A DNA stretch of 64,000 bases from an uncultured Candidatus Nitrosopumilus sp. (GCA_951812655.1 OX638319.1:620001-684000); one strand, 5' to 3'; counted from the first letter of the stretch, positions 1 through 64,000 are shown. Made by a program: numbers and translations. The notes: generated by a model from the sequence alone, not told the origin.

Positions 1-769
1 CCGACGCAAAAATCAATTCATGCAGGTTTTCCACGAATCCTAGATCTTTCACATTCTCAAATTTTTTGTTTACCGATGGACCTGATACCAGAATGACTTC
101 TAAATCTTGATCAATGTTTGAAATGGCCGACAATGCTTTTTCAATAAGGAATATGCCTGCATCCGTCCCTCCAATACTGATCACCACCGTTTTCTTCTGA
201 AATGAAAACTTCTCTCTCAGTTCTTCTCTTGTAAAACTTGTCTGTCTGACTATGGGTCCTATTCTTTGAATGTTTTCATGGCTTTTTCCATTTTCAGGAA
301 TGATCACAATGTCACATTTTTTGATAATTTCCTGCATGGATTTGTTCATCTTTTTTTCTATGAATGATGCAAATCCTTTGGTGAAGCGGGTTTCTAAAAC
401 GTCTGTAATCAGCACCGTTGGAATTTCCAGCTCTTGTGCAACAGTCAGAGATGCAAAATCCTCATCGCTAATCACCATTCTTGGTTTATCTTTCTGAATA
501 ATTTCCTGCGAAATGTTTTTGCATTCTTTGTAATATTTGTAATAACTCCATAGCCATCTTGCTGGATTCTTCAATGTGCCATTTTGAACAACAAACGAGG
601 GTGGATTGTACACGTCTTGCACTTGTAGATTTATTTTTTTTAAAATACTTGCAGCTCCATTTCCTGTCACAAAATTTGTTGATATGTTCTCAAAATTATT
701 TACAATTGCTATGTCTCTGGTTATATGACCTAGTCCTATCGGACTGACAAAAAAATTGATATTGTTCAT
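1..769 (-). CDS. Glycosyltransferase, GT28/MurG-like (3' end missing)
   Basis: A reading frame starts at the ATG complementary to 767-769 and runs off the left edge, giving about 256 residues. Near the N-terminus is SPIGLGHITRD, the glycine/histidine motif that opens GT-B glycosyltransferases of the MurG/UGT type. About residue 195 begins SIGGTDAG, the start of the second Rossmann-like domain that binds the nucleotide sugar. Between them lies a typical N-domain with no signal peptide, so a cytoplasmic enzyme transferring a sugar from an activated donor is expected. The acceptor cannot be told; archaeal relatives often act in surface glycan or glycolipid assembly. It diverges from the tRNA-Val gene 80 bp away. 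Confidence 0.8.
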   Translation of the reverse strand, partial: MNNINFFVSPIGLGHITRDIAIVNNFENISTNFVTGNGAASILKKINLQVQDVYNPPSFVVQNGTLKNPARWLWSYYKYYKECKNISQEIIQKDKPRMVISDEDFASLTVAQELEIPTVLITDVLETRFTKGFASFIEKKMNKSMQEIIKKCDIVIIPENGKSHENIQRIGPIVRQTSFTREELREKFSFQKKTVVISIGGTDAGIFLIEKALSAISNIDQDLEVILVSGPSVNKKFENVKDLGFVENLHELIFAS

Positions 770-849
770 ATATTTTCATAGATTTTTATCAAATTTCTAC
801 ATTCTGTCTTGTCTCAAAGTTTAAATGGATTTTAACAAGGTAGGTTTCT

Positions 850-924
850 GGGCTCATAGTCCAGGTCGGTTATGACGTCGCCCTTACACGGCGAAGATCC
901 GGGGTTCAAATCCCCGTGGGCCCA
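850..924 (+). tRNA. tRNA-Val (anticodon TAC)
   Basis: A 75-nt cloverleaf can be drawn. The acceptor strands GGGCTCA and TGGGCCC pair with one G-T wobble, the anticodon stem is TCGCC/GGCGA around loop CTTACAC, and the T-arm is CGGGG-TTCAAAT-CCCCG. The anticodon at 885-887 is TAC, so it reads GTA valine codons. No intron is seen and CCA is not encoded. Its last bases, 911-924 plus the next three, recur almost exactly at several later places in the window (see findings). Confidence 0.95.
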
Positions 925-927
925 TTT

Positions 928-955
928 GGACTTGAACCTTCAATGGTTCAAATCC
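928..955 (+). repeat. Hairpin of dispersed family, just after tRNA-Val
   Basis: GGACTTGAACC and GGTTCAAATCC form an imperfect inverted repeat (one C/A mismatch) around the loop TTCAAT, followed by a run of five T. The same hairpin with a different loop recurs at 4600-4627. It could terminate the tRNA transcript or be part of the mobile-looking repeat family described in the findings. Confidence 0.7.
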
Positions 956-1055
956 TTTTTAGAATTTTTTCTCAAAAATGGCTCAAACATCTATGGATTC
1001 TCACTTATGAAAATTACAAAGATCCCTTAAATTAGATACAACTTTACTGATTTCT

Positions 1056-2423
1056 GTGAAATTAGTTTTTCTTGCATTAATTCCTCTCATCTTGTCAATA
1101 GGTATAACTCCTGTTTTATCATTTGATTTTATCCCTGAAGCTGATGCCCTAAAATCAAAAGGAAATTCTCTAACTGAGACTGGTTCCAAAAAAGTTTGTG
1201 GAGATAAATTATGTTCCAAAATGGATTCTAAACATCCCATGAAACATTCTGATATGGAGATGCATTCAGGTTCTATGGATATTCATGCTATGATGGATAG
1301 AATGGACAAAATGCATGAAAAGCATCAACAACACATGATGCAATCTTGGAACTCTATGACAGTAGACGAACAATCACAGATGTATCATAAAATGCAAAAA
1401 ATGATTGAAAAGATGGAATCAATGGATATGGATGAACACATGAAAATGATGTCTAGCATGGGTGAAAAACATGGAGAGAAGAAATCACACGGAACTCATA
1501 TGTCATCAATTCACCCTGAAAAGATGAGAACCTCTGCACCTCTTCCAGAAACGTCAATGGGTCCTCAAATTGATTACTCTAAAGGATATTTGGTTGAAGA
1601 AATCAAAGATGGACTTTACTGGGTAACTGATGGTGCATATCAAGCAATGTTTCTAACAACTGGCCAAGGAGTTATTGTAGTTGATGCACCACCATCAATT
1701 GGAGAAAACTATCTCAAAGCAATTGCAGAAGTGACTGATGAACCAATAACACATGTAATTTACAGCCATACTCACAATGATCATGTTGGAGATATGAGCA
1801 TGTTCCCTGATGATGCTGTTTACATTGCACATCAAGAAGCAGCAGATACTCTTGAAAAAAGAAATGATCCTAACAGACCAATACCAACTATAACGTTTGA
1901 AGATAAATACACCCTAGAAGTTGGAAATCAAAAATTAGAATTAGCATATTATGGTCCAATGCATGAACCTGGAAACATCTTCATCTATGCACCAAATCAA
2001 AAAGTTCTGATGTTAGTTGATGTGATATTTCCTGGATGGACTCCATTCAAGGACTTGGCAATGGCTCAAGATGTTCCAGAATTTCTTGCAGCACATGACA
2101 AAGTTCTAGAATATGACTTTGATACGTACATTGGAGGCCACCTAACACGTTTAGGAACTCCAGAAGATGTACAAATCCAAAAAGAATACTTCCAAGATAT
2201 TCAAACTAGTGCAGCTAAAGCAAACCAAGAAATCTCCTTTATGACAATAGGACAAGAAGTTGGATTTGAGAATCTTTGGTTGGTCTTCCAAATCTATGCA
2301 GATACTATAACACAACAATGTACTGATGAGATTGTTCCAAAATGGATTGACAAACTTGGTGGTGTTGACTTGTTCACCTATGATCACTGTTGGAAAATTT
2401 CAGAAGGTCAAAGAATAGACTAA
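1056..2423 (+). CDS. Secreted MBL-fold metallohydrolase, Met/His-rich
   Basis: This 455-residue protein starts with GTG and a hydrophobic signal sequence (KLVFLALIPLILSIG). After it comes the stretch ADALKSKGNSL, then VCGDKLCS, shared with the protein at 12.8 kb. Residues 50-150 are very rich in Met and His and look metal-binding. The catalytic domain follows, with the metallo-beta-lactamase motif HTHNDH at about residues 238-243, a downstream His in the GPMHEPGN segment and a final GGHLTRLG His. Such folds bind two metal ions and hydrolyse esters, thioesters or lactams outside the cell; the substrate is unknown. The Met/His region suggests copper or another soft metal. The gene stands alone and is followed 15 bp later by the 55-bp repeat element. 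Confidence 0.85.
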   Translation: MKLVFLALIPLILSIGITPVLSFDFIPEADALKSKGNSLTETGSKKVCGDKLCSKMDSKHPMKHSDMEMHSGSMDIHAMMDRMDKMHEKHQQHMMQSWNSMTVDEQSQMYHKMQKMIEKMESMDMDEHMKMMSSMGEKHGEKKSHGTHMSSIHPEKMRTSAPLPETSMGPQIDYSKGYLVEEIKDGLYWVTDGAYQAMFLTTGQGVIVVDAPPSIGENYLKAIAEVTDEPITHVIYSHTHNDHVGDMSMFPDDAVYIAHQEAADTLEKRNDPNRPIPTITFEDKYTLEVGNQKLELAYYGPMHEPGNIFIYAPNQKVLMLVDVIFPGWTPFKDLAMAQDVPEFLAAHDKVLEYDFDTYIGGHLTRLGTPEDVQIQKEYFQDIQTSAAKANQEISFMTIGQEVGFENLWLVFQIYADTITQQCTDEIVPKWIDKLGGVDLFTYDHCWKISEGQRID

Positions 2424-2437
2424 TTTTCACTACTATC

Positions 2438-2492
2438 TGCGTCCATTTTTATCCCCAAAAAGGTGGCTGAGTCCCCGTGGGCCCATTTTTGT
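2438..2492 (+). repeat. Gene-end element copy 1 (tRNA-Val-derived 3' part)
   Basis: It begins CTGCGTCCATTTTTATCCCC and ends in TCCCCGTGGGCCCATTT, 17 bp identical to 911-927 at the end of tRNA-Val. It differs from the copy at 3749-3803 at about three positions. It starts 15 bp after the stop of the preceding gene, in the same orientation. Just downstream is a small CCCAA/TTGGG palindrome at about 2494-2504. Confidence 0.85.
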
Positions 2493-2717
2493 ACCCAATT
2501 TGGGGGCAGGGCCCAAAAAAGAATCATTTTTGATAAATCACTGCAAGAATCTAGGAACCTTTTTGAAAATATGTGATATTGAAATTCTTCCTGGCCCTAT
2601 CACTATGATGACTAAACATCTTCAGCCATCTAATAACACAAATTAGAATTTCTTAAAATAAATTGGATTTGGTACAATACGTAATCCTTAAATTTTAAAA
2701 TCACCTACTTTTGTGAT

Positions 2718-2921
2718 ATGAACAAAACTGTGATGATGTTCTCTATGGTAATTGCTTTGGCTGCAGTGTTTGCTATTGCGTCTCCTATGGGTACAGCGAC
2801 AGCACAAACCTCTGATGCTATGCCTGATGGTGAAGGTGAATACAAGGACGGAGAACACAAAGAAGGAAAGGTTTGCCCAGTCACTGGTAAAACATTACAA
2901 TTCCAAGAGCAGGTTTCTTAG
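2718..2921 (+). CDS. Small secreted protein of unknown function
   Basis: The 67-residue product begins MNKTVMMFSMVIALAAVF, a clear signal peptide with likely cleavage after the TATAQ region. The mature part is about 38 residues, acidic and Gly-rich (DGEGEYKDGEHKEGK), and ends with a single Cys in VCPVTGKTL. I do not recognise a family. A KVCPVTG segment is reminiscent of the metal-site ends of YHS or heme proteins, but this is too short to assign. It lies between two copies of the 55-bp repeat, together with the flavin-binding gene 76 bp downstream, and may share its transcript. Confidence 0.6.
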   Translation: MNKTVMMFSMVIALAAVFAIASPMGTATAQTSDAMPDGEGEYKDGEHKEGKVCPVTGKTLQFQEQVS

Positions 2922-2997
2922 AATATAGTTTAAAAAATTAATAGATAGTTTGAATTACAACGAAAAAAGTTTTCATCTACGGACTGAAAACAAATTC

Positions 2998-3729
2998 ATG
3001 AGATTTGTTCCCAATTCCCAAATAAAATCAAAAGAAAAGATCGTTGAGTTTCTAAAACAAGAAAGAATTGGAAGGATTGCAACCGTTGACGAAAACGGTT
3101 ACAGCTTTATTGCTCCAATGAATTTTGTATATCATAATGACTGCATCTACATTCATGGATTTCCAAGAGGAGAAAAGTATGAAAACATACAAAGAAACGA
3201 TAAATGTGGTTTTGAAGTAGACAAAGAACTTGCATTTTTACCCTCTTACTTCTTTGAACCACCTACAGATGCCTCTCTGACAGATACTCTTTACATTAGT
3301 GTTGTAATCAAAGGAATTGCAAGGACGGTAAATGACGATCAAGAAAAAACAAATGCCTTGAATAAACTAATGGAGAAGAATCAAACTGAAGGAGGTTATC
3401 AAAGATTAAAACCAGATATGCCATCAATAAGAGGGGTCAGACTTACAAAAATAATACCAAACACAATAACTGGCAAATACAAGCTTGGTAAATATTGGAA
3501 GCCTGATGAAAAGAAAAGAATTGCACAAAGAATTCTGGAGAGAGCAGTAAATTTGCCAAAACACACACTGGAGATACTAAATATTACAGGACTAGATGCT
3601 TTGGGTGAAGATATAACAAAACAAATTGCATGGAACTATTCCACAGATCTCATCCAAATGATGGGTTACGAAAATAGAACATCATACCCAAACATATCAC
3701 TTTATGTTAAAGAAGACATAGATTGGTAA
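2998..3729 (+). CDS. Pyridoxamine 5'-phosphate oxidase-like FMN-binding protein
   Basis: The product from ATG 2998 is 243 residues; a TTG at 2950 would add 16. The N-terminal half has the split-barrel pattern of the PNPOx-like/NimA group: a helix (SKEKIVEFLKQERIGRIAT), then strands VDENGYSFIAPMNFVYHND and CIYIHGFPRGEKYENI with the usual G-x-K turn that contacts flavin phosphate. The FEPPTDASLTDTLYISVVIKG strand pair and the KIIPNTITGKYKLG end also fit. The C-terminal 60 residues are an extra helical segment. Such proteins bind FMN, F420 or heme and reduce or sequester small molecules; the ligand here is unknown. A 55-bp repeat copy follows 20 bp after the stop. Confidence 0.75.
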   Translation: MRFVPNSQIKSKEKIVEFLKQERIGRIATVDENGYSFIAPMNFVYHNDCIYIHGFPRGEKYENIQRNDKCGFEVDKELAFLPSYFFEPPTDASLTDTLYISVVIKGIARTVNDDQEKTNALNKLMEKNQTEGGYQRLKPDMPSIRGVRLTKIIPNTITGKYKLGKYWKPDEKKRIAQRILERAVNLPKHTLEILNITGLDALGEDITKQIAWNYSTDLIQMMGYENRTSYPNISLYVKEDIDW

Positions 3730-3748
3730 AGAGAAAAATCACGCCTAA

Positions 3749-3803
3749 CTGCGTCCATTTTTAACCCCAAAAAGGTGGGCGAGTCCCCGTGGGCCCATTT
3801 TTG
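3749..3803 (+). repeat. Gene-end element copy 2
   Basis: It begins CTGCGTCCATTTTTAACCCC and ends with the tRNA-Val-matching TCCCCGTGGGCCCATTT. It starts 20 bp after the stop codon at 3729. Within it TGGGC and GCCCA can pair across a 13-nt loop. About 95% identical to the copy at 2438. Confidence 0.85.
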
Positions 3804-3815
3804 TTACTAAACAAT

Positions 3816-3838
3816 GTTCAGGTCTCTACGGAATGAAC
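3816..3838 (+). repeat. Promoter-side hairpin before the 3885 gene
   Basis: GTTCA and TGAAC form an inverted repeat around a TCTAC centre. The layout (inverted repeat, then about 20 bp, then a CTTTATGA box, then the gene) matches that at 4924-4948 ahead of the next plus-strand unit, including the shared string CTTTATGA.CATCT-like. Confidence 0.5.
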
Positions 3839-3884
3839 TCGTAAGTAGAATTCTTTATGACTATCTGATTTAGAGAAAAAGAAC

Positions 3885-4520
3885 ATGAAAACTAGACTCT
3901 TGATAATTGTTGGAATTGTGGGATTGTCTGTTTTTGGAGTATCTCCTGCATTTGCAGATCTGGAGATACTGGTAAGTCCAGTTATTCCAAGGATTTTACC
4001 TTCAGGCGAACCTACTGGAACCCTGATAATTCGTGACATTCACAACAACCTTGTCTGGGAATCTGCAAAAGATCCTATAATTGGTCTGGATTTTGTTGAG
4101 GGAAATGCATATCATGTAATTGTCAAGAAGACTGATTCTTTCCAGATACTTGGAGACAAGGAGTACGAGTTAGTCCAAACCAAGCAGGTCTTCAAGTCTC
4201 ACGAACCCTATTCATGGAAAGATCTGTGTGTTCCAGGCTACATATCGATTCATGGAACCTGTGTATTTGCTTTCAGATGTAGTGAATATGCATACCCTGG
4301 CAAGTTATGTGAAATTAGTTTTCACAACTCAGACTATCTACGACCGCTATATCAGTCAAAGGTGGGATTCTTGCCAGAAGAAACAATCTGTCTGGAGAAA
4401 CTTCAGTTGCTCATCAGCCATGATGATTTCCCTGCATGTGTAAAGGAATCGTCTGTTGAGAAATTGGTGGAACGAGGATTCATCATTACAAAAAATAATA
4501 ATGATTCCCCTTATGATTAA
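3885..4520 (+). CDS. Secreted protein with ERGF-type motif
   Basis: The 211-residue product starts with MKTRLLIIVGIVGLSVFG, a signal peptide likely cut after AFA. Residues 25-90 are beta-rich (LIIRDIHNNLVWES) and may form an immunoglobulin-like domain. The rest has eight cysteines, including CVPGYISIHGTCVFAFRC, suggesting disulfides. The end, FPACVKESSVEKLVERGF, belongs to a motif also seen in the secreted proteins at 10.2 kb and 35.5 kb, which I know as recurring in Nitrosopumilus-type exported proteins. Function is not known. The gene is flanked on both sides by repeat copies and stands alone. Confidence 0.75.
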   Translation: MKTRLLIIVGIVGLSVFGVSPAFADLEILVSPVIPRILPSGEPTGTLIIRDIHNNLVWESAKDPIIGLDFVEGNAYHVIVKKTDSFQILGDKEYELVQTKQVFKSHEPYSWKDLCVPGYISIHGTCVFAFRCSEYAYPGKLCEISFHNSDYLRPLYQSKVGFLPEETICLEKLQLLISHDDFPACVKESSVEKLVERGFIITKNNNDSPYD

Positions 4521-4547
4521 GATGTAAAAATGAAAGCTATTGCTTAA

Positions 4548-4600
4548 TTGCATCCATTTCTAATCCCAATTTGGTGGATGAGTCCCCCGTGGACCATTTG
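4548..4600 (+). repeat. Gene-end element copy 3 (diverged)
   Basis: It reads TTGCATCCATTTCTAATCCC, then a GGTGGATGAGTCCCCC segment and GTGGACCATTTGG. It starts 28 bp after the stop at 4520. It is diverged from the two best copies but keeps the order of blocks, and it runs directly into the hairpin at 4600 that otherwise follows tRNA-Val. Confidence 0.75.
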
Positions 4601-4627
4601 GACTTGAACCTTTATTGGTTCAAATCC
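4600..4627 (+). repeat. Hairpin identical in stem to the one after tRNA-Val
   Basis: GGACTTGAACC-TTTATT-GGTTCAAATCC. Both arms equal those at 928-955 base for base, while the six-base loop differs. An arm-conserved, loop-variable pair is what is expected if the hairpin structure is selected or copied as a unit. Confidence 0.7.
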
Positions 4628-4679
4628 TTTAAAATTTTATTTTGTACAATTTTGGTTCAAATCTATAAAGATTCGTCAG

Positions 4680-4868
4680 TTATTCTGGAATCTCTTTTCT
4701 TACTTTATTGTATAATACAATCATAATTGCTGTAATTACTCCAAATATCGCCAAAGCCACACCTAATGTAAAACTGTATTCTGAGGCAGGATACATTGAT
4801 GATAAAATCATTTGAATCGGAAGTGCTATTCCTGCAATAATTAGCATAATCAGAATTTTCTTATTCAT
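4680..4868 (-). CDS. Small two-helix membrane protein
   Basis: The 62-residue product has two hydrophobic stretches, ILIMLIIAGIALPIQMIL (residues 5-22) and FTLGVALAIFGVITAIMIVL (33-52), joined by a short polar SSMYPASEY loop, and ends with basic KVRKE. It should sit in the membrane as a hairpin with both ends inside. I do not recognise a family. It is the only minus-strand gene among the short plus-strand units here and may have its own promoter from the 4870-4920 region. Confidence 0.55.
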   Translation of the reverse strand: MNKKILIMLIIAGIALPIQMILSSMYPASEYSFTLGVALAIFGVITAIMIVLYNKVRKEIPE

Positions 4869-4923
4869 GTAGCTAAAATTTTCTGAAACTGTTTAAAATT
4901 TACTTCCTTTTCATACCTAAAAT

Positions 4924-4948
4924 GGTTCAAGCCTCTAGGGATTAAACC
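4924..4948 (+). repeat. Promoter-side hairpin before the 4996 gene
   Basis: GGTTCAAGCC-TCTAG-GGATTAAACC forms an imperfect inverted repeat. A close relative is at 6029-6054. A likely TATA element (ATACTTTATG, 4959-4968) follows before the TTG start at 4996. Confidence 0.6.
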
Positions 4949-4995
4949 TTAAGGCAATATACTTTATGAGCATCTCAAATTTAGTTTGAACAGTA

Positions 4996-5364
4996 TTGAA
5001 TATTTTGAATGTTGTCTTAATCGGAATTATTGTTGTTCTTGGTGCCACTCTGGGAATAGTTGTTTTCATTTTGATCAAACTATTTCATCATATGAATCTC
5101 AACTGCATGACAAACTGCAAGTGGAATATCTTGTTGAGACATTCAAAAAAAAAATATTCAGACTATGACATAATGGAATTTCCTGACTCTAAAGGAGTTC
5201 CTTACAAATATTCTGTAAAAACAAGTTATGCTGATGTTGAATTAATTATAGAAAAAGACAGAGTCCTCTTAAGGGCGTTTGATCTCCATGAAGGAGAACC
5301 GATGTGTATAGTTTCAAATCCCATTCCAAGGGATATTTTGAATAATTGCCCTATCAAATGGTAG
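4996..5364 (+). CDS. Single-pass membrane protein of unknown function
   Basis: The 122-residue product starts with TTG. Residues 3-29 form one transmembrane helix (VVLIGIIVVLGATLGIVVFI). The rest is a soluble domain of about 85 residues with alternating strands (YKYSVKTSYADVELIIEKDRVLLRAFDL) and three scattered cysteines. No family is recognised. The start is supported by a TATA-like box about 30 bp upstream. The next gene begins 4 bp after the stop, so the two are probably co-transcribed. Confidence 0.6.
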   Translation: MNILNVVLIGIIVVLGATLGIVVFILIKLFHHMNLNCMTNCKWNILLRHSKKKYSDYDIMEFPDSKGVPYKYSVKTSYADVELIIEKDRVLLRAFDLHEGEPMCIVSNPIPRDILNNCPIKW

Positions 5365-5368
5365 TAAA

Positions 5369-5578
5369 ATGGACTACAATCTTTTGATCTTTGTTGTGTT
5401 GGGAGGATTGCTGATGACTGCTATAGTCTCAACCGTCCTAAATCATCGTAAAAAAATAAAATCGAACCAAGAGCCATGTCCTTCATGTAGAGGTATTGGA
5501 TTTACGATGACCTATACAAGTAAACCAATTCCTCCTTGCAAAAAATGTCATGGAACAGGATATATCAAAAAGAAATGA
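5369..5578 (+). CDS. Membrane-anchored DnaJ-type zinc-finger protein
   Basis: The 69-residue product has one N-terminal transmembrane helix (LLIFVVLGGLLMTAIVSTVL). After it come two CxxCxGxG-type motifs, CPSCRGIGF and CKKCHGTGY, separated by 12 residues. This is half of a DnaJ central zinc finger and should bind one zinc ion. Such isolated fingers occur in thaumarchaeal membrane proteins; a chaperone role is possible but not shown. It is coupled to the gene before it and is followed 21 bp later by a 55-bp repeat copy. Confidence 0.75.
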   Translation: MDYNLLIFVVLGGLLMTAIVSTVLNHRKKIKSNQEPCPSCRGIGFTMTYTSKPIPPCKKCHGTGYIKKK

Positions 5579-5598
5579 AAATTAGATTTTTCGCCTAT

Positions 5599-5649
5599 CT
5601 GTGTCCATTTCTATCTCCGAAACGGTGGTCTAGTCCCCGTGGGTCCATG
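5599..5649 (+). repeat. Gene-end element copy 4
   Basis: It reads CTGTGTCCATTTCTATCTCC, then a GGTGGTCTAGTCCCCGTGG segment and GTCCATGG. It starts 21 bp after the stop at 5578 and is on the same strand as the gene. Confidence 0.8.
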
Positions 5650-5753
5650 GAATCTCCTTTTCTATCCAAATGATGACTGATTCTAAGGAATTGAACTTGG
5701 ATCCAAATATCTTATTTTATTAACAGGGAAAATTTTTCCAAAAATAATTCATT

Positions 5754-5990
5754 TTGAATCGTAATCTGATAATTGGAATTATTTGCGCTGTAGTAATTGC
5801 AATAATTACAATTATTATTTTGTTAGTTGTTATGCCCTTGTCTCAACCTCCCAATCCTGAAACAATAGAGTGGCTAAATCAGGCAGAATGTGATGAGCTG
5901 CTAAATTGGATTAATGAACGAAAGGGAACTCTGGAAAAATATCAGTCTACGGCAAAAGGTATCTATGATTACCAAGGATGTGGAAACTAA
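5754..5990 (+). CDS. Small membrane-anchored protein
   Basis: The 78-residue product starts with TTG and has one very hydrophobic helix (LIIGIICAVVIAIITIIILL, residues 5-24). The exposed tail, about 45 residues, is helical, with two Cys and a WLNQAECDELLNWINERKG segment. The family is unknown. It lies after repeat copy 4 and before a degenerate copy at about 6005, so it looks like another single-gene unit of the array. Confidence 0.55.
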   Translation: MNRNLIIGIICAVVIAIITIIILLVVMPLSQPPNPETIEWLNQAECDELLNWINERKGTLEKYQSTAKGIYDYQGCGN

Positions 5991-6004
5991 TTTTTATACA
6001 TGTT

Positions 6005-6054
6005 TGCATCTTAATTAATCCCAAAAATGGTTCAAGCCTCTAAGGATTTGAATC
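6005..6054 (+). repeat. Degenerate element plus hairpin
   Basis: GCATCTTAATTAATCCCAA resembles the start of copy 3, and GGTTCAAGCC-TCTAA-GGATTTGAATC (6029-6054) is a second instance of the hairpin at 4924. The tRNA-like middle block is missing. The end overlaps the stop codon of the minus-strand methyltransferase. Confidence 0.5.
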
Positions 6055-6683
6055 TAGGATTTTTTTAGTACTACGAACCATGCTTTTGGATCAGAATCAA
6101 AATTAATTGTTTCAAAAACTGTTGCCTTAATTTTTTCTATGTCAAAATCATTCCTAAAAGTATCTCGAATTTCTTGTTTTGATAATCTATTTGGTCCGTT
6201 TCCGTCAGAAAACTCTTCTTGTTTTATGCTCATACATTTAAGAAAATAAATTCCATTATAATCTAAAATTCGTTTTATTTGTTTTACAAACTTTTTTCTT
6301 TGAAAATCATCAAACAAATGAAAAGTTCCTCTATCGAAAATAAAATTAAAGGCATTAGCAGGAAGATTTGAATTCAAAATATCATCTGTAAGAAAATTAA
6401 TATCATTTGATAGTTTTTTTGCATTCTCTATTGCAGATCCTGAGATATCAGAACCCGTAACATCAAATCCATGTTTTGCCAAGGCCCGTGCTTGTGTCCC
6501 ATCTCCTGTTCCAAGATCCAAAAATCTACCTTTCTTGAGATCTCTTGTTTTAATTTCATTTTCCAAGTCTGAATCTAATTTTTTTGTGAACCAGGGAAGA
6601 TCTCTGATTTGAGTTTCTTTGTAGAGTTTATCCCAATCTTCATCAACTTTTTGTGATTTCATGTGTGTGACAGAACTTTTCAT
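6054..6683 (-). CDS. Class I SAM-dependent methyltransferase
   Basis: The 209-residue product has motif I at about residues 55-63 (FLDLGTGDGTQ), the glycine loop that binds S-adenosylmethionine, and a following acidic residue in VTGSDIS. Post-I motifs NFIFDRGTFHLF and LDYNGIYFLKCMS follow in the right order. The length fits a minimal Rossmann methyltransferase of the tellurite-resistance TehB/thiopurine type; WYKETQIRDLPW-like features at residues 20-33 support that group. The acceptor is unknown. It is transcribed towards the small membrane gene and has no operon partner. Confidence 0.8.
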   Translation of the reverse strand: MKSSVTHMKSQKVDEDWDKLYKETQIRDLPWFTKKLDSDLENEIKTRDLKKGRFLDLGTGDGTQARALAKHGFDVTGSDISGSAIENAKKLSNDINFLTDDILNSNLPANAFNFIFDRGTFHLFDDFQRKKFVKQIKRILDYNGIYFLKCMSIKQEEFSDGNGPNRLSKQEIRDTFRNDFDIEKIKATVFETINFDSDPKAWFVVLKKS

Positions 6684-6726
6684 TCAATAAAGGTTCTGTA
6701 GATAGAGCATGCAAGATTATCTCAAC

Positions 6727-6781
6727 TATGCCCCTACGAGGACTCACCTATCTTTTTGGGGTTAAAAATGGACGCAGATGC
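6727..6781 (-). repeat. Gene-end element copy 5 (reverse orientation)
   Basis: On the minus strand it reads CATCTGCGTCCATTTTTAAC, then CCCAAAAAGATAGGTGAG and TCCTCGTAGGGGCAT. It lies about 100 bp beyond the stop of the minus-strand phosphoesterase, again at a gene end and in the gene's own direction. Its tRNA-like part carries several changes. Confidence 0.8.
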
Positions 6782-6880
6782 GTGTGGAAATTTTTTCTAG
6801 AGTTTATCTAATCTGCCTTATTTTAGAGATATTTGGTTAGGCATTTAGATTTTACACAAATTCTCAAATAAATCCAGATT

Positions 6881-7715
6881 TCATTTAGATATTCCAAAAA
6901 GGATTGCTTTTTTCAAATCATGTTGAATTAGACCAAAATGTGGCATTGATATGCCTGATCCATAGTGTCCTTGTGGCCCTCCAAGACCGAGTCTGACTAA
7001 ATAACTAGTGTCAGTTTCTACTGTAATCTCCATTTTTTCTACTGTGTGTTCTCCAATTTTTTCTGTTTGAACCTCAGTTTCTGATAATATATCGCGTATT
7101 CCGTCTTTGTTGCATGCAAGTACAGCTTCTTTATGTTGGTGTCCGCACAAAATTATTGGGTTTTTTGTTTTTGTTTTTGTCTCTGAGAATGCAGAAATTG
7201 CACTGTAGTGATATCCATAACGACTGAAAAATTCCCCACCATCCGATAATCTCTGCCAAGTCTTTTGATATAGCCACTCATTTCCAGACTTCTCTGACAT
7301 GATTTTTTTTTGGATCCAATGGACCCCCATGGACACATACCAGTCCATTCTTTTTATCAACATCCTCCTGGATGCCAAACGTTCCATCACTGTTTTTTGT
7401 AAAAAAATCTAATTCTTTTTCTTCCAAGACCCGATGCTTGGCAATGCTTTCAAGTGAGCTGCCCTCAAGATTTTTTCCATAAAGGTATGACTCATCATGA
7501 TTTCCCATGACTGAAATCATCGGATAATTTTCAGACAACTCGTTCATTTTTTCTAATACTTGTTTTGGATTGGTTCCCCTCTCCAGCAAGTCTCCTAAAT
7601 TGATGATCCTGGAATATTTTCCATATCTTTTAGTAAAATGAACAGAATTTGTTAGATTGAGAATCGTATTAAGTGCTGAAAAGTCAGCATGAATATCCGA
7701 AAAGATCAGATCCAC
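6881..7715 (-). pseudogene. Calcineurin-like phosphoesterase, frameshifted
   Basis: Two overlapping frames together make one metallophosphoesterase. The first (7715 down to 7278) carries FSDIHADFSAL, NLGDLLERG, MGNHDESYL and VCVHGG, four of the usual metal-binding blocks. The second frame, entered near 7300, carries the last block LCGHQHKE and the C-terminal strands to 6881. The join falls in a run of nine A (minus strand) at about 7303-7311; eight A would restore one frame of about 277 residues. The intact enzyme would be a two-metal phosphatase related to PP2A/ApaH-like proteins. The break may be a true mutation, a sequencing error in the homopolymer, or slippage that still makes some full-length protein. 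Confidence 0.75.
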
Positions 7716-7831
7716 TTTGTTTCTGTTACTTGCATTTTCAAATTTTAATTTAATTTAATCGGTTCAAGTTCTTGTATATTGTTTGATTTGAAGATATTCT
7801 CTGACAACAAAGTACATGTTTCATCTAGCTA

Positions 7832-7840
7832 AAAATATAT
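7832..7840 (+). promoter_or_regulatory. Likely TATA box for the flavin reductase gene
   Basis: AAAATATAT lies about 26-30 bp before the ATG at 7863. Archaeal TATA boxes sit about 26 bp before the transcript start, so the mRNA would begin at or next to this ATG and be leaderless. This is why 7863 is preferred over the GTG at 7854. Confidence 0.45.
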
Positions 7841-7862
7841 CTTAATTCCTTATGTGATAAGG

Positions 7863-8447
7863 ATGAGTATGAAAATTTTAGGAGTAGCCTCCAGTATGCG
7901 CGAATCATCCTACAGTACACGAGTCTTAAAATTAACATTGGAAAAGGCAGAGAAAAGAGATGCGGAAACCAAGATGTTAAGCCTACGCGAATTACAATTG
8001 CCACTGTATCATCCTGAACAAAACAGATCCGTTGAACTTGACAAAGTCACGGAATATGTAAAATGGGCCGATGCCTTTGTTCTGGCCTCTCCTGATTATC
8101 ACGGGTCAATGTCTGGGGTAATGAAAAATTTTCTTGATTTCTTTTGGTCTGAATTTGCGGGAAAGACATTTGGATACATTTGTGCCTCTCATGAAAAAGG
8201 CCTTACTGTGATGGATCAGATGAGAACTGCTGTCAGACAATGCTATGGATGGAGTATGCCATATGGAATTTCAGTAAATTCTGATCAAGATTTTGACAAC
8301 TCAGGAAATCTGGCCAATGAAAATATCCTGTCCCGTGTTGAAACTATTGCCAGGGATTTGGTAGTATATGGCAGTTTTATTGCAGATCAATACAAAAAAG
8401 ATCTTAACAGCAAAGAATCAAACACGTTTGCTGCTCGTTATAGATAA
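7863..8447 (+). CDS. NADPH-dependent FMN reductase family protein
   Basis: The 194-residue product is a flavodoxin-like oxidoreductase. It opens with KILGVASSMRESSYSTR, the phosphate-binding loop for FMN. ASPDYHGSMSGVMKNFLDFF (about residues 80-99) is the hallmark second FMN segment (SPxYxGSxxGxLKNxxD). AGKTFGYICAS and MRTAVRQCYGWSMP follow as in the SsuE/ArsH-like group. It should reduce flavins, quinones or metals with NAD(P)H in the cytosol. The start is set by the TATA position; GTG 7854 is the alternative. A weak relic of the array element (ACATCCATTTGTAACCC) follows at about 8470. Confidence 0.85.
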   Translation: MSMKILGVASSMRESSYSTRVLKLTLEKAEKRDAETKMLSLRELQLPLYHPEQNRSVELDKVTEYVKWADAFVLASPDYHGSMSGVMKNFLDFFWSEFAGKTFGYICASHEKGLTVMDQMRTAVRQCYGWSMPYGISVNSDQDFDNSGNLANENILSRVETIARDLVVYGSFIADQYKKDLNSKESNTFAARYR

Positions 8448-8553
8448 TACGTCTAAACTATTGAATTTTACATCCATTTGTAACCCAAATTGTAATTTTT
8501 TCTAATTCTGATTTTATAATTAAAAAATTTCAATCAAATTAATTTTTAAAATC

Positions 8554-9054
8554 TCAAGCGTTTTTAGAATCTTTTTTGTATAGTTTGGTAAAGTAAACTC
8601 CATTGTTAACAGATAGAACAAACAAAGTTGCTGCAATCAGATGGGAGATTATCGATGCCTGATAAGGTTCTTGTCCTATGCTCAAAAAATGATAATGTAA
8701 AAACCATCTTGATGAAAAATAAATGATTTCAGCCATTCCTACCGAAGTAATGACCTTGATGAAGTCTTTTTGAATATTTTCTTTGTTTGCAATCCCTTCT
8801 TTTGTAATGTATTTTTCTTTGTTGTCTCTATAATAGAGAATACCAAAGACAAGATAGTAAATTGCATAACTTACTATGATGGTCAGAGTAGCATTGATGT
8901 ATTCTGTTTGCCCCTTGATGGATTGCGAAAACAAAGCCGAAACAAACATTGCAGAAGCAATCGAAGCAATCATGTTTCGATTTAATCTGACATAATCCAT
9001 GTGGTTTCCAATAACTGACTTTATTCTAGACCGCACATTTTTTGCAAAATCCAT
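8554..9054 (-). CDS. Four-helix membrane protein, paralogue of the 24.98 kb gene
   Basis: The 166-residue product has four predicted membrane helices (MIASIASAMFVSALFS, LTIIVSYAIYYLVFGILYY, VGMAEIIYFSSRWFLHYHFL and ATLFVLSVNNGVYF). A basic loop (RDNKEKYITKEGIANKENIQKD) lies between helices 2 and 3. It aligns along its length with the protein at 24976-25419, sharing SxGMAExxY-xxRW and the FLxI-xxxxYxASIxS segment. The family is unknown to me and appears to be a thaumarchaeal integral membrane family. The upstream methyltransferase ends only 12 bp before this gene starts, so they are probably one transcript. Confidence 0.7.
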   Translation of the reverse strand: MDFAKNVRSRIKSVIGNHMDYVRLNRNMIASIASAMFVSALFSQSIKGQTEYINATLTIIVSYAIYYLVFGILYYRDNKEKYITKEGIANKENIQKDFIKVITSVGMAEIIYFSSRWFLHYHFLSIGQEPYQASIISHLIAATLFVLSVNNGVYFTKLYKKDSKNA

Positions 9055-9066
9055 ATTGATGACTGG

Positions 9067-9819
9067 TTAGAACTCTTTACTTGGAAATACGTTACCAAGT
9101 GTCTGAGTTTTACCCTCCACTTTAACATCAATGGGAATTGGTCTGACATTTTCTGAATGCAATATTGATTTGAGCTGAGTTTGGGTAAACCATTGGCTCC
9201 TAAAGCCTAGACTGTTGTGAAAAACTCGATTCTCTTCATCAAAAGAATCATCGTCTATTCTTCTTATCATGGGCATCATAGGCCTGTAAAGTCGAGGCGC
9301 TATAAAACCAAAATTGTCTCCATTAAATACAGTAATTATGACCAAACCCTCCTTTCCGGCAATTTTTCTCATGTTATCCACAAATTGCTGTCTTTTGTCC
9401 GATGGAATCACTCCAAGTGTGTTATACAGACACATCACGATGTTAACACGTTCTGAATTGAAATGATCCGAAAGATCAGAGTCTGTTAAATCTAGTTGTA
9501 AAAATTTGATATTGTTTGGGTTTCCATCATGATTTTCATTTTTTTGATTAGCACGCATTATCATAGGTTCTGATATTTCTACTCCCACAAACTCGATAGA
9601 TTCTTTCTCAAGCATTTTGTCTAGTCCGAATATTGCCCTGCCAGTACCTGCACCCATATCTATGATTGAGCAGTTTTTGTTAGATTGACAAATATTTTTG
9701 CATAGATTGGAGAGAATTTCTATTTCTCTGTCAAGGTATCTGACAATTATGTGGTCTTGATTGTCTTCAACACTTTTGTCATAGTCCGATGCCATGTCGT
9801 CCCAGAGACCATCCTTCAT
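9067..9819 (-). CDS. Class I SAM-dependent methyltransferase
   Basis: The 250-residue product has a clear SAM-binding motif I at about residues 51-61 (IIDMGAGTGRAIF), with the acidic post-I residue in FVGVEIS, then LQLDLTD and VNIVMCLYNTLGVI as motifs II and III. The C-terminal part (SLGFRSQWFTQTQLKSIL) is typical of small-molecule methyltransferases. The substrate is not known. It lies immediately upstream of the four-helix membrane protein on the same strand. Being the second methyltransferase within 4 kb of this accessory region, it may modify a lipid or a secreted compound, but that is a guess. Confidence 0.8.
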   Translation of the reverse strand: MKDGLWDDMASDYDKSVEDNQDHIIVRYLDREIEILSNLCKNICQSNKNCSIIDMGAGTGRAIFGLDKMLEKESIEFVGVEISEPMIMRANQKNENHDGNPNNIKFLQLDLTDSDLSDHFNSERVNIVMCLYNTLGVIPSDKRQQFVDNMRKIAGKEGLVIITVFNGDNFGFIAPRLYRPMMPMIRRIDDDSFDEENRVFHNSLGFRSQWFTQTQLKSILHSENVRPIPIDVKVEGKTQTLGNVFPSKEF

Positions 9820-9959
9820 AGTTTGGAGTTTTTAGAATTTGTATATGGATTTTGTTATTGATGAACTTAGTCTTGTAGTAGAAATAAAATTTTGTAATAT
9901 CATTTTAGTGAAATCTCCTTTTCATCAATGGTTAAAAGGAAAATTCACGAATCTCTAAT

Positions 9960-11087
9960 ATGAAATATGTTGTGCTTCTGGTAACTGTATGTGCCATTGT
10001 AATGGGCGGATTCAGCTCTGCATCTTCAAATGCACACGCTTTATCGTGTGAAATAGGTGATGATGGAAATTGTATTAGTTTTCCTGAGGTTGCTTCTCCA
10101 TTAAATCAATACAAGAACGGAGTTAGCATAGGTGATATTTTCTGTCACAATTCTTATCTTGTAATAAAACAATCCACAGGAACTCCTGCTTGTGTCTTAA
10201 GTGATAAAGAACTCATTGAACGAGGATGGGCAGTGACCTTAGATGACTATATCAAAAATGGTCAAAATATTGAAATCATTTTAGAGAATCCCCGCTGTTT
10301 TGGTACCTGTCCAGTCTATACGGTAACCATATCAAATGATGGGCTACTTTTATTTGAAGGAAAGGAGTTTTTGGATACACTGGGTGTTGAAACTGATTCA
10401 ATATCTTCATCAGACGTTGCAAATCTGGTATCACATATCAACAAGATGGATTTTTTCTCCCTTGAAGATGCAAAAATACCTACGATGAGTGACGTTCCTT
10501 TCACGCACACCACTGTCACTATTGGTGAAAAAACACATACCATTAGAAACTATGTGGGGGAATTTGGGATTGCAAAAGTTTCAGAACTTGAATCCATGAT
10601 TAACGGTTTGGCAAATGCTCAAAACAGAATTGATGGTACAACCTCAAACGTTGAAGATCTTGCCAAATCTCAAATGTCTACATTATACATTGACTCCAAA
10701 CTTGTTGATTGTGTTGGAGTTGCACCACAACAATGCATGCTAGTGAGAGAAAATAGTGATTCTGAATGGGAAATGTTCTATGATACAATTGAAGGATTTG
10801 AGTATCAAGAAGGAATTCATCACAAGATCAGTGTAACAATTACTGAAATTGAACACCCTCCCGCAGATGGCTCTTCATTGAGATATACTCTAGTTGAAAT
10901 TCTAGAACCGTTTGCTGATGGTTGTGGATTAGAACCTGATCCTGGTATGTGCAAAGCTTACATGCCAAAGTACTATTTTGATCAAACAACTAATTCATGT
11001 CAAGAATTCATTTGGGGGGGCTGCAATGGGGTAATTCCATTTGAAACCCTATCTGAATGCCAAATTCAATGTAATTCAGAAAACTAA
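9960..11087 (+). CDS. Secreted protein with DUF6438-like and Kunitz/BPTI domains
   Basis: The 375-residue product has a signal peptide (KYVVLLVTVCAIVMGGFSS). Residues 55-90 carry GTPACVLSDKELIERGW, the motif shared with the 3.9 and 35.4 kb proteins. Residues 105-200 (ILENPRCFGTCPVYTVTIS and what follows) match the pattern of DUF6438. The C-terminal 55 residues have six cysteines spaced as in a Kunitz inhibitor: CGLEPDPGMC, then KYYFDQTTNSC, FIWGGC, a LSEC and a final QC. The FxWGGC and yyFDxxTxxC segments are the fold's signature. A secreted, disulfide-bonded protein, perhaps a protease inhibitor, is expected. No operon partner is present. Confidence 0.85.
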   Translation: MKYVVLLVTVCAIVMGGFSSASSNAHALSCEIGDDGNCISFPEVASPLNQYKNGVSIGDIFCHNSYLVIKQSTGTPACVLSDKELIERGWAVTLDDYIKNGQNIEIILENPRCFGTCPVYTVTISNDGLLLFEGKEFLDTLGVETDSISSSDVANLVSHINKMDFFSLEDAKIPTMSDVPFTHTTVTIGEKTHTIRNYVGEFGIAKVSELESMINGLANAQNRIDGTTSNVEDLAKSQMSTLYIDSKLVDCVGVAPQQCMLVRENSDSEWEMFYDTIEGFEYQEGIHHKISVTITEIEHPPADGSSLRYTLVEILEPFADGCGLEPDPGMCKAYMPKYYFDQTTNSCQEFIWGGCNGVIPFETLSECQIQCNSEN

Positions 11088-11296
11088 TTTCATACCTGCC
11101 TTCGCCTCAATTTAATCCTGAACTGTAGGTGATCTTGTGGGCATTTAGATTAGAATCGTGAAGGTCAATATCATTTCTCGGTTTTATACACTTTGATTCA
11201 AATCCCAAGGTACGAAATCTAACATACATGTTTTGTTAATCTGTATTGTGATAAGTAAATCTAGATTCAATATGGAGAATATGTTCCATAATTAAG

Positions 11297-12631
11297 ATGA
11301 GCAATGAATTTTTTGCAAAGGGAAGTGTTTCAAAGGCATACATCAAGTTTGCAATTCCTTCCATTTTCACAAGTCTTCTAATGATTAGTACGTATCTTGT
11401 TGATGGAATTTTAATTGGACAGTTCATAGGCTCAGAAGGACTTGCATCATTTAACTTAACTTTTCCAATATTTGGTCTACTGGCAGCCATTGCAGTAGTA
11501 ATAGCTACTGGAGGTTCTTCATTAGTTGGCAAATATTTGGGAGAAAAAAACATTCAGGCTGCAAATCAGGTTTTTAACCTTTCATTGATTTTGACTTTGG
11601 TTTTTTCCATTGCATTCTCCCTAGGCATTTTGATTTTTGCTGATGATACCGCTAGATTTCTAGGCGCGACAGACATTCTTTTTGATGCGACCAAAGAATA
11701 CTTTACAATTCTTTCAGTATTTTTTATTTTATTCCTAATTGGGATGGTATTGCAATTTTTTATCCGAAATGAAGGAAATTCTACATATCCTATCAAGGCC
11801 ATTTTGGTAGCTGTTGCGATCAACATTCCAATGACCTATGTCTTCTTGGGGATTTGGGACCTTAGTTTGGGTGCCGCTGCACTAGCAAGCGGCATTTCTT
11901 CAATTGCAAGCACCGTATTATCAATTGTTTATTTTTTGAAAAAAAAGACTTTGCTACATTATGGCAAACCCCTTTTTGATCTATCTGTTGTTAGACGAAT
12001 TCTCTACAACGGCTCTTCTGAAGGACTTTCAGAATTATCCGCAGCAGCAGTTGTGTTGATATTTAATCTTACTTTGATACAATATTTGGGAGAAATTGGA
12101 ATTGCTGCGTTTGCAATAATTTCCCTTACTTCTCTTGTTGTTATTATGATCAATGTGGGATTGTCTATGGGTCTACAGCCAATGGTTAGTTACAATTATG
12201 GAGCAAAATCAATTGAAAGAGTAAAAGGCACGCTCAGAATTGCGGTAAAACTTTCGATAATAATTGGCCTAGCATTTTATGGAACAGTTTTTGTCTTTGG
12301 GGAGTATTTCATTGAATTGTTTAGTACGGATAATGATGAATTAACGTCCCTCACTATCGATGCAATTCGCATCTATGGGTTATCATATTTGTTCTTGGGA
12401 ATAAATTTTCTTTCTTCTGGATACTTGACAGCACTACAAAAACCAAAAATCTCTTTAATTATCTCAATGTGTTACAACCTCATCTTTGTAATTGTGGGTT
12501 TGATGGTTTTGCCTCAATTGTTTGGAATTCCGGGAATTTGGTGGGCTGTCCCATTTGCAAACATAATGACAATTCTAATTTCATTTCACTATGTTAGAAA
12601 AATGAATAAAAACTTGAATAATATGTCTTGA
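11297..12631 (+). CDS. MATE family efflux transporter
   Basis: The 444-residue product has about twelve membrane helices in two similar halves, as in MATE exporters, and the usual length. It opens with GSVSKAYIKFAIPSIFTSL, followed by LVDGILIGQFIGSEGLASFN, the conserved first-helix pair of the family. The second half has GLSMGLQPMVSYNYGAKS and SGYLTALQKPKISL, typical of NorM/DinF-type proteins. It exchanges Na+ or H+ for cationic drugs, dyes or metabolites at the cytoplasmic membrane. Its substrate cannot be read from sequence. It is flanked by two unrelated secreted-protein genes and looks monocistronic. Confidence 0.9.
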   Translation: MSNEFFAKGSVSKAYIKFAIPSIFTSLLMISTYLVDGILIGQFIGSEGLASFNLTFPIFGLLAAIAVVIATGGSSLVGKYLGEKNIQAANQVFNLSLILTLVFSIAFSLGILIFADDTARFLGATDILFDATKEYFTILSVFFILFLIGMVLQFFIRNEGNSTYPIKAILVAVAINIPMTYVFLGIWDLSLGAAALASGISSIASTVLSIVYFLKKKTLLHYGKPLFDLSVVRRILYNGSSEGLSELSAAAVVLIFNLTLIQYLGEIGIAAFAIISLTSLVVIMINVGLSMGLQPMVSYNYGAKSIERVKGTLRIAVKLSIIIGLAFYGTVFVFGEYFIELFSTDNDELTSLTIDAIRIYGLSYLFLGINFLSSGYLTALQKPKISLIISMCYNLIFVIVGLMVLPQLFGIPGIWWAVPFANIMTILISFHYVRKMNKNLNNMS

Positions 12632-12758
12632 AAACATCTGTTTACATTTCATTTCTGTCCCCATTAGTGAGTCCATGAATCAGATGAACTTCACATGATG
12701 TAATTTTTAACGATTCAGGTGTCTAAAAGGTCCGATCCTTTAAATCAAATTTTTGATC

Positions 12759-13835
12759 ATGTTTTTTATGAATATTCTTATTTTTGCTGTCATTCCTCTC
12801 ATTTTATCACTTGGAATCATGCCTGCTTTACAATACGAAATAATTTCTAATGCTGAAGCAGTAAAATCTAAAGGAAATTCTTTGACTGAAACCAATTCCA
12901 AGAATGTCTGTGGGGATAAACTCTGTTCAGAAATCTCTGGAAATCAGATTGTGCAAAAACCCATGATGCCAATATCTCAAAAAGAATTGTTTTCATCTGC
13001 AGAGAGATATACGCTGGAAGGCCCTGAAATTGATCCTGAAAAAGGATATGCTGTAATCAAAATTGGAGATGGTCTCTATTGGCTAACTGATGGAGTATAC
13101 CAACTCATGTTCGTGACCACTGGAGAAGGTGTAATTTTAGTCGATGCCCCTATGGGAATGGGAGCAAAAATCCAACAAGCAATTTCAGAAGTAACGTCAC
13201 AGAAAGTTACTCATTTCATTTATTCCCATATTCACAAAGATCATGTTGGTTCTGCTGGATTGCTTCCCCAAGATGTGACATACATTTCACATACTGATAC
13301 CGCAAAACATCTTGTGATGAAAAATGATCCACAAAGACCCATACCCACTGTTACTTTTGATGATGAGTATGTCCTGACAGTAGGTGATCAAACTCTGGAA
13401 CTGTCTTATTTGGGACCATTTCATTCTAAAGGAGACATTGTGATTTATTCTCCCGCACACAAAGTCGTAATGGCTGTTGACTTGTTCCATCCAAACGCAG
13501 CACCATTCCAATTCATGGGAATCACGAGAGATGTCGGTGAACATCTTGCAGTTCATGATAAGCTCTTGGAGATGGATTGGAAAATTATTGTTTCTGGACA
13601 TGAACCCATCTTGGGAACTCCTGAACATCTAAAATTCAACAAAGATTTCACATTGGCAGTATTGGATAATGCCATTATGGCGATACAGACAACTCAACCT
13701 AGTGCAAATTACTTTGATGATTTGGCAAACAAATGTGCTGAATTAACTTTGGAACAATACTCTGATCTCAAAGACATAGAGGTTTACCCAAATGAAAATT
13801 GCGTAACCATGATTTTCTATGCGTTGATTGATTAA
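12759..13835 (+). CDS. Secreted MBL-fold metallohydrolase
   Basis: From ATG 12759 the product is 358 residues. It has a signal sequence (MNILIFAVIPLILSLG), then AVKSKGNSLTETNSKNVC and GDKLCS, nearly the same as in the 1056-2423 protein. The hydrolase domain has the zinc motif HIHKDH (about residues 147-152), PFHSKGDI with the next His, and SGHEPILGTPEH near the end. It lacks the Met/His-rich insert of its paralogue, so the two differ in metal supply more than in fold. The extracellular substrate is unknown. The surrounding genes are transport proteins, with no shared operon. Confidence 0.85.
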   Translation: MFFMNILIFAVIPLILSLGIMPALQYEIISNAEAVKSKGNSLTETNSKNVCGDKLCSEISGNQIVQKPMMPISQKELFSSAERYTLEGPEIDPEKGYAVIKIGDGLYWLTDGVYQLMFVTTGEGVILVDAPMGMGAKIQQAISEVTSQKVTHFIYSHIHKDHVGSAGLLPQDVTYISHTDTAKHLVMKNDPQRPIPTVTFDDEYVLTVGDQTLELSYLGPFHSKGDIVIYSPAHKVVMAVDLFHPNAAPFQFMGITRDVGEHLAVHDKLLEMDWKIIVSGHEPILGTPEHLKFNKDFTLAVLDNAIMAIQTTQPSANYFDDLANKCAELTLEQYSDLKDIEVYPNENCVTMIFYALID

Positions 13836-13951
13836 GCATATTGACATGCTTAATTCTCGATTTGATGACTGAGTCTGTTGGATATTGCTTTATTTATTTA
13901 CGAATTTCATAAGAAAATGCATGGGTGATTGTTCAGAGATGAATTGGTTTA

Positions 13952-15394
13952 ATGATTAATTTTGACAATTGGAATCCGTTACACAGCAAACTACGAATTA
14001 CAGGATTTGTGCTATCTCCGATTCTATTTTCTATTATCATCTTATACCCTATTGACGGATTAGTATTTGAGGCAAAGCTTGTTCTCGGATTATCTGTATG
14101 GATGGCGATTTGGTGGGCAACTGAGGCAATCCCATTTTATGTCACCGCATCTATTCCGTTGTTTGTATTTCCGTTGTTTAGTGTGGCAGATATTGATAAA
14201 GTAATTTCTGCATATGGCGATAAGCTGGTATTTTTGCTCATGGGTGGATTTCTACTTGCAAAAACAATCGAAAAGGTAGATCTTCACAAGAGATTTGCAT
14301 TTAACACTTTGAAAATAGTTGGAACGAAGCCAAAAAACATAGTTTTGGGATTCATAATTGTTACAGGATGCATGAGTGCTTGGATTACAAACACCGCGAC
14401 GACTCTCCTAATTCTTCCAATCGCAATCGCAGTGATATCTCAAGTAGATGTCTCACAGAAGAAAAGATTTGCGACATGTTTGATTCTAAGCGTTGCATAT
14501 GCTGCAAGTCTGGGGGGCCTGTCTACTATGATTGGTACTGCACCAAATGCACTATTTGCTTCCTTGGGTAATTCGCTTGCAGGCGTAGAGATAATTTTCT
14601 TTGACTGGATGCTGATTGGAATTCCGATTAGTGTAGTTTCTCTTTTAGCATTGTGGATATACATGACAACTTCTGCAAGATTGGATAACAAAAAACCCAT
14701 TCTTAAAGACAAAAATATCATCACTGAAGAATTAAAAAATCTCGGAAACTGGAATAGAAACGAAAAAATCGTTCTAGTAATATTTGTAGCAACTGCATTT
14801 GCGTGGATAACCCGTGGCATATTCTGGAAAGATTTGGTACCCTTTGTTGGAGATCACGTGATAGTTCTAGTTTCAGTTGCGATCCTGCTCATCATACCTT
14901 CAGGGCTGAAGAGACAACGTCTGCTTGATTTGAAAACTGCACGCAAGATTCCCTGGGGCGTCTTAGTGTTAATAGGAGGGGGTTTGGCTTTGGCTACTGG
15001 GTTTACTGCTACGGGTCTTGACCTGTGGATAGCAGACAAGCTGTTATTTTTGGGGACATTGGACTATTTCTTGATTGTACTGGTTATTGTTACAATTACA
15101 ATGTTAACAAGTGAACTTATGAGTAATACTGCAGTAGCTGCATTATTGTTGCCCGTTATGGCAGTTTTAGGGGCTACCACTGAGATTGATCCGATTTTAT
15201 TGATGGCTCCCGTTGCATTTGCTACAAGTTATGGATTTATGATGCCTGTTGGAACCCCTCCAAATGCGATTGCCATTGGAAGCGGATATGTGTCAATCAG
15301 ACAGATGGTTCGTTATGGATTGCCATTTGATCTTATTTGTATTCCTATTGTCACCATAATGATAGTATTTTTGGTACCTTTGGTTTGGAGATGA
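13952..15394 (+). CDS. DASS/SLC13 family sodium-anion symporter
   Basis: The 480-residue product has about eleven membrane segments. Both SNT signature motifs of the divalent anion:Na+ symporter family are visible: AWITNTATTLLILPIA (about residues 145-160) and SELMSNTAVAALLLPVM (about 390-406). WWATEAIPFYVTASIPLFVFP and PVGTPPNAIAIGSG also fit. The family brings in dicarboxylates, citrate, sulfate or phosphate with sodium. In an autotroph, uptake of an organic acid or sulfate is possible. It has its own upstream region and no operon partners. Confidence 0.9.
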   Translation: MINFDNWNPLHSKLRITGFVLSPILFSIIILYPIDGLVFEAKLVLGLSVWMAIWWATEAIPFYVTASIPLFVFPLFSVADIDKVISAYGDKLVFLLMGGFLLAKTIEKVDLHKRFAFNTLKIVGTKPKNIVLGFIIVTGCMSAWITNTATTLLILPIAIAVISQVDVSQKKRFATCLILSVAYAASLGGLSTMIGTAPNALFASLGNSLAGVEIIFFDWMLIGIPISVVSLLALWIYMTTSARLDNKKPILKDKNIITEELKNLGNWNRNEKIVLVIFVATAFAWITRGIFWKDLVPFVGDHVIVLVSVAILLIIPSGLKRQRLLDLKTARKIPWGVLVLIGGGLALATGFTATGLDLWIADKLLFLGTLDYFLIVLVIVTITMLTSELMSNTAVAALLLPVMAVLGATTEIDPILLMAPVAFATSYGFMMPVGTPPNAIAIGSGYVSIRQMVRYGLPFDLICIPIVTIMIVFLVPLVWR

Positions 15395-15636
15395 TGAAAA
15401 AAGAGCTTGAAAAATCATACAAATTAAAAATCTCGTACTTTTCTAACTTCATCTCATCTCAATCTGTAGGTGAATTCTCATGGTAACATGGAATTTTTTT
15501 ATCATGAATTAGCAGTGTAAGAAACAACATGAAGTTTATCTGATGTGTTTTAGGATTCATCAAGAAAAGAGAATGAAGAAAAGCCAAAATTTTATTCTCT
15601 AGATATAGTTATTATTGTGATTAGGAAAACTTGCTC

Positions 15637-15795
15637 ATGGGATTCAAAAAAGGCATTAGCAAGTGTGTAGAATGTGAGAAGAAAATAAAGGAAGATCCAG
15701 ACGAATCCGGAATGTGTAGTAAATGTGGCGCAGCAGAAACTCGTATTGAAAAAACAGTCTACAAGGAACTAATGGATGAAGGAAGATTTCCCTAG
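15637..15795 (+). CDS. 52-residue zinc-binding protein
   Basis: The reading frame from ATG 15637 to TAG 15795 encodes 52 residues with CVEC and CSKC pairs separated by 13 residues, a simple zinc ribbon. The remainder is charged (EKTVYKELMDEGRFP). The intact pair of CxxC motifs and good codon use argue that it is a real gene. Function unknown; small zinc ribbons of this kind are common in archaea as nucleic-acid or protein adaptors. Confidence 0.65.
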   Translation: MGFKKGISKCVECEKKIKEDPDESGMCSKCGAAETRIEKTVYKELMDEGRFP

Positions 15796-15916
15796 GATGA
15801 ATTTTTAAATTTGTTAAAACAAGACCTGAATGTTGAAAAATTCTCATTCTCTATATTTGTAATAGACCTTTAGAAAATTCTGCAAGATTAAGTATGCATC
15901 TCAATTCCTAATTTTC

Positions 15917-17770
15917 ATGACAAATACAAGTCTGGTAATAGTCATGGCGACAATCATGGTTGTTGGGTTATTTGGAACAAATTTTGTTTCAGATGCTGAT
16001 GCGCTGAAGAGTAAAAACGGCGCATCAAAAAATACTGACATCTGTGGATTGATTCTATGTTCTGATTATCATGGTGGAAAAGAAATATTTGAAGCAGAAT
16101 GGTCTAAAGCATTTGTTAGTTATACAAGAACCGTAACTAGTACTGATTCAAATGATCATTTTGACAGTCATATTAAAAGTAAGGTTGTACCATCTTCACA
16201 TAATGTTGATCAGGAATTTCCCGCTCAACTAGATACTTTTATCCACAAGTTCGAGTTGGATAAGATCTCAGCTGATCAGGCACTAGATGAAATCAAGGAA
16301 ATACATGACGCATATGTGAAAGTAAGTATCACGACCGATATTGTTGATGGTGTGGGAGACAAACTTAGTCTCTACGAAAAAGGAGTCTTTGATGCTGCTA
16401 CAGCAGTTGAAGCGATTCACCTGACTGCAGAGCCACAAAACGTTAATCCTGAATACCAGGGTGCACTAGATGAGGTCATCCACAAGTTCGAGTTGGATAA
16501 GATCTCAGCTGATGAGGCACTAGGTGGAATCAGGGAAGCGCACTATGGCTTTGTCGACCTCTACATCACTTCTGACATAATCGAAGCAGTAGAAGGCAAG
16601 ATCGCGTTGATTGATTCTGGTAAACTATCTGGAGCTGAAGCAGTTGAAGCGATTCACCTGACTGCAGAGCCACAAAACGTTAATCCTGAATACCAGGGTG
16701 CACTAGATGAGGTCATCCACAAGTTCGAGTTGGATAAGATCTCAGCTGATGAGGCACTAGGTGGAATCAGGGAAGCGCACTATGGCTTTGTCGACCTCTA
16801 CATCACTTCTGACATAATCGAAGCAGTAGAAGGCAAGATCGCGTTGATTGATTCTGGTAAACTATCTGGAGCTGAAGCAGTTGAAGCGATTCACCTGACT
16901 GCAGAGCCACAAAACGTTAATCCTGAATACCAGGGTGCACTAGATGAGGTCATCCACAAGTTCGAGTTGGATAAGATCTCAGCTGATGAGGCACTAGGTG
17001 GAATCAGGGAAGCGCACTATGGCTTTGTCGACCTCTACATCACTTCTGACATAATCGAAGCAGTAGAAGGCAAGATCGCGTTGATTGATTCTGGTAAACT
17101 ATCTGGAGCTGAAGCAGTTGAAGCGATTCACCTGACTGCAGAGCCACAAAACGTTAATCCTGAATTAGTCGGTGCGGTTGACGAATCTCTTGATAAGTAT
17201 GATCTTGATAAAATTTCGGCTCATGAAGCCGTTAATAGTATCATAGACATTCATGATGGCTTTGTCGACCTCTACATCACTTCTGATCTAATTCAGTATA
17301 TTGGGATCCAAATCAATATCTATGAATCAGGTAGTGTTTCTGCCAGTCACATATTACATGAAATTCATGAAGTGATTGAAGAAGAAGAAATATCTGCTAT
17401 GGCAGCATTACTGTCTGTAGATTCTGAAGTAATGGCAAAAGAATTACCTCCAAATACTGTTGACATGCCAGTCGGTGCAGGAGTTCCGGGGTGTGAAATA
17501 AATGAAATGTGTTACACACCAACAAATCTAACGGTTCATACGGGAACAACTGTGACATGGATCAATTCTGATGGATCAATTCCCCACACTGTAACTGCAG
17601 GTTGGCCTGATAGCGAATCAATAGGCCTTGATTATCCTGGCGGATATGGATTTGACAGCGACTTCATGTCTGGTGGTGCAAAATTCAAACATACTTTTGA
17701 AACACCCGGAGAATATGATTACTACTGTCAATTACATCCTTGGATGATAGGCAGTGTTACTGTTGAATAG
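15917..17770 (+). CDS. Secreted repeat protein with C-terminal blue-copper domain
   Basis: The 617-residue product has a signal sequence and then DADALKSKNGASKNTDICG, a variant of the exported N-terminal motif seen at 1.1 and 12.8 kb. Residues about 95-480 are six helical repeats of about 79 residues (FELDKISADEALGGIREAH, then VDLYITSDIIEAVEGKIAL); the three central ones are identical in DNA. Residues 520-617 are a plastocyanin-like cupredoxin: IPHTVTAGW gives the first His, and YDYYCQLHPWMIG gives the Cys, second His and Met of a type 1 copper site. It is probably an extracytoplasmic electron carrier held away from the membrane by the repeat stalk. Cupredoxins replace cytochrome c in ammonia-oxidising archaea. 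Confidence 0.88.
   Translation: MTNTSLVIVMATIMVVGLFGTNFVSDADALKSKNGASKNTDICGLILCSDYHGGKEIFEAEWSKAFVSYTRTVTSTDSNDHFDSHIKSKVVPSSHNVDQEFPAQLDTFIHKFELDKISADQALDEIKEIHDAYVKVSITTDIVDGVGDKLSLYEKGVFDAATAVEAIHLTAEPQNVNPEYQGALDEVIHKFELDKISADEALGGIREAHYGFVDLYITSDIIEAVEGKIALIDSGKLSGAEAVEAIHLTAEPQNVNPEYQGALDEVIHKFELDKISADEALGGIREAHYGFVDLYITSDIIEAVEGKIALIDSGKLSGAEAVEAIHLTAEPQNVNPEYQGALDEVIHKFELDKISADEALGGIREAHYGFVDLYITSDIIEAVEGKIALIDSGKLSGAEAVEAIHLTAEPQNVNPELVGAVDESLDKYDLDKISAHEAVNSIIDIHDGFVDLYITSDLIQYIGIQINIYESGSVSASHILHEIHEVIEEEEISAMAALLSVDSEVMAKELPPNTVDMPVGAGVPGCEINEMCYTPTNLTVHTGTTVTWINSDGSIPHTVTAGWPDSESIGLDYPGGYGFDSDFMSGGAKFKHTFETPGEYDYYCQLHPWMIGSVTVE
16403..17165 (+). repeat. 237-bp tandem repeats
   Basis: Starts of the same string are at 16403, 16640, 16877 and 17114, exactly 237 bp (79 codons) apart. 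The three full units are identical as far as I can read, and the fourth diverges after about 52 bp at GAATTAGTC. The repeats lie in frame inside the cupredoxin gene. Confidence 0.95.
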
Positions 17771-17924
17771 GAATTTCTTCCTTTTCTTTTTATTTTTTTA
17801 AAACATGCATATACTTTTACCTATGACTTGATAGAAAATTATTTCACAACCACTTCAATCACAAATTAGCATCATGTCAAATTAGTAGAGATAGTTATAA
17901 GAGATTAGAAGTCCAGATCAATAA

Positions 17925-18617
17925 TTGACAAATATCACTAAAACCAAAATTACAGTTCCATTGATGATTATCGCCAGTGTTTTTGCAATCACTGCTGTTT
18001 CTTATTCTCCTAGTGATGTCCGTGCTGAATTTTCAATTCCAGAAATTTCAGGTTCTATTCCAATCACTGAAACACTTGAAGATTATTCTGACAAATCAGA
18101 AATTGCACTAAGCGTCGCTATGGCCGTATCTGAGAATTCTGTTGAGAATGGAAAAGCTATGTGGGGCAAACTTAGTGTCACTCAGGGATTCCTTGTTTAC
18201 GCCATTGGAGTTTTGGCCAACGATGATGTTTTTCATAAAGTTATGGTTGATGCTGGAAATGGTGAAGCTTTGTACGTTTCTGAAGGTGTTTCAAGAGGTG
18301 AATGGAAGCATTCTAAACATTCTGATGGTGAAACAAGTAAGAAATGGAAGGATCACTATTCCAATTTAACTGCTGAAGAAAGAGAAATTAAAAAACAACA
18401 ATGGACTGAAGTAAAAGACGCATTCTTTGCCTTGTCTCTGGACGAGAGGGCAAAGATGATAATGCATTTTATGACTATGAAAGTGCAGTTTGAATCTCTG
18501 TCTGATGAAGAAAAAGATGCTAAAAAATTGAAAATGAAATTGATGATGGAAGAACTACTGCCGTTGTCAGTTGAAGAAAAGACCGTTAAACTGCGGGAAT
18601 TTGTAAATTCACTTTAG
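17925..18617 (+). CDS. Secreted helical protein of unknown function
   Basis: The 230-residue product starts with TTG. A signal peptide (TVPLMIIASVFAITAVSYS is close; here KITVPLMIIASVFAITAV) ends near DVRAEF. Residues 75-115 are a moderately hydrophobic helix pair (LSVTQGFLVYAIGVLANDD). The C-terminal 90 residues are highly charged helices (TAEEREIKKQQWTEVKDAFF and SLSDEEKDAKKLKMKLMMEE) with repeated LSxEEK turns, resembling the LTxEER repeats of periplasmic Spy/CpxP-like proteins. Met-rich helices could bind metal or unfolded protein. It follows the cupredoxin gene by 155 bp and has its own upstream region. Confidence 0.65.
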   Translation: MTNITKTKITVPLMIIASVFAITAVSYSPSDVRAEFSIPEISGSIPITETLEDYSDKSEIALSVAMAVSENSVENGKAMWGKLSVTQGFLVYAIGVLANDDVFHKVMVDAGNGEALYVSEGVSRGEWKHSKHSDGETSKKWKDHYSNLTAEEREIKKQQWTEVKDAFFALSLDERAKMIMHFMTMKVQFESLSDEEKDAKKLKMKLMMEELLPLSVEEKTVKLREFVNSL

Positions 18618-18853
18618 CATTCAAATTCGTTCATCTTTACCGTATTACTGATTAGGGCAAAAGTTATGCTAATTTGAGAATTACAGTTAGTCGTTTTCAC
18701 ATGATCCTCTGATTGTTGCAATTACGACTAATGTGACATGCATTGCTCATTTTCATCCTGATTCTACTTTTGTTTGACGATGATCTACTAGAAGCAACTA
18801 ATTTCTGTATTTGTGATTTGGGAACGAATATTCATTTCATATGTTTTTGTGTT

Positions 18854-19528
18854 TCAGTCTTGGTTGAATGTCACTTGATAAATTACTCCGTCAGATGAAT
18901 TTGGCAATGTATATTCGATCTGCTTGAACTTGTATTGGGTTAGAGATTGTGCTTCCATAAACATGTTCTCCCCTATAACCAAACCATTTGTTTCTGCACC
19001 GTGATTGATCATTGAACTTATTGCTGTAGCCTCACCAAATATTTCATTAACTGAGGAAACGCTGGATGTTGCAACTATCACTTTACCGTATTCACAACTG
19101 ATTCTAAAGCTAATGTTGGGAAGTTGCTCCTCATTTAATAGCAGATTCATGCGTTTTCTATTCTGTATCAGATCAAAATTGCATGCTATCGCTCGCTGTA
19201 TATAATCCATGTCTCCATCGTCATGTCTTGAAAAATAATACAATACTGCATCTCCCAGAGTCTTGACCACAATTCCACCATTTTGCTCTACCACGTTTGA
19301 CATTGTATTTAGAAATATGGAATAAAATTTTGATATTTTCGAAGGTGGTATTTTTGCAGTAGTTTTTGTTGAATTCACTATGTCTACAAAGCATACGCAA
19401 CAGAACTCTGTTTTTCCTGCAAATTCAAACATCTTCTTTTGCTTTTCTTCAATTTCTTTATGTTCGTCTGATACGGAATAAAATCTGGAACTGCTCTCGT
19501 CATTGGAAGTCGATTTTACTACCTCCAT
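18854..19528 (-). CDS. Class III nucleotidyl cyclase-like protein, degenerate
   Basis: The 224-residue product has one cyclase homology domain. FVDIVNSTK (Asp49) and LGDAVLYYFS (Asp93) give both metal-binding aspartates, and NGGIVVKTLGDA is the usual central segment. In place of the consensus G-D-x-V-N-x-A-x-R it has FGEATAISSMI, so the Asn and Arg that position the ribose and stabilise the transition state are absent. It has no membrane or receiver domain; the first 35 residues are a polar helix. It may be inactive and act as a nucleotide sensor. It is convergent with the 17925 gene and divergent from nuoB. Confidence 0.75.
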   Translation of the reverse strand: MEVVKSTSNDESSSRFYSVSDEHKEIEEKQKKMFEFAGKTEFCCVCFVDIVNSTKTTAKIPPSKISKFYSIFLNTMSNVVEQNGGIVVKTLGDAVLYYFSRHDDGDMDYIQRAIACNFDLIQNRKRMNLLLNEEQLPNISFRISCEYGKVIVATSSVSSVNEIFGEATAISSMINHGAETNGLVIGENMFMEAQSLTQYKFKQIEYTLPNSSDGVIYQVTFNQD

Positions 19529-19735
19529 TATTTCCTGTTTGTCTCAATGCGCCACTGTGACTATCTGTCATAAGAAAATCCAAACCACACTCTATTCATT
19601 TTCCGTAAATCTTAAACTTGTTGATATCTCAGAATTTTGTTTTCATGCTTAAACACGTTTGTTTTCATTTAGAAGTCTGTATATTCTTGATAATTATTTA
19701 TCTGATGATGTTTTATGTACATTGGAGACTGAATC

Positions 19736-20260
19736 ATGATTAAGGATCTTGTTACCCCCGAAAACGCCAACGTCTTCGTTGGGAAGCTCGGGGACATACT
19801 CGAGAAGGCCATCGACAAGCCGCTGGGCTATGCCATAAACTGGGGACGAATCTGGTCGCTGTGGCCCGTCCACATCGAGACCGCGTGCTGCAGCGTAGAG
19901 TTTGGCGCGGCCTCCAGTCCGAGATACGACGTCGAGAGGTTCGGAATCATCGAGGCGTTCGGATCTCTAAGGCAGTGCGATCTCGTGGTCGTTCAGGGAA
20001 CGATTACCAGGAAGATGGCTCCGAGACTCAGGCTGGTATACGATCAGATGCCCGAACCAAAGTACGTGATTGCCATGGGCGCATGCGCCATTACCGGCGG
20101 ACTGTACTTTGACTCGTACAACGTGCTTCCGGGAATCGACGGCGTGATACCTGTGGACGTGTACGTTCCGGGATGCCCGCCAAGGCCTGAGACGCTGATA
20201 CAGGGATGCATGCTGCTTCAGGAGAAGATCAAGAGGATGAAGGCCAGGAAGTTTGTATGA
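19736..20260 (+). CDS. nuoB: NADH/F420H2-type dehydrogenase subunit B (NuoB family)
   Basis: The 174-residue product is a full-length complex I subunit B, which holds the last iron-sulfur cluster (N2) before quinone. The four cluster cysteines are present: the pair in ETACCSVEF (about residues 50-51), GACAITGG (about 115) and VPGCPPRP (about 146). INWGRIWSLWPVHIETACC is strongly conserved in archaeal homologues. The gene is alone; no other complex I genes lie nearby, whereas nuoB normally sits between nuoA and nuoC. Its DNA is much richer in G and C than its neighbours, with CCG, CTG, GCG and AGG codons rare elsewhere in the window. It may be a second or transferred copy. Confidence 0.93.
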   Translation: MIKDLVTPENANVFVGKLGDILEKAIDKPLGYAINWGRIWSLWPVHIETACCSVEFGAASSPRYDVERFGIIEAFGSLRQCDLVVVQGTITRKMAPRLRLVYDQMPEPKYVIAMGACAITGGLYFDSYNVLPGIDGVIPVDVYVPGCPPRPETLIQGCMLLQEKIKRMKARKFV

Positions 20261-20465
20261 TTGAAAAATTAATTCTGAATAGTCTGTAATCAAAAATATA
20301 AAATCAATTTGGATTGATTACTTTAACTTGATGTTGCAAATATTATCGATGAGTAAAACAATTGAAATTCATTTCTAAGATTTGTTATGCATCCCGATAA
20401 GAAGAAATTGTCTTCTAATCTGTCTGTTCATAATTTTATTATATTTCTAGACTGAAAATACGCTG

Positions 20466-21137
20466 TTGGAATATGAAATTATTAAAAATCCTATGGGATT
20501 GATTGAATTTACATTAAATCAGGGTGAAAAGATTACTGCAGAAGCTGCTGCCATGGTATTCATCAAGGGAAATTTAAAAACAGAAACCAAAATGAGAAAG
20601 GGTGGATTCCTAAAATCACTCAAAGCTGCGGCATTTGGAGGCGAATCCTTCTTTGTTAACGAGTTTATCGCAGAAGAAGACAACTGCAAACTTGGTCTTA
20701 CTGGAAACATGCTCGGAGATATAGAGGTAATTGATATTTCTGAGGAATTCATTGTTCAGTCCGGATCTTTTGTCGGCTCTACCACGGATCTGACCTTGGA
20801 TACCAAGTGGCAGGGATTCACAAAAGGAATATTTGGCAGTAATTTGTTTATGTTAAAAACAGTTGGTACTGGTAAAATGTTTGTTAATGCCTGGGGCGGA
20901 ATTTTAAAGAAAGAGCTGCGACCTGCCGAAAAGATGTATCTGGATAATTATCAGCTAGTAGCCCTAAGTTCCGCTGCGGAATACAGGGTTACGAAGCATG
21001 GTAGTCTGAAGACCACTTTGTTTGGGGGGGAGGCCTTGGTACTGGAGATTGTTGGTCCAGGAACAGTATACATACAAACTAAAAATATCATGGAGTTTGT
21101 CAGGGCCTTGGTCCCATTTCTCCCTAAAAGAAATTAA
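20466..21137 (+). CDS. AIM24/TIGR00266 family protein
   Basis: The 223-residue product starts with TTG and is built of repeated beta-hairpins, as in the AIM24 family. Visible marks are YEIIKNPMGLIEFTLNQGEK, the GGFLKSLKAAAFGGESFFVN segment with its Gly-Gly-Glu-Ser-Phe core, and GGILKKELRPAEKMYLDN near residue 145. Family members form double-stranded beta-helix trimers of unknown role; the yeast member supports mitochondrial inner-membrane organisation. No signal peptide is seen, so the archaeal protein is cytoplasmic. It is monocistronic between nuoB and the ccdA operon. Confidence 0.85.
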   Translation: MEYEIIKNPMGLIEFTLNQGEKITAEAAAMVFIKGNLKTETKMRKGGFLKSLKAAAFGGESFFVNEFIAEEDNCKLGLTGNMLGDIEVIDISEEFIVQSGSFVGSTTDLTLDTKWQGFTKGIFGSNLFMLKTVGTGKMFVNAWGGILKKELRPAEKMYLDNYQLVALSSAAEYRVTKHGSLKTTLFGGEALVLEIVGPGTVYIQTKNIMEFVRALVPFLPKRN

Positions 21138-21215
21138 GAATTTTTGAATTTACGGCATATAACGTCAGTTCAAATCTAAAAATTCTACTCTGATTAAATA
21201 TTCGATTATTATATC

Positions 21216-22211
21216 ATGGTCATGTCTGAACAAGTGGCCGCAAAAAAATTTCTTATCACTACTGCATTTATTCTATTTTCATTAATCTTTCTAGGTGGAA
21301 TGTTTGCCGTAACTAATCCTATAGCGATTAGCGCAGGACAGGAGTTGTCATATCCTTCCTGGTTGACAATTTCTTACCTTGCTGGGCTGTCCATGATAAT
21401 TCTTCCATGCACTTTACCACTGGTTTTCATCATCATTCCACTTAGTATGGGAAAAGGAGGAAAGAAGGGACTCATCATGGCCTTACTTTTTGGTGCTGGA
21501 TTGACAATTACTATCACTTTTTACGGATTTGGAATTGGCGCATTAGGTCAAACAGCTGATCTAGATCAGATTTCTGTTTTCATGTTTCTAATTGCTGGCA
21601 TCGCAGCCTTTCTCTTTGGTCTATCACAACTCAAACTTTTTGAGATAAAACTTCCGTCTTATTCTGGAACTCCAAAATTTATTCAAAACAGAAGCGATTA
21701 CTCAAAATCCTTTTTCATGGGATTGCTATTGGGAAATGCCGGCGTCGGGTGTCCAAATCCAATGTTTTATTGGCTATTGATCTATGTTGCTGGAAGTGGC
21801 AGTGTGGAGATTGGTGCAAGCTTGGGGGCAGTACACGGCGTCGGACGTGCAATTCCTCTGATTTTACTTTCTGTTCTTGCAATTATTGGGGTAAATGCAA
21901 CGAAAGGAATTACCATGAATCGTCAAAGAATTGAAAACATTACCGGATGGATGCTAATCATAATTGGCACATTTTTGATTATTAATGGCATTCCTGGTGG
22001 ACATGAATGGTATGAAAGTACAATGATCCATGCTGGTTGGAACAATCTTGTTTCCATGGCATTGATTCCTCCTGAATTTCACGTAAGTGAACATGATCAT
22101 GGTCATGCCTCACAAATGTCAGGAGAACTTGCCTCTGCCTTATTTCTAGGATTAATTCTATTTCCAATAGCTTGGTATTTTACCAAGAAAAAACAAACTG
22201 CACGTGTATGA
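21216..22211 (+). CDS. CcdA/DsbD-type thiol-disulfide membrane transporter
   Basis: The 331-residue product has about eight membrane helices. The first core helix has LPCTLP (Cys about residue 64) and the matching one has GVGCPNP (Cys about 178), the cysteine pair that CcdA/DsbD proteins use to carry reducing power across the membrane. LLLGNAGVGCPNPMFYWLL is typical of the archaeal branch. A His-rich loop, SEHDHGHASQ, lies on the outside near residue 295 and may bind metal. Its stop overlaps the start of the YHS gene (ATGA), and that gene overlaps a thioredoxin-like gene in the same way, so the three are translated together. Likely role: reducing disulfides or maturing copper or heme proteins outside the membrane. 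Confidence 0.85.
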   Translation: MVMSEQVAAKKFLITTAFILFSLIFLGGMFAVTNPIAISAGQELSYPSWLTISYLAGLSMIILPCTLPLVFIIIPLSMGKGGKKGLIMALLFGAGLTITITFYGFGIGALGQTADLDQISVFMFLIAGIAAFLFGLSQLKLFEIKLPSYSGTPKFIQNRSDYSKSFFMGLLLGNAGVGCPNPMFYWLLIYVAGSGSVEIGASLGAVHGVGRAIPLILLSVLAIIGVNATKGITMNRQRIENITGWMLIIIGTFLIINGIPGGHEWYESTMIHAGWNNLVSMALIPPEFHVSEHDHGHASQMSGELASALFLGLILFPIAWYFTKKKQTARV

Positions 22212-22345
22212 AAGATCCTGTATGTGGAATGGAAGTTGGAGAAAAGGGAACGTTGATCACGCATAAGGGAAAACAGTATAGGTTCTGTTGTGCGACGTGC
22301 AGTTGGGCTTTTGAACAAAATCCTGAACAGTTTTTAAAGGAATGA
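22208..22345 (+). CDS. YHS-domain protein (45 residues)
   Basis: From ATG 22208 to TGA 22345 the product has DPVCGMEV at the start, a GKQYRFCC strand and CATCSWAFEQNPEQFL, the full YHS pattern including its cysteines. YHS domains bind metals, often copper, and occur in copper ATPases and heavy-metal proteins. The start overlaps the ccdA stop by 4 bp and its own stop overlaps the next start, which fixes both ends. Confidence 0.85.
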   Translation: MKDPVCGMEVGEKGTLITHKGKQYRFCCATCSWAFEQNPEQFLKE

Positions 22346-22566
22346 AAGTACAGATTTTAACCGCTCCCGGCTGTTCAAACTGCACGATCTTAGAAAAAAT
22401 GCTGACTGAACTTGGAATTTCTTATGAATTAATTGATATCACCCTGAATCCGTCTTATCTGGAAAAATATCCAATTTTCACTGCTCCCGGATTGGTAATC
22501 GACAAAAAATTAGAGTTTACAGGCATTCCAAAAATCGCTGAACTTGAAAAGAGATTTTTCAAGTGA
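22342..22566 (+). CDS. Thioredoxin/glutaredoxin-like protein
   Basis: The 74-residue product is a minimal thioredoxin fold: strand VQILTAPGC, active site CSNC at about residues 11-14, helix TILEKMLTELG, strand YELIDI, then the cis-proline region FTAPGLVIDKKLEFTG. This resembles the small MJ0307/TM-type thioredoxins (redox-active disulfide protein 2). With CcdA and the YHS protein in one tightly overlapping operon, it is the likely cytoplasmic electron donor that reduces CcdA. Confidence 0.85.
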   Translation: MKVQILTAPGCSNCTILEKMLTELGISYELIDITLNPSYLEKYPIFTAPGLVIDKKLEFTGIPKIAELEKRFFK

Positions 22567-22604
22567 CAGGTATGTTTTTACTCTGTAAAAAGTAGTTTTC
22601 ATAC

Positions 22605-22856
22605 ATGTCTGAATTTTCATCCATTGAGAAAACCCTGCTCGTTCAATATGGAATAAAAAAGTATGACAATGAAAAAACTGTCACAGAGAAACTCCTGACC
22701 GTGTTATCAGAAAAGGACATACAAAGAAACATTGACACTCTCATTGGAACTCAGCGGGTTAGGCGAATCGGACCTGATGTACTTCAAAACAACGAAAGTC
22801 ATACTGAGTTACCTGATCTGCCTGAAAATCTTAAATCTATCATCGATAGTCTTTAG
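22605..22856 (+). CDS. Hypothetical protein, 83 residues
   Basis: The product has no membrane segment or cysteine. It is predicted helical (IEKTLLVQYGIKKYDN, then EKLLTVLSEKDIQRNIDTLI), with a short turn RVRRIGPDVL that could be the wing of a small DNA-binding fold. The C-terminus is acidic. I do not recognise a family. It lies 39 bp after the thioredoxin-like gene and could be read from the same transcript. Confidence 0.55.
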   Translation: MSEFSSIEKTLLVQYGIKKYDNEKTVTEKLLTVLSEKDIQRNIDTLIGTQRVRRIGPDVLQNNESHTELPDLPENLKSIIDSL

Positions 22857-22895
22857 TCTGAAATATTCTTAAAACCCCTGTTGATTGGTTTTGGC

Positions 22896-23348
22896 ATGAA
22901 TAACGTGTTTTTATTTTCAAGTATTTTGGTTATGGCCATTCTATTCTCATTCTCCGCAGATTCTGCATTTGCACATCCTCATTCCGGTTCAATCCTGATT
23001 GATGCTCATTCTCATGAACAACAAACAGAAACTGTTTCTTTGGGCGGGATGATGGCACTTGAAAAATCTACCCTGCTATTCCATTCTTCTGAGGAAAATT
23101 CATTGCCCTGGGCATTTGTTGAGGGCAAGATTGAGAATCCAGTTGAAGGATATCCTGTTGTAATTCAAATTTTTAAGGGTAATGAAGCAGTTCATTTTGC
23201 GCAGACTGCTGTAAGTCAAAATGGTGAGTATGAATACAAGTTCAGGGTATTAAACTCCGAAAATGGCGTAACCAATAAAATTTTTGACGGAACGTATTCA
23301 GTCAAAATCTTCAAAGTAGTCTATCTTACACATGAAAATCTAGTTTAG
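22896..23348 (+). CDS. Secreted His-rich beta-sandwich protein
   Basis: The 150-residue product from ATG 22896 (a TTG at 22881 would add five residues) has a signal peptide ending FAHPHSG. The N-terminal mature part is rich in His (AHPHSGS, DAHSHEQ). The rest looks like an immunoglobulin-like domain (PWAFVEGKIENPVEGYPVVI, then GEYEYKFRVL). The N-terminal His cluster right after the cleavage site recalls copper-binding proteins of the CopC/PCuAC kind, but I see no complete motif. Its stop overlaps that of the convergent radical SAM gene by 4 bp. Confidence 0.65.
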   Translation: MNNVFLFSSILVMAILFSFSADSAFAHPHSGSILIDAHSHEQQTETVSLGGMMALEKSTLLFHSSEENSLPWAFVEGKIENPVEGYPVVIQIFKGNEAVHFAQTAVSQNGEYEYKFRVLNSENGVTNKIFDGTYSVKIFKVVYLTHENLV

Positions 23349-24226
23349 AATCCCCTTAATCCCTGAGGACGTACGATTTCGGGATGCTGCTTCATCCATT
23401 CCACTTTGTCTAGCATCTCTTGCTTGTTCTGTGGGAAGGTACCTTTTACGGTATATGCGTTTGAACCGTGATTCACTCTGAATATTATCTCGTCATTGGT
23501 GTCAATCTGATCAATCAGACTGTATAACTCCTCTAACGACTCATCGTCGTCAATTCTATCAAATTCCCCATTGTACTTGTCAAGAAATTCCTGTTTGATC
23601 CCATTTTCAAGATAAAGTGTTAATGCGCCGACATAGTGTGGTGAACATGCACTGATCACTTCAGCTGTTCCTTTGATGTGTTCTTTGGAGTATGTTTTCC
23701 CGCCAAGGCCTAAAATTACCATGCATGACATCACATATCCTGCATCTTTTGCTTTGTTCACTGACTTGATGATTGTTTTAGCAATTGCACCCTTTGTCAC
23801 TTTTTTTAGAACTATGTCTGAACCGCTTTCAATTCCTAGATAGAACATGTCCAATCCCGCTTCATGCATCTTCTTCAACTCCTCAGACGTTTTCTTCAAA
23901 ATGTTCATCGGCATCGCATAGCAGGAAATTCTCTCGATGTTTGCAAATTTTTCTCTAACGTATTTTACAATTTTTATCATAAATTCTGCATCCAAATTCA
24001 GTGCGTCCCCGTCTGCAAGAAATACCCTTTTCGTATCTGGCAGATAGCCTGCCATCATGTCAATTTCTGCCTTGATGTCATCCCATGTCCTTTCGGAATA
24101 ATCTTTAGATCTATACATGTCACAGAAAGAACATTCGTTAAATGAGCAACCCAGTGTGACTTGGAAAATCAACGATCTAGCTTCTGATGGAGGCCTATAC
24201 AGTGGAGCATCATAGTTTAACATCAT
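23345..24226 (-). CDS. Radical SAM protein
   Basis: From ATG 24226 (TTG 24241 possible) the product is about 293 residues. The cluster motif is LGCSFNECSFCDMY near residue 30. Its spacing, C-x4-C-x2-C, has one residue more than the usual C-x3-C-x2-C. VFLADGDALN (about residue 75) and DMFYLGIESGSD (about 130) are typical beta-strand ends of the half barrel. It resembles the uncharacterised archaeal/bacterial group annotated as radical SAM protein near HemN/Elp3-like enzymes. The reaction is unknown. It is convergent with the secreted protein gene and divergent from the winged-helix gene. Confidence 0.85.
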   Translation of the reverse strand: MMLNYDAPLYRPPSEARSLIFQVTLGCSFNECSFCDMYRSKDYSERTWDDIKAEIDMMAGYLPDTKRVFLADGDALNLDAEFMIKIVKYVREKFANIERISCYAMPMNILKKTSEELKKMHEAGLDMFYLGIESGSDIVLKKVTKGAIAKTIIKSVNKAKDAGYVMSCMVILGLGGKTYSKEHIKGTAEVISACSPHYVGALTLYLENGIKQEFLDKYNGEFDRIDDDESLEELYSLIDQIDTNDEIIFRVNHGSNAYTVKGTFPQNKQEMLDKVEWMKQHPEIVRPQGLRGF

Positions 24227-24328
24227 GATTGATTCAACCAATTTACCAAATCATGTTTTTTATACTTTCTATTGCGATTCGAACACAATATACCTTTTAG
24301 TAGTAAATCTGATGAAATTTCATAATTT

Positions 24329-24631
24329 ATGGCAAATGATTCAGATGCAAAAAGATTACTCTGGTTTGTATTTTCAGCTTCTCGCGGAGGACTAAACCGT
24401 TTAAGAATTATCTCAAAATTAAAAGAAAATCCGTTTAACATTAATCAGCTTGCAAAAGAATTGAATCTAGATTACAAGGCCGTTCAGCATCATGTTAGGG
24501 TGCTTGAAAAAAATAATCTGATAAGCAAGGTCGGTGAAAAATACGGCGTGACTTATTTTGTTTCAACCTTTCTTGAGGTCAATATGAGAACATTTGAAGA
24601 AATTGAAGAAAAATTGGATAAAAGTAAATAA
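24329..24631 (+). CDS. Winged-helix transcription regulator (ArsR-like)
   Basis: The 100-residue product is a compact winged helix. Helices 2 and 3 are NINQLAKELNLDYKAVQHHV, with the typical AVQHHVRVLEKN recognition helix, and the wing is ISKVGEKYGVTYF. The first helix reads GLNRLRIISKLKENP. It has no metal-binding cysteines, so it is not a classical metal sensor. A gene for a three-helix membrane protein starts 26 bp downstream, so the pair may be a regulator with its membrane partner, a layout common in archaea. Confidence 0.85.
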   Translation: MANDSDAKRLLWFVFSASRGGLNRLRIISKLKENPFNINQLAKELNLDYKAVQHHVRVLEKNNLISKVGEKYGVTYFVSTFLEVNMRTFEEIEEKLDKSK

Positions 24632-24656
24632 AAGCTCAGAAGGTGCTTTACACTAA

Positions 24657-24941
24657 ATGGAATCTACATCTTTGGTGCTCTCTGTCTTCTCCATCGCAAA
24701 CATGGGAATTCTTGGAATTTTGATTGTGATATTTGGTAAGATGTATGTTAACACTCGAGCACAACTTCCGTTAGGCATGATTGTTGTCGCAGCGATGTTA
24801 TTTTTGCATAATGTAATTGGCGCACTTGCTTACTTTTCAATGGATGAGATCTTCTCTCATGAAATATTCCCATACATGCTAGGAGTTGGCATTGCGGAAT
24901 TTGCAGGTCTGATGATATTTCTGAAAATCACACTAGACTAG
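24657..24941 (+). CDS. Three-helix membrane protein
   Basis: The 94-residue product has three hydrophobic helices: VFSIANMGILGILIVIFG, PLGMIVVAAMLFLHNVIGAL and MLGVGIAEFAGLMIFLKI. The amphipathic loop SMDEIFSHEIFP separates the last two. It resembles small archaeal membrane proteins encoded beside winged-helix regulators, where a sensory role is suspected. It is probably cotranscribed with the upstream regulator and with the four-helix protein 35 bp downstream. Confidence 0.7.
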   Translation: MESTSLVLSVFSIANMGILGILIVIFGKMYVNTRAQLPLGMIVVAAMLFLHNVIGALAYFSMDEIFSHEIFPYMLGVGIAEFAGLMIFLKITLD

Positions 24942-24975
24942 TCTTGGTTTATTTGTAACAAAAAATAACAAAAAC

Positions 24976-25419
24976 ATGTTACAAGAATATCTAAAGCTCA
25001 ACAAGAACGTTCTTGTCGCATTTGTAGCATCGATAACTATTTCTGCAATAGTTGCACACCTCTTGGCTGGCCAGGCAGATTATCTCAATACCACATACAC
25101 GACAATTGTGGATTATGTAATCTATTTTTCCGTTTTTGCTGGAATGTTCTATCTGGATAATAGAAAAAAATATCGTTTAGAATTCGGTGCAACTGATACT
25201 GTAAAACTAAAACAGGATCTGAAGAAGTTAATCACTTCGATGGGAATAGCTGAAGTTGTATATACTGTTGTTAGATGGGCATTGCAATATTATTTTCTAA
25301 CTATTAACTACGATGCATATCTAGCATCAATCGTATCACAGTCAATATCTACAATTATTTATCTGATAATACTTAATGTAATTGTAAAAATCACAAGGTT
25401 GTACAAAGATGGGAATTAG
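24976..25419 (+). CDS. Four-helix membrane protein, paralogue of 8554-9054
   Basis: The 147-residue product has helices at VLVAFVASITISAIVAHLL, TTIVDYVIYFSVFAGMFYL, SMGIAEVVYTVVRWALQYYF and SISTIIYLIILNVIV. It aligns with the 8.5 kb protein through the GQ-x-Y-NTT loop, SMGIAExxY-xxxRW, and a C-terminal ITRLYK. Its function is unknown. The end overlaps the start of the RNase H-like gene by 11 bp, showing a shared transcript. Confidence 0.75.
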   Translation: MLQEYLKLNKNVLVAFVASITISAIVAHLLAGQADYLNTTYTTIVDYVIYFSVFAGMFYLDNRKKYRLEFGATDTVKLKQDLKKLITSMGIAEVVYTVVRWALQYYFLTINYDAYLASIVSQSISTIIYLIILNVIVKITRLYKDGN

Positions 25420-25765
25420 CATATACGTAGATGGTTCTGGAGGTTCAAGTAGCGGTTATGGTTACTTTGTAAAAGAAACCGGGGAATCATTTTATGAAAA
25501 AAAACCTGAAATCACCAATAATCAGGCTGAATACCTGGCAATCATTTCTGTATTAAAGAAATATGCTGACTCCGACGAAGAAATTATTATTTTCAGTGAT
25601 TCTAAAAATACCGTAAACCAGCTGAATCACGAATTTGCAATAAACAACGAACATCTTCGTAATCTTGCTAGAGAAGCTTGGCTTCTCATTGCCAAATTTT
25701 CTTCTATATCTATAATTTGGATTCCTAGAAAAGATAATCTAGCTGGAAAAATGCTGGGAAGCTGA
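25409..25765 (+). CDS. RNase HI-fold protein
   Basis: The 118-residue product has the RNase H order of motifs: IYVDGSGG (Asp8), TNNQAEYLAI (Glu41) and IIFSDSKNTVNQ (Asp64). These three would bind the two catalytic metals and cut RNA in RNA/DNA hybrids. The usual fourth acidic residue, in an AD pair near the C-terminus, is not seen: the end reads PRKDNLAGKMLGS. Length is a little below the 130-150 usual for stand-alone RNase HI. It overlaps the preceding membrane gene by 11 bp. Confidence 0.8.
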   Translation: MGISIYVDGSGGSSSGYGYFVKETGESFYEKKPEITNNQAEYLAIISVLKKYADSDEEIIIFSDSKNTVNQLNHEFAINNEHLRNLAREAWLLIAKFSSISIIWIPRKDNLAGKMLGS

Positions 25766-25794
25766 AAATACACTAAAAATATTTTCATGAATAA

Positions 25795-25804
25795 CTTTAT
25801 TATA
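25795..25804 (+). promoter_or_regulatory. Likely TATA box of the ADP-forming ligase gene
   Basis: CTTTATTATA lies 24-33 bp before the ATG at 25828, the spacing of an archaeal TATA box for a leaderless transcript. Confidence 0.55.
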
Positions 25805-25827
25805 CAAAATCTCTATTCAAACTTAAC

Positions 25828-27924
25828 ATGGCAGGGTCTCCTATTTTGTCTCCAAAGTCAATTGCCGTGATTGGTGCATCTGACAAAAGAGGAAGTGTAG
25901 GGGCTACAATTACGTCAAATATTATGAATGGTTTTAAGGGAATCGTATATCCAATCAGTCCTTCAAGAGAAACCGTCTTTTACAAAAAAGCTTTCAAAAG
26001 TGTTTTGGATGTTCCAAAATCAATTGATCTCGCAGTTATTGTTATCAAAAATACCCTTGTGGCATCTGTACTAGAAGAATGTGGCAAGAAAAAAATTAAG
26101 GGCGTGATCATAATCACGGCTGGATTCAAAGAAGTCGATGAGGAAGGAGCCAAGCGTGAGCAAGAAATCAAAGATATAGCTAAAAAATACAATATCCAAG
26201 TTATTGGACCAAATTGTCTTGGGGTCATGAATCTTGATCCAAAAACTATGATGAATTCTACTTTTCTCAAGGTGACTCCGAAGTCAGGAAAGATAGCTCT
26301 TGTTTCGCAAAGCGGTGCAATATGTGCAGCATTAGTTGAAGATGCCAGTGCACAAGGAATCGGTTTCTCGGCGGTTGTCAGCCTTGGAAATAAGGCTGTA
26401 ATGAACGAAGTTGATATTCTGAAAATACTTGCAAAGCATAAGCAAACTGAAGTCATTGTGATGTATCTTGAAGATATGGGTGATGGACAAGAATTCCTTA
26501 AGGTTTGTAAAAATATTACTAAAAAACTCAAGAAACCTGTTCTGGTTCTCAAATCCGGACGAAGTCCTGAAGGCGCAAAGGCCGCAATGTCTCATACCGG
26601 AGCTCTGATGGGTTCAGATGAGATCTATGATGCATTACTCAAACAGTCTGGTGCAATTCGAGTTGACACCATGGAAGAACTGTTTGATTACGCTACTGCG
26701 TTTTCAAAACAACCGTTGCCTTTGGCCGGTGATCTTGTAATTGTTTCAAATGCAGGCGGACCTGCTATCATTTCCACTGATGCGTGTTCAAAGATGAATC
26801 TAAAGATGGCAGAGATAACAAGTATTCAAAAAAAGATAGATCAGGTTATTCCACCTTGGGGAAGCTCCAGAAATCCCGTTGACATAGTAGGCGATGCCGA
26901 TTTTAACAGATTCCATAATGTCCTAGATCGTGTACTCAAGCATCCGAAAGTGGGTTCTGTGATTACAATGTGTACTCCATCTGGAACCCTTGATTATGAT
27001 AAACTTGCAGAAGTTGTAGTTGAAATGTCCAAGAAATACAAAAAGACGATGCTTGCAAGCCTTATGGGTCTGGATGAAGGAATTACCAACAGGGAAATTT
27101 TAGCTGAAGGCGATGTTCCATATTACAACTATGCAGAAGGCGCCATCAGAACCCTTAGTGCAATGACTGGGTTCACAAATTGGGTCGAGGCTCCAGATGG
27201 CAAAATTACCAAATTCAAGGTTAACAAGGCAAAGGCGAAGAAAATCTTTGACAAGGTCAAAAAAGAAAAGCGACCGAATCTCCTGGAAGAAGAGGGACAG
27301 GAAGTTCTCAAAGCATATGGTTTGCCATTGCCACAGAGTGCACTCGCTAAAAATGAGGCAGAGGCAATTAAGATTGCAAAGAAAATTGGCTATCCTGTAG
27401 TGATGAAGATTGCGTCACCACAGATTATTCATAAATCTGATGCCGGTGGTGTCAAGGTGAATCTGACAAATGATGAAGAGATCAAAGATGCGTTCAAGAC
27501 AATAATCAAAAATGCAAAAAAATATGATGATAAGGCCGAGATCAAGGGAGTTCTGATTGTGGAGATGGTCAAGGGTGGAAAGGAACTGATCATCGGTTCA
27601 AAGCTTGAACCTGGCTTTGGCCCAGTAATTATGTTGGGTATGGGCGGCATCTATGTGGAGGTTCTCAAAGATGTCACTTTCAAACTGGCTCCCGTGACTG
27701 ATTTGGAAGCCGATGACATGATTGCCTCCATCAAAACTCAAAAACTTCTACAGGGTGTTAGAGGCGAAAAACCTTCAGACATTGCAAAACTTTCTGAATG
27801 CATCCAAAGGCTGTCTCAGCTTGTTTCTGACTTTGAAGAGATCAAAGAATTGGACATGAATCCAGTTTTGGTGATGGAAAAAGGAAAGGGATGCCGTATT
27901 CTGGATGTTCGAATAGGTCTCTGA
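25828..27924 (+). CDS. ADP-forming acyl-CoA ligase (probable 4-hydroxybutyrate-CoA ligase)
   Basis: The 698-residue product has the acetyl-CoA synthetase (ADP-forming) layout: a CoA-binding domain at the start (IAVIGASDKRGSVGATI), two succinyl-CoA-ligase-like domains with the phosphohistidine loop SHTGALMGS (His about 256), and a C-terminal ATP-grasp domain (YPVVMKIASPQIIHKSDAGG, then EMVKGGKELIIGSK). It makes an acyl-CoA from acid, ATP and CoA, giving ADP. It lies directly before 4-hydroxybutyryl-CoA dehydratase; in Nitrosopumilus maritimus this position is held by the 4-hydroxybutyrate-CoA synthetase Nmar_0206, so the same substrate is inferred. The ADP-forming reaction saves energy in the thaumarchaeal 3-hydroxypropionate/4-hydroxybutyrate cycle. 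Confidence 0.9.
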   Translation: MAGSPILSPKSIAVIGASDKRGSVGATITSNIMNGFKGIVYPISPSRETVFYKKAFKSVLDVPKSIDLAVIVIKNTLVASVLEECGKKKIKGVIIITAGFKEVDEEGAKREQEIKDIAKKYNIQVIGPNCLGVMNLDPKTMMNSTFLKVTPKSGKIALVSQSGAICAALVEDASAQGIGFSAVVSLGNKAVMNEVDILKILAKHKQTEVIVMYLEDMGDGQEFLKVCKNITKKLKKPVLVLKSGRSPEGAKAAMSHTGALMGSDEIYDALLKQSGAIRVDTMEELFDYATAFSKQPLPLAGDLVIVSNAGGPAIISTDACSKMNLKMAEITSIQKKIDQVIPPWGSSRNPVDIVGDADFNRFHNVLDRVLKHPKVGSVITMCTPSGTLDYDKLAEVVVEMSKKYKKTMLASLMGLDEGITNREILAEGDVPYYNYAEGAIRTLSAMTGFTNWVEAPDGKITKFKVNKAKAKKIFDKVKKEKRPNLLEEEGQEVLKAYGLPLPQSALAKNEAEAIKIAKKIGYPVVMKIASPQIIHKSDAGGVKVNLTNDEEIKDAFKTIIKNAKKYDDKAEIKGVLIVEMVKGGKELIIGSKLEPGFGPVIMLGMGGIYVEVLKDVTFKLAPVTDLEADDMIASIKTQKLLQGVRGEKPSDIAKLSECIQRLSQLVSDFEEIKELDMNPVLVMEKGKGCRILDVRIGL

Positions 27925-27962
27925 GCCTAGTCATTCACGAATCTTTTACAATCTGAATTAGA

Positions 27963-27972
27963 ATATTTATAC
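27963..27972 (+). promoter_or_regulatory. Likely TATA box of the dehydratase gene
   Basis: TATTTATACA lies 24-33 bp before the ATG at 27996. The dehydratase therefore probably has its own leaderless transcript, although it follows the ligase in the same direction. Confidence 0.55.
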
Positions 27973-27995
27973 AACATAGTTCTGAATATAGTTAC

Positions 27996-29522
27996 ATGGC
28001 TAATGAATTGAAGGCAATTAAAACTGGTGATGATTACATTGAAAGTCTTAGAGGACGCGATCTTAAGGTTTACCTATTTGGAGAATTGGTGAAAGAACCC
28101 GTTGATCACCCTATGATTAGACCTTCAATTAATGCTGTTGCTGAAACGTATGATCTTGCGGTTCGTGAAGATGCACTAGCATCTGCTGATTCTTCAATCA
28201 CTGGTCTGAAAGTTAACAGGTTCTTACACATTGCAGAAAGTGCAGAGGATCTGGTATTGCAAAATAAAATGCAAAGAAAGCTTGGACAAAACACTGGAAC
28301 ATGTTTCCAGAGGTGTGTAGGTATGGATGCCATGAATTCTTTACATTCCACCACGTTTGAAATTGATGAAAAGCATGGTACTGATTATCATAAACGATTC
28401 TTGGAATTTGTAAAAATGGTCCAAAAGGAAAATCTTGTCATCGGCGGTGCGATGACTGATCCAAAAGGTGACAGAAGCAAAGGGCCAGCTGAACAAGATG
28501 ATCCTGATCTGTTTACAAGAGTTGTCGATACTGATGAAAAAGGAATCTATGTCTCGGGCGCCAAGGCACATCAAACTGGCTGTATCAACTCCCATTGGAT
28601 TCTTTTAATGCCTACAATTAGATTGACTGAAAACGATAAGGACTGGGCGATTGTAGGAGCTGTTCCGGCTGATGCAAAGGGAATTACTTACATTTACGGC
28701 AGACAGTCATGTGACACACGAAGTATGGAGGAAGGTGATATTGATGACGGTAATGCAAAGTTTGGTGGACAAGAAGCATTGATTATTTTAGACAGGGTTT
28801 TCATTTCATGGGACAAAGTATTCATGCATGGGGAATTTGAATTTGCGTCAATGCTCGTAGAGCGTTTTACTTGCTATCACAGACGTAGCTATGTGTGCAA
28901 GACAGGTTTGGGAGATGTTCTGATTGGTGCTGCTGCCACGATTGCGGATTACAATGGCGTTCCAAAGGTATCACATATCAAAGACAAGATTATTGAGATG
29001 ACTCATCTCAATGAAACAATATTTGCTGCAGGAATAGCATCATCCTACCAAGGACAGAAGATGAAATCTGGTGTTTTCTTAAACGATGACATGTTGGCAC
29101 AAGTTTGTAAACACAATGTCACACGATTTCCCTATGAAATTAGTCGATTGGCACAAGATATTGCTGGTGGATTAATGGTAACACTACCATCTGAAAAAGA
29201 CTTCAGACATCCTGTGGCTGGTCCATTGCTACAAAAATACCTTGTAGGCAGAAAAGGTGTTGATGTGGAAAATAGAATGAGAATCCTAAGGTTGATTGAG
29301 AATATGACTCTGGGTAGAAATGCCGTTGGATATCTGACAGAATCCATGCATGGCGCGGGTTCACCTCAGGCACAAAGAATACAGATTCAAAGACAGATGC
29401 AGGTTGGTTACAAGAAGAACCTCGCAAAGAATCTTGCTGGAATCACAAATGATATTGAGGAACCTTCAGAATCAACTGAATACTTCAAAAGAGTTTTCAA
29501 AACAAAAGATTCAGTAATTTAG
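27996..29522 (+). CDS. 4-hydroxybutyryl-CoA dehydratase
   Basis: The 508-residue product matches the length and motifs of the FAD and 4Fe-4S dehydratase. GTCFQRCVGMDAMN (Cys103, Cys107) and FTCYHRRSYVCKTG (His295, Cys301) supply the expected cluster ligands; the His-to-Cys gap is five residues here. KAHQTGCINSHWILLMPT and GAGSPQAQRIQIQRQM are other conserved blocks, and HMTHLNE-like EMTHLNETIFAAG lines the active site. It converts 4-hydroxybutyryl-CoA to crotonyl-CoA, the key step of the 3-hydroxypropionate/4-hydroxybutyrate cycle. Placement after the ADP-forming ligase supports autotrophic growth of the host. Confidence 0.95.
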   Translation: MANELKAIKTGDDYIESLRGRDLKVYLFGELVKEPVDHPMIRPSINAVAETYDLAVREDALASADSSITGLKVNRFLHIAESAEDLVLQNKMQRKLGQNTGTCFQRCVGMDAMNSLHSTTFEIDEKHGTDYHKRFLEFVKMVQKENLVIGGAMTDPKGDRSKGPAEQDDPDLFTRVVDTDEKGIYVSGAKAHQTGCINSHWILLMPTIRLTENDKDWAIVGAVPADAKGITYIYGRQSCDTRSMEEGDIDDGNAKFGGQEALIILDRVFISWDKVFMHGEFEFASMLVERFTCYHRRSYVCKTGLGDVLIGAAATIADYNGVPKVSHIKDKIIEMTHLNETIFAAGIASSYQGQKMKSGVFLNDDMLAQVCKHNVTRFPYEISRLAQDIAGGLMVTLPSEKDFRHPVAGPLLQKYLVGRKGVDVENRMRILRLIENMTLGRNAVGYLTESMHGAGSPQAQRIQIQRQMQVGYKKNLAKNLAGITNDIEEPSESTEYFKRVFKTKDSVI

Positions 29523-29799
29523 ATTAAGATTATTTTTACTGGCTTCTTTCATCCCTTGATTTGTTCTATGGAAGGATGTAGAAATGATCAAAAGTATATT
29601 TAATGGATTATTATGTATTATGACATCTCAAATTCATTTTTTTCTATTTGTTAAGTGTCACTATTCACCAAACTAACAATTACTGAGGATCCTTTTTTAG
29701 TAAATTTGACATAATTAAACTACCAAGCAAACAGGACGATCTATTGCCTTTCATATATGGCATATGTGAACTTGTTTGCCTGATTTTCTATATTCCAAC

Positions 29800-30504
29800 T
29801 TACTCTTTCTCATCAGGTTTTCTATTTTTGGAATCCTCCTCTGAAGATTCAGAATCATCCTCCGTATCTTTCAAATCTATCTCTGTTTTCTCAGTGCGTG
29901 TTGAATATTCTGAATCTTTGGCAATTTTGTCCAAATCTTCCAATTCCTCAATTACATCTGAAGTCTCTGAATCCTTAGTATCTGTAAACTCTAATCCTTT
30001 CTTGTCTTTCTTTTTTGTAAACTGTTTTACTATCATTATTCCTACAACGATGGCAATAATAACATAGTTTACCGGAGGTTTTAGCAGCTGTGTGATGTAT
30101 CCGACTTGTGGCAGTGTATATGCAACTTTTCCAATATACTCTTCTTGTGTAATTGGAAAGTCAGTTCCTGGAATTGATCCTGGGTTTGCATCTCCCTGGG
30201 TCCTGATGGTTTTCGGATCTTCTTCCATGATTGACACTACTCTGTGAACTATTACTCGATTATGATCTGATGGCCGATTAAACACAATAATATCACCAAC
30301 TTCTATATCTTCGAATGGTTCGTGGCCTTGTACAATCAAAACATCATAGACTTCTAAAACCGGAATCATGCTTCCGCTTGCAACCACATAAAATGGATTC
30401 TGTGTTCCAAATGCTACTTGTAGACCCAACCAGATCACAAGAACCCCGACACCGACAATTATGATATCTTTGATTACTCCTTTTGGAATTGCACTTTTCG
30501 CCAA
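29800..30504 (-). CDS. Signal peptidase I, archaeal S26B type
   Basis: The 234-residue product has an N-terminal membrane helix (IIVGVGVLVIWLGLQVAFG), then ASGSMIPVL with the nucleophile Ser45 and IVHRVVSI with His87. A His in place of the bacterial Lys marks the archaeal/eukaryotic S26B branch. GDIIVFNRPSD and IRTQGDANP are other conserved boxes. A second membrane helix (NYVIIAIVVGIMIV) comes near residue 165, and the last 65 residues form a polar, Ser/Glu/Asp-rich tail. It cleaves signal peptides of the many secreted proteins encoded here. It is downstream of the PRC-barrel gene on the same strand. Confidence 0.92.
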   Translation of the reverse strand: MAKSAIPKGVIKDIIIVGVGVLVIWLGLQVAFGTQNPFYVVASGSMIPVLEVYDVLIVQGHEPFEDIEVGDIIVFNRPSDHNRVIVHRVVSIMEEDPKTIRTQGDANPGSIPGTDFPITQEEYIGKVAYTLPQVGYITQLLKPPVNYVIIAIVVGIMIVKQFTKKKDKKGLEFTDTKDSETSDVIEELEDLDKIAKDSEYSTRTEKTEIDLKDTEDDSESSEEDSKNRKPDEKE

Positions 30505-30548
30505 TTACATCGATACCTGTGAATGCCATTGATTAAATTTTCTAACTA

Positions 30549-31337
30549 TCAGATTTTGCTTCCGCATTCTTCGCAGAATTTTGATCCTTCCTTGTTGACA
30601 AATCCACAATTGGGGCACTTTCCTGGTTGATCTGCTTCTTCTGGTTTTCCCAAAAGAATTACTTCGCCGATTTTTTTGATACTGTTCCATGATATGCTGC
30701 CCTCGGTTCCGTCTTTTTTGGTGATTACGATAACCATGGACTGCGTTGAATCTATGCCGACTTGTTTTGCGGTTCCCACAGAATTTGCGTTTTCATCGTA
30801 AACTGTCTTTCCTTCAATCGATGTAATTGAAGTTACTGGGCCTGGTTGCGTGGAAGCTTCTTGCGGCGCACTTGCTGTTGCTTCTTGCGGCGCACTTGCT
30901 GTTGCTTCTTGCGGCGCACTTGCTGTTGCTTCTTGCGGCGCACTTTGAACTTGCGGATCTAATGGTTTTGCGCTTCCTACTTCTTCTTGTTCGTCTTGTT
31001 TTTTGAATTCCCTGTATTCTGCAATTGAAGCATGGCATGAATTACAAATGTACTGTCCTTTTTCTGCCAGGATTAGATTCTCTGCAACTTCCTCGTTTGG
31101 ATTTTCAAACTCTATTTTTGGAGAGCCTTCAAATTCCTTTTCACAGGTATTGCAAAAATATTTAGTTATAACTTCCGAATCTAGTCTTCCAATGGGGGCC
31201 AAAAACAGATCAGGTCCGCCAAGATTTCCTTTCACTTGCTGTTCGTCTGTAACGCTAGCCTTGATGTAGCCTCCAGAACCTCTTAGTTTTTTAAGTCTAG
31301 ACTCAGTACTCATGTCTTGAATTTGCTCAAACGTCAT
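30549..31337 (-). CDS. PRC-barrel and zinc-ribbon protein
   Basis: The 262-residue product has CNTC and CNSC pairs (about residues 62-102), which form one zinc site. A low-complexity linker with four copies of APQEATAS comes next (about 133-165). A PRC-barrel-like domain follows (SITSIEGKTVYDENANSVGT, then MVIVITKKDGTEGSISWNSI), and the end is a second zinc ribbon, CPNCGFVNKEGSKFCEECG. PRC-barrels bind RNA or partner proteins. It is a protein type I recall from thaumarchaea; its role is not established. It lies 44 bp upstream of the signal peptidase gene and they may be one operon. Confidence 0.75.
   Translation of the reverse strand: MTFEQIQDMSTESRLKKLRGSGGYIKASVTDEQQVKGNLGGPDLFLAPIGRLDSEVITKYFCNTCEKEFEGSPKIEFENPNEEVAENLILAEKGQYICNSCHASIAEYREFKKQDEQEEVGSAKPLDPQVQSAPQEATASAPQEATASAPQEATASAPQEASTQPGPVTSITSIEGKTVYDENANSVGTAKQVGIDSTQSMVIVITKKDGTEGSISWNSIKKIGEVILLGKPEEADQPGKCPNCGFVNKEGSKFCEECGSKI
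30855..30950 (-). repeat. 24-bp tandem repeats in the PRC-barrel gene
   Basis: The plus-strand string CTTCTTGCGGCGCACTTGCT recurs every 24 bp about four times, encoding APQEATAS on the minus strand. The copies are nearly identical, so the number may vary between strains. Confidence 0.85.
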
Positions 31338-31428
31338 TTAAGTATATATCAAAATTGATTTTCCAACAAACAATGTGGTGTTCATTCTGGTGAACATTTT
31401 TAGGGATGTTGCATGAATTAATGATATA

Positions 31429-31755
31429 ATGCCTGTTACGCAAATTTCAGATGCAAAATCATGGGAAGTCGATGTGATGAACTCTGACGTTCCTGTATTC
31501 GTGGACTTTTGGGCCGAGTGGTGTGGTCCATGTAGAATGGTAGGTCCCGTAGTTGAAGAGCTGGCAGCTGACTATGATGGCAAAGTAAAATTTGTCAAGG
31601 TCAATGTTGATGAGGCCAACGAATTGGCATCCAAATACAACGTATTTAGTATTCCAACCTTAATCCTCTTAAACAAAGGTGAGATAGTTAGCCAGCAAGT
31701 GGGCGCAGCCTCTAAAGAGTCATATCAAGGTATGATTGACAGAGCCCTCGCATAA
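31429..31755 (+). CDS. trxA: Thioredoxin
   Basis: The 108-residue product is a standard thioredoxin: VFVDFWAEWCGPCRMVGP places the active-site cysteines at residues 32 and 35, the cis-proline is in FSIPTLIL (about residue 76), and the length equals that of classical thioredoxins. It reduces protein disulfides in the cytosol, being recharged by thioredoxin reductase. It diverges from the PRC-barrel gene and has an AT-rich promoter region between them. Confidence 0.95.
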   Translation: MPVTQISDAKSWEVDVMNSDVPVFVDFWAEWCGPCRMVGPVVEELAADYDGKVKFVKVNVDEANELASKYNVFSIPTLILLNKGEIVSQQVGAASKESYQGMIDRALA

Positions 31756-31821
31756 ATTCAAACACGTTTTCTCTCTTTTTTGATCCTAAAGTAATTAATA
31801 TTCCAAAATTTGCATGGAATC

Positions 31822-32391
31822 ATGTCGTTTGGTGAAGTTGATACACTGGGCATGCTCTTTGACAAACTGCAAAGTTTGTTTGATGAATCTCAAGGATACT
31901 ATGAATCGTTTTTGGATACGAATAATATGTACAAAAAAGGCCAGCTTAGTGATAAAGAATTCTTTCAAAAGCTAGGTGACTATACTGTTGCATATTCTGC
32001 TTTGGAGTTTTTAGCAATCAAGGTAATATTTGAATTAAGAAAATCCGTTGGAGGCGGTTCTGGAAATACTCAGTCACCTGGATTGATGCCTGGAATGGGT
32101 CAGCCTGGGATGATGGCTGGAGGAATGGCTCAACCTCCGCGAGCGGGAACGCCTGACAATCCCGTTGGCGGTGCAGGCCCACCTGGAATTGTTTCTGCCC
32201 AAGAATCTTTTGGAGAAGTTGGGACGTTACCCTCACCTGATCCATCTTTGATGCCTAGACAAACTGCTCCTTCGCCACAACAGCAACAACCACCACAACA
32301 GCAACAACCCGGTGGAAATGTATGTTCTTCTTGTGGTGCGGCTCTCAAGGCAAATGCCAAATTCTGCACAAAGTGTGGAGCTAAGGTGTAA
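31822..32391 (+). CDS. Zinc-ribbon protein with Gly/Pro/Gln-rich linker
   Basis: The start is set at ATG 31822; an upstream TTG at 31810 is less likely. The 189-residue product has an N-terminal helical domain of about 75 residues (LFDKLQSLFDESQGYYESFL, then AYSALEFLAIKVIFELR), a flexible linker rich in Gly, Pro, Met and Gln, and a C-terminal zinc ribbon (CSSCGAALKANAKFCTKCG). The CAG/CAA/CCA-repeat DNA around 32275-32310 encodes the Gln/Pro run. Zinc ribbons of this type end many archaeal proteins. Function unknown. It is convergent with another zinc-ribbon gene. Confidence 0.7.
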   Translation: MSFGEVDTLGMLFDKLQSLFDESQGYYESFLDTNNMYKKGQLSDKEFFQKLGDYTVAYSALEFLAIKVIFELRKSVGGGSGNTQSPGLMPGMGQPGMMAGGMAQPPRAGTPDNPVGGAGPPGIVSAQESFGEVGTLPSPDPSLMPRQTAPSPQQQQPPQQQQPGGNVCSSCGAALKANAKFCTKCGAKV

Positions 32392-32420
32392 AAGTCAGTT
32401 TAAAAAAATCGTCTTTGTTG

Positions 32421-32777
32421 TTATTGTGTAGTGCCACATTCTGGACAGAATTTGGCTGTAGCCGAAAGACTTGCGCCGCATTCAGAGCAAAATCCTCCGT
32501 CTGATTGAGGTTCGCTGTAAGCGTTTCCAACAAATGCTGAACTTTTCACTGCACCTGATGGCACGTATTTGTCATCATCTATTAGTACAGGTTCAAAGTC
32601 CTGTTCGGTCAAAAATGTCATCATCCTTGGAACGGCATTATCTTCGTTTTTAGGATCTGGGACCGAGTCCCCCAACCAAAACGCAAATCTCATCAAAGTC
32701 AATTCCGGAGTTGAGAAAGCTAGGGTGTGCTTTGACATGTAATCCTGTGCTGCTTTTTTGCCGTCAAAAACTTCCAT
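32421..32777 (-). CDS. Small zinc-ribbon protein
   Basis: From the ATG complementary to 32775-32777 the product is 118 residues. The frame is open further upstream into the tRNA-Ala gene, but that part is not coding. The N-terminal domain (YMSKHTLAFSTPELTLMRFA, then MMTFLTEQDFEPVLIDDDKY) is mixed alpha/beta, and the end is FCSECGASLSATAKFCPECG, a zinc ribbon like that of the convergent gene. No known family recognised; the shared tail with its neighbour suggests related jobs. Confidence 0.7.
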   Translation of the reverse strand: MEVFDGKKAAQDYMSKHTLAFSTPELTLMRFAFWLGDSVPDPKNEDNAVPRMMTFLTEQDFEPVLIDDDKYVPSGAVKSSAFVGNAYSEPQSDGGFCSECGASLSATAKFCPECGTTQ

Positions 32778-32820
32778 AATTCGTGTATTTTTCAATAATG
32801 TATAATGGTTTCTGGAAAAA

Positions 32821-32892
32821 TGGACCGGGGGGGAATCGAACCCCCGACATCCTCGTTGCGAACGAGGCATCATACCACTAAACCACCGGCCC
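32821..32892 (-). tRNA. tRNA-Ala (anticodon CGC)
   Basis: A 72-nt cloverleaf on the minus strand: acceptor GGGCCGG with CCGGTCC, where the third pair is G-T, the G3:U70 identity pair of alanine tRNAs. The anticodon stem is CCTCG/CGAGG around TTCGCAA, giving anticodon CGC. The T-arm is GGGGG-TTCGATT-CCCCC. No intron is seen. Confidence 0.95.
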
Positions 32893-33079
32893 TTGAATAA
32901 TCACATAAAGTTCTTCTTTTATTCATTTTCTCGATAAATCTGGTCTTGATAATGTACTGTAGTCATTCATGCGCGTGTTTTTAGAATTTTGAAATTCTAA
33001 TTTTGATTATTTGTTGATTCTCTTTTATCTGACGACTATGAAATGGATGGTCAATATGCATGACCTGGAAATATCTCTA

Positions 33080-33655
33080 CTAGTGGCCCGTTTCTGGAAT
33101 CTTCGGTCTATGGTGCTTTAGTACCATGTTCTTGATCTCTGGATTTTCATCTAGATCCTGTTCGATGACATCTGCAAATCTTTTTGGTAGCCATTTCTTT
33201 TCAAACTCGATCAATGCTACATTTCGATCAATCTCTGCAAACTTGTCTCTCAAATTTCCATAATGTCTGTCCAGCCTTCTTTGTATTGGAATGAATTGCT
33301 TATTATCTCTCATGAAATCTAGAATTTCCTCTGCCTTCTTGCTCATCCATTCCATGATCTCTTGTCTGTCCATTGCTTTTGGAGTGAAATGAAATTCTTC
33401 CATCTTTGACAGTGGAATGGATTCGTCTTCAGACTTTTCTGATTTGCAGCTGATACAAATTGATTGCAAATACTTTGACTCCTCCGTAAAATGTAGGACA
33501 AACCAGACGTACATCTCCTCATTATTTTCAAAATATTGCTTTTCCAGATATTCTTGACCGTTGATAAAGTCTATGTCTATCTTCTCTATGTCGTCTTCAT
33601 TGCAAATATTGCATCGGTTACCTAGTCTTTCAACAAGTGACTTTTTCCAATTCAT
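33080..33655 (-). CDS. Hypothetical protein with two CxxC pairs
   Basis: The 191-residue product begins NWKKSLVERLGNRCNICNED, with CNIC at residues 15-18 and CISC at about 68-71, a likely zinc site of the HNH or zinc-ribbon kind, but no HNH catalytic histidines are clear. The second half is a long charged helical region (EWMSKKAEEILDFMRDN, IPIQRRLDRHYGNLRDKFAE). It may be an RNA- or DNA-associated protein. No family is recognised. It stands alone, with about 190 bp between it and the tRNA-Ala gene and 250 bp to the next gene, in which I see nothing. Confidence 0.65.
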   Translation of the reverse strand: MNWKKSLVERLGNRCNICNEDDIEKIDIDFINGQEYLEKQYFENNEEMYVWFVLHFTEESKYLQSICISCKSEKSEDESIPLSKMEEFHFTPKAMDRQEIMEWMSKKAEEILDFMRDNKQFIPIQRRLDRHYGNLRDKFAEIDRNVALIEFEKKWLPKRFADVIEQDLDENPEIKNMVLKHHRPKIPETGH

Positions 33656-33902
33656 GAAAATTTGAGTTTAATCTATTTAATTAATTTAGTCAGTATGGGT
33701 TCTTGATCATTAGGAAATCAATGTTTGTGAGTGATTATTTCTTTATCCGTCAAATTGAAATTATTGGGTGTGTTTTACGATTCTGATTTTCAAACGACTA
33801 GTTGACGTGCCTGTTTAGTTCGCCTGACATCTTAACCTATAGAATTTCAATTTGAACAATATCGTTAAACCATAATAGCCTAGAAAATACTACATTTTTT
33901 GT

Positions 33903-35300
33903 ATGACAATTGATACAGTAATCACCAATTCCCATGTTTTTCTGTCTCAGGGAATGGTGGATAAAAATATCATGATAGATGATGGGAAAATTATTGGACT
34001 GACAAATGACATCCCTTCATCTGATAGAAAGATCGATGGCAGTGGGCTGATCTCAGTTCCTGGACCGATTGACACTCATGTTCATTATGGGGTCTATTCC
34101 CCTATCAATCAGGCGGCAAAAACTGAATCTCATGCTGCGGCAATAGGAGGGGTAACTACGATGATGAGAATGCTTCGTTTGGCTGATCCATTCACCGTCT
34201 CTTTACAGTCTCAATTAGATGCTGCGTCAAAAAATCATTATGTCGATTATTCGATTCATGCTTCTATTTTTACTACACAGCAAATTGATGAGATGAGGTT
34301 TTGTGTAGACAAAGGAATCACATCTTTTAAGATTTACATGAACCTTGGTGGCGAAGTCGGTCACGTTTACATGGACATGCCTCCAAATTCTTCGAATCTA
34401 GTTGCTGCGCAAGTTGATGTCACTGACGAGCTGGTTGAAAAAACTGTCAAGGCTGCTGCAGAATTGGGCTGTCCAGTGCTTGTCCATGCTGAAGACTATG
34501 AGTCATGCGGATGTGGGATTAAAACTGCAAAAGAAAAAAATCAAGATGGACTGTCTGCATGGTCCTCTAGTAGGTCTCCTAAATTTGAGGCCAAAGCGAT
34601 CAAAACTGTGTCGAAGTTTGGTAGAGAATACGGGTGTGTGATATATTTCGTACACATCGGTTCCGAACTAGCACTGAGACAAATTGAGGAAGAGAAAAAG
34701 CTCGGAACAAAAATCTTTGTTGAAACATGTCCACATTACCTCACTCTTTCATACGAGAAGCAGTCTGGATATCTTGCAAAGGTAATGCCTCCGATTAGAA
34801 CTGAAAATGATCGAAAGGCAGTTTGGACTGCCCTTTCTCAAAATCATATAGACACGATAGGCACGGATCATGTGGCAAACCAACTAAAACTCAAACTCGG
34901 AGGTGACAATGTTTGGGGGGCACTTGCGGGCTTTCCGGGAATTGGGACTTCGATTCCAATTTTGCTTAACGACGGAGTAAATCAAAATAAGATTTCGCTC
35001 GAACAATTTGTCAGATTTACCAGTGAGAACGCGGCCCGAATTTTTGGAATGTATCCTCAAAAGGGTTCTTTACAGAAACACTCTGATGCAGATATTACTA
35101 TGATCGATCTGAAACAGGAAAAAACTGTATCATCTGAACTCTTAGGGGGATTTTCAGATTATATTGTGTATGAGGGAAGACATCTGAAAGGATGGCCTGT
35201 GAAAACAATTGTCAGGGGGGAGTTGGTAGCTGAAAACTTTGAAGTCGTCGGAAATCTAGGTCATGGAAAGTTGGTTGAGCGACAGACTGTTTTTAAATAG
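33903..35300 (+). CDS. Cyclic amidohydrolase (dihydropyrimidinase/dihydroorotase family)
   Basis: The 465-residue product has the metal-binding motif DTHVHYG near residue 58, after SVPGPI. ITSFKIYMNLGG (about residue 142) contains the Lys that is carbamylated to bridge two metals in hydantoinases and type I dihydroorotases. LVHAEDY, YFVHIGS and IGTDHV supply the later His and Asp ligands in order. The fold and length fit D-hydantoinase, allantoinase or dihydroorotase; the SFK-x-x-M form favours the hydantoinase/dihydropyrimidinase branch. It opens or closes a cyclic amide ring. It is not in a pyrimidine operon here, so the exact substrate stays open. Confidence 0.85.
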   Translation: MTIDTVITNSHVFLSQGMVDKNIMIDDGKIIGLTNDIPSSDRKIDGSGLISVPGPIDTHVHYGVYSPINQAAKTESHAAAIGGVTTMMRMLRLADPFTVSLQSQLDAASKNHYVDYSIHASIFTTQQIDEMRFCVDKGITSFKIYMNLGGEVGHVYMDMPPNSSNLVAAQVDVTDELVEKTVKAAAELGCPVLVHAEDYESCGCGIKTAKEKNQDGLSAWSSSRSPKFEAKAIKTVSKFGREYGCVIYFVHIGSELALRQIEEEKKLGTKIFVETCPHYLTLSYEKQSGYLAKVMPPIRTENDRKAVWTALSQNHIDTIGTDHVANQLKLKLGGDNVWGALAGFPGIGTSIPILLNDGVNQNKISLEQFVRFTSENAARIFGMYPQKGSLQKHSDADITMIDLKQEKTVSSELLGGFSDYIVYEGRHLKGWPVKTIVRGELVAENFEVVGNLGHGKLVERQTVFK

Positions 35301-35368
35301 ATCTGTCTTTTGCCGTTACAACGGGTTTCTACGATTGCTTTTTAACGGAATAGAGTTAATCTTGTTCA

Positions 35369-36271
35369 TTGCGAATTAGGTTTCCCTTTTTGCTTGCTTT
35401 ATCGATTGGTTTCTTAGTGGGATTTCCTGCAACTCTTGAAAGTTCTTTTGCACAGCAAGATGTTTCTCCGCATCAGCAATGGAAAAAATCTGCCGATCTT
35501 GATGAACTATCTTGCAAGCAGGGTTATCTGTTATTTCTTAAGACACATGGTGGCTATCCTATGTGTGTATTCCCGTCAACATATTTGAAATTGGTTGATA
35601 GGGGATTTGGAAATTATGACCGTTCAATAATGGATAATCGTCCTGAAATGATGAATGTGTTGATGCACACTATGGTGTCGCACACTGGTCTAATGCAGCA
35701 CTGGCACGAAATGATGCAAAAAAATCCTCTCATTATGACCCAGGTCACTGAGAATTGGACATCTCAAATCAAAAATAACCCTGATTTACTCAAAAATGTG
35801 TTAGGTCATTTGACAAGTGATCCAAACCTGCGTCTTGCGATGGTTGATGTGATGAAAAGCCACTCTCGTATGGAGGTTGAACTAAAACAAAACTCGGAAT
35901 GGATGGATTCAGTTCATCATCCAATCGTAAATCCTGAATTCGTTGACGGAGAACGTCAATCCGCATGTGATTGGTGTCCAGAATACAAAAAACATCAGAA
36001 TGATGAATCCTCCATCAGATTTGGAAATCATGACATAATGATGGACATGATGCATGAGATATGGCTAGATTCTGAACTGAATCATGACTTGCATTCCATG
36101 ATGCTCCAAAACCCATTTCATCTGAGATACATGCCTGAACAGTTGACTAATTCGATGCTCAATTCTGTCATGGATGATGAAGATCTACGCCTGCAAATGA
36201 TTGATTTGTTGCTACAACACCGGGATTTCATGAATGCCATTAGACATGACAGTCCTGAAACAAAACACTGA
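35369..36271 (+). CDS. Secreted Met/His-rich protein
   Basis: The 300-residue product starts with TTG and has a signal peptide (FPFLLALSIGFLVGFPATL) cut near SFAQQ. Residues 48-80 carry CKQGYLLFLKTHGGYPMC and KLVDRGFGNYD, the motif found in the 3.9 and 10 kb proteins. The rest is helical and unusually rich in Met and His, with two repeats of about 80 residues (NVLMHTMVSHTGLMQHWHEM and MMDMMHEIWLDSELNHDLHS), each followed by DxxLRLxMxDxxxxH. It may bind copper or another metal outside the cell. CDWC near residue 200 could add a site. It is monocistronic. Confidence 0.7.
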   Translation: MRIRFPFLLALSIGFLVGFPATLESSFAQQDVSPHQQWKKSADLDELSCKQGYLLFLKTHGGYPMCVFPSTYLKLVDRGFGNYDRSIMDNRPEMMNVLMHTMVSHTGLMQHWHEMMQKNPLIMTQVTENWTSQIKNNPDLLKNVLGHLTSDPNLRLAMVDVMKSHSRMEVELKQNSEWMDSVHHPIVNPEFVDGERQSACDWCPEYKKHQNDESSIRFGNHDIMMDMMHEIWLDSELNHDLHSMMLQNPFHLRYMPEQLTNSMLNSVMDDEDLRLQMIDLLLQHRDFMNAIRHDSPETKH

Positions 36272-36370
36272 TCTTTGGAATTTGAAATCATCTTAGGTTG
36301 AATCTCTGTAAAACCTGTTCAAATAATGAATTTGTTTTAATGATCAAATCTCCATTTTTAGGGATGTTCT

Positions 36371-37045
36371 TTAAACTATGTCGTATTTACCATTGCCTTT
36401 GGCTCTGTAAATTATGTCTGGTTTTCTAAGAAATATCCCTGATTCTAAAACCCCTGGCACAAGTTTGATTTTTTGAGAAAGATTTTTTGGATTTTTGATT
36501 GTCCCAAAGTCACAGTCCAAAACTATGTTTCCATTTTCTGTAAAGAACGGATACCCTCTTTCTAGTGAGCGAACAGATGGCTCACCTCCTAGCTTTTTAA
36601 TTGATTTGGAAACTGAGTTTCTTGCAATGGGGTGGATTTCTATTGGAACTGAACGTGTGAAGTTTTTTACGAACTTTGTTTTGTCTGCCATCACCACGAC
36701 TTTTTTTGCAAGGCTGAACAAAACATTCTCTCGTAGTAGTGCTCCTCCTCCTCCTTTGATGACATATTTTTGTGAGTCAATCTGATCCGCACCGTCAAAT
36801 ACAACATCGATGTGGTCTACTTGATCTGCTTCCACTAACGGTATTTTGCCTTTTTCGGCAATCATTTTGATTTGTAATGACGTTGGCACTCCTACTATGT
36901 TGTAATTTTTTATCTTGATTAATTTTGCAAGTGATTTAACGAGTTCAGTTGCCGCTCTGCCGCTTCCTAGTCCGATTACATAATTATCCTTTACAGTTTT
37001 TAGCGCGTCACTTGATAATGCCTTAATCGCATCATCGTATGCCAT
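36371..37045 (-). CDS. rpiA: Ribose-5-phosphate isomerase A
   Basis: The 224-residue product has all RpiA signatures: VIGLGSGRAATELVKSL for substrate phosphate, VFDGADQID with the catalytic Asp pair, and VIKGGGGALLRENVLF with the active-site Glu. It interconverts ribose 5-phosphate and ribulose 5-phosphate, supplying ribose for nucleotides. The length is normal. Its start abuts the stop of the upstream coiled-coil gene with no gap, so the two are cotranscribed. Confidence 0.95.
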   Translation of the reverse strand: MAYDDAIKALSSDALKTVKDNYVIGLGSGRAATELVKSLAKLIKIKNYNIVGVPTSLQIKMIAEKGKIPLVEADQVDHIDVVFDGADQIDSQKYVIKGGGGALLRENVLFSLAKKVVVMADKTKFVKNFTRSVPIEIHPIARNSVSKSIKKLGGEPSVRSLERGYPFFTENGNIVLDCDFGTIKNPKNLSQKIKLVPGVLESGIFLRKPDIIYRAKGNGKYDIV

Positions 37046-38002
37046 CTATTCTACCTCTGCTTGATCAAGCTTTGATAGTACTTTCATTATGTCGCCTTTG
37101 ATTTTGTCCAAATCGTCTTCATCATCGTCCAAATCGTCATCTTTCGCAACTTGTTTTTCTTTTACTGGTTCTGGAAGCGCTTTGAATTCGTTGATTTTTG
37201 CAACTTCACTCTTAATGTTATGCTTTAATTCTGTAGTTGGTTTGGCAGATGCTGACTGGATGATCTCCATTTTGTCCTCGATTTTCGGTTTTGTTTGGAT
37301 GATCTCTTGTGCTGCTGCCTCTTTCGGTTTGATTGACTCTGTTTTTACTATTCTTGGTTGAGGCATTGGTTTCACAACTTGCTTTTCTTCCTCAAACAAC
37401 GGGAATGTTGGTTCTCTTTTTGATACGTTTGTAAGGGTGGTTAACTCAAATGACTGTCTGGATTTTGTTGGAGGAATTTCAACGGGCTCAATTTTACTGT
37501 CTTTGGGTTTATCGAAGCTAAATGACTTGGTTGGTTTCACAGCGGGGTCCTGTTTAATTTCTGGTTTCTTTTCTGGTTTCTTTTCTTGAGTGTCTGTTTT
37601 CGTGCTTGTCATCTTTGATGACAATTCGTATAATCTGTCATCAAGATTTGATAGCTTTTGATCCATCAGTGTTATCAGACCGTCTCCTACTGGACCCAGG
37701 TCTGGATGATTGCTAGCCTGCTCGAGTTTTTCAAGTCTGGCTAAAATGACTCCTAACTGATGTTGATATTTTAGTAACAACTTGTCTTTTTGAATTTTGG
37801 AAAAATCTGCCTCTGTCTGATACAGTCTTGATATTGTCTTGGTAAGAATGTCCTTTTCGATTTTGAGTGAAGTAATTTGACTTTTTATTTGCGAACTGGC
37901 CCCCATGCTAAGTAATTGTTTTTTATCTCTTGGCGCTTTTCGGATGGCTGCAGCCGTTGCTACACCTGCTAACGAACTAAGAATTAGAACAATCTCTTGC
38001 AT
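37046..38002 (-). CDS. Hypothetical coiled-coil protein
   Basis: The 318-residue product begins with a short hydrophobic helix (EIVLILSSLAGVATAAAI), possibly a membrane anchor. Residues 35-100 are a coiled coil (SQITSLKIEKDILTKTISRL). The middle is a long charged linker rich in Lys, Pro, Glu and Thr (KKPEKKPEIKQDPAVKPTK), and the end is an acidic stretch (DDDLDDDEDDLDKIKGD) before a last helix. No enzyme motif is present. It is packed between rpl37e and rpiA with no gap, so its expression is tied to both. A scaffold role is plausible. Confidence 0.6.
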   Translation of the reverse strand: MQEIVLILSSLAGVATAAAIRKAPRDKKQLLSMGASSQIKSQITSLKIEKDILTKTISRLYQTEADFSKIQKDKLLLKYQHQLGVILARLEKLEQASNHPDLGPVGDGLITLMDQKLSNLDDRLYELSSKMTSTKTDTQEKKPEKKPEIKQDPAVKPTKSFSFDKPKDSKIEPVEIPPTKSRQSFELTTLTNVSKREPTFPLFEEEKQVVKPMPQPRIVKTESIKPKEAAAQEIIQTKPKIEDKMEIIQSASAKPTTELKHNIKSEVAKINEFKALPEPVKEKQVAKDDDLDDDEDDLDKIKGDIMKVLSKLDQAEVE

Positions 38003-38170
38003 CTATGTATACCATTTAATCCAGGAATACTTTCTGCGTTTAGCCTTTGGAAATCCACAACTTGCACATTGGTGGTGACGTTTGTGAAGTGAGTTCTTGC
38101 CACATCTTCTGCATCTAATGTGAACTTTCTTCTTTGTAAAACCACCCATAGAAGTTGTGCCTTTCGTCAT
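38003..38170 (-). CDS. rpl37e: Large ribosomal subunit protein eL37 (L37e)
   Basis: The frame from the ATG at 38168-38170 to the stop at 38003-38005 encodes 55 residues: [20 protein letters not shown], then [16 protein letters not shown] and a basic end. The two CxxC pairs form the zinc site of eL37, a rRNA-binding large-subunit protein. It directly follows the LSm gene (10 bp), an arrangement common in archaea, and it touches the next gene downstream. Confidence 0.95.
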
Positions 38171-38180
38171 TGCAAATCAC

Positions 38181-38420
38181 CTAATTTTGTGGTGGCGGAG
38201 GAGGTGAAATCATTACTACATTGTCTCCTCTAACTACAATGCTTCCAAGACTTTTAGAATCGCCTTCAGTGGGTATTTCCTCTGAAGAGTCAAGTAGCAG
38301 GTTCATGTGTTGGTCAAAACCCAGAAGATTGCCTCTTATGGTTTTGTTTCCCTTGAGTTTTATCAATACAACTTGATTGATACTCTCATCCAATACTTTT
38401 ACTGCCATATCAACGGACAT
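38181..38420 (-). CDS. LSm (Sm-like) RNA-binding protein
   Basis: From the ATG at 38418-38420 the product is 79 residues (TTG 38423 is an alternative). Sm motif 1 is [20 protein letters not shown]-like, with FDQHMNLLL as its end, and Sm motif 2 is [11 protein letters not shown]. Archaeal LSm proteins form heptameric or hexameric rings that bind U-rich RNA. The unusual PPPPPQN tail is also seen in other archaeal LSm proteins. It is the first gene of the LSm-L37e unit, transcribed leftwards with the coiled-coil and rpiA genes. Confidence 0.93.
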
Positions 38421-38478
38421 CAATAATCACTTATTGACTCTGATATTGGGGGATTATATTAAAATTTCACTGGTGTAA

Positions 38479-39201
38479 TTATGATATACGCCTAGTGAGG
38501 CAAGTTTGACATTCTTTTGCTAGATTTTTAATGATTTCGTTTAAAATCGCATCTCCATCTTTCTTTGTTGCTTTGCGTGGATCCCCCCAGATCCCATTCT
38601 TGGTTGCTTTTGGAAATGACTTGTTTGCCATCTTTGAAATCTTTGATATCTCCTGCTTTGTCATACCGTCTGTGACTAATCCCTTCCTGGCAAGTTTCAT
38701 CTTCACACTTTTTGAAATTGCCAGCATTAGTGATGTCTCGACGAATCCTGCATGGTCAAAATCTCTTTCCATGAAATGCCAATATGATGCAGAAAATACT
38801 TTGATCTTTCCCTTTGATGATTTTTTGAGCCTGGCATCAAAATTCTTTATCGCCTTCAGATTTCCATGATGACCATTTATCACAAAAATTGTCTTGATAT
38901 TGTTCGTCCATAGTGACGAACACAAGTCATCTAGAATAGCTCTTAACGTTGACTCTCTAACACTCAAATTGAAAAATGGCGCATGCTCAAACGAAACCCC
39001 GTAATTTAGGGTTGGCAACAACAGGTATCCGTTTTCTTCAGAAATCCTTTTTGCAACCTCTGTGACTATATCTGAATCAGTTGATAAGGGAAGATGAGGA
39101 CCGTGCTGCTCTATGGAGCCTACCGGAATAATCGCCACCTGCTTTTTCTTAATGATTGATTTTCTAATTACGGGATCAAATTGAGTTTTGATGTCTGTCA
39201 T
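38479..39201 (-). CDS. Creatininase family amidohydrolase
   Basis: The 240-residue product has the metal motif GSIEQHGPHLPLSTDSDI (about residues 27-44), with the Glu, His and Asp ligands of creatininases, and VINGHHGNLKAI at about residue 110 with a further His pair. In archaea, relatives include the FAPy deformylase ArfB of riboflavin and F420 synthesis and the mycofactocin peptidase. The exact reaction is open; ArfB is attractive because F420 and flavins are needed here. Its start overlaps the stop of the purU-like gene by 4 bp, so the two form an operon. Confidence 0.82.
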   Translation of the reverse strand: MTDIKTQFDPVIRKSIIKKKQVAIIPVGSIEQHGPHLPLSTDSDIVTEVAKRISEENGYLLLPTLNYGVSFEHAPFFNLSVRESTLRAILDDLCSSLWTNNIKTIFVINGHHGNLKAIKNFDARLKKSSKGKIKVFSASYWHFMERDFDHAGFVETSLMLAISKSVKMKLARKGLVTDGMTKQEISKISKMANKSFPKATKNGIWGDPRKATKKDGDAILNEIIKNLAKECQTCLTRRIS

Positions 39202-40076
39202 CTAATTCCCTTGGATTTTATGTGAACCTTTCTCCACCTGACTTCGAGTTTGTTTTCCAAGTGCATCTTCATTGCTTTGAGTAATGTTTCTGCTTCGAGT
39301 TTTTGTCCGCTTGCTTTTATTTTTTCTAGAGTATCGTTTGGATTCACTTTGAAAGAATCTTGCAGTATTATGGGTCCTTGATCCAAGTTTTCAGTTACAT
39401 AATGTGATGTGACCCCTATGATCTTCGTGCCTCTTTCAAAAGCTTGGGCATAGGCCATAGCTCCTGGAAACGCTGGTAGCAATGAGGGGTGGATGTTGAT
39501 TATTCTGTTTGGATATCTCCAAACAAAGTTGGGACTGAGAATTCTCATATATCTTGCCAGAGCAATTAGATCAACATTATATTTTTTACATATCTGAATG
39601 ATCTTTTCTTCGGCATCTTGTTGGATCTTCTCTTCAACTGCGACAAATGGAATTTCTGCTTTCTTTGCAATCGGTTCTAATGTTTTCTCTGTTCCTATGA
39701 TAACAGATATTTTCCCTTTGAGTGATTTTGAATTTGCAAGAATTGTTTCTAGACAAAGTGGCTCTTTTGTAACTAGTAATGCAATGTTTTTCTGCGAATT
39801 TGTTTCGTGGTGTGTGCTGACATCCATTTGTTCTTTTTTAGCTAGACTCTTAATTTCAGAATCAAATTTTTTGACATCTATTGTTTTTGAGAATGATGCT
39901 TCTAGATACATTCCAAAGAGTCCTTTGATTACATTTTGGTTAACTTTCTCAATGTTTCCTCCCTTGGAAAATGCAAAGTTTGTAAACACAGCCACAATTC
40001 CTTCTCTGTCTTTGCCTACTACTGTGATTCCGATTACTGTCTTTTTCATGACTTTGTATGATGAATTTTTTCTCAT
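39198..40076 (-). CDS. purU: Formyltetrahydrofolate deformylase-like protein (PurU family)
   Basis: The 292-residue product has an N-terminal ACT domain (IGITVVGKDREGIVAVFTNF) and a C-terminal formyltransferase fold. RIINIHPSLLPAFPGAMAY gives the Asn and His of the active site, and VTENLDQGPII the Asp. This order and length match PurU, which releases formate from 10-formyl-tetrahydrofolate. Whether this archaeon uses folate or a related C1 carrier cannot be told. The creatininase-family partner in the same operon also handles a formyl or amide group in some lineages, which may be more than chance. Confidence 0.88.
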   Translation of the reverse strand: MRKNSSYKVMKKTVIGITVVGKDREGIVAVFTNFAFSKGGNIEKVNQNVIKGLFGMYLEASFSKTIDVKKFDSEIKSLAKKEQMDVSTHHETNSQKNIALLVTKEPLCLETILANSKSLKGKISVIIGTEKTLEPIAKKAEIPFVAVEEKIQQDAEEKIIQICKKYNVDLIALARYMRILSPNFVWRYPNRIINIHPSLLPAFPGAMAYAQAFERGTKIIGVTSHYVTENLDQGPIILQDSFKVNPNDTLEKIKASGQKLEAETLLKAMKMHLENKLEVRWRKVHIKSKGIR

Positions 40077-40104
40077 TATTAATCATTCACAGAAATGATG
40101 ATGG

Positions 40105-40189
40105 TGCGGGAAGTGGGATTTGAACCCACGAAATCCTGAGATATAGGGTCCTAAGCCCTACGCCTTTGACCAGGCTGGGCGACTCCCGC
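40105..40189 (-). tRNA. tRNA-Leu (anticodon TAG)
   Basis: An 85-nt type II tRNA on the minus strand. Acceptor GCGGGAG pairs with TTCCCGC (one G-T), the anticodon stem TAGGG/CCCTA encloses CTTAGGA with anticodon TAG, and a long variable arm (ATCTCAGGATTT region) precedes the T-arm GTGGG-TTCAAAT-CCCAC. No intron is seen. Confidence 0.95.
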
Positions 40190-40462
40190 AACGAGTTTGT
40201 GATTAAACGCAAAGTTAACTGTTACGAGAATGCTAAAAAAATTCCATTTGCTAAAATGTAGAAAAAAATATACGAATTATTAGAAATATTGAATTAATCA
40301 CATTTTTTTTGAGTTATTGGATGATTTGACAAAAGTGAATGATGTCTTCTTTGCAGGTGTGAGTTTGTTGAAATTTGACTGTATTTACAATGATGAAAGA
40401 TAAAGTCTGAAAAAGATACGCCCAATTCGAGAATTGTACCAATTAACTAAAATCCAAAACCT

Positions 40463-41389
40463 TTGAAAATAAAATGTTTGATTCATTTTGGAAGTTTTTT
40501 AGCTCTGCTATTGTTGGTCTCCATAGGGATACCTGCTGCATATGCAGGTCATGGGAGTAGCGGCGGCGGCGGCGGATGTGCCGGTTCTTGTATTCCTCCT
40601 ACGTTAGGGGTCAATTCTGATAACGAACTTCGGGTAACGGGAGGCTTGTCGATTAATTACATGCCTTTTGATGTTGAGTTTTACACCCAAAACATTCCCA
40701 CTCAAACACTATCAAAAGGAGAACAAGCAGTTGTCATCGTAAAGATTTTTGACAGTGAGGGTCCAACAACTCTGGAACATGTGGAATTACATTTTTCACC
40801 ATACGATGAATTTTCATCTGGCACCTTTGTAGAGAAATCTCTGGCCACGTTGGTATGGGACGGTAAGGACGGTGATGAGGTTATTGGAGTTCATGATGAC
40901 AAAAACATTTTACAAAATATCTCAATCGATGCAAAAGATGAACGTAATCTCAAGATAATCAGCTTTAAGTTTGAACCTGTTACAGATTTTGAAAAAATGT
41001 CTTTGATGACAGTCGTATGGGACAAAGATAAAAATTCCGCTAAAAACTATTTCATTGACGCAATCAAAACTTCTGATTCTACATCCGCTGGATTTTTTTA
41101 TGACAAAAATGAACAAAATACTGTTCCAACTTGGATCAAAACTTCTGCAGGATGGTGGGCAGATGACAAAATCAGTGATGATGATTTCCTTGGAGGGATT
41201 GAATTTATGATCCAAACCAAAGTCTTGTCTTTTCAAATGACTGATAGTAATTCAGATGAATCTAAAACTGGTGAAATCCCAACCTGGATTAAAAATACCG
41301 CAAAATGGTGGAGTGATGGATTAATCCCTGAAGATGACTTCGTAAGAGGCATTCAGTTTCTGATTAACAGTAATTTGATTTCATTATGA
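40463..41389 (+). CDS. Secreted protein with WIKxxAxWW repeats
   Basis: The 308-residue product starts with a signal peptide (LALLLLVSIGIPAAYAG) followed by a Gly-rich patch HGSSGGGGGCAGSC. Residues 50-200 form a beta-sandwich-like domain (FDVEFYTQNIPTQTLSKGEQ, VVIVKIFDSEGP). The C-terminal 80 residues contain two copies of one motif, VPTWIKTSAGWWADDKISDD and IPTWIKNTAKWWSDGLIPED, each followed by F-x-x-G-I-x-F. This motif is familiar from secreted thaumarchaeal proteins, and a degenerate pair ends the protein at 60.1 kb. Function unknown; cell-surface attachment is a guess. Between this gene and the tRNA-Leu lie 270 bp of AT-rich DNA with nothing recognised. Confidence 0.75.
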   Translation: MKIKCLIHFGSFLALLLLVSIGIPAAYAGHGSSGGGGGCAGSCIPPTLGVNSDNELRVTGGLSINYMPFDVEFYTQNIPTQTLSKGEQAVVIVKIFDSEGPTTLEHVELHFSPYDEFSSGTFVEKSLATLVWDGKDGDEVIGVHDDKNILQNISIDAKDERNLKIISFKFEPVTDFEKMSLMTVVWDKDKNSAKNYFIDAIKTSDSTSAGFFYDKNEQNTVPTWIKTSAGWWADDKISDDDFLGGIEFMIQTKVLSFQMTDSNSDESKTGEIPTWIKNTAKWWSDGLIPEDDFVRGIQFLINSNLISL

Positions 41390-41524
41390 TCTCATTAATG
41401 GGCCATTTGATTTGTTTTGCCAAATAGTTGAAATATTTTCGTGATAATCCGACTTTCTCTCAAACTGTTTTGATGGTTTGCAGAGTATAGATACTCACAA
41501 ATTCATCTTTGATTTCATAGAATC

Positions 41525-42874
41525 ATGGCCAAGTTTTTCGGAACAAACGGAATTCGTGGTGTTTTTCCTGACGACTTTTCGTTGGAATTTGTATATGATA
41601 TGACTTTGGCTATTGGAACCTATTTTAAAACAGGTCCAGTTCTGATTGGCTTTGATGGGCGTGAATCTAGCCCCCTCATATGCAAAGTTGTGACTTCAGC
41701 TCTTAGCTCGATGGGAATTGATTGCAATATTGCAGGAATAGTTCCTACGCCATGTCTGGAATTTGCGGTAAAGACTTTGGGTTATTCTGGCGGGATGATG
41801 ATTACCGCATCCCACAATCCCCCTCAGTACAATGGCATCAAACCTGCCGCCAGAGATGGAGTAGAGATTTCACGTGAGGACGAATTAGTAATTGAAGATA
41901 TCTATATACAGAAAAGCTGGATTGAAACTCCTAAAAAGTTAGGTGATGTTGGAATTGAAAAAAGAGCAATCAAAACATATCTTGATGGGATCGTGTCCCA
42001 AGTTGATTCCGAACTGATAGAATCAAAACATTTCAAGGTTGTACTTGATTTGGGAAATGGTGCACAGGCAGTGTCTGCGCCCGAGATTTGTAAACAATTG
42101 AACTGTGAAACGATTCTTGTAAATGAGAAAATTGATGGAAATTTTCCAGGACGAGGTTCAGAACCAACACCGCAAAACCTTTCTGATCTTTCAAAGGCCG
42201 TACTGGCAAATAATGCCGATTTCGGAATTGCATTTGATGGAGATGGGGATAGGAGTATTTTTTGTGACAATGACGGTAAAATTATGAGCGGTGACAAATC
42301 TGCTCTACTGCTTGCACAACATATTTTGAAAAAAAACCCTGGGTCGCTTGTTGTAACTTGCTTGAACTCCAGTTCTAACATTGAAGTATTGGCTGAAAAG
42401 TTTGATTCGAAAGTTATTCGTACCAAAGTTGGAAGTGTTGAGGTATCCAGAAAAATGGTTCCCACTGGTGCGTTGATTGGATTTGAAGAAAATGGGGGTT
42501 TCATGTATGGAAAACATAACCAGGTCAGAGATGGCTGTATGACATTGGCCCTGATGCTGGATCTTTTGGCATCTTCTAAAAAATCAGTTTCTGTGGAAAT
42601 CGAGAACTTGCCTCCATCTTTTACTGCAAAAGACAAGGTTTCATGTTCGCCTGAAAAAATCTCCACTTTGATTTCATCATTCAAAGAAGATTTTCCAGAT
42701 GCTGATACTTCAGATGGGATAAAAATTTTGATTGATTCCAAGAATTGGGTTATGATCCGGCCTAGTGGCACTGAACCCATTGCTAGAGTTTATGTCGAAT
42801 CTGAAAGTCAGGAAAAATTGGATGTCTTGATGTCTGAATATCTTAAAAAAATCAATATCCGTCTTTCCCAATAA
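41525..42874 (+). CDS. glmM: Phosphohexomutase (phosphoglucosamine/phosphomannomutase)
   Basis: The 449-residue product is an alpha-D-phosphohexomutase: KFFGTNGIRGVF opens the protein, MITASHNPPQYNG (about residue 96) carries the phosphoserine, AFDGDGDRSIF (about residue 238) the metal loop, GFEENGGFMYG the sugar loop, and IRPSGTEPIARVY the phosphate loop. It moves phosphate between C6 and C1 of glucosamine, mannose or glucose; archaeal members often serve more than one. The gene symbol is the most likely choice, not proven. It feeds nucleotide-sugar synthesis for surface glycans and lies just upstream of the ribosomal operon. Confidence 0.85.
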   Translation: MAKFFGTNGIRGVFPDDFSLEFVYDMTLAIGTYFKTGPVLIGFDGRESSPLICKVVTSALSSMGIDCNIAGIVPTPCLEFAVKTLGYSGGMMITASHNPPQYNGIKPAARDGVEISREDELVIEDIYIQKSWIETPKKLGDVGIEKRAIKTYLDGIVSQVDSELIESKHFKVVLDLGNGAQAVSAPEICKQLNCETILVNEKIDGNFPGRGSEPTPQNLSDLSKAVLANNADFGIAFDGDGDRSIFCDNDGKIMSGDKSALLLAQHILKKNPGSLVVTCLNSSSNIEVLAEKFDSKVIRTKVGSVEVSRKMVPTGALIGFEENGGFMYGKHNQVRDGCMTLALMLDLLASSKKSVSVEIENLPPSFTAKDKVSCSPEKISTLISSFKEDFPDADTSDGIKILIDSKNWVMIRPSGTEPIARVYVESESQEKLDVLMSEYLKKINIRLSQ

Positions 42875-42936
42875 CACTTTTAATACCAAAACCAAGGATG
42901 GATAGAATGGAGAATGAACCCCTAGGGTGACGAAAT

Positions 42937-43323
42937 ATGGGAAAATCATATTATGTTAAATTTGAAACGCCAGAAGACCTTGTAAGTCCAATCTTGGAGG
43001 CTGTTAGAGTTGCATCTAGTAGTGGCAAAGTCAAGAGAGGAACCAATGAGGCAACCAAGGCAATTGAGCGTGGTACTAGTAAACTGATAGTAATTGCTGA
43101 AGATGTTGAACCTCCAGAGGTAGTTGCTCATCTTCCAATTCTGTGTGAGGAACAAGGTGCAGCGTATGCATTTGTGCCAAGCAAAGAAGAACTAGGCAAG
43201 TCATTAGGTATTGATATTACCTCTGCCGCTGCAGCAATTTTGGATGCTGGTGATGCACAACACATTGTAGACCAAGTTGTAGCAACCATTGCTAAAATTA
43301 AAGGCGGTAAGACCGAAGAATGA
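42937..43323 (+). CDS. rpl7ae: Ribosomal protein eL8 / L7Ae
   Basis: The 128-residue product has the L7Ae core: [40 protein letters not shown] and [13 protein letters not shown]. It binds kink-turns in 23S rRNA, in box C/D and H/ACA guide RNAs and in RNase P. It is the first gene of a classic archaeal operon; the next start overlaps its stop by 4 bp. Confidence 0.97.
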
Positions 43324-43532
43324 GTCAAAACGCCGAAGAAGTAGTACAGTCTGAAATAATTCAAATTGTTGGTAGAACCGGCATTGCTGGCGAGGTAATT
43401 CAAGTTAGAGTTAAAGTTCTTACTGGTAAGGATAAGGGAAGGATACTTACGAGAAATGTCAAGGGCTCCGTTAGAGTAAATGAGATTCTTATGCTTAGAG
43501 AGACTGAGAGAGAAGCGAAGAAGATCAAATAG
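43320..43532 (+). CDS. rps28e: Ribosomal protein eS28
   Basis: The 70-residue product has the S28e pattern: [40 protein letters not shown] and a final [10 protein letters not shown]. It is a small-subunit protein near the mRNA exit. It overlaps the L7Ae stop (ATGA) and precedes L24e by 10 bp. Confidence 0.97.
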
Positions 43533-43542
43533 GTGATATGAT

Positions 43543-43743
43543 ATGAGTCTTTTAGTTAAACCATGTAGCTTTTGTGACCGACCTGTAGCCAAGGGTTCTG
43601 GTACAATGTATGCTAAAAATGATGGAAGTATCTTGTGGTTTTGTTCCTCAAAATGCAAGAAAAACGCACTAGTCCTGAAACGTGATCCAAGAAAGTTAAA
43701 GTGGACCAAGAAGCACGTCAAAGGTGGAATTAGAAAGAATTAG
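43543..43743 (+). CDS. rpl24e: Ribosomal protein eL24
   Basis: The 66-residue product has KPCSFCDRPVAKGSGTMYAK and FCSSKCKKNAL, the CxxC and CxxxC zinc site of L24e, followed by the basic RDPRKLKWTKKH. It is a large-subunit protein at the subunit interface. It lies between S28e and ndk with very short gaps. Confidence 0.97.
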   Translation: MSLLVKPCSFCDRPVAKGSGTMYAKNDGSILWFCSSKCKKNALVLKRDPRKLKWTKKHVKGGIRKN

Positions 43744-43745
43744 AA

Positions 43746-44147
43746 TTGTCTGAACAGTCATTATTCATAGTAAAACCAGATGCTGTTGCACGAAATCTCG
43801 TAGGTGATGTTATTTCTAGATTTGAAAGAAAAGGATTCAAGATTTTGAAACTAAAGATGTTCACGTTTTCTCAAGCACAAGCAGAGAATTTCTATGGCGT
43901 ACACAAGGACAAGCCTTTTTTTGGAGAACTCACATCTTTTATCACGTCTGGACCAGTCGTTGCAGCAATGATTGAGGGAAATAACGCTATTGCAACCACC
44001 AGAATTATGATCGGTGCGACAAAATCATTTGAAGCCGAACCAGGTTCCATTCGGGGAGACTTTGGGTTAGGATTCAGTGAAAATATCATTCATGCATCAG
44101 ATTCACAAGAAAGCTATGATCACGAATCCAAGGTAGCGTTTGAGTGA
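43746..44147 (+). CDS. ndk: Nucleoside diphosphate kinase
   Basis: The 133-residue product starts with TTG two bases after the L24e stop. FIVKPDAVARNLVGDVISRF is the usual start, and GFSENIIHASDSQESYDHE has the phosphorylated His (about residue 116). It passes the terminal phosphate of ATP to other nucleoside diphosphates. Its place between L24e and the initiation factor gene is conserved in many archaea. Confidence 0.96.
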   Translation: MSEQSLFIVKPDAVARNLVGDVISRFERKGFKILKLKMFTFSQAQAENFYGVHKDKPFFGELTSFITSGPVVAAMIEGNNAIATTRIMIGATKSFEAEPGSIRGDFGLGFSENIIHASDSQESYDHESKVAFE

Positions 44148-44153
44148 TTTGAT

Positions 44154-45935
44154 TTGCAAATTCGTCAGCCTATAGTGGCAGTCCTTGGGCATGTAGACTC
44201 TGGAAAGACATCTCTTTTAGACAGGATACGTGGGACTGGGGTTCAAGGCAGAGAGGCTGGTGGCATTACACAGCATATCGGAGCAAGCTTTCTACCTACT
44301 GATACCATAAAGGAGATGTGTGGTCCATTATACAAGAGACTGGAGAAATCCGAAAATAAGGTTCCCGGACTACTGGTAATTGATACTCCTGGACACGAGG
44401 TCTTTACAAACCTGCGTTCTCGAGGAGGATCTGCTGCCGACATTGCAATTTTGGTAGTTGATGTGAATCGAGGGTTTCAACCTCAAACGAATGAAAGCCT
44501 GAAAATTTTGCAGAGCAGAAAGGTTCCATTTGTCATAGCGCTAAACAAGTGTGATCAAATGTCTGGTTGGAGAAAATCCGAAACGCCGTTTATCACGCAA
44601 GCAATCAAAGAACAGGATGCGTCAATTCAAACCGATCTAGATCAAAAAATCTACGATGTAGTCGGTACCTTGTCTATTCTGGGATACAAGTCAGAGGCTT
44701 TCTTTAGAGTTCAGGACTTCAAATCCGAGATTGCCATAGTTCCAATTTCTGCCCGCTCGGGAGTCGGAATTCCTGAACTGCTCAGCGTTTTGGTTGGCCT
44801 GACACAGCAATATCTCAAAAAAAGATTGGACCAGGATGAAAAAGAACCTCGTGGAATTGTGTTGGAAGTCAAAGACGAGGTCGGGTTGGGACAGACGGCA
44901 AACATAATTTTGATTGATGGAACTATCAAGAAAGAACACAGTGTTGTGGTTGCAAAGCGTGATGGCGTAATAGTGACAAAACCAAAAGCCTTGCTTTTGC
45001 CAAAACCCCTTGATGAAATGCGTGATCCTAGGGACAAATTCAAACCCGCGACTCGTGTCGACGCTGCAGCAGGACTCAAAATTGCATCTCCGGACTTTGA
45101 GGGAGTATTGCCTGGAAGTACGCTTTATGTTGCATCAAACGATGATGAAATTCAAAAGTTCACAAAGCTCATCGAATCCGAAATGAAATCCGTCTTCGTT
45201 GACACTGAAACAAACGGAGTAATTCTAAAGTGCGACACAATTGGCTCGCTAGAGGCAATCATAGAGATGCTCAGACGCTCCCAGGTACCTGTTGCCAAAG
45301 CCGACATAGGTCCTGTCACTAGACGAGACGTAATTGAGGCAAAGGCAATAAAAGAAAAAGACCGACATCGCGGAGTTGTTTTGGCATTCAATGTCAAGGT
45401 ACTGTCAGATGCAAAAGAAGAGTCTGAAATCAACCACATCAAACTATTTGAGGATAAGGTAATCTACAGCTTGATTGACAATTACAACGCATGGGTTGAG
45501 GAAGATTCTTCAAATGCCGAGGATGCCCTGTTTGCAGAACTTACCCCCATCTCAAAGTTCAGCTTTCTAAAAGGAATGGTTTTCAGAAATAACAATCCAG
45601 CTGTATTTGGAGTGAGGGTGGATGTCGGTAATCTGAAACACAAGATCCCGTTTATGAATATGGCCGGAAGAAAGGTTGGCAACATACATCAACTTCAGCT
45701 TGATAAGAAGACGGTCTCAACAGCAAAAACTGGCGATGAGGTCGCGTGTTCCGTCAAAGATGTCACTATCGGACGACAAATATTTGAAGAGGAAGTATAC
45801 TATACTTTTCCACCATCGCATGAGGCAAAGATGTTACTTAACAGGTTCATGCACAAGCTTAGTCCAGAAGAGCAAGAAGTCCTAAACGACATTGTTAGAA
45901 TTCAGAGAGAAAAGGAACCTGTGTACGGTTACTAG
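44154..45935 (+). CDS. infB: Translation initiation factor aIF5B (IF-2 homologue)
   Basis: The 593-residue product starts with TTG. The GTPase domain has the P-loop VLGHVDSGKTSLLDRI (from about residue 10), the switch I segment GGITQHIGASFLP, DTPGHEVFTNLRSRGGS and ALNKCD. Domains II to IV follow (LGQTANIILIDGTIKKEH). The C-terminal helix (NRFMHKLSPEEQEVLNDIVR) contacts aIF1A. It joins the ribosomal subunits during initiation. Length is typical for archaea and no intein is present. Its stop overlaps the convergent thioredoxin gene by 4 bp. Confidence 0.97.
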   Translation: MQIRQPIVAVLGHVDSGKTSLLDRIRGTGVQGREAGGITQHIGASFLPTDTIKEMCGPLYKRLEKSENKVPGLLVIDTPGHEVFTNLRSRGGSAADIAILVVDVNRGFQPQTNESLKILQSRKVPFVIALNKCDQMSGWRKSETPFITQAIKEQDASIQTDLDQKIYDVVGTLSILGYKSEAFFRVQDFKSEIAIVPISARSGVGIPELLSVLVGLTQQYLKKRLDQDEKEPRGIVLEVKDEVGLGQTANIILIDGTIKKEHSVVVAKRDGVIVTKPKALLLPKPLDEMRDPRDKFKPATRVDAAAGLKIASPDFEGVLPGSTLYVASNDDEIQKFTKLIESEMKSVFVDTETNGVILKCDTIGSLEAIIEMLRRSQVPVAKADIGPVTRRDVIEAKAIKEKDRHRGVVLAFNVKVLSDAKEESEINHIKLFEDKVIYSLIDNYNAWVEEDSSNAEDALFAELTPISKFSFLKGMVFRNNNPAVFGVRVDVGNLKHKIPFMNMAGRKVGNIHQLQLDKKTVSTAKTGDEVACSVKDVTIGRQIFEEEVYYTFPPSHEAKMLLNRFMHKLSPEEQEVLNDIVRIQREKEPVYGY

Positions 45936-46333
45936 CCTGAATGCTTTTTACAAATCATGTGTATTCCCGGTGCCCCGACAGCTCCCATCATCTTGTCTAT
46001 TATCTGTCCTGATTTGAACATGATGAATGTGGGGATGGATTGTACTGAATACTTCATGGATATGTTCTGATTGCTGTCAACGTTCACCCTTGCAAACTTT
46101 ACGTTGGGATATTTCTTCGAAAGACTTTCAAAGATGGGGTGCATGGACTTGCACGGACCACACCATTCTGCCCAAAAATCAACTAGTGTGGGATTTTCCG
46201 CAGATATGATCTGATCAAAGTTTGAGTTATCCAGATCTATTATTCCAGGCTCGATATTGGGTTCTGATTTTGGCTTTAGCATCTCGTTCATTTTTTTTTG
46301 CATTATTCTTGCAATCTCTGGATCTTCGGACAA
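45932..46333 (-). CDS. Thioredoxin family protein with N-terminal extension
   Basis: The 133-residue product has a thioredoxin domain with WAEWCGPCKSMHP (Cys58, Cys61), VNVDSNQNIS and SIPTFIMF with the cis-Pro. About 35 residues precede the fold (DPEIARIMQKKMNEMLKP), a charged helix that may bind a partner protein. It shares about half of its core with the trxA product at 31.4 kb. It lies downstream of a small zinc-ribbon gene and converges on infB. Confidence 0.92.
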   Translation of the reverse strand: MSEDPEIARIMQKKMNEMLKPKSEPNIEPGIIDLDNSNFDQIISAENPTLVDFWAEWCGPCKSMHPIFESLSKKYPNVKFARVNVDSNQNISMKYSVQSIPTFIMFKSGQIIDKMMGAVGAPGIHMICKKHSG

Positions 46334-46375
46334 TGTGATTGTTGATTGTGCTCTCTTAAAAAATCTATATCGAAG

Positions 46376-46522
46376 TTAATCGTCATTTGTCTTGATTGGA
46401 ACTGCTTCGTATCTTCTTGAATTGCAGATGGGGCACTGGTCGATATACTTTGTTAGACTAACGGACGTGTATGCGATTCCGCAATCACCGCAAATTCTAA
46501 GATTTCTGCTCAGCTTGCCCAT
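46376..46522 (-). CDS. 48-residue zinc-ribbon protein
   Basis: The frame from the ATG at 46520-46522 to the stop at 46376 encodes GKLSRNLRICGDCGIAYTSV, then QCPICNSRRYEAVPI and a short tail. The CGDC and CPIC pairs make a zinc ribbon. It lies 42 bp upstream of the thioredoxin gene on the same strand. Function unknown. Confidence 0.7.
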   Translation of the reverse strand: MGKLSRNLRICGDCGIAYTSVSLTKYIDQCPICNSRRYEAVPIKTNDD

Positions 46523-46570
46523 TATGTTCACAATGAATATGTATTATGATTAAAACCTAACTTTGCACGT

Positions 46571-49408
46571 CTACCAGAACTTCCACCATGGCTTTGCAGA
46601 TGGCATTTCCACAATGGTGCATACTCCTTCAATTAGCTTTGTTCCCGGACCACATATGCCAAACTTCTTCTCCTCTATAACCGGCTCCTCGATTCCTACT
46701 GCCTCGTAGATGGAATCGTATTCCGCGAAGTTCTCGTCAAACCACTCCCTGTACGTCTCCTCGTTGTTGTACCTGTCGACGTAGCTCTGCGGATCCTTTG
46801 ACTCGTCAACGAAGGATGCCGGAATCATGAGGGGTTTCTCTATTCCTACTGCCTCGTAGATGGAATCGTATTCCGCGAAGTTCTCGTCAAACCACTCCCT
46901 GTACGTCTCCTCGTTGTTGTACCTGTCGACGTAGCTCTGCGGATCCTTTGACTCGTCAACGAAGGATGCTATTCCCAGTTCTTTTGGAATTGTGTTTGTG
47001 TCTGAAGTTTTGGCTGGCTCTTTGATTGGCTCTGGCTCTTTGATTGGCTCTGGCTCTGCTGACTTGACGTCATTGACAATAATTGTAATGGATTGTCTGT
47101 CAACCATGGAATCTTTTTTTGCTACAATGTCAAATACGTATGATCTTGCTCCCTGCGAATCTGTAGGGGTCCATGTGAACAATCCAGAACTTGAATTAAT
47201 TTTTGCTCCCATTGGAGGATTGCTTTCCAGACTAAATGCCGCATTCTTGGTTGAACTGTCTGTAAGTTTTGCGGTAAACGTAAATGTCTTTTTCTCATCG
47301 ATTGTAAATTTGCCCAAAGGACTAAGTTTCAAAGTTACATCCAGAGGTGTTGCTAAAATTTGCGATGGACTGCTTGTGCCTACTGAATTTATCGCATAAA
47401 CCCTATAGGTGTATGTTGAACCTTCTTCTACATCATTATCTGTATATGATTTGGCAGATGTGCTTGATTTCAACAAAGAATAGGATGATTGGGAATCTTT
47501 TTTCACCTCTACTTTATACCCTGTAATTTTTGAATTTCCATCTGATGATGGCTCTGTCCAAGAAAGTTGTATTTCTGATGATGACGTCTCAACAGCCTTT
47601 AGGCTTCTTGGCGATGATGGTGCGGTAATTGCACTTGACGACGACGATGATGATGAATTGCTTGGCGCTTTGGAATCAAGTTCTGGAGTTGCTGATGCGG
47701 CATTTGATCTGGGTGTGCTGCCCAAAGACAGTTCTGCAGATACTACAAAGCTGTATGTCTTTCCTGTGGCCAATCCGCTAACAGTATATGACGTGGTTTT
47801 ACCATTGGTCTTTCCAATTTCCTCATAAAGAACTCCTGGAATGTTCTCACGTTCAATTAGATACCCTGTGATTGATTGATTGAATGTCTCCGATGGTGCA
47901 AACCAAGATAGCTGCACTTGACTCTTTGAAATTGGTATTGCTGTTAGACCCGCAGGAGTACTTGTACTTCCAGGCTTTGCCAGTACTGTAGATGAAGCAC
48001 TGCTTGTGCCTTCAGAGTTAATTGCATATATTCTGTAACGATATGATTCGCCTTCATCTAGTCCAGTATGAAGATAAGATGTGATGGTACTCTTTGTGTC
48101 TGCCACAATTGTTTTGTATGGCTCGTTTCCAATTCTGGATTCTATCTTGTACCCTGTAACCTTTGGAACATCATCATCATCAGAGTCTGGAACATCCCAT
48201 GTAACTATAATTGAAAATTGTGATGCAGCAGAAGCAGCTACGCCTTTTGGAGAGATCGGAACATCGTCAGATGAACCACTGCTGCTATTGTTGTTATTGT
48301 TGTTTGAACCGTCGGATGGTAATGATAGTATCTGCACTCTGTCATTGTCCCTGTCTGCCACGTACAGCATGTTGTTGTCCTCGTCAAACGCGAGGCCCGA
48401 TGGGGAATTGAACATGCCGTCGTTTGCGCCAGATGTTCCGAATTCCTCGACGAAGCACACTCCGTCAATTATCTCGTCTGTTCCGTTTGGACATGTGTTT
48501 CCTGAAACGATCTCAAATGCCTGCACCTGGTTGTTTTCGGTGTCTGCCACGTACAGCATGTTGTTGTCCTCGTCAAACGCGAGGCCCGATGGCTCATCGA
48601 ACTTGCCCTCTCCGTTTCCTGAGGTTCCAAAGTCGTCTACGAAGCACACCTCGTCGTTTACTACCTCGTCTGTTCCGCTTGGACAGTTGCTGTCGTCTGT
48701 AAGCTCAAACATTCGAATCCTGTTGTTGTCCGTGTCTGCCACGTACAGGATATCCTCGTCGTTGTCGATTACCATCCCTGCTGGATTCTTGAACTCGTCG
48801 TTTGAGCCGTCATCATCGAAATTAAATTTGAAATTTCCATTGTCATCAAATACTGAAATGGAATCCGTCGTGGAGTCTGCCACGTAGATGTAGTCAGTTG
48901 ATCCGTGTATTGCAATGGCGCTAGGCGTTCCGAGATACTCGTCATCGTCGTTGTCTGATGATCCAAATTCCAGATTGTCAAAGTCACCGTCTGCTTGGAA
49001 TCTTTGCACGCGGTTGTTGTCTGAATCAATCACGTAGATGTCTCCGTTACCCAGGTCTATTGCAAGACTAGTTGGGACGTCAAATCTGCCGTCTCCTGAA
49101 CCAGATGAGCCAAAGTCGTCATCAAAGCACACCTCGTCGTTTACTATTTCCTGAGTTCCGCTTGGACAGTTGTTTCCGCCTGTAAGCTCAAATATCTTGA
49201 TTCTGTCGTTGTCGCTGTCCACCACGTACAGGTTTGTTCCGTCCTTGCTGATTGCAAGGTCCGATGGCTTTTTGAACTCGTCATCGTCGTTTCCCTGTGA
49301 TCCGAATTCGTCTGAGAATGATAAATCAGCATATGAAAATTGAGAAAATGCAAATACGCTCAACAGAATCGTTCCAAATAGGACACAAAGTTGAGATTTT
49401 CTGGTCAT
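46571..49408 (-). CDS. Large secreted protein: NHL propeller, Fn3, cadherin-like and 50-residue repeats
   Basis: The 945-residue product has a signal peptide (LCVLFGTILLSVFAFSQFSY). Residues 28-370 are six NHL-type repeats (FKKPSDLAISKDGTNLYVVD, PSGLAFDEDNNMLYVADTEN) forming a beta-propeller. Residues 390-690 hold three fibronectin type III domains separated by Ser-rich linkers. A cadherin-like domain (AAFSLESNPPMGAKINSSSG) follows at about 700-780. The end has two copies of a 50-residue repeat (SFVDESKDPQSYVDRYNNEE, then TYREWFDENFAEYDSIYEAV) and CGPGTKLIEGVC, then a Trp-rich tail. It is probably a cell-surface adhesin. The next secreted gene carries three more copies of the same repeat. Confidence 0.85.
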   Translation of the reverse strand: MTRKSQLCVLFGTILLSVFAFSQFSYADLSFSDEFGSQGNDDDEFKKPSDLAISKDGTNLYVVDSDNDRIKIFELTGGNNCPSGTQEIVNDEVCFDDDFGSSGSGDGRFDVPTSLAIDLGNGDIYVIDSDNNRVQRFQADGDFDNLEFGSSDNDDDEYLGTPSAIAIHGSTDYIYVADSTTDSISVFDDNGNFKFNFDDDGSNDEFKNPAGMVIDNDEDILYVADTDNNRIRMFELTDDSNCPSGTDEVVNDEVCFVDDFGTSGNGEGKFDEPSGLAFDEDNNMLYVADTENNQVQAFEIVSGNTCPNGTDEIIDGVCFVEEFGTSGANDGMFNSPSGLAFDEDNNMLYVADRDNDRVQILSLPSDGSNNNNNNSSSGSSDDVPISPKGVAASAASQFSIIVTWDVPDSDDDDVPKVTGYKIESRIGNEPYKTIVADTKSTITSYLHTGLDEGESYRYRIYAINSEGTSSASSTVLAKPGSTSTPAGLTAIPISKSQVQLSWFAPSETFNQSITGYLIERENIPGVLYEEIGKTNGKTTSYTVSGLATGKTYSFVVSAELSLGSTPRSNAASATPELDSKAPSNSSSSSSSSAITAPSSPRSLKAVETSSSEIQLSWTEPSSDGNSKITGYKVEVKKDSQSSYSLLKSSTSAKSYTDNDVEEGSTYTYRVYAINSVGTSSPSQILATPLDVTLKLSPLGKFTIDEKKTFTFTAKLTDSSTKNAAFSLESNPPMGAKINSSSGLFTWTPTDSQGARSYVFDIVAKKDSMVDRQSITIIVNDVKSAEPEPIKEPEPIKEPAKTSDTNTIPKELGIASFVDESKDPQSYVDRYNNEETYREWFDENFAEYDSIYEAVGIEKPLMIPASFVDESKDPQSYVDRYNNEETYREWFDENFAEYDSIYEAVGIEEPVIEEKKFGICGPGTKLIEGVCTIVEMPSAKPWWKFW
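46680..46975 (-). repeat. 150-bp tandem repeats in the 46.6 kb protein gene
   Basis: The plus-strand string ATTCCTACTGCCTCGTAGAT occurs at 46692 and 46842, exactly 150 bp apart, and the units between are almost identical. The same unit recurs in the next gene at about 50150-50420. Base composition is GC-richer than in flanking sequence. Confidence 0.92.
48354..48592 (-). repeat. NHL DNA repeats
   Basis: The plus-strand string GTACAGCATGTTGTTGTCCT with its long flanks occurs twice, about 186 bp apart (near 48362 and 48548), within NHL repeats of the 46.6 kb gene; about 50 bp are identical. Confidence 0.85.
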
Positions 49409-49523
49409 GCTATTTTATAAAAATAAGATTTTAGGTTATTAAGAAATTGGATCAAATTATACGCATCTTTAGATCAACCACTCTCACCTATGGAATCAGA
49501 CCGTTGATCAATTGATATGGGTT

Positions 49524-51155
49524 TTAGATTCTGACTATCTTTCTTGCCTTGTAAATCAGCATAGCCGGTGCTGCAACGTACATTCCAAGATTCAATACGA
49601 TCACCCCGATACCATAGCCGATGATCTCTGATTCTGATTCTGCATGTGACATTATTGACAATGATGATAGTAGTGGAGTTATTGCTATTTTCACAGTCTC
49701 TTTGAATAATGGGTTGTCTCTTTCCATGTCTGCAACAATTGGTGAGAACGAATAATACAACTGGTTGAATCCTGTCATAAATGATGAACCTGAATCAGTA
49801 CTCATCAGCTGATTGTCGCGAATCTCTCTGAGCAATTGCACCTGTGGTGCCATCTCTGTTCCATACGTGGCAGTTGCAATCAGGCAACCTCCGCCGTTTC
49901 CATTATCGACGATCACACACATTCCGTCAACAAGATCTGTTCCCTTTCCGCATTCTCCAAATTCTTCTACTGCTGATGTTTCCTCTTTTTCGTCATCAAT
50001 TCCTACAGCTTCGTAAATCGTGATGTCTGGATATGTCTCGTCAAACCACTCCCTGTACGTCTCCTCGTCGTTGTACCTGTCAATGTAATGCTGTGGATCC
50101 ATTTCTGGATCAACAAACGACGCTAGTGTCTTTGGCTCTTTCATTCCGACCGCGTGATGTATTGAGTCGTATTCCGCGAAGTTCTCGTCAAACCACTCCC
50201 TGTACGTCTCCTCGTTGTTGTACCTGTCGACGTAGCTCTGCGGATCCTTTGACTCGTCAACGAAGGATGCCGGAATCATGAGGGGTTTCTCTATTCCTAC
50301 TGCCTCGTAGATGGAATCGTATTCCGCAAAGTTCTCGTCAAACCACTCCCTGTACGTCTCCTCGTTGTTGTACCTGTCGACGTAGCTCTGCGGATCCTTT
50401 GACTCGTCAACGAAGGATGCCGGAATCGTGATCTCCTTAGGCTCTGTAGTGGCCGTAGTTGAATCCTGTTGTGATGTCTTTACTGGCTCAACAAATGCTT
50501 TGTTGACTGTAATTGTCACCTTTTCTCTATCCTCTTGAGAGCCGTCGGTTGCAATAATGTCAAAGCTGTAATGAACATCCTGTATGTTTCCTTGAGACTT
50601 TGATGGTGTCCAAACAAACTTTCCTGATTTTGAATCTATTGTGGCACCGCTGGGCTCATTATCCAAACTAAAAACTACGTCATCTATTGATCTGTCAGTA
50701 ACAACAGCTGTAAACGTAACTGTCTTTTCTACATTTGTTGAATACTCTCCAATCGATTTTAATGATAAGACAGCTTCGTCCACTTTTCCTATTCTTTCAC
50801 CGTCATATTCCAACTCCATTACTACCCCGTCTTCAATTTTCTGTGATGATGTAAACGCAATTGCCTGGTAGATTCCCTTTGAGCTGAAAATGTCATCCAC
50901 TACTTTTGGGAAAGTGGCAAATTGCCCATTCGTATCTGATGAGGGATCTCCAAGCAGTTCGATTGTCTTGCTATTTTTTTTGATTACCACTGAAACTTGC
51001 TGATTTCCATCCTCCTCAGTTCCCACAAACACGATCTTTTCATCATCAAGGTAAAATGACTTTTCAAGTGATAGCGATTTTACATCAGCATGCGCTGGTG
51101 CTACAAACACGAGTGAAATTCCAATAATCATTAACAATGCTAGTTTAGCTAACAT
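49524..51155 (-). CDS. Secreted repeat protein with CFI-box C-terminus
   Basis: The 543-residue product has a signal peptide (KLALLMIIGISLVFVAPAHA), a beta-rich domain to about residue 125, then a cadherin-like domain (VVFSLDNEPSGATIDSKSG, about 160-220). Residues 245-395 contain three 50-residue repeats (SFVDESKDPQSYVDRYNNEE), the third more diverged. After CGKGTDLVDGMC comes GGCLIATATYGTEMAPQVQL, then LREIRDNQLM, the CFI-box typical of C-terminal sorting or anchoring domains in archaea and bacteria. One membrane helix (GYGIGVIVLNLGMYVAAPAM) and a basic end follow. It should be anchored at the cell surface. It is the neighbour and partial relative of the 945-residue protein. Confidence 0.85.
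   Translation of the reverse strand: MLAKLALLMIIGISLVFVAPAHADVKSLSLEKSFYLDDEKIVFVGTEEDGNQQVSVVIKKNSKTIELLGDPSSDTNGQFATFPKVVDDIFSSKGIYQAIAFTSSQKIEDGVVMELEYDGERIGKVDEAVLSLKSIGEYSTNVEKTVTFTAVVTDRSIDDVVFSLDNEPSGATIDSKSGKFVWTPSKSQGNIQDVHYSFDIIATDGSQEDREKVTITVNKAFVEPVKTSQQDSTTATTEPKEITIPASFVDESKDPQSYVDRYNNEETYREWFDENFAEYDSIYEAVGIEKPLMIPASFVDESKDPQSYVDRYNNEETYREWFDENFAEYDSIHHAVGMKEPKTLASFVDPEMDPQHYIDRYNDEETYREWFDETYPDITIYEAVGIDDEKEETSAVEEFGECGKGTDLVDGMCVIVDNGNGGGCLIATATYGTEMAPQVQLLREIRDNQLMSTDSGSSFMTGFNQLYYSFSPIVADMERDNPLFKETVKIAITPLLSSLSIMSHAESESEIIGYGIGVIVLNLGMYVAAPAMLIYKARKIVRI
50150..50425 (-). repeat. 150-bp repeats shared with the neighbouring gene
   Basis: Two near-identical units and a diverged third (about 50000-50125). 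They match the units at 46.69 and 46.84 kb over more than 120 bp with at most a few differences, including the string GTACGTCTCCTCGTTGTTGT. Confidence 0.92.
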
Positions 51156-51233
51156 GCTGAATCATCAAGTGACACCCTTTTAAAAAATGCGTATAATTTC
51201 TTCTAGGATATTGCAAAGAAATATTCACAAACT

Positions 51234-51650
51234 CTAGAGATCAAGCAAAAATCTCATGTATACTCCGTCATCCTGGCTGATCTTCATATCGTAAAACGTT
51301 GGGGCCTTTATCTCCACCTTGAAATTGTGCTTTTTGACATCTAGTGTCTCTCCAAATGCCTTTGCGTCGATCTTGTATCCTTGCCTTTCTTCGATGTCGA
51401 ACTCCAGCCTTCTTATCGCAAATCCTTCTGTGATCATAACAAAGGGAATTTCCTCAAGCCAGCTAAAAAGAAGATAGCGCAGGTCTTTTCCATGTGCAGA
51501 AAACTCCCTTTCCTCCCTTTCCTCTACTCTGTCCTGATCAAGCGTAATGTTGATCTCTGCATCTGCAGCAATAGTAAATGCTTCCTTGAGATCCTTTGCC
51601 CTGATTTCAACTATTGCGTCAGTAGCGTGATCTAAAAACTTGTAGCTCAA
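51234..51650 (-). CDS. Archease
   Basis: The 138-residue product is archease: YKFLDHATDAIVEIRAKDLK at the start with the conserved Asp and His-Ala-Thr, LLFSWLEEIPFVMITEG in the middle, and the DGVYMRFLLDL end with its metal-binding acid. Archease is needed for repeated turnover of the tRNA ligase RtcB in joining tRNA exons. Length is normal. No rtcB gene is in the window. Confidence 0.93.
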   Translation of the reverse strand: MSYKFLDHATDAIVEIRAKDLKEAFTIAADAEINITLDQDRVEEREEREFSAHGKDLRYLLFSWLEEIPFVMITEGFAIRRLEFDIEERQGYKIDAKAFGETLDVKKHNFKVEIKAPTFYDMKISQDDGVYMRFLLDL

Positions 51651-51698
51651 CTGAGACTTGACAATCCTTCTGATTATTAATTCAGGTGGTGCGCAGTG

Positions 51699-52064
51699 CT
51701 ATGCTGCCTTTTCGTCCATCTCTATGATTCCGAACATGTTTCCCTCGGTATCCATGCATTGTGCAAACCATCCCACCTTTGGAATGGCCATTTTTGGAAT
51801 CAGTATCTGTCCCCCGCCTTGTGTGATCTTTTTTGAATATTCTTCAATGGACGGAACGTTTATCGTGTTTGTCATTCCCATCTGTCCAGGCATTCTTTTT
51901 GACATTCCGCCATCTATTCCTGGTCTCTCCTTTCCTGTCTTTGCGATCCAATAGTCCATGGGACCATCCCATTTCTCAAATTTCCATTCGAATACATTGC
52001 TGTAAAAGATCTGTGCCCTTTTTGGATCATCTACAGGTATGTCGAAGTGAGAGATTCTTGGCAT
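51699..52064 (-). CDS. VOC family protein (glyoxalase/bleomycin-resistance fold)
   Basis: The 121-residue product has the paired beta-alpha-beta-beta-beta units of the vicinal oxygen chelate fold: ISHFDIPVDDPKRAQIFYSN, WIAKTGKERPGIDGGM, then INVPSIEEYSKKITQGGGQI and DTEGNMFGIIEMD. The first His, the DTEGN segment and the Glu at the end are the usual metal positions. Substrate unknown. It lies 49 bp downstream of its own convergent neighbour archease on the same strand, reading towards it. Confidence 0.87.
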   Translation of the reverse strand: MPRISHFDIPVDDPKRAQIFYSNVFEWKFEKWDGPMDYWIAKTGKERPGIDGGMSKRMPGQMGMTNTINVPSIEEYSKKITQGGGQILIPKMAIPKVGWFAQCMDTEGNMFGIIEMDEKAA

Positions 52065-52155
52065 GGTTTTCTTTTCACGTGAAATTATTTAAAACCCATC
52101 TTTTCGTTTTGACCTTTTCACTATTTTAAAATTGGATACTTGCAATTGTTGACTC

Positions 52156-53106
52156 ATGAAGGCATTATACTTTGATGGGAAAAAAATGACTTTTGATAAA
52201 AAATATCCCGAACCTAATCCCGATGAGGCATTGATCAAGATTGACTTGGCAGGAATATGCGGAACTGATCTGGAGATACTTGATGGCTACATGAAGTATG
52301 ATGGAATTATGGGACATGAGTTTGTGGGAACTGTTGTGAAGTCTGATAATTCCAATCTGGTAGGAAAAAGAGTAGTGGGAGAAATCAATGCGGGATGCGG
52401 CAGATGCGAATACTGCGAGAAGGGAATGGAACGACATTGTCCTGACAGAACAGTGCTGGGAATATTGGAACGAAATGGTGCTTTTGCGGAATTTCTTTCG
52501 TTGCCTGAAAAAAACTTGCACATTATTCCAGATTCTATTTCTAATGAGCAGGCAGTATTTGTGGAACCGTTGGCTGCCGCCTTCGAGATCGAGGAGCAGG
52601 TGTCGTTGCAGCCTCAGTGGAGCATTGCAGTTGTTGGTGACGGAAGGCTTGCTCAGCTTATTATTCAGGTCCTAAAGCTGAAATGCTCAAACATCACATG
52701 TTTTGGACGACACAAAAACAAACTGCAGAATCTGGTCAACGGCGGAACGAAAATCAAGATTGGCATAGATTCTTCTGATGAGCAGTCTTTTGATATGGTT
52801 GTTGATGCCACCGGAAGCAATTCTGGTTTTACTGATGCTATGAAATTGATAAGGCCACGTGGAATCGTTATTTTGAAATCGACAGTTGCATCAAAGGAAA
52901 ATCTAAATCTTGCACCTGCAATAATTAATGAAATCACCTTGGTAGGTTCTAGATGTGGCTTGTTCAGACCTGCAATAGACGCACTTGCCACCGGAACCGT
53001 TTCTGTAGATTCCATGATTGATTCCGAATTTTCGCTGGAGAACTTTTCAGATGCGATAGAGCATGCAAAAAAACCTGACACGATGAAGGTCTTTCTCAAG
53101 CCTTGA
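52156..53106 (+). CDS. Zinc-dependent medium-chain dehydrogenase
   Basis: The 316-residue product has the MDR pattern: LAGICGTDLEILDGYMKYDG with the catalytic Cys, GHEFVGTVV with the His-Glu pair, CGRCEYCEKGMERHC for the structural zinc, and a Rossmann domain starting SIAVVGDGRLAQLIIQVL. The shape resembles sorbitol or threonine dehydrogenase-like enzymes that oxidise a polyol or alcohol with NAD(P). It is slightly short (316 versus about 345), the coenzyme domain being compact. Substrate unknown. It stands alone between the VOC gene and a DedA gene. Confidence 0.9.
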   Translation: MKALYFDGKKMTFDKKYPEPNPDEALIKIDLAGICGTDLEILDGYMKYDGIMGHEFVGTVVKSDNSNLVGKRVVGEINAGCGRCEYCEKGMERHCPDRTVLGILERNGAFAEFLSLPEKNLHIIPDSISNEQAVFVEPLAAAFEIEEQVSLQPQWSIAVVGDGRLAQLIIQVLKLKCSNITCFGRHKNKLQNLVNGGTKIKIGIDSSDEQSFDMVVDATGSNSGFTDAMKLIRPRGIVILKSTVASKENLNLAPAIINEITLVGSRCGLFRPAIDALATGTVSVDSMIDSEFSLENFSDAIEHAKKPDTMKVFLKP

Positions 53107-53189
53107 TTTACTGACGTTGAATACATGTGATTGGATGTATTATTTCAAACTCGTAAAGTAGTTTAGTAAGATTTCATTGCCAGAAGCAA

Positions 53190-53738
53190 ATGGAGATCCT
53201 TGATTCTGTTCTGGTACTGATAGCGGATTTTCTTGGAGACCATCTCTATGAGGGAATCTTTTTGGCGGCACTTCTTGAGACTATCATACCACCTATCCCT
53301 ACTTTGGCAGTCTTTCCAACAGCTGGATTTCTGGCATCCCAACAGGGAATTCCTCTGTTTGGAGTAGTTCCAATGATTTTTCTTGGTGCAATAGGGGCAA
53401 CCCTTGGCACCACTGTGCTCTATCTTATTGCACTAAAGCTAGGTAGAGTTGTACTGCTTCGCTATCTGAAATATTTCAAAATATCCGAAAAAAAATTGGA
53501 AAGAGTAGAGATCTGGTTTGAGAAATATGGAGACAAGGCAGTCTTTTTGGGAAGGATGGTTCCCGTAATGCGGGAGATGATTTCAATTCCAGCGGGACTT
53601 CTTAAAATGAGAATTCCGAAATTTGTTACGTATACATTTGCGGGTTCGTGTGTTTGGGCTGCTGCGACAATTTTATCTGGATATTATTTTGGCGAGGCCT
53701 TGGGACTCGGTGTTGATGCAATGTCATCTGGATCCTAG
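53190..53738 (+). CDS. DedA family membrane protein
   Basis: The 182-residue product has about five membrane segments. The family marks are present: FLAALLETIIPPIPTLAVFP at the start, GAIGATLGTTVLYLIALKLG, then the reentrant-loop motif GRMVPVMREMISIPAGLLKM with its conserved Arg, and FAGSCVWAAATILSGYYFG. DedA/DUF368-type proteins act as lipid scramblases or undecaprenyl/archaeal polyprenyl-phosphate recyclers, needing the membrane gradient. It is monocistronic. Confidence 0.9.
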   Translation: MEILDSVLVLIADFLGDHLYEGIFLAALLETIIPPIPTLAVFPTAGFLASQQGIPLFGVVPMIFLGAIGATLGTTVLYLIALKLGRVVLLRYLKYFKISEKKLERVEIWFEKYGDKAVFLGRMVPVMREMISIPAGLLKMRIPKFVTYTFAGSCVWAAATILSGYYFGEALGLGVDAMSSGS

Positions 53739-53829
53739 AAAAAAAAAATTGTGGCATGTCTTTGTTTAATGTGTCTAAATCTTTTGTGGATGTTTCTGTT
53801 GTGCTTGTAGTAACGGTGTGATTTTTTTT

Positions 53830-54621
53830 CTAAAAACTACCCAATGTTTTTTGTTTCTTTTCATCCCAAATCAGCTCTCTCATCCCAAGACTTGTTCTCA
53901 GAGAATTTGCCGTCGCAGGACCGAATCCTTCGAAATGATTGTTGGCCATAACCATTGCAAGCGGAATGTCCTTGATTTCTTGTAGCCTTTTTGCCCATTC
54001 TTTAATCTGGTTGTCCTTGTTTTTCCTAATTTTGCCAAACTCCGAATCCTTGATTGACCTGTCTCCTATCAATCGCACGTAAAGATAGTCTGAAGTAATT
54101 GGCATAGGATTGTTTATTCCGTCAACTTCATTCCATACTAGACAGTGTTTCTTTTGCTTGAGATACTTGACTGCGTCATCGTAGAACCATGACTCATGTC
54201 TGCCTTCTATGGGATATGCAAAGTCATCAGGCAACATCTCGAACATCTTCTCAAGTCTTGGTTTGGCTTCCTCAAAAGACAACGATGGAGGGAGCTGTAT
54301 GATCAGTGCAGTGATCTTTTCATAGATTGGGGAAAGCGACGCCAGAAATGAGAAGACATCTGAACTAACATCTTTCAGCCTCTTTTCATGCGTAATCACT
54401 GATGGGAACTTTGCCGAAAATCTGAAGTGTCTAGGGGTGTCTGCATTCCATCTCCTGACAATTTCTTGTGCTGGAATTCTGTAGAATGTGGAGTTTATCT
54501 CTGTGATGTCGAAAAGCTGCGAATAGTATTTCAGCCATTCCGAACTCTTCATGTTTTTTGGATAGAATGTACCTGACCATCCCTGATAGCTCCAGCCAGT
54601 ACATCCAACCTTGACGTTCAT
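53830..54621 (-). CDS. DUF72 domain protein (YecE family)
   Basis: The 263-residue product begins KVGCTGWSYQGWSGTFYPKN, the DUF72 start with its Gly-Cys/Ser-Trp pattern, followed by YSQLFDITEINSTFYRIPAQ, a typical strand end. FSAKFPSVITHEKRL, YPIEGRHESWFYDD and the YLYVRLIGDR strand complete a TIM-barrel. The biochemical role of the family is unknown. It is convergent with dedA. Confidence 0.92.
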   Translation of the reverse strand: MNVKVGCTGWSYQGWSGTFYPKNMKSSEWLKYYSQLFDITEINSTFYRIPAQEIVRRWNADTPRHFRFSAKFPSVITHEKRLKDVSSDVFSFLASLSPIYEKITALIIQLPPSLSFEEAKPRLEKMFEMLPDDFAYPIEGRHESWFYDDAVKYLKQKKHCLVWNEVDGINNPMPITSDYLYVRLIGDRSIKDSEFGKIRKNKDNQIKEWAKRLQEIKDIPLAMVMANNHFEGFGPATANSLRTSLGMRELIWDEKKQKTLGSF

Positions 54622-54775
54622 AGTAATTGATGCGGGGTTTTGTTTTTAATATTTGAAAGCTGACTATCGCGGATTAGCCTTTACGCAATCTGGCGGTATG
54701 CTCAGATCGATAAACAACTACCTGCATCTTGACAATAGGATGTTGTGTCAGCTTCTGGTATAATGTAGGCAGTTA

Positions 54776-54967
54776 TCAAATAAAAAGAAGATCCCTGGTT
54801 CTGTTTTTGAAAAATGATCCGTCTGCGCTGATTTTCATCATGTGATTGTCTGTTGCGACCAAACCTGTATTTTTAAAAATATGGGTTTCATAAGCAAAAT
54901 CGTTTGATGTTCTGCTTACTATTTGTCCCATCTTCACTTGCCTGATTGTTTGCGTCACTTTCATCAT
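54776..54967 (-). CDS. Possible small protein, 63 residues
   Basis: An ATG-started frame with two Met at the beginning encodes a soluble, mostly polar product (MKVTQTIRQVKMGQIVSRTS, then KNTGLVATDNHMMKISADGS). The SADGSFFKN stretch resembles beta-hairpins of small thaumarchaeal proteins, but no family is recognised. It lies in the 400-bp gap between the DUF72 gene and the giant coiled-coil gene, divergent from the latter. Apart from this frame I see nothing in the gap. Confidence is limited by its size. Confidence 0.4.
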   Translation of the reverse strand: MMKVTQTIRQVKMGQIVSRTSNDFAYETHIFKNTGLVATDNHMMKISADGSFFKNRTRDLLFI

Positions 54968-55030
54968 GTGAATTCAAAAGTTTTTTTATATTGTTCTTAT
55001 ATCAACAAAAATGATGGGGATTTCAATCTG

Positions 55031-58000
55031 ATGATCGAGTTAACACTATCCAAAATTATAGAAAAAATTGATACCGCAATTGATGCAGGCCAATATGATG
55101 TCAGCAGACTGGACAACATTCGTGAATCTCTGAGACGTGGAAAACCCCTGTTTAATTCAGATCAGCAATATCTTGAAAAAGTTCTCGGAACCAATTTCAC
55201 TATCAAGGAAGACGTGGAGGTTTCTCCAAGTCCCCTGCTTCCCAAGGTCAAAAAACTGATTGATACTGGCTCTGGCGACTATGGACGACTTCAGTCGATC
55301 TATGATCTGCTGTCCAAAGGTAAATCACTGTATCAATCCGATCTTAACTATCTGCATAAAAAATTAGACGAAATCGAAGAAGATTCCAATGTTTCTCAGA
55401 AAGAAGATAACGATGTCACGCCTGATAAAACTGAAAATGATGACCTTTCATCCAGTGATGTTCAGCGTAAGAAGGGGGCATTGCCAAAAGGCTGGGATGC
55501 CAGTAAGACCGATTCTTCAGAATCTGTAAAAGACAAAGAAAAAGATAACGGCGGTGGCCATGATCAAAGCAATCCTACTGAAATCAATGAGAAAGAACGT
55601 CCACTTACAGAACCTGAAAATCAGGAACTATCAAAAATAAAGCAAACAAGTTTGGAACAAAAGAAACAAATCGATTCAGTTAGCGATAATCTCCATTCGC
55701 AAATACAAACAGAACGCAAAAACATCGCCTCTAACATAAACCAGTTCAAACAAATCATCACACAAAAAGACGAACTCAAGAAAATCAAAACTGAGACCCT
55801 GTCTGTATTGGACAAGATAAAAAAAGAAAGAGAAGATCTGATGCAAGAATCTAAATCGCAAAAAGAGGAATTGGTTAGCGTCCAAAAAGAACAAGAACAA
55901 ATAGAAAAAGAAATTCGAGAAGAGCGAACCCGTATTGAATCAGTCAAAGAATCACAAAAATCCAGCTTGAGTGAGAAGATTGCACTTCTAAAAGAATTCA
56001 AGGAAAAAGAAACAGAATTAGAAGATACAAAAAGTCAGTTTAACAAAATTCAAAAAGATCTAGAAAAAGAAAAGCAGACACTAGAAGACGAATCCGCATT
56101 GCAGAAGAAAAATCTGGATAAGCTGCAATCACAAAAGGCATCACTCGAGTCTACTCAGGCCGAGTACGACGCACTACTTGCGCAGATAGAGCAGGAGAAG
56201 AAGGACATAGCCGCAGATAGCAAGCTGCAGGCCGAAAGGCTTCCGAATCTTCTGGAGGAAAAGAAGAACCTGGAGTCTACTCAGGCCGAGTACAATTCAT
56301 TGTTGGCGCAAATCAATCAGGAAAAGCAGACACTAGAAGACGAATCCGCATTGCAGAAGAAAAATCTGGATAAGCTGCAATCACAAAAGGCATCACTCGA
56401 GTCTACTCAGGCCGAGTACGACGCACTACTTGCGCAGATAGAGCAGGAGAAGAAGGACATAGCCGCAAACACAAAGTCACAGTCGGACAATCTCGCTAAG
56501 CTACAGTCAGAAAAGAAGAACCTGGAGTCTACTCAGGCCGAGTACGACGCACTACTTGCGCAGATAGAGCAGGAGAAGAAGGACATAGCCGCAGATAGCA
56601 AGCTGCAGGCCGAAAGGCTTCCGAATCTTCTGGAGGAAAAGAAGAACCTGGAGTCTACTCAGGCCGAGTACAATTCATTGTTGGCGCAAATAAAGAAAGA
56701 AACAAAGGAAATCAATACAAACAAGAAATTACAAAAGAAGAATCTCGCTAAGCTACAGTCAGAAAAGAAGAACCTGGAGTCTACTCAGGCCGAGTACGAC
56801 GCACTACTTGCGCAGATAGAGCAAGAAAATTTAGACATAGCCGCAGATAGCAAGCTGCAGGCCGAAAGGCTTCCGAAGCTTCTGGAGGAAAAGAAAAAAC
56901 TTGAGACTACACAAGCAAAATATGATCTACTTTTATCCCAAATTGAACAGCAAAAGCAAATTCTTCATGAAGAATCTGAATTACAAACTGGGAATATTGC
57001 CAAGATACAGTCAGAAAAACAATCACTCGAGTCTACTCAGGCCGAGTACGACGCACTACTTGCGCAGATAGAGCAGGAGAAGAAGGACATAGCCGCAAAC
57101 ACAAAGTCACAGTCGGACAATCTCGCTAAGCTACAGTCAGAAAAGAAGAACCTGGAGTCTACTCAGGCCGAGTACGACGCACTACTTGCGCAGATAGAGC
57201 AGGAGAAGAAGGACATAGCCGCAAACACAAAGTCACAGTCGGACAATCTCGCTAAGCTACAGTCAGAAAAGAAGAACCTGGAGTCTACTCAGGCCGAGTA
57301 CGACGCACTACTTGCGCAGATAGAGCAGGAGAAGAAGGACATAGCCGCAAACACAAAGTCACAGTCGGACAATCTCGCTAAGCTACAGTCAGAAAAACAA
57401 TCACTCGAATCCATACAATCTGAATACGCTGTATTGATTACGCAAATAGAACAAGAAAAGCAAGTTCTAGAAGATAAATCCAAGCAGCAAAAGAAAAGTT
57501 TGGAAGATCTACAGTCAGAAAAACAATCACTCGAGTCTACTCAGGCCGAGTACGACGCACTACTTGCGCAGATAGAGCAGGAGAAGAAGGACATAGCCGC
57601 AAACACAAAGTCACAGTCGGACAATCTCGCTAAGCTACAGTCAGAAAAGAAGAACCTGGAGTCTACTCAGGCCGAGTACGACGCACTACTTGCGCAGATA
57701 GAGCAGGAGAAGAAGGACATAGCCGCAGATAGCAAGCTGCAGGCCGAAAGCCTTCCAGAGCTGCAATCACAAAAGGCATCACTCGAGTCTACTCAGGCCG
57801 AGTACGACGCACTACTTGCGCAGATAGAGCAGGAGAAGAAGGACATAGCCGCAAACACAAAGTCACAAAAGAAGAATTTAGAGAAGATCCACTCTGAAAA
57901 GAAAAATCTTGGATTGTCCCATGATGAATATGATTCTCTACTTGCACAGATAGAGCAGGAGAAACAATCCCTTGAAAATGATTCAAAGTCACAGTCGGAC

Positions 58001-59962
58001 AATCTCGCTAAGCTACAGTCAGAAAAGAAGAACCTGGAGTCTACTCAGGCCGAGTACGACGCACTACTTGCGCAGATAGAGCAGGAGAAGAAGGACATAG
58101 CCGCAAACACAAAGTCACAGTCGGACAATCTCGCTAAGCTACAGTCAGAAAAGAAGAACCTGGAGTCTACTCAGGCCGAGTACGACGCACTACTTGCGCA
58201 GATAGAGCAGGAGAAGAAGGACATAGCCGCAAACACAAAGTCACAGTCGGACAATCTCGCTAAGCTACAGTCAGAAAAACAATCACTCGAATCCATACAA
58301 TCTGAATACGCTGTATTGATTACGCAAATAGAACAAGAAAAGCAAGTTCTAGAAGATAAATCCAAGCAGCAAAAGAAAAGTTTGGAAGATCTACAGTCAG
58401 AAAAACAATCACTCGAGTCTACTCAGGCCGAGTACGACGCACTACTTGCGCAGATAGAGCAGGAGAAGAAGGACATAGCCGCAAACACAAAGTCACAGTC
58501 GGACAATCTCGCTAAGCTACAGTCAGAAAAGAAGAACCTGGAGTCTACTCAGGCCGAGTACGACGCACTACTTGCGCAGATAGAGCAGGAGAAGAAGGAC
58601 ATAGCCGCAGATAGCAAGCTGCAGGCCGAAAGCCTTCCAGAGCTGCAATCACAAAAGGCATCACTCGAGTCTACTCAGGCCGAGTACGACGCACTACTTG
58701 CGCAGATAGAGCAGGAGAAGAAGGACATAGCCGCAAACACAAAGTCACAAAAGAAGAATTTAGAGAAGATCCACTCTGAAAAGAAAAATCTTGGATTGTC
58801 CCATGATGAATATGATTCTCTACTTGCACAGATAGAGCAGGAGAAACAATCCCTTGAAAATGATTCAAAGTCACAGTCGGACAATCTCGCTAAGCTACAG
58901 TCAGAAAAGAAGAACCTGGAGTCTACTCAGGCCGAGTACGACGCACTACTTGCGCAGATAGAGCAGGAGAAGAAGGACATAGCCGCAAACACAAAGTCAC
59001 AGTCGGACAATCTCGCTAAGCTACAGTCAGAAAAGAAGAACCTGGAGTCTACTCAGGCCGAGTACGACGCACTACTTGCGCAGATAGAGCAGGAGAAGAA
59101 GGACATAGCCGCAAACACAAAGTCACAAAAGAAGAATCTGAAAGATCTACAGTCAGAAAAGAAGAACCTGGAGTCTACTCAGGCCGAGTACGACGCACTA
59201 CAGGTTCAAGTAGAACAAGAAAAACAGACTTTGTCGAAGTATGAAAAAATGAGAGATTCTCTCCAATCCGAGCAAGAGAAACTAATCAGTTCCAAACAAC
59301 AGCGTCTTGAATTGGTACTTTCTATCTCCAAGGGACAAGAAGAGCTTACTATTCAGAAAAAAGATGAACAGGCAAAACTGAAGGAACAAAATGCTCTGTT
59401 AAAACAATTGGAGAAAGAAAAGCGTACTTTTGAAAAATTGAAATTAAAACAAGAAAAGACTGAGCAAAAAATTAGTGATGATCTTAAAAAATTGAAATTA
59501 AAACAAGAAAAGACTGAACAAAAAATTGCAAAATCTATTTTTGATTTCAAAAATAAACGTGCAATTCTTACAAAAGCGGCAGCTAAGAAGCCAGCAAAGC
59601 CAAAAGCAGAACCAAAGCCAAAAGCAGAACCAAAGCCAAAAGCAGAACCAAAGCCAAAAGCGGCAGCTAAGAAGCCAGCAAAGCCAAAAGCAGAACCAAA
59701 GCCAAAAGCGGCAGCTAAGAAGCCAGCAAAGCCAAAAGCAGAACCAAAGTCAAAAGCGGCAGCTAAGAAGCCAGCAAAGCCAAAAGCAGAACCAAAGCCA
59801 AAAGCAGAACCAAAGCCAAAAGCGGCAGCTAAGAAGCCAGCAAAGCCAAAAGCAGAACCAAAGCCAAAAGCGGCAGCTAAGAAGCCAGCAAAGCCAAAAG
59901 CAGAACCAAAGCCAAAAGCGGCAGCTAAGAAGCCAGCAAAAGTAGAATCTTCAAAGAACTAA
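55031..59962 (+). CDS. Giant cytoplasmic coiled-coil repeat protein with H1-like tail
   Basis: From ATG 55031 the product is 1643 residues; the open frame upstream overlaps the promoter region and lacks support. Residues 1-110 contain two copies of a helical motif (IIEKIDTAIDAGQYDVSRLD and VKKLIDTGSGDYGRLQSIYD, each followed by GKxLxxSDxxYL). A charged linker runs to about residue 200. Residues 200-1420 are coiled coil, of which about 25 units of 42 residues (STQAEYDALLAQIEQEKKDI, then NTKSQSDNLAKLQSEKKNL) make up the centre. The last 130 residues are repeats of KPAKPKAEPKPKAAAK, like eukaryotic histone H1 and bacterial HU-like tails. It has no signal peptide or ATPase motifs. A long filament or tether with a DNA- or RNA-binding tail is inferred. 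Confidence 0.85.
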   Translation: MIELTLSKIIEKIDTAIDAGQYDVSRLDNIRESLRRGKPLFNSDQQYLEKVLGTNFTIKEDVEVSPSPLLPKVKKLIDTGSGDYGRLQSIYDLLSKGKSLYQSDLNYLHKKLDEIEEDSNVSQKEDNDVTPDKTENDDLSSSDVQRKKGALPKGWDASKTDSSESVKDKEKDNGGGHDQSNPTEINEKERPLTEPENQELSKIKQTSLEQKKQIDSVSDNLHSQIQTERKNIASNINQFKQIITQKDELKKIKTETLSVLDKIKKEREDLMQESKSQKEELVSVQKEQEQIEKEIREERTRIESVKESQKSSLSEKIALLKEFKEKETELEDTKSQFNKIQKDLEKEKQTLEDESALQKKNLDKLQSQKASLESTQAEYDALLAQIEQEKKDIAADSKLQAERLPNLLEEKKNLESTQAEYNSLLAQINQEKQTLEDESALQKKNLDKLQSQKASLESTQAEYDALLAQIEQEKKDIAANTKSQSDNLAKLQSEKKNLESTQAEYDALLAQIEQEKKDIAADSKLQAERLPNLLEEKKNLESTQAEYNSLLAQIKKETKEINTNKKLQKKNLAKLQSEKKNLESTQAEYDALLAQIEQENLDIAADSKLQAERLPKLLEEKKKLETTQAKYDLLLSQIEQQKQILHEESELQTGNIAKIQSEKQSLESTQAEYDALLAQIEQEKKDIAANTKSQSDNLAKLQSEKKNLESTQAEYDALLAQIEQEKKDIAANTKSQSDNLAKLQSEKKNLESTQAEYDALLAQIEQEKKDIAANTKSQSDNLAKLQSEKQSLESIQSEYAVLITQIEQEKQVLEDKSKQQKKSLEDLQSEKQSLESTQAEYDALLAQIEQEKKDIAANTKSQSDNLAKLQSEKKNLESTQAEYDALLAQIEQEKKDIAADSKLQAESLPELQSQKASLESTQAEYDALLAQIEQEKKDIAANTKSQKKNLEKIHSEKKNLGLSHDEYDSLLAQIEQEKQSLENDSKSQSDNLAKLQSEKKNLESTQAEYDALLAQIEQEKKDIAANTKSQSDNLAKLQSEKKNLESTQAEYDALLAQIEQEKKDIAANTKSQSDNLAKLQSEKQSLESIQSEYAVLITQIEQEKQVLEDKSKQQKKSLEDLQSEKQSLESTQAEYDALLAQIEQEKKDIAANTKSQSDNLAKLQSEKKNLESTQAEYDALLAQIEQEKKDIAADSKLQAESLPELQSQKASLESTQAEYDALLAQIEQEKKDIAANTKSQKKNLEKIHSEKKNLGLSHDEYDSLLAQIEQEKQSLENDSKSQSDNLAKLQSEKKNLESTQAEYDALLAQIEQEKKDIAANTKSQSDNLAKLQSEKKNLESTQAEYDALLAQIEQEKKDIAANTKSQKKNLKDLQSEKKNLESTQAEYDALQVQVEQEKQTLSKYEKMRDSLQSEQEKLISSKQQRLELVLSISKGQEELTIQKKDEQAKLKEQNALLKQLEKEKRTFEKLKLKQEKTEQKISDDLKKLKLKQEKTEQKIAKSIFDFKNKRAILTKAAAKKPAKPKAEPKPKAEPKPKAEPKPKAAAKKPAKPKAEPKPKAAAKKPAKPKAEPKSKAAAKKPAKPKAEPKPKAEPKPKAAAKKPAKPKAEPKPKAAAKKPAKPKAEPKPKAAAKKPAKVESSKN
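56100..59210 (+). repeat. 126-bp tandem repeat array in the coiled-coil gene
   Basis: About 25 units of 126 bp, all in frame. Common units such as CAGGCCGAGTACGACGCACT plus flanks are base-identical in most copies, while a few units (near 56.90, 57.40 and 57.90 kb) are diverged and AT-richer. Confidence 0.93.
57110..58873 (+). repeat. 882-bp direct duplication (7 units) within the array
   Basis: Diverged marker units repeat at an offset of exactly 882 bp, equal to seven 126-bp units: the ESIQSEYAVL unit at about 57409 and 58291, and the GLSHDEYDSL unit at about 57910 and 58792. Outer boundaries cannot be fixed because flanking units are identical. Confidence 0.9.
59574..59940 (+). repeat. 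Lys/Ala/Pro-coding short repeats
   Basis: AAAGCAGAACCAAAGCCAAA and GCAGCTAAGAAGCCAGCAAA alternate many times, encoding the KPKAEPKPKAAAKKPA tail of the coiled-coil protein. Confidence 0.92.
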
Positions 59963-60076
59963 TTGAATTAAACACTTGTAAGATCTTATACTGATTCCAT
60001 ACATGTATTTTCCTTTCAGCAGTTAAAGGTCAATTGCAATTCTGTAAAATGACACAAGTTACATTGTTTGAATGTA

Positions 60077-62278
60077 CTAAATGATATTTTTTACATTCAT
60101 CCATGTCAGTGCCTCTTTCATGTCTTCTTCAGTTAGAGTATTGCTGATAATCCACTCTGAGAAATTTGTTTTAAACCAGTCGGGAATGATTGGTTTTGTA
60201 TTGTGGTTCATTTCAATTCCTAAGTAGTTGACAAATTCTTCATCTGTGATTGATTCTGATTGATGTCCTGCCCATTTCTCAATTGTGTCTATAAATTCAT
60301 CTGTTGGTTCTTGATTCTTTTCCTTGATTCCTTTTTTCTCTGTTACTATGTCCGTCTCTGTAATCTTTATGACATCATAGAGAATTGTATCTTGAGAGTT
60401 TTTGTTAGTATCCCACATTCTAATTATGATATCTGATGTTGGCATTTCTCTGTCAAATACGATATTGAAATCCATCTCGATTTTTTCTCCTTTTTGTTTT
60501 TGTTCTAATTCTACATTTGAGAAAAATCTATTTGGATCAAAAGATTCCAGTCCTTTTTCTGTGTCATATGTGATGTATGTATCACTATGATGTAGTTGTC
60601 TGTAATGTCCGTTTAGATTCATAAACAACCCTACGAATTCCGTTTCAGTTCCTCTTGCACCATCATCGATTAGCAGTTTGACGCTAAACTCTTCACCTGT
60701 CTTGATTTCCTGTGTCTCTACAATGTTCGAGTAATTGAGTTCTGAAAATTGCATATTGTTTATCGTCAATGGTACTTCCCCTTTGTCGTATGTCTGTGTT
60801 CTCAATGATGGGGGTGTTTTATCTCCGCTTCCCCCGCCTACTTCACTAGAAGCTGGAATCACAGCATATGTTGAAAAATGTTCTAGGGCCGCATTGTATC
60901 CACAAACATCATTTGTATCTCCATTTGTATCTCTAAATACGGATATTCCACTAAAATCAATTTGTCCTAAACTATCAGCTAGACCTAAATTGATATTTGG
61001 ACACATGATTAATCCATTTTTCACGCTTGTTGGATGAGTTGGATGAAAAGAACCATCTATTGGCCCGAGTTGAAATGAAATTGATGGCGCTTCACTAAAC
61101 TGTTCTGTGCTATCTAAATTCACTTGATTTATCGAAACTTGTCCTTGTACATCAAATGTAAGATACATTACTGAATTGTTTATTTCTGGAATTGTAGCTG
61201 GAGGTTTTTCTGTGGTCGTTGCACCAATTTTCAAATTATTTATCGTATCCTTGGGTGTGAACTGCACACCTTTTACTATTCCTCCATTTGCTAATTTTTC
61301 ATTGTTGTTGATAGACATGTGTAGTTCTTGATTAGTTGCCAATTCATTTACGGAAATGACTGCAATTTTGGCATTGTCCAATGAATTTAGTGGAATAATT
61401 GTTGCAGGAACTGACCATGTTGTACCTGGTATTTGATTTTCATCCGTTAGTGCATATTCTGGAAGATTGGCCGCTCCAACATTATTCACAATATTCACAA
61501 TCCCATCATCTATACTCACTGCTATGTTTGTGATATTGTCAATTGGTATTATTGACTCAAAAGGATCTATTACATCAAATGATACTGTTGATAAGGGGTT
61601 ATTTTGATTGAGATTGATGTCTACTACAAAGATCGTTGTTTTGTCATCTGTATTACCTGCGTCAAACTTCTGTATTCTGTTGTTCTTAGTATCTGCGACG
61701 TACACGTTGCCTTCAGAGTCTACAAACACGTCTGACGGATCGCTGAATTGACCTTCTTTAATTCCGAACTCTCCTAATTCTAATACAAACACGCCGTTTG
61801 CGTCAAACTTCTGTATTCTGTCATTTCTGGTATCTGCGACGTACACGTTGCCATCAGAGTCTACAAACATGCCTCTTGGCTCATCTAGCTGTCCTGCATT
61901 GATTCCTCTGCCGTCCCCAATTGTCGTAACTGTTCCGCTACTATCTGCGACGACCACTCTGTTGTTCCTGGTATCTGCGACGTACACGTTGCCTGACAAG
62001 TCTACAAACACGTCTGATGGGTCACTCAAGCTTGTGTTTCCAAAGTCTACGATCTCTACAAACACGCCGTTTGCGTCAAACTTCTGTATTCTGTCATTTC
62101 TGGTATCTGCGACGTACACGTTGCCATCAGAGTCTACAAACATGCCTCTTGGCTCATTAAATTCTCCATTGTCGATTCCTAATGATCCTATGTTTATTGA
62201 AGGAACAACTGCAAATGATGTATTTATAAAAAAAGTTCCTGAAATTAAAACAAGTAAAATGAATAGAACTTTTAACAT
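60077..62278 (-). CDS. Secreted NHL-repeat protein with C-terminal domains
   Basis: The 733-residue product has a signal peptide (VLFILLVLISGTFFINTSFA). Residues 28-215 contain four NHL repeats (GEFNEPRGMFVDSDGNVYVA, then DTRNDRIQKFDANGVF), probably a partial propeller. The middle (about 215-480) is beta-rich with adhesion-like domains, including VSFDVIDPFESIIPIDNITN. Near the end, PDWFKTNFSEWIISNTLTEE resembles the WIKxxAxWW motif of the 40.5 kb protein. It is likely a surface protein. It faces the coiled-coil gene convergently and is divergent from the multicopper oxidase. Confidence 0.82.
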   Translation of the reverse strand: MLKVLFILLVLISGTFFINTSFAVVPSINIGSLGIDNGEFNEPRGMFVDSDGNVYVADTRNDRIQKFDANGVFVEIVDFGNTSLSDPSDVFVDLSGNVYVADTRNNRVVVADSSGTVTTIGDGRGINAGQLDEPRGMFVDSDGNVYVADTRNDRIQKFDANGVFVLELGEFGIKEGQFSDPSDVFVDSEGNVYVADTKNNRIQKFDAGNTDDKTTIFVVDINLNQNNPLSTVSFDVIDPFESIIPIDNITNIAVSIDDGIVNIVNNVGAANLPEYALTDENQIPGTTWSVPATIIPLNSLDNAKIAVISVNELATNQELHMSINNNEKLANGGIVKGVQFTPKDTINNLKIGATTTEKPPATIPEINNSVMYLTFDVQGQVSINQVNLDSTEQFSEAPSISFQLGPIDGSFHPTHPTSVKNGLIMCPNINLGLADSLGQIDFSGISVFRDTNGDTNDVCGYNAALEHFSTYAVIPASSEVGGGSGDKTPPSLRTQTYDKGEVPLTINNMQFSELNYSNIVETQEIKTGEEFSVKLLIDDGARGTETEFVGLFMNLNGHYRQLHHSDTYITYDTEKGLESFDPNRFFSNVELEQKQKGEKIEMDFNIVFDREMPTSDIIIRMWDTNKNSQDTILYDVIKITETDIVTEKKGIKEKNQEPTDEFIDTIEKWAGHQSESITDEEFVNYLGIEMNHNTKPIIPDWFKTNFSEWIISNTLTEEDMKEALTWMNVKNII
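61797..62155 (-). repeat. Near-identical NHL DNA repeats
   Basis: The plus-strand string GCGTCAAACTTCTGTATTCT and about 85 following bases occur at 61800 and at 62073, about 273 bp apart, both running to the CATGCCTCTTGGCTCAT end. Two further, diverged units lie at about 61665 and 61960. Confidence 0.88.
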
Positions 62279-62350
62279 ATTTTTCTTTTTTTAATTTCTG
62301 TTAATATAAATAATTTTTTTGGTTATTACTGAGACATAATCAAGAATAAT

Positions 62351-62360
62351 TTTTTATATC
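62351..62360 (+). promoter_or_regulatory. Likely TATA box of the multicopper oxidase gene
   Basis: TTTTTATATC lies about 24-33 bp before the TTG at 62383. This supports a leaderless transcript and decides that start. Confidence 0.5.
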
Positions 62361-62382
62361 AGTATATCAGATAATTGCTGAA

Positions 62383-64000
62383 TTGTTAGGCAGATCTGGT
62401 GCATTGTTATTATCTCTTGTAATAATTTCTGGAACTTCCTTAGTTGGCAGTTCTTTTTTATTCGATACTTCAGAGCTTGATATGCTTGAATGGATGCAGT
62501 TTGCAGAGGCTGCTGGGGGACATGATATTCATCATAATATTTCTATGTCTGCCGTAGAGTTACCTGATGGACTGTATGCATACAAGATGGATAGTCATCA
62601 AATTGTCGTTGATGGTGACACTGCTAGTGCCTTGGATGTCACTGTTAACAGATACGGGTCTGCAGATCCCAAACCTTCTATTCCAGGTCCGACAGTTGTA
62701 ATCACTGAGGGCGAATCCGTAACTATTAACTTAACAAACAATGTTTCTTGTGATAAATTACCTCAATCAAATGTTTCAGGATATGAGATGTATAATGGAA
62801 AAATTGGAATTCATGTACATGGTGTCCATTATTTGCCTGAAGATGACAGCACACAAGCAATCATGAATCCTGCATCTGCTACAGCATCAGCAAATTGTGG
62901 TGGGGATGTTGTGGATTTTGAATGGATTGCAGCACCTGGCACGGCAGGAACATGGCCATATCATGACCATACTTTCTTAGGTGAAAATGGAGCTGAAGAT
63001 AAGGGTCTGTTTGGAACAGTTATTGTAAAACCTGAAAACGGAAAAACTGTTGGATTTGTAGATGATGATGGACAGATCCAAAAGGTCAAGGAAACACAAA
63101 TTGACAAGGACTTTATTTTATGGATGGTTTCAACTGAAGAGTTAGGACGAAGCATATTTTATGGAATGGAAATAGATAATCGTGCAGAATTTTTAACTGC
63201 AGACGACGATACTAATTTTGTAGATGATGTGGGTAGGCAGACTGCACTTTGGCAAAACCCTAATCTTGTAATTACTGAAGACAAAATTGTTAGATATCAC
63301 GTGTTAGGAATTGGAGATGACTTCCATGCTTTCCATCTTCATGGGCACAGATGGGTTGAACCTCAAACAACTAAAAATATCATTGATGTGAGGGAAATTG
63401 CTCCTCTAGAACGTCATACTTTCATCATTAAAGCCGGACAAGGTACAATTGATGAAAATGGGCAAGAATTTGTAGGTCCTGGAAATTGGATGTATCACTG
63501 TCACGTATTTTCTCACATGGAAGAGGGTATGAGTGGAATGATGAAGGTTCTTCCAAATGACGTTGCTGGTGTAACAGACAAACTTCCAACAATTGGTGCT
63601 GTTTTTACTATAAGTGATGAACCTGGTGTTTGGATGAAAACTCTTGATGCTGGAATTGCAGATTCTTTGACATCTGAGCAAGGAATTGGGTTTCCTTTGG
63701 GATCCTTAGGACCCGGCACTCATTTTGAGAACAGTGAAGGAAGATCAACTGCTGTGATATCTGTAGGTGAAACGGTACTTTGGACTATGAAAGATTCTCA
63801 AACTGTTCATACTGTTACTAGTTTAATTTGGCCTGCTTCCACACCGAATGTTGAAGCATCTGCACTCTTTATTGATAAACAGCTTCCAATCCGGGGTTCA
63901 ACATATCTTACAGGTTCAACTGGTGGTGTAAATGGTGTTATCAAAACCTTTGATGAACCTGGACTCTACGTATTTGTTTGTAAAATTCACCCATACATGT
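62383..64000 (+). CDS. Multicopper oxidase with extra cupredoxin domain (3' end missing)
   Basis: The frame runs from TTG 62383 off the right edge, with 539 residues visible. A signal sequence (ALLLSLVIISGTSLVG) comes first. All four copper motifs of a two-domain laccase-like oxidase are present: GIHVHGVHY (about residue 150), WPYHDHTF (about 193), FHAFHLHGHRW (about 318) and WMYHCHVFSHMEEGM (about 370). They supply one type 1 site and the trinuclear cluster. After residue 400 a further cupredoxin domain follows (VGETVLWTMKDSQTVHTVTS, then LYVFVCKIHPYM), with its own His, Cys and His. Such proteins are candidates for nitrite or NO oxidoreduction and copper oxidation in ammonia-oxidising archaea. 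Confidence 0.92.
   Translation, partial: MLGRSGALLLSLVIISGTSLVGSSFLFDTSELDMLEWMQFAEAAGGHDIHHNISMSAVELPDGLYAYKMDSHQIVVDGDTASALDVTVNRYGSADPKPSIPGPTVVITEGESVTINLTNNVSCDKLPQSNVSGYEMYNGKIGIHVHGVHYLPEDDSTQAIMNPASATASANCGGDVVDFEWIAAPGTAGTWPYHDHTFLGENGAEDKGLFGTVIVKPENGKTVGFVDDDGQIQKVKETQIDKDFILWMVSTEELGRSIFYGMEIDNRAEFLTADDDTNFVDDVGRQTALWQNPNLVITEDKIVRYHVLGIGDDFHAFHLHGHRWVEPQTTKNIIDVREIAPLERHTFIIKAGQGTIDENGQEFVGPGNWMYHCHVFSHMEEGMSGMMKVLPNDVAGVTDKLPTIGAVFTISDEPGVWMKTLDAGIADSLTSEQGIGFPLGSLGPGTHFENSEGRSTAVISVGETVLWTMKDSQTVHTVTSLIWPASTPNVEASALFIDKQLPIRGSTYLTGSTGGVNGVIKTFDEPGLYVFVCKIHPYM

Follow-up and report, generated by a model that had tools for sequence, protein, structure and literature searches.

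The 64,000-nucleotide stretch analysed here (the window) comprises positions 620001-684000 of a single-contig archaeal genome of 1.67 Mb. Close to its start, a tRNA-Val(TAC) gene is followed by a series of genes between which copies of an element of about 60 bp are placed (Table 1). Five copies lie at 2424-6790, four on the plus strand and one on the minus strand. Each plus copy stands behind a co-directional stop codon, at 2423, 3729, 4520 and 5578, and the gene that runs in the direction of the minus copy ends at 6881, about 90 bp away. The 17-mer TCCCCGTGGGCCCATTT, located at the tRNA end (911-927), recurs exactly at 2472-2488 and 3784-3800 and inexactly at 5634 (14/17); with three mismatches allowed it has four matches including the tRNA itself, compared with 0.04 expected by chance. 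Across the whole 1.67-Mb genome, a sequence model of the full site recovers the five window copies at 44-72 bits and three others weakly at 21-25 bits. The nine top matches of a left-arm model in the 64-kb window all fall inside 2433-8489; beyond the five copies they include a partial second arm at 2483-2503 and three degenerate copies, located at 4906-4926, 6001-6031 and 8469-8489. A second core type, GGTTCAAGCCTCTARGGATT, is seen behind degenerate arms at 4919-4943 and 6024-6048, and clear copies of it were found only in the window array. These data bear out the preliminary description of the locus, which had reported five copies of a ~55-bp element past stop codons in gene direction, an exact tRNA-Val 3' end in the two best copies, and a reverse copy (site 5) behind its own reversed gene.

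Table 1. Features of the tRNA-Val(TAC) locus, in window coordinates.
Feature	Position	Strand	Basis
tRNA-Val(TAC), insertion target	849-925	+	ARAGORN
Recombination core AATCCCCGTGGGCCCAT, final 17 nt of tRNA-Val	909-925	+	Displaced flank of relatives resumes 16-18 nt before tRNA 3' end
tRNA-Val 3' flank, start of unit 1	926-958	+	Copy found after site 3
Unit 1 gene, secreted metallo-beta-lactamase-fold protein	1056-2423	+	PF00753, E 4.6e-14
attR-like site 1 (left arm and core)	2424-2489	+	71.8 bits; exact core copy
Unit 2 small ORF, 67 aa	2718-2921	+	ORF call
Unit 2 gene, pyridoxamine 5'-phosphate oxidase-like protein	2950-3729	+	PF12900, E 1e-18
attR-like site 2	3736-3801	+	70.2 bits
Unit 3 gene, secreted protein, 211 aa	3885-4520	+	ORF call and domain search
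attR-like site 3, diverged core, then tRNA-Val 3' flank copy	4535-4600	+	44.5 bits
Degenerate site, different core GGTTCAAGCCTCTAGGGATT	4906-4943	+	Left-arm model match 4906-4926
Unit genes, 122 aa and 69 aa zinc-ribbon-like	4996-5578	+	ORF and domain searches
attR-like site 4	5586-5651	+	57.4 bits
Unit gene, 78 aa	5754-5990	+	ORF call
Degenerate site, different core GGTTCAAGCCTCTAAGGATT	6001-6048	+	Left-arm model match 6001-6031
Methyltransferase gene	6054-6683	-	Domain search
Site 5, inverted, degenerate core	6725-6790	-	52.9 bits
Inverted unit, metallophosphoesterase	6881-7715	-	PF00149; overlapping ORFs 7278-7715 and 6881-7390
Unit gene, NADPH-dependent FMN reductase	7854-8447	+	PF03358, E 6.8e-29
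Degenerate left arm, distal array end	8469-8489	+	Left-arm model
Right border gene, 166 aa, outside array	8554-9054	-	Abuts tRNA-Val in G058

The 3' flank of the tRNA-Val gene (922-958) is repeated after site 3 (4594-4630) with 94.6% identity over 37 bp, and a stretch related to this 3' flank also follows a site in the tRNA-Val array of relative G020. The unit 2 gene has its closest homolog in G066, where the shared unit likewise ends at a site; the unit 3 gene has a partial homolog within the tRNA-Val island of G074; and the G015 homolog of the methyltransferase carries a weak site (L131, 15.9 bits) 8 bp past its stop codon. The metallophosphoesterase gene, split over two overlapping frames, is apparently frameshifted and broken. 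A paralog of the unit 1 protein is encoded outside the array at 12768-13709 (50-62% identical in two segments), and unit 2 has two paralogs elsewhere in the genome. Searched against a defence-system library, the unit genes gave one partial match only, to a methyltransferase domain, which was not read as a sign of defence.

Comparison with relatives, each species represented by one genome, reveals where the DNA behind the tRNA has been exchanged. The gene upstream of tRNA-Val is kept in all 20 relatives first compared, and the downstream content varies. In pairwise alignments, similarity returns at AATCCCCGTGGGCCCAT, 16-18 nt ahead of the tRNA 3' end. Exact insertions were delimited between G016 and G015 (5.2 kb), G010 and G016 (6.6 kb), G083 and G007 (5.5 kb), G001 and G037 (11.7 kb), and G040 and both G006 and G027 (14.8 kb); the inserts are bounded on either side by direct repeats of the tRNA 3' end, and relatives have empty sites. 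Three of these genomes form a nested series with breakpoints at the core, in which single units are present or absent: G016 reads tRNA-A-B-C, G015 reads tRNA-B-C, and G010, without A and B, reads tRNA-C. Unit B measures 1.4 kb and holds two ORFs, one of them small; the larger one we take, from reading its sequence, to encode a universal-stress-type protein. The ORFs of A and B include no integrase match and no recognisable replication genes. In G058 a gap of 28 bp separates tRNA-Val from the start of the window's border gene (8557-9054); in the window the distance is 7.6 kb, and the whole window array is therefore an insertion relative to G058. Since identity between these two genomes is low (75% upstream and 68% within the border gene), the comparison of the window genome (G000) with G058 gives no exact breakpoint. 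The proposal that insertions at tRNA-Val leave copies of the tRNA end thus agrees with empty and occupied sites in relatives, which match at the final 17 nt of the tRNA.

The inserted DNA is built from units of genes and a terminal site. Downstream of tRNA-Val, 43 sites lie on the strand of the tRNA and three on the opposite strand; two of the latter are the mirrored right arm described below and the third is the inverted copy of the window. The median site spacing is 1.6 kb and many units measure 0.6-2 kb, although some hold several genes. Among 72 sites, 44% have their start no more than 60 bp from a co-directional stop codon, compared with 13% of random intergenic points, figures that are approximate because the gene calls are crude. 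When the DNA in front of sites was compared across genomes, homology reached a site in both partners for 22 pairs, which are not independent because many involve one repetitive-protein unit in six genomes. Past the site nothing similar was found in 21 of the 22, the exception being the close pair G015/G016. The recurrent unit, with a repetitive GYDxxG protein (L039 4912-5793), occurs in the arrays of six genomes and always ends at a site. A unit at tRNA-Val in G074 is also present in a distant array of G010, and G074 shares a unit with G142, a member of another genus, at 86.6%. The order of two adjacent units, which end at 4726 and 5807 in G036, is reversed in G040 (first 12649, next 11081, on the minus strand). 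The suggestion that genes are acquired as units with a common 3' site therefore accords with the same gene-plus-site unit in different species, followed by unrelated DNA. The converse pattern, an element behind core genes at constant positions with no gain or loss of units, was looked for and not found.

The 58 copies from relatives and the window have TATCTGCGTCCATTTTTATCCCCAAAATGGTGGCTGAATCCCCGTGG in common. In most tRNA-Val arrays GCCCAT comes next; at other places the continuation is often different. In the site of about 60 bp, a conserved arm, TATCTGCGTCCATTTTTATCCCCAAAATGG, is joined to a core that corresponds to the final 17 nt of tRNA-Val. In many relatives, an inverted version of the arm, for example CCCTATATTGGGACTAAAATAGGACGCAC, stands directly after the tRNA-Val 3' end, and a model built from these tRNA-side sequences together with one internal-core sequence picks up the element copies on the opposite strand, albeit weakly. 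Both arms around one core are found at tandem junctions (L047 12757-12651, L042 2965-3051 and L091 4316-4209). As judged from sequence, the element is the far, attR-like half of a putative attachment site, whose near half is the inverted arm after the tRNA, and this arrangement of arms and core is the predicted attL, attR and attP anatomy of a tyrosine recombinase. The 5' part of the element had been called non-tRNA sequence in the preliminary description; this holds, with the addition that it forms an attachment-site arm mirrored on the tRNA side in relatives. A search for a conserved RNA or single-stranded DNA fold of the site gave no consensus pairs among the 58 copies.

A candidate enzyme is encoded beside the target in six relatives. 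A tyrosine recombinase gene begins 43 bp past tRNA-Val(TAC) in G055, G001, G045 and G032; G075 has a homolog near the tRNA, and G040 has two copies in tandem, one by the tRNA and the other by an internal core. The integrases are complete in G001 and G055 and truncated in G045 and G075. Homologs in other genomes follow tRNA-Val(CAC), tRNA-Arg(TCT) and tRNA-Arg(GCG), and three viral contigs encode distant integrases that are 44-48% identical. No site with an exact pattern was detected in viral contigs. Matches in Pfam and NCBIfam are weak, the latter being to XerA_Arch only, at 35 bits compared with a cut-off of 220. Because a sequence search of the PDB with the integrase gave no relevant match, structures were compared instead: the predicted integrase (mean pLDDT 82) matches XerA, Cre and XerH in fold. 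Residues R172, R292, H315 and Y337 are invariant across 13 homologs. Neither PF00589 nor the integrase of the relatives has a match in the window genome, and at 17 of 22 tRNA-Val loci with sites there is no integrase match within the stretch examined. The earlier statement that no integrase is visible thus stands for the window genome, but not for its relatives.

Searched for in the whole genome, the element gives the five strong window copies; within the family, 89 of 250 genomes carry it, and these belong to 8 of 22 genera. Many copies in relatives lie away from tRNA-Val and some form arrays there, and therefore tRNA-Val is not the sole home of these sites. In most cases no tRNA that might anchor such arrays was found within 15-20 kb, and in several relatives neither a tRNA nor an integrase lies within that distance. 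In L143 (9780-16660), L145 and L152, all away from tRNA-Val, sites often run on as GTGGAGTTGAACC or GTGAAGTTGAAC; this continuation is sometimes followed by TTGCGGTGT, perhaps another target site.

Genome comparison establishes that insertion is precise at the core, that units accrete beside the tRNA and that shared units end at the site; it equally shows addition, loss and reordering of whole packets in relatives. We consider it very likely that integrated gene cassettes form an array at tRNA-Val(TAC), of which the window holds an integrase-less, partly decayed example. As the comparison shows, a unit comprises host-type genes and a terminal arm-plus-core site of about 60 bp; a new unit inserts exactly at the core beside the tRNA and displaces older units outward, each insertion leaving one arm-plus-core copy per unit. 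Units are met singly, and their order, locus and host species vary. The recombinase family encoded 43 bp after tRNA-Val in relatives probably performs this reaction. The enzyme may attach to the pair of inverted arms on a circular unit (arm-core-inverted arm) and join the unit core to the tRNA core by recombination. Since an integrase is not recognisable in most units, we infer that the enzyme works mostly in trans. In the window units no recognisable right arm was found. The window array is taken as an integrase-less, partly decayed relic because no integrase was recognised in this genome. Its cores have diverged and its phosphoesterase gene is broken as well, so that the array is probably either inactive or dependent on an incoming enzyme.

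The main competing explanation is that the units are ordinary integrative elements, plasmids or viruses, that were stacked at tRNA-Val and have lost most genes and the integrase by decay. Such a history would fit the complete integrases at the tRNA in G001 and G055, the tandem copies in G040 and the truncated ones in G045 and G075, the related integrases on the three viral contigs and the degenerate parts of the window array, and tandem integration with loss of the integrase is known in archaea (PMC8371274). However, insertions A and B (G016, G015, G010) have neither an integrase match nor recognisable replication genes, small gene-plus-site units are intact in many genomes and differ in order, and the median spacing is 1.6 kb. 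We therefore regard decayed elements as an unlikely source of the array, albeit one to be taken seriously, and individual units may have arisen by decay from larger elements.

Readings of the element as a terminator or a bare repeat are contradicted by the insertion data. The simpler view offered in the preliminary description, a 3' regulatory repeat or transcription terminator kept behind genes, draws on the frequent proximity of sites to stop codons and on the T-rich arm. Yet the gene content between tRNA-Val and the border is wholly different among relatives, insertions start and end at the core, the orientation of sites is fixed relative to the tRNA, and the 58 copies have no conserved folded structure in common, all of which renders a terminator extremely improbable. 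Dispersed copies away from tRNA-Val in relatives might be expected of a small transposable repeat (MITE- or SINE-like) that captured its end from tRNA-Val and inserts behind genes. What moves, however, is a gene plus site and not the site alone; the inserts measure 1.4-14.8 kb, not 60 bp, and have the 17-bp core at both ends; and the mirrored arm lies next to the tRNA and the integrase gene. A transposable repeat is thus highly improbable as well.

Among known systems, tRNA-anchored additive islands and integrons stand closest to a cassette array at tRNA-Val. Examples of additive flexible genomic islands located at tRNA genes are Alteromonas fGI1 (PMC4119200) and fGI-2 of 'Ca. Methylopumilus', which contains repeats of the last 20 nt of tRNA-Lys (PMC10872708). 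In common with these, cassettes are added at a conserved tRNA target, the array is marked by tRNA-end repeats and its content varies among relatives; a fixed position by the tRNA and cassettes present in some relatives and absent from others are both observed. In contrast to the bacterial islands, the Nitrosopumilus array is archaeal and its units often hold one gene; a conserved 60-bp site with mirrored arms closes every unit, and the family of the cognate integrase has been identified. Integrons of archaea are characterised by IntI and attC (PMC9668308). Integrons and CALINs resemble the array in that single-gene units have a 3' site in common, insertion takes place at a fixed point and the units often lack an integrase; to judge from the shared units and the reversed order in genome sequences, shuffling of order is a probable further parallel. 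However, the array is anchored at a tRNA gene and has a 17-bp tRNA end as its core, and because the integrase is not IntI-like (a weak XerA_Arch match only in NCBIfam) and the 58 site copies show no folded attC structure, the array is not an integron.

Thaumarchaeal cryptic integrated elements often have a tRNA 3' end as their target, and the median length of their att sites is 17 bp; they are defined by carrying an integrase and span 2.6-98 kb, with a median of 17 kb (PMC6563490). Tyrosine integrases, tRNA 3' targets and cargo such as UspA and plastocyanin are common to both, whereas most units here are without an integrase and many measure 0.6-2 kb. Tycheposons of Prochlorococcus are likewise tRNA-anchored islands of marine plankton with a tyrosine recombinase and metabolic cargo. 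Their definition also calls for a replication or transfer module and for particular target tRNAs; in the description given in PMC10872708 they are elements of 4-200 kb and not arrays of single genes that each end in the same site. In the open-access literature we found no description of arrays such as the one reported here.

According to the survey of thaumarchaeal elements, integron counterparts may still be discovered in this group (PMC6563490), and the Nitrosopumilus-type array is a concrete candidate for one. The chances are about even, in our judgement, that ammonia-oxidising archaea own an integron-independent system of gene-cassette capture, in which tRNA-linked recombinases would move single host-type genes in trans, by means of a 60-bp site, between loci, species and genera. 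The relatives of Nitrosopumilus have small genomes and strongly different accessory genes. A cassette site with its recombinase would account for the gain and exchange of single metabolic and stress genes among them, and a defined site would allow mobile genes to be found by the site alone.
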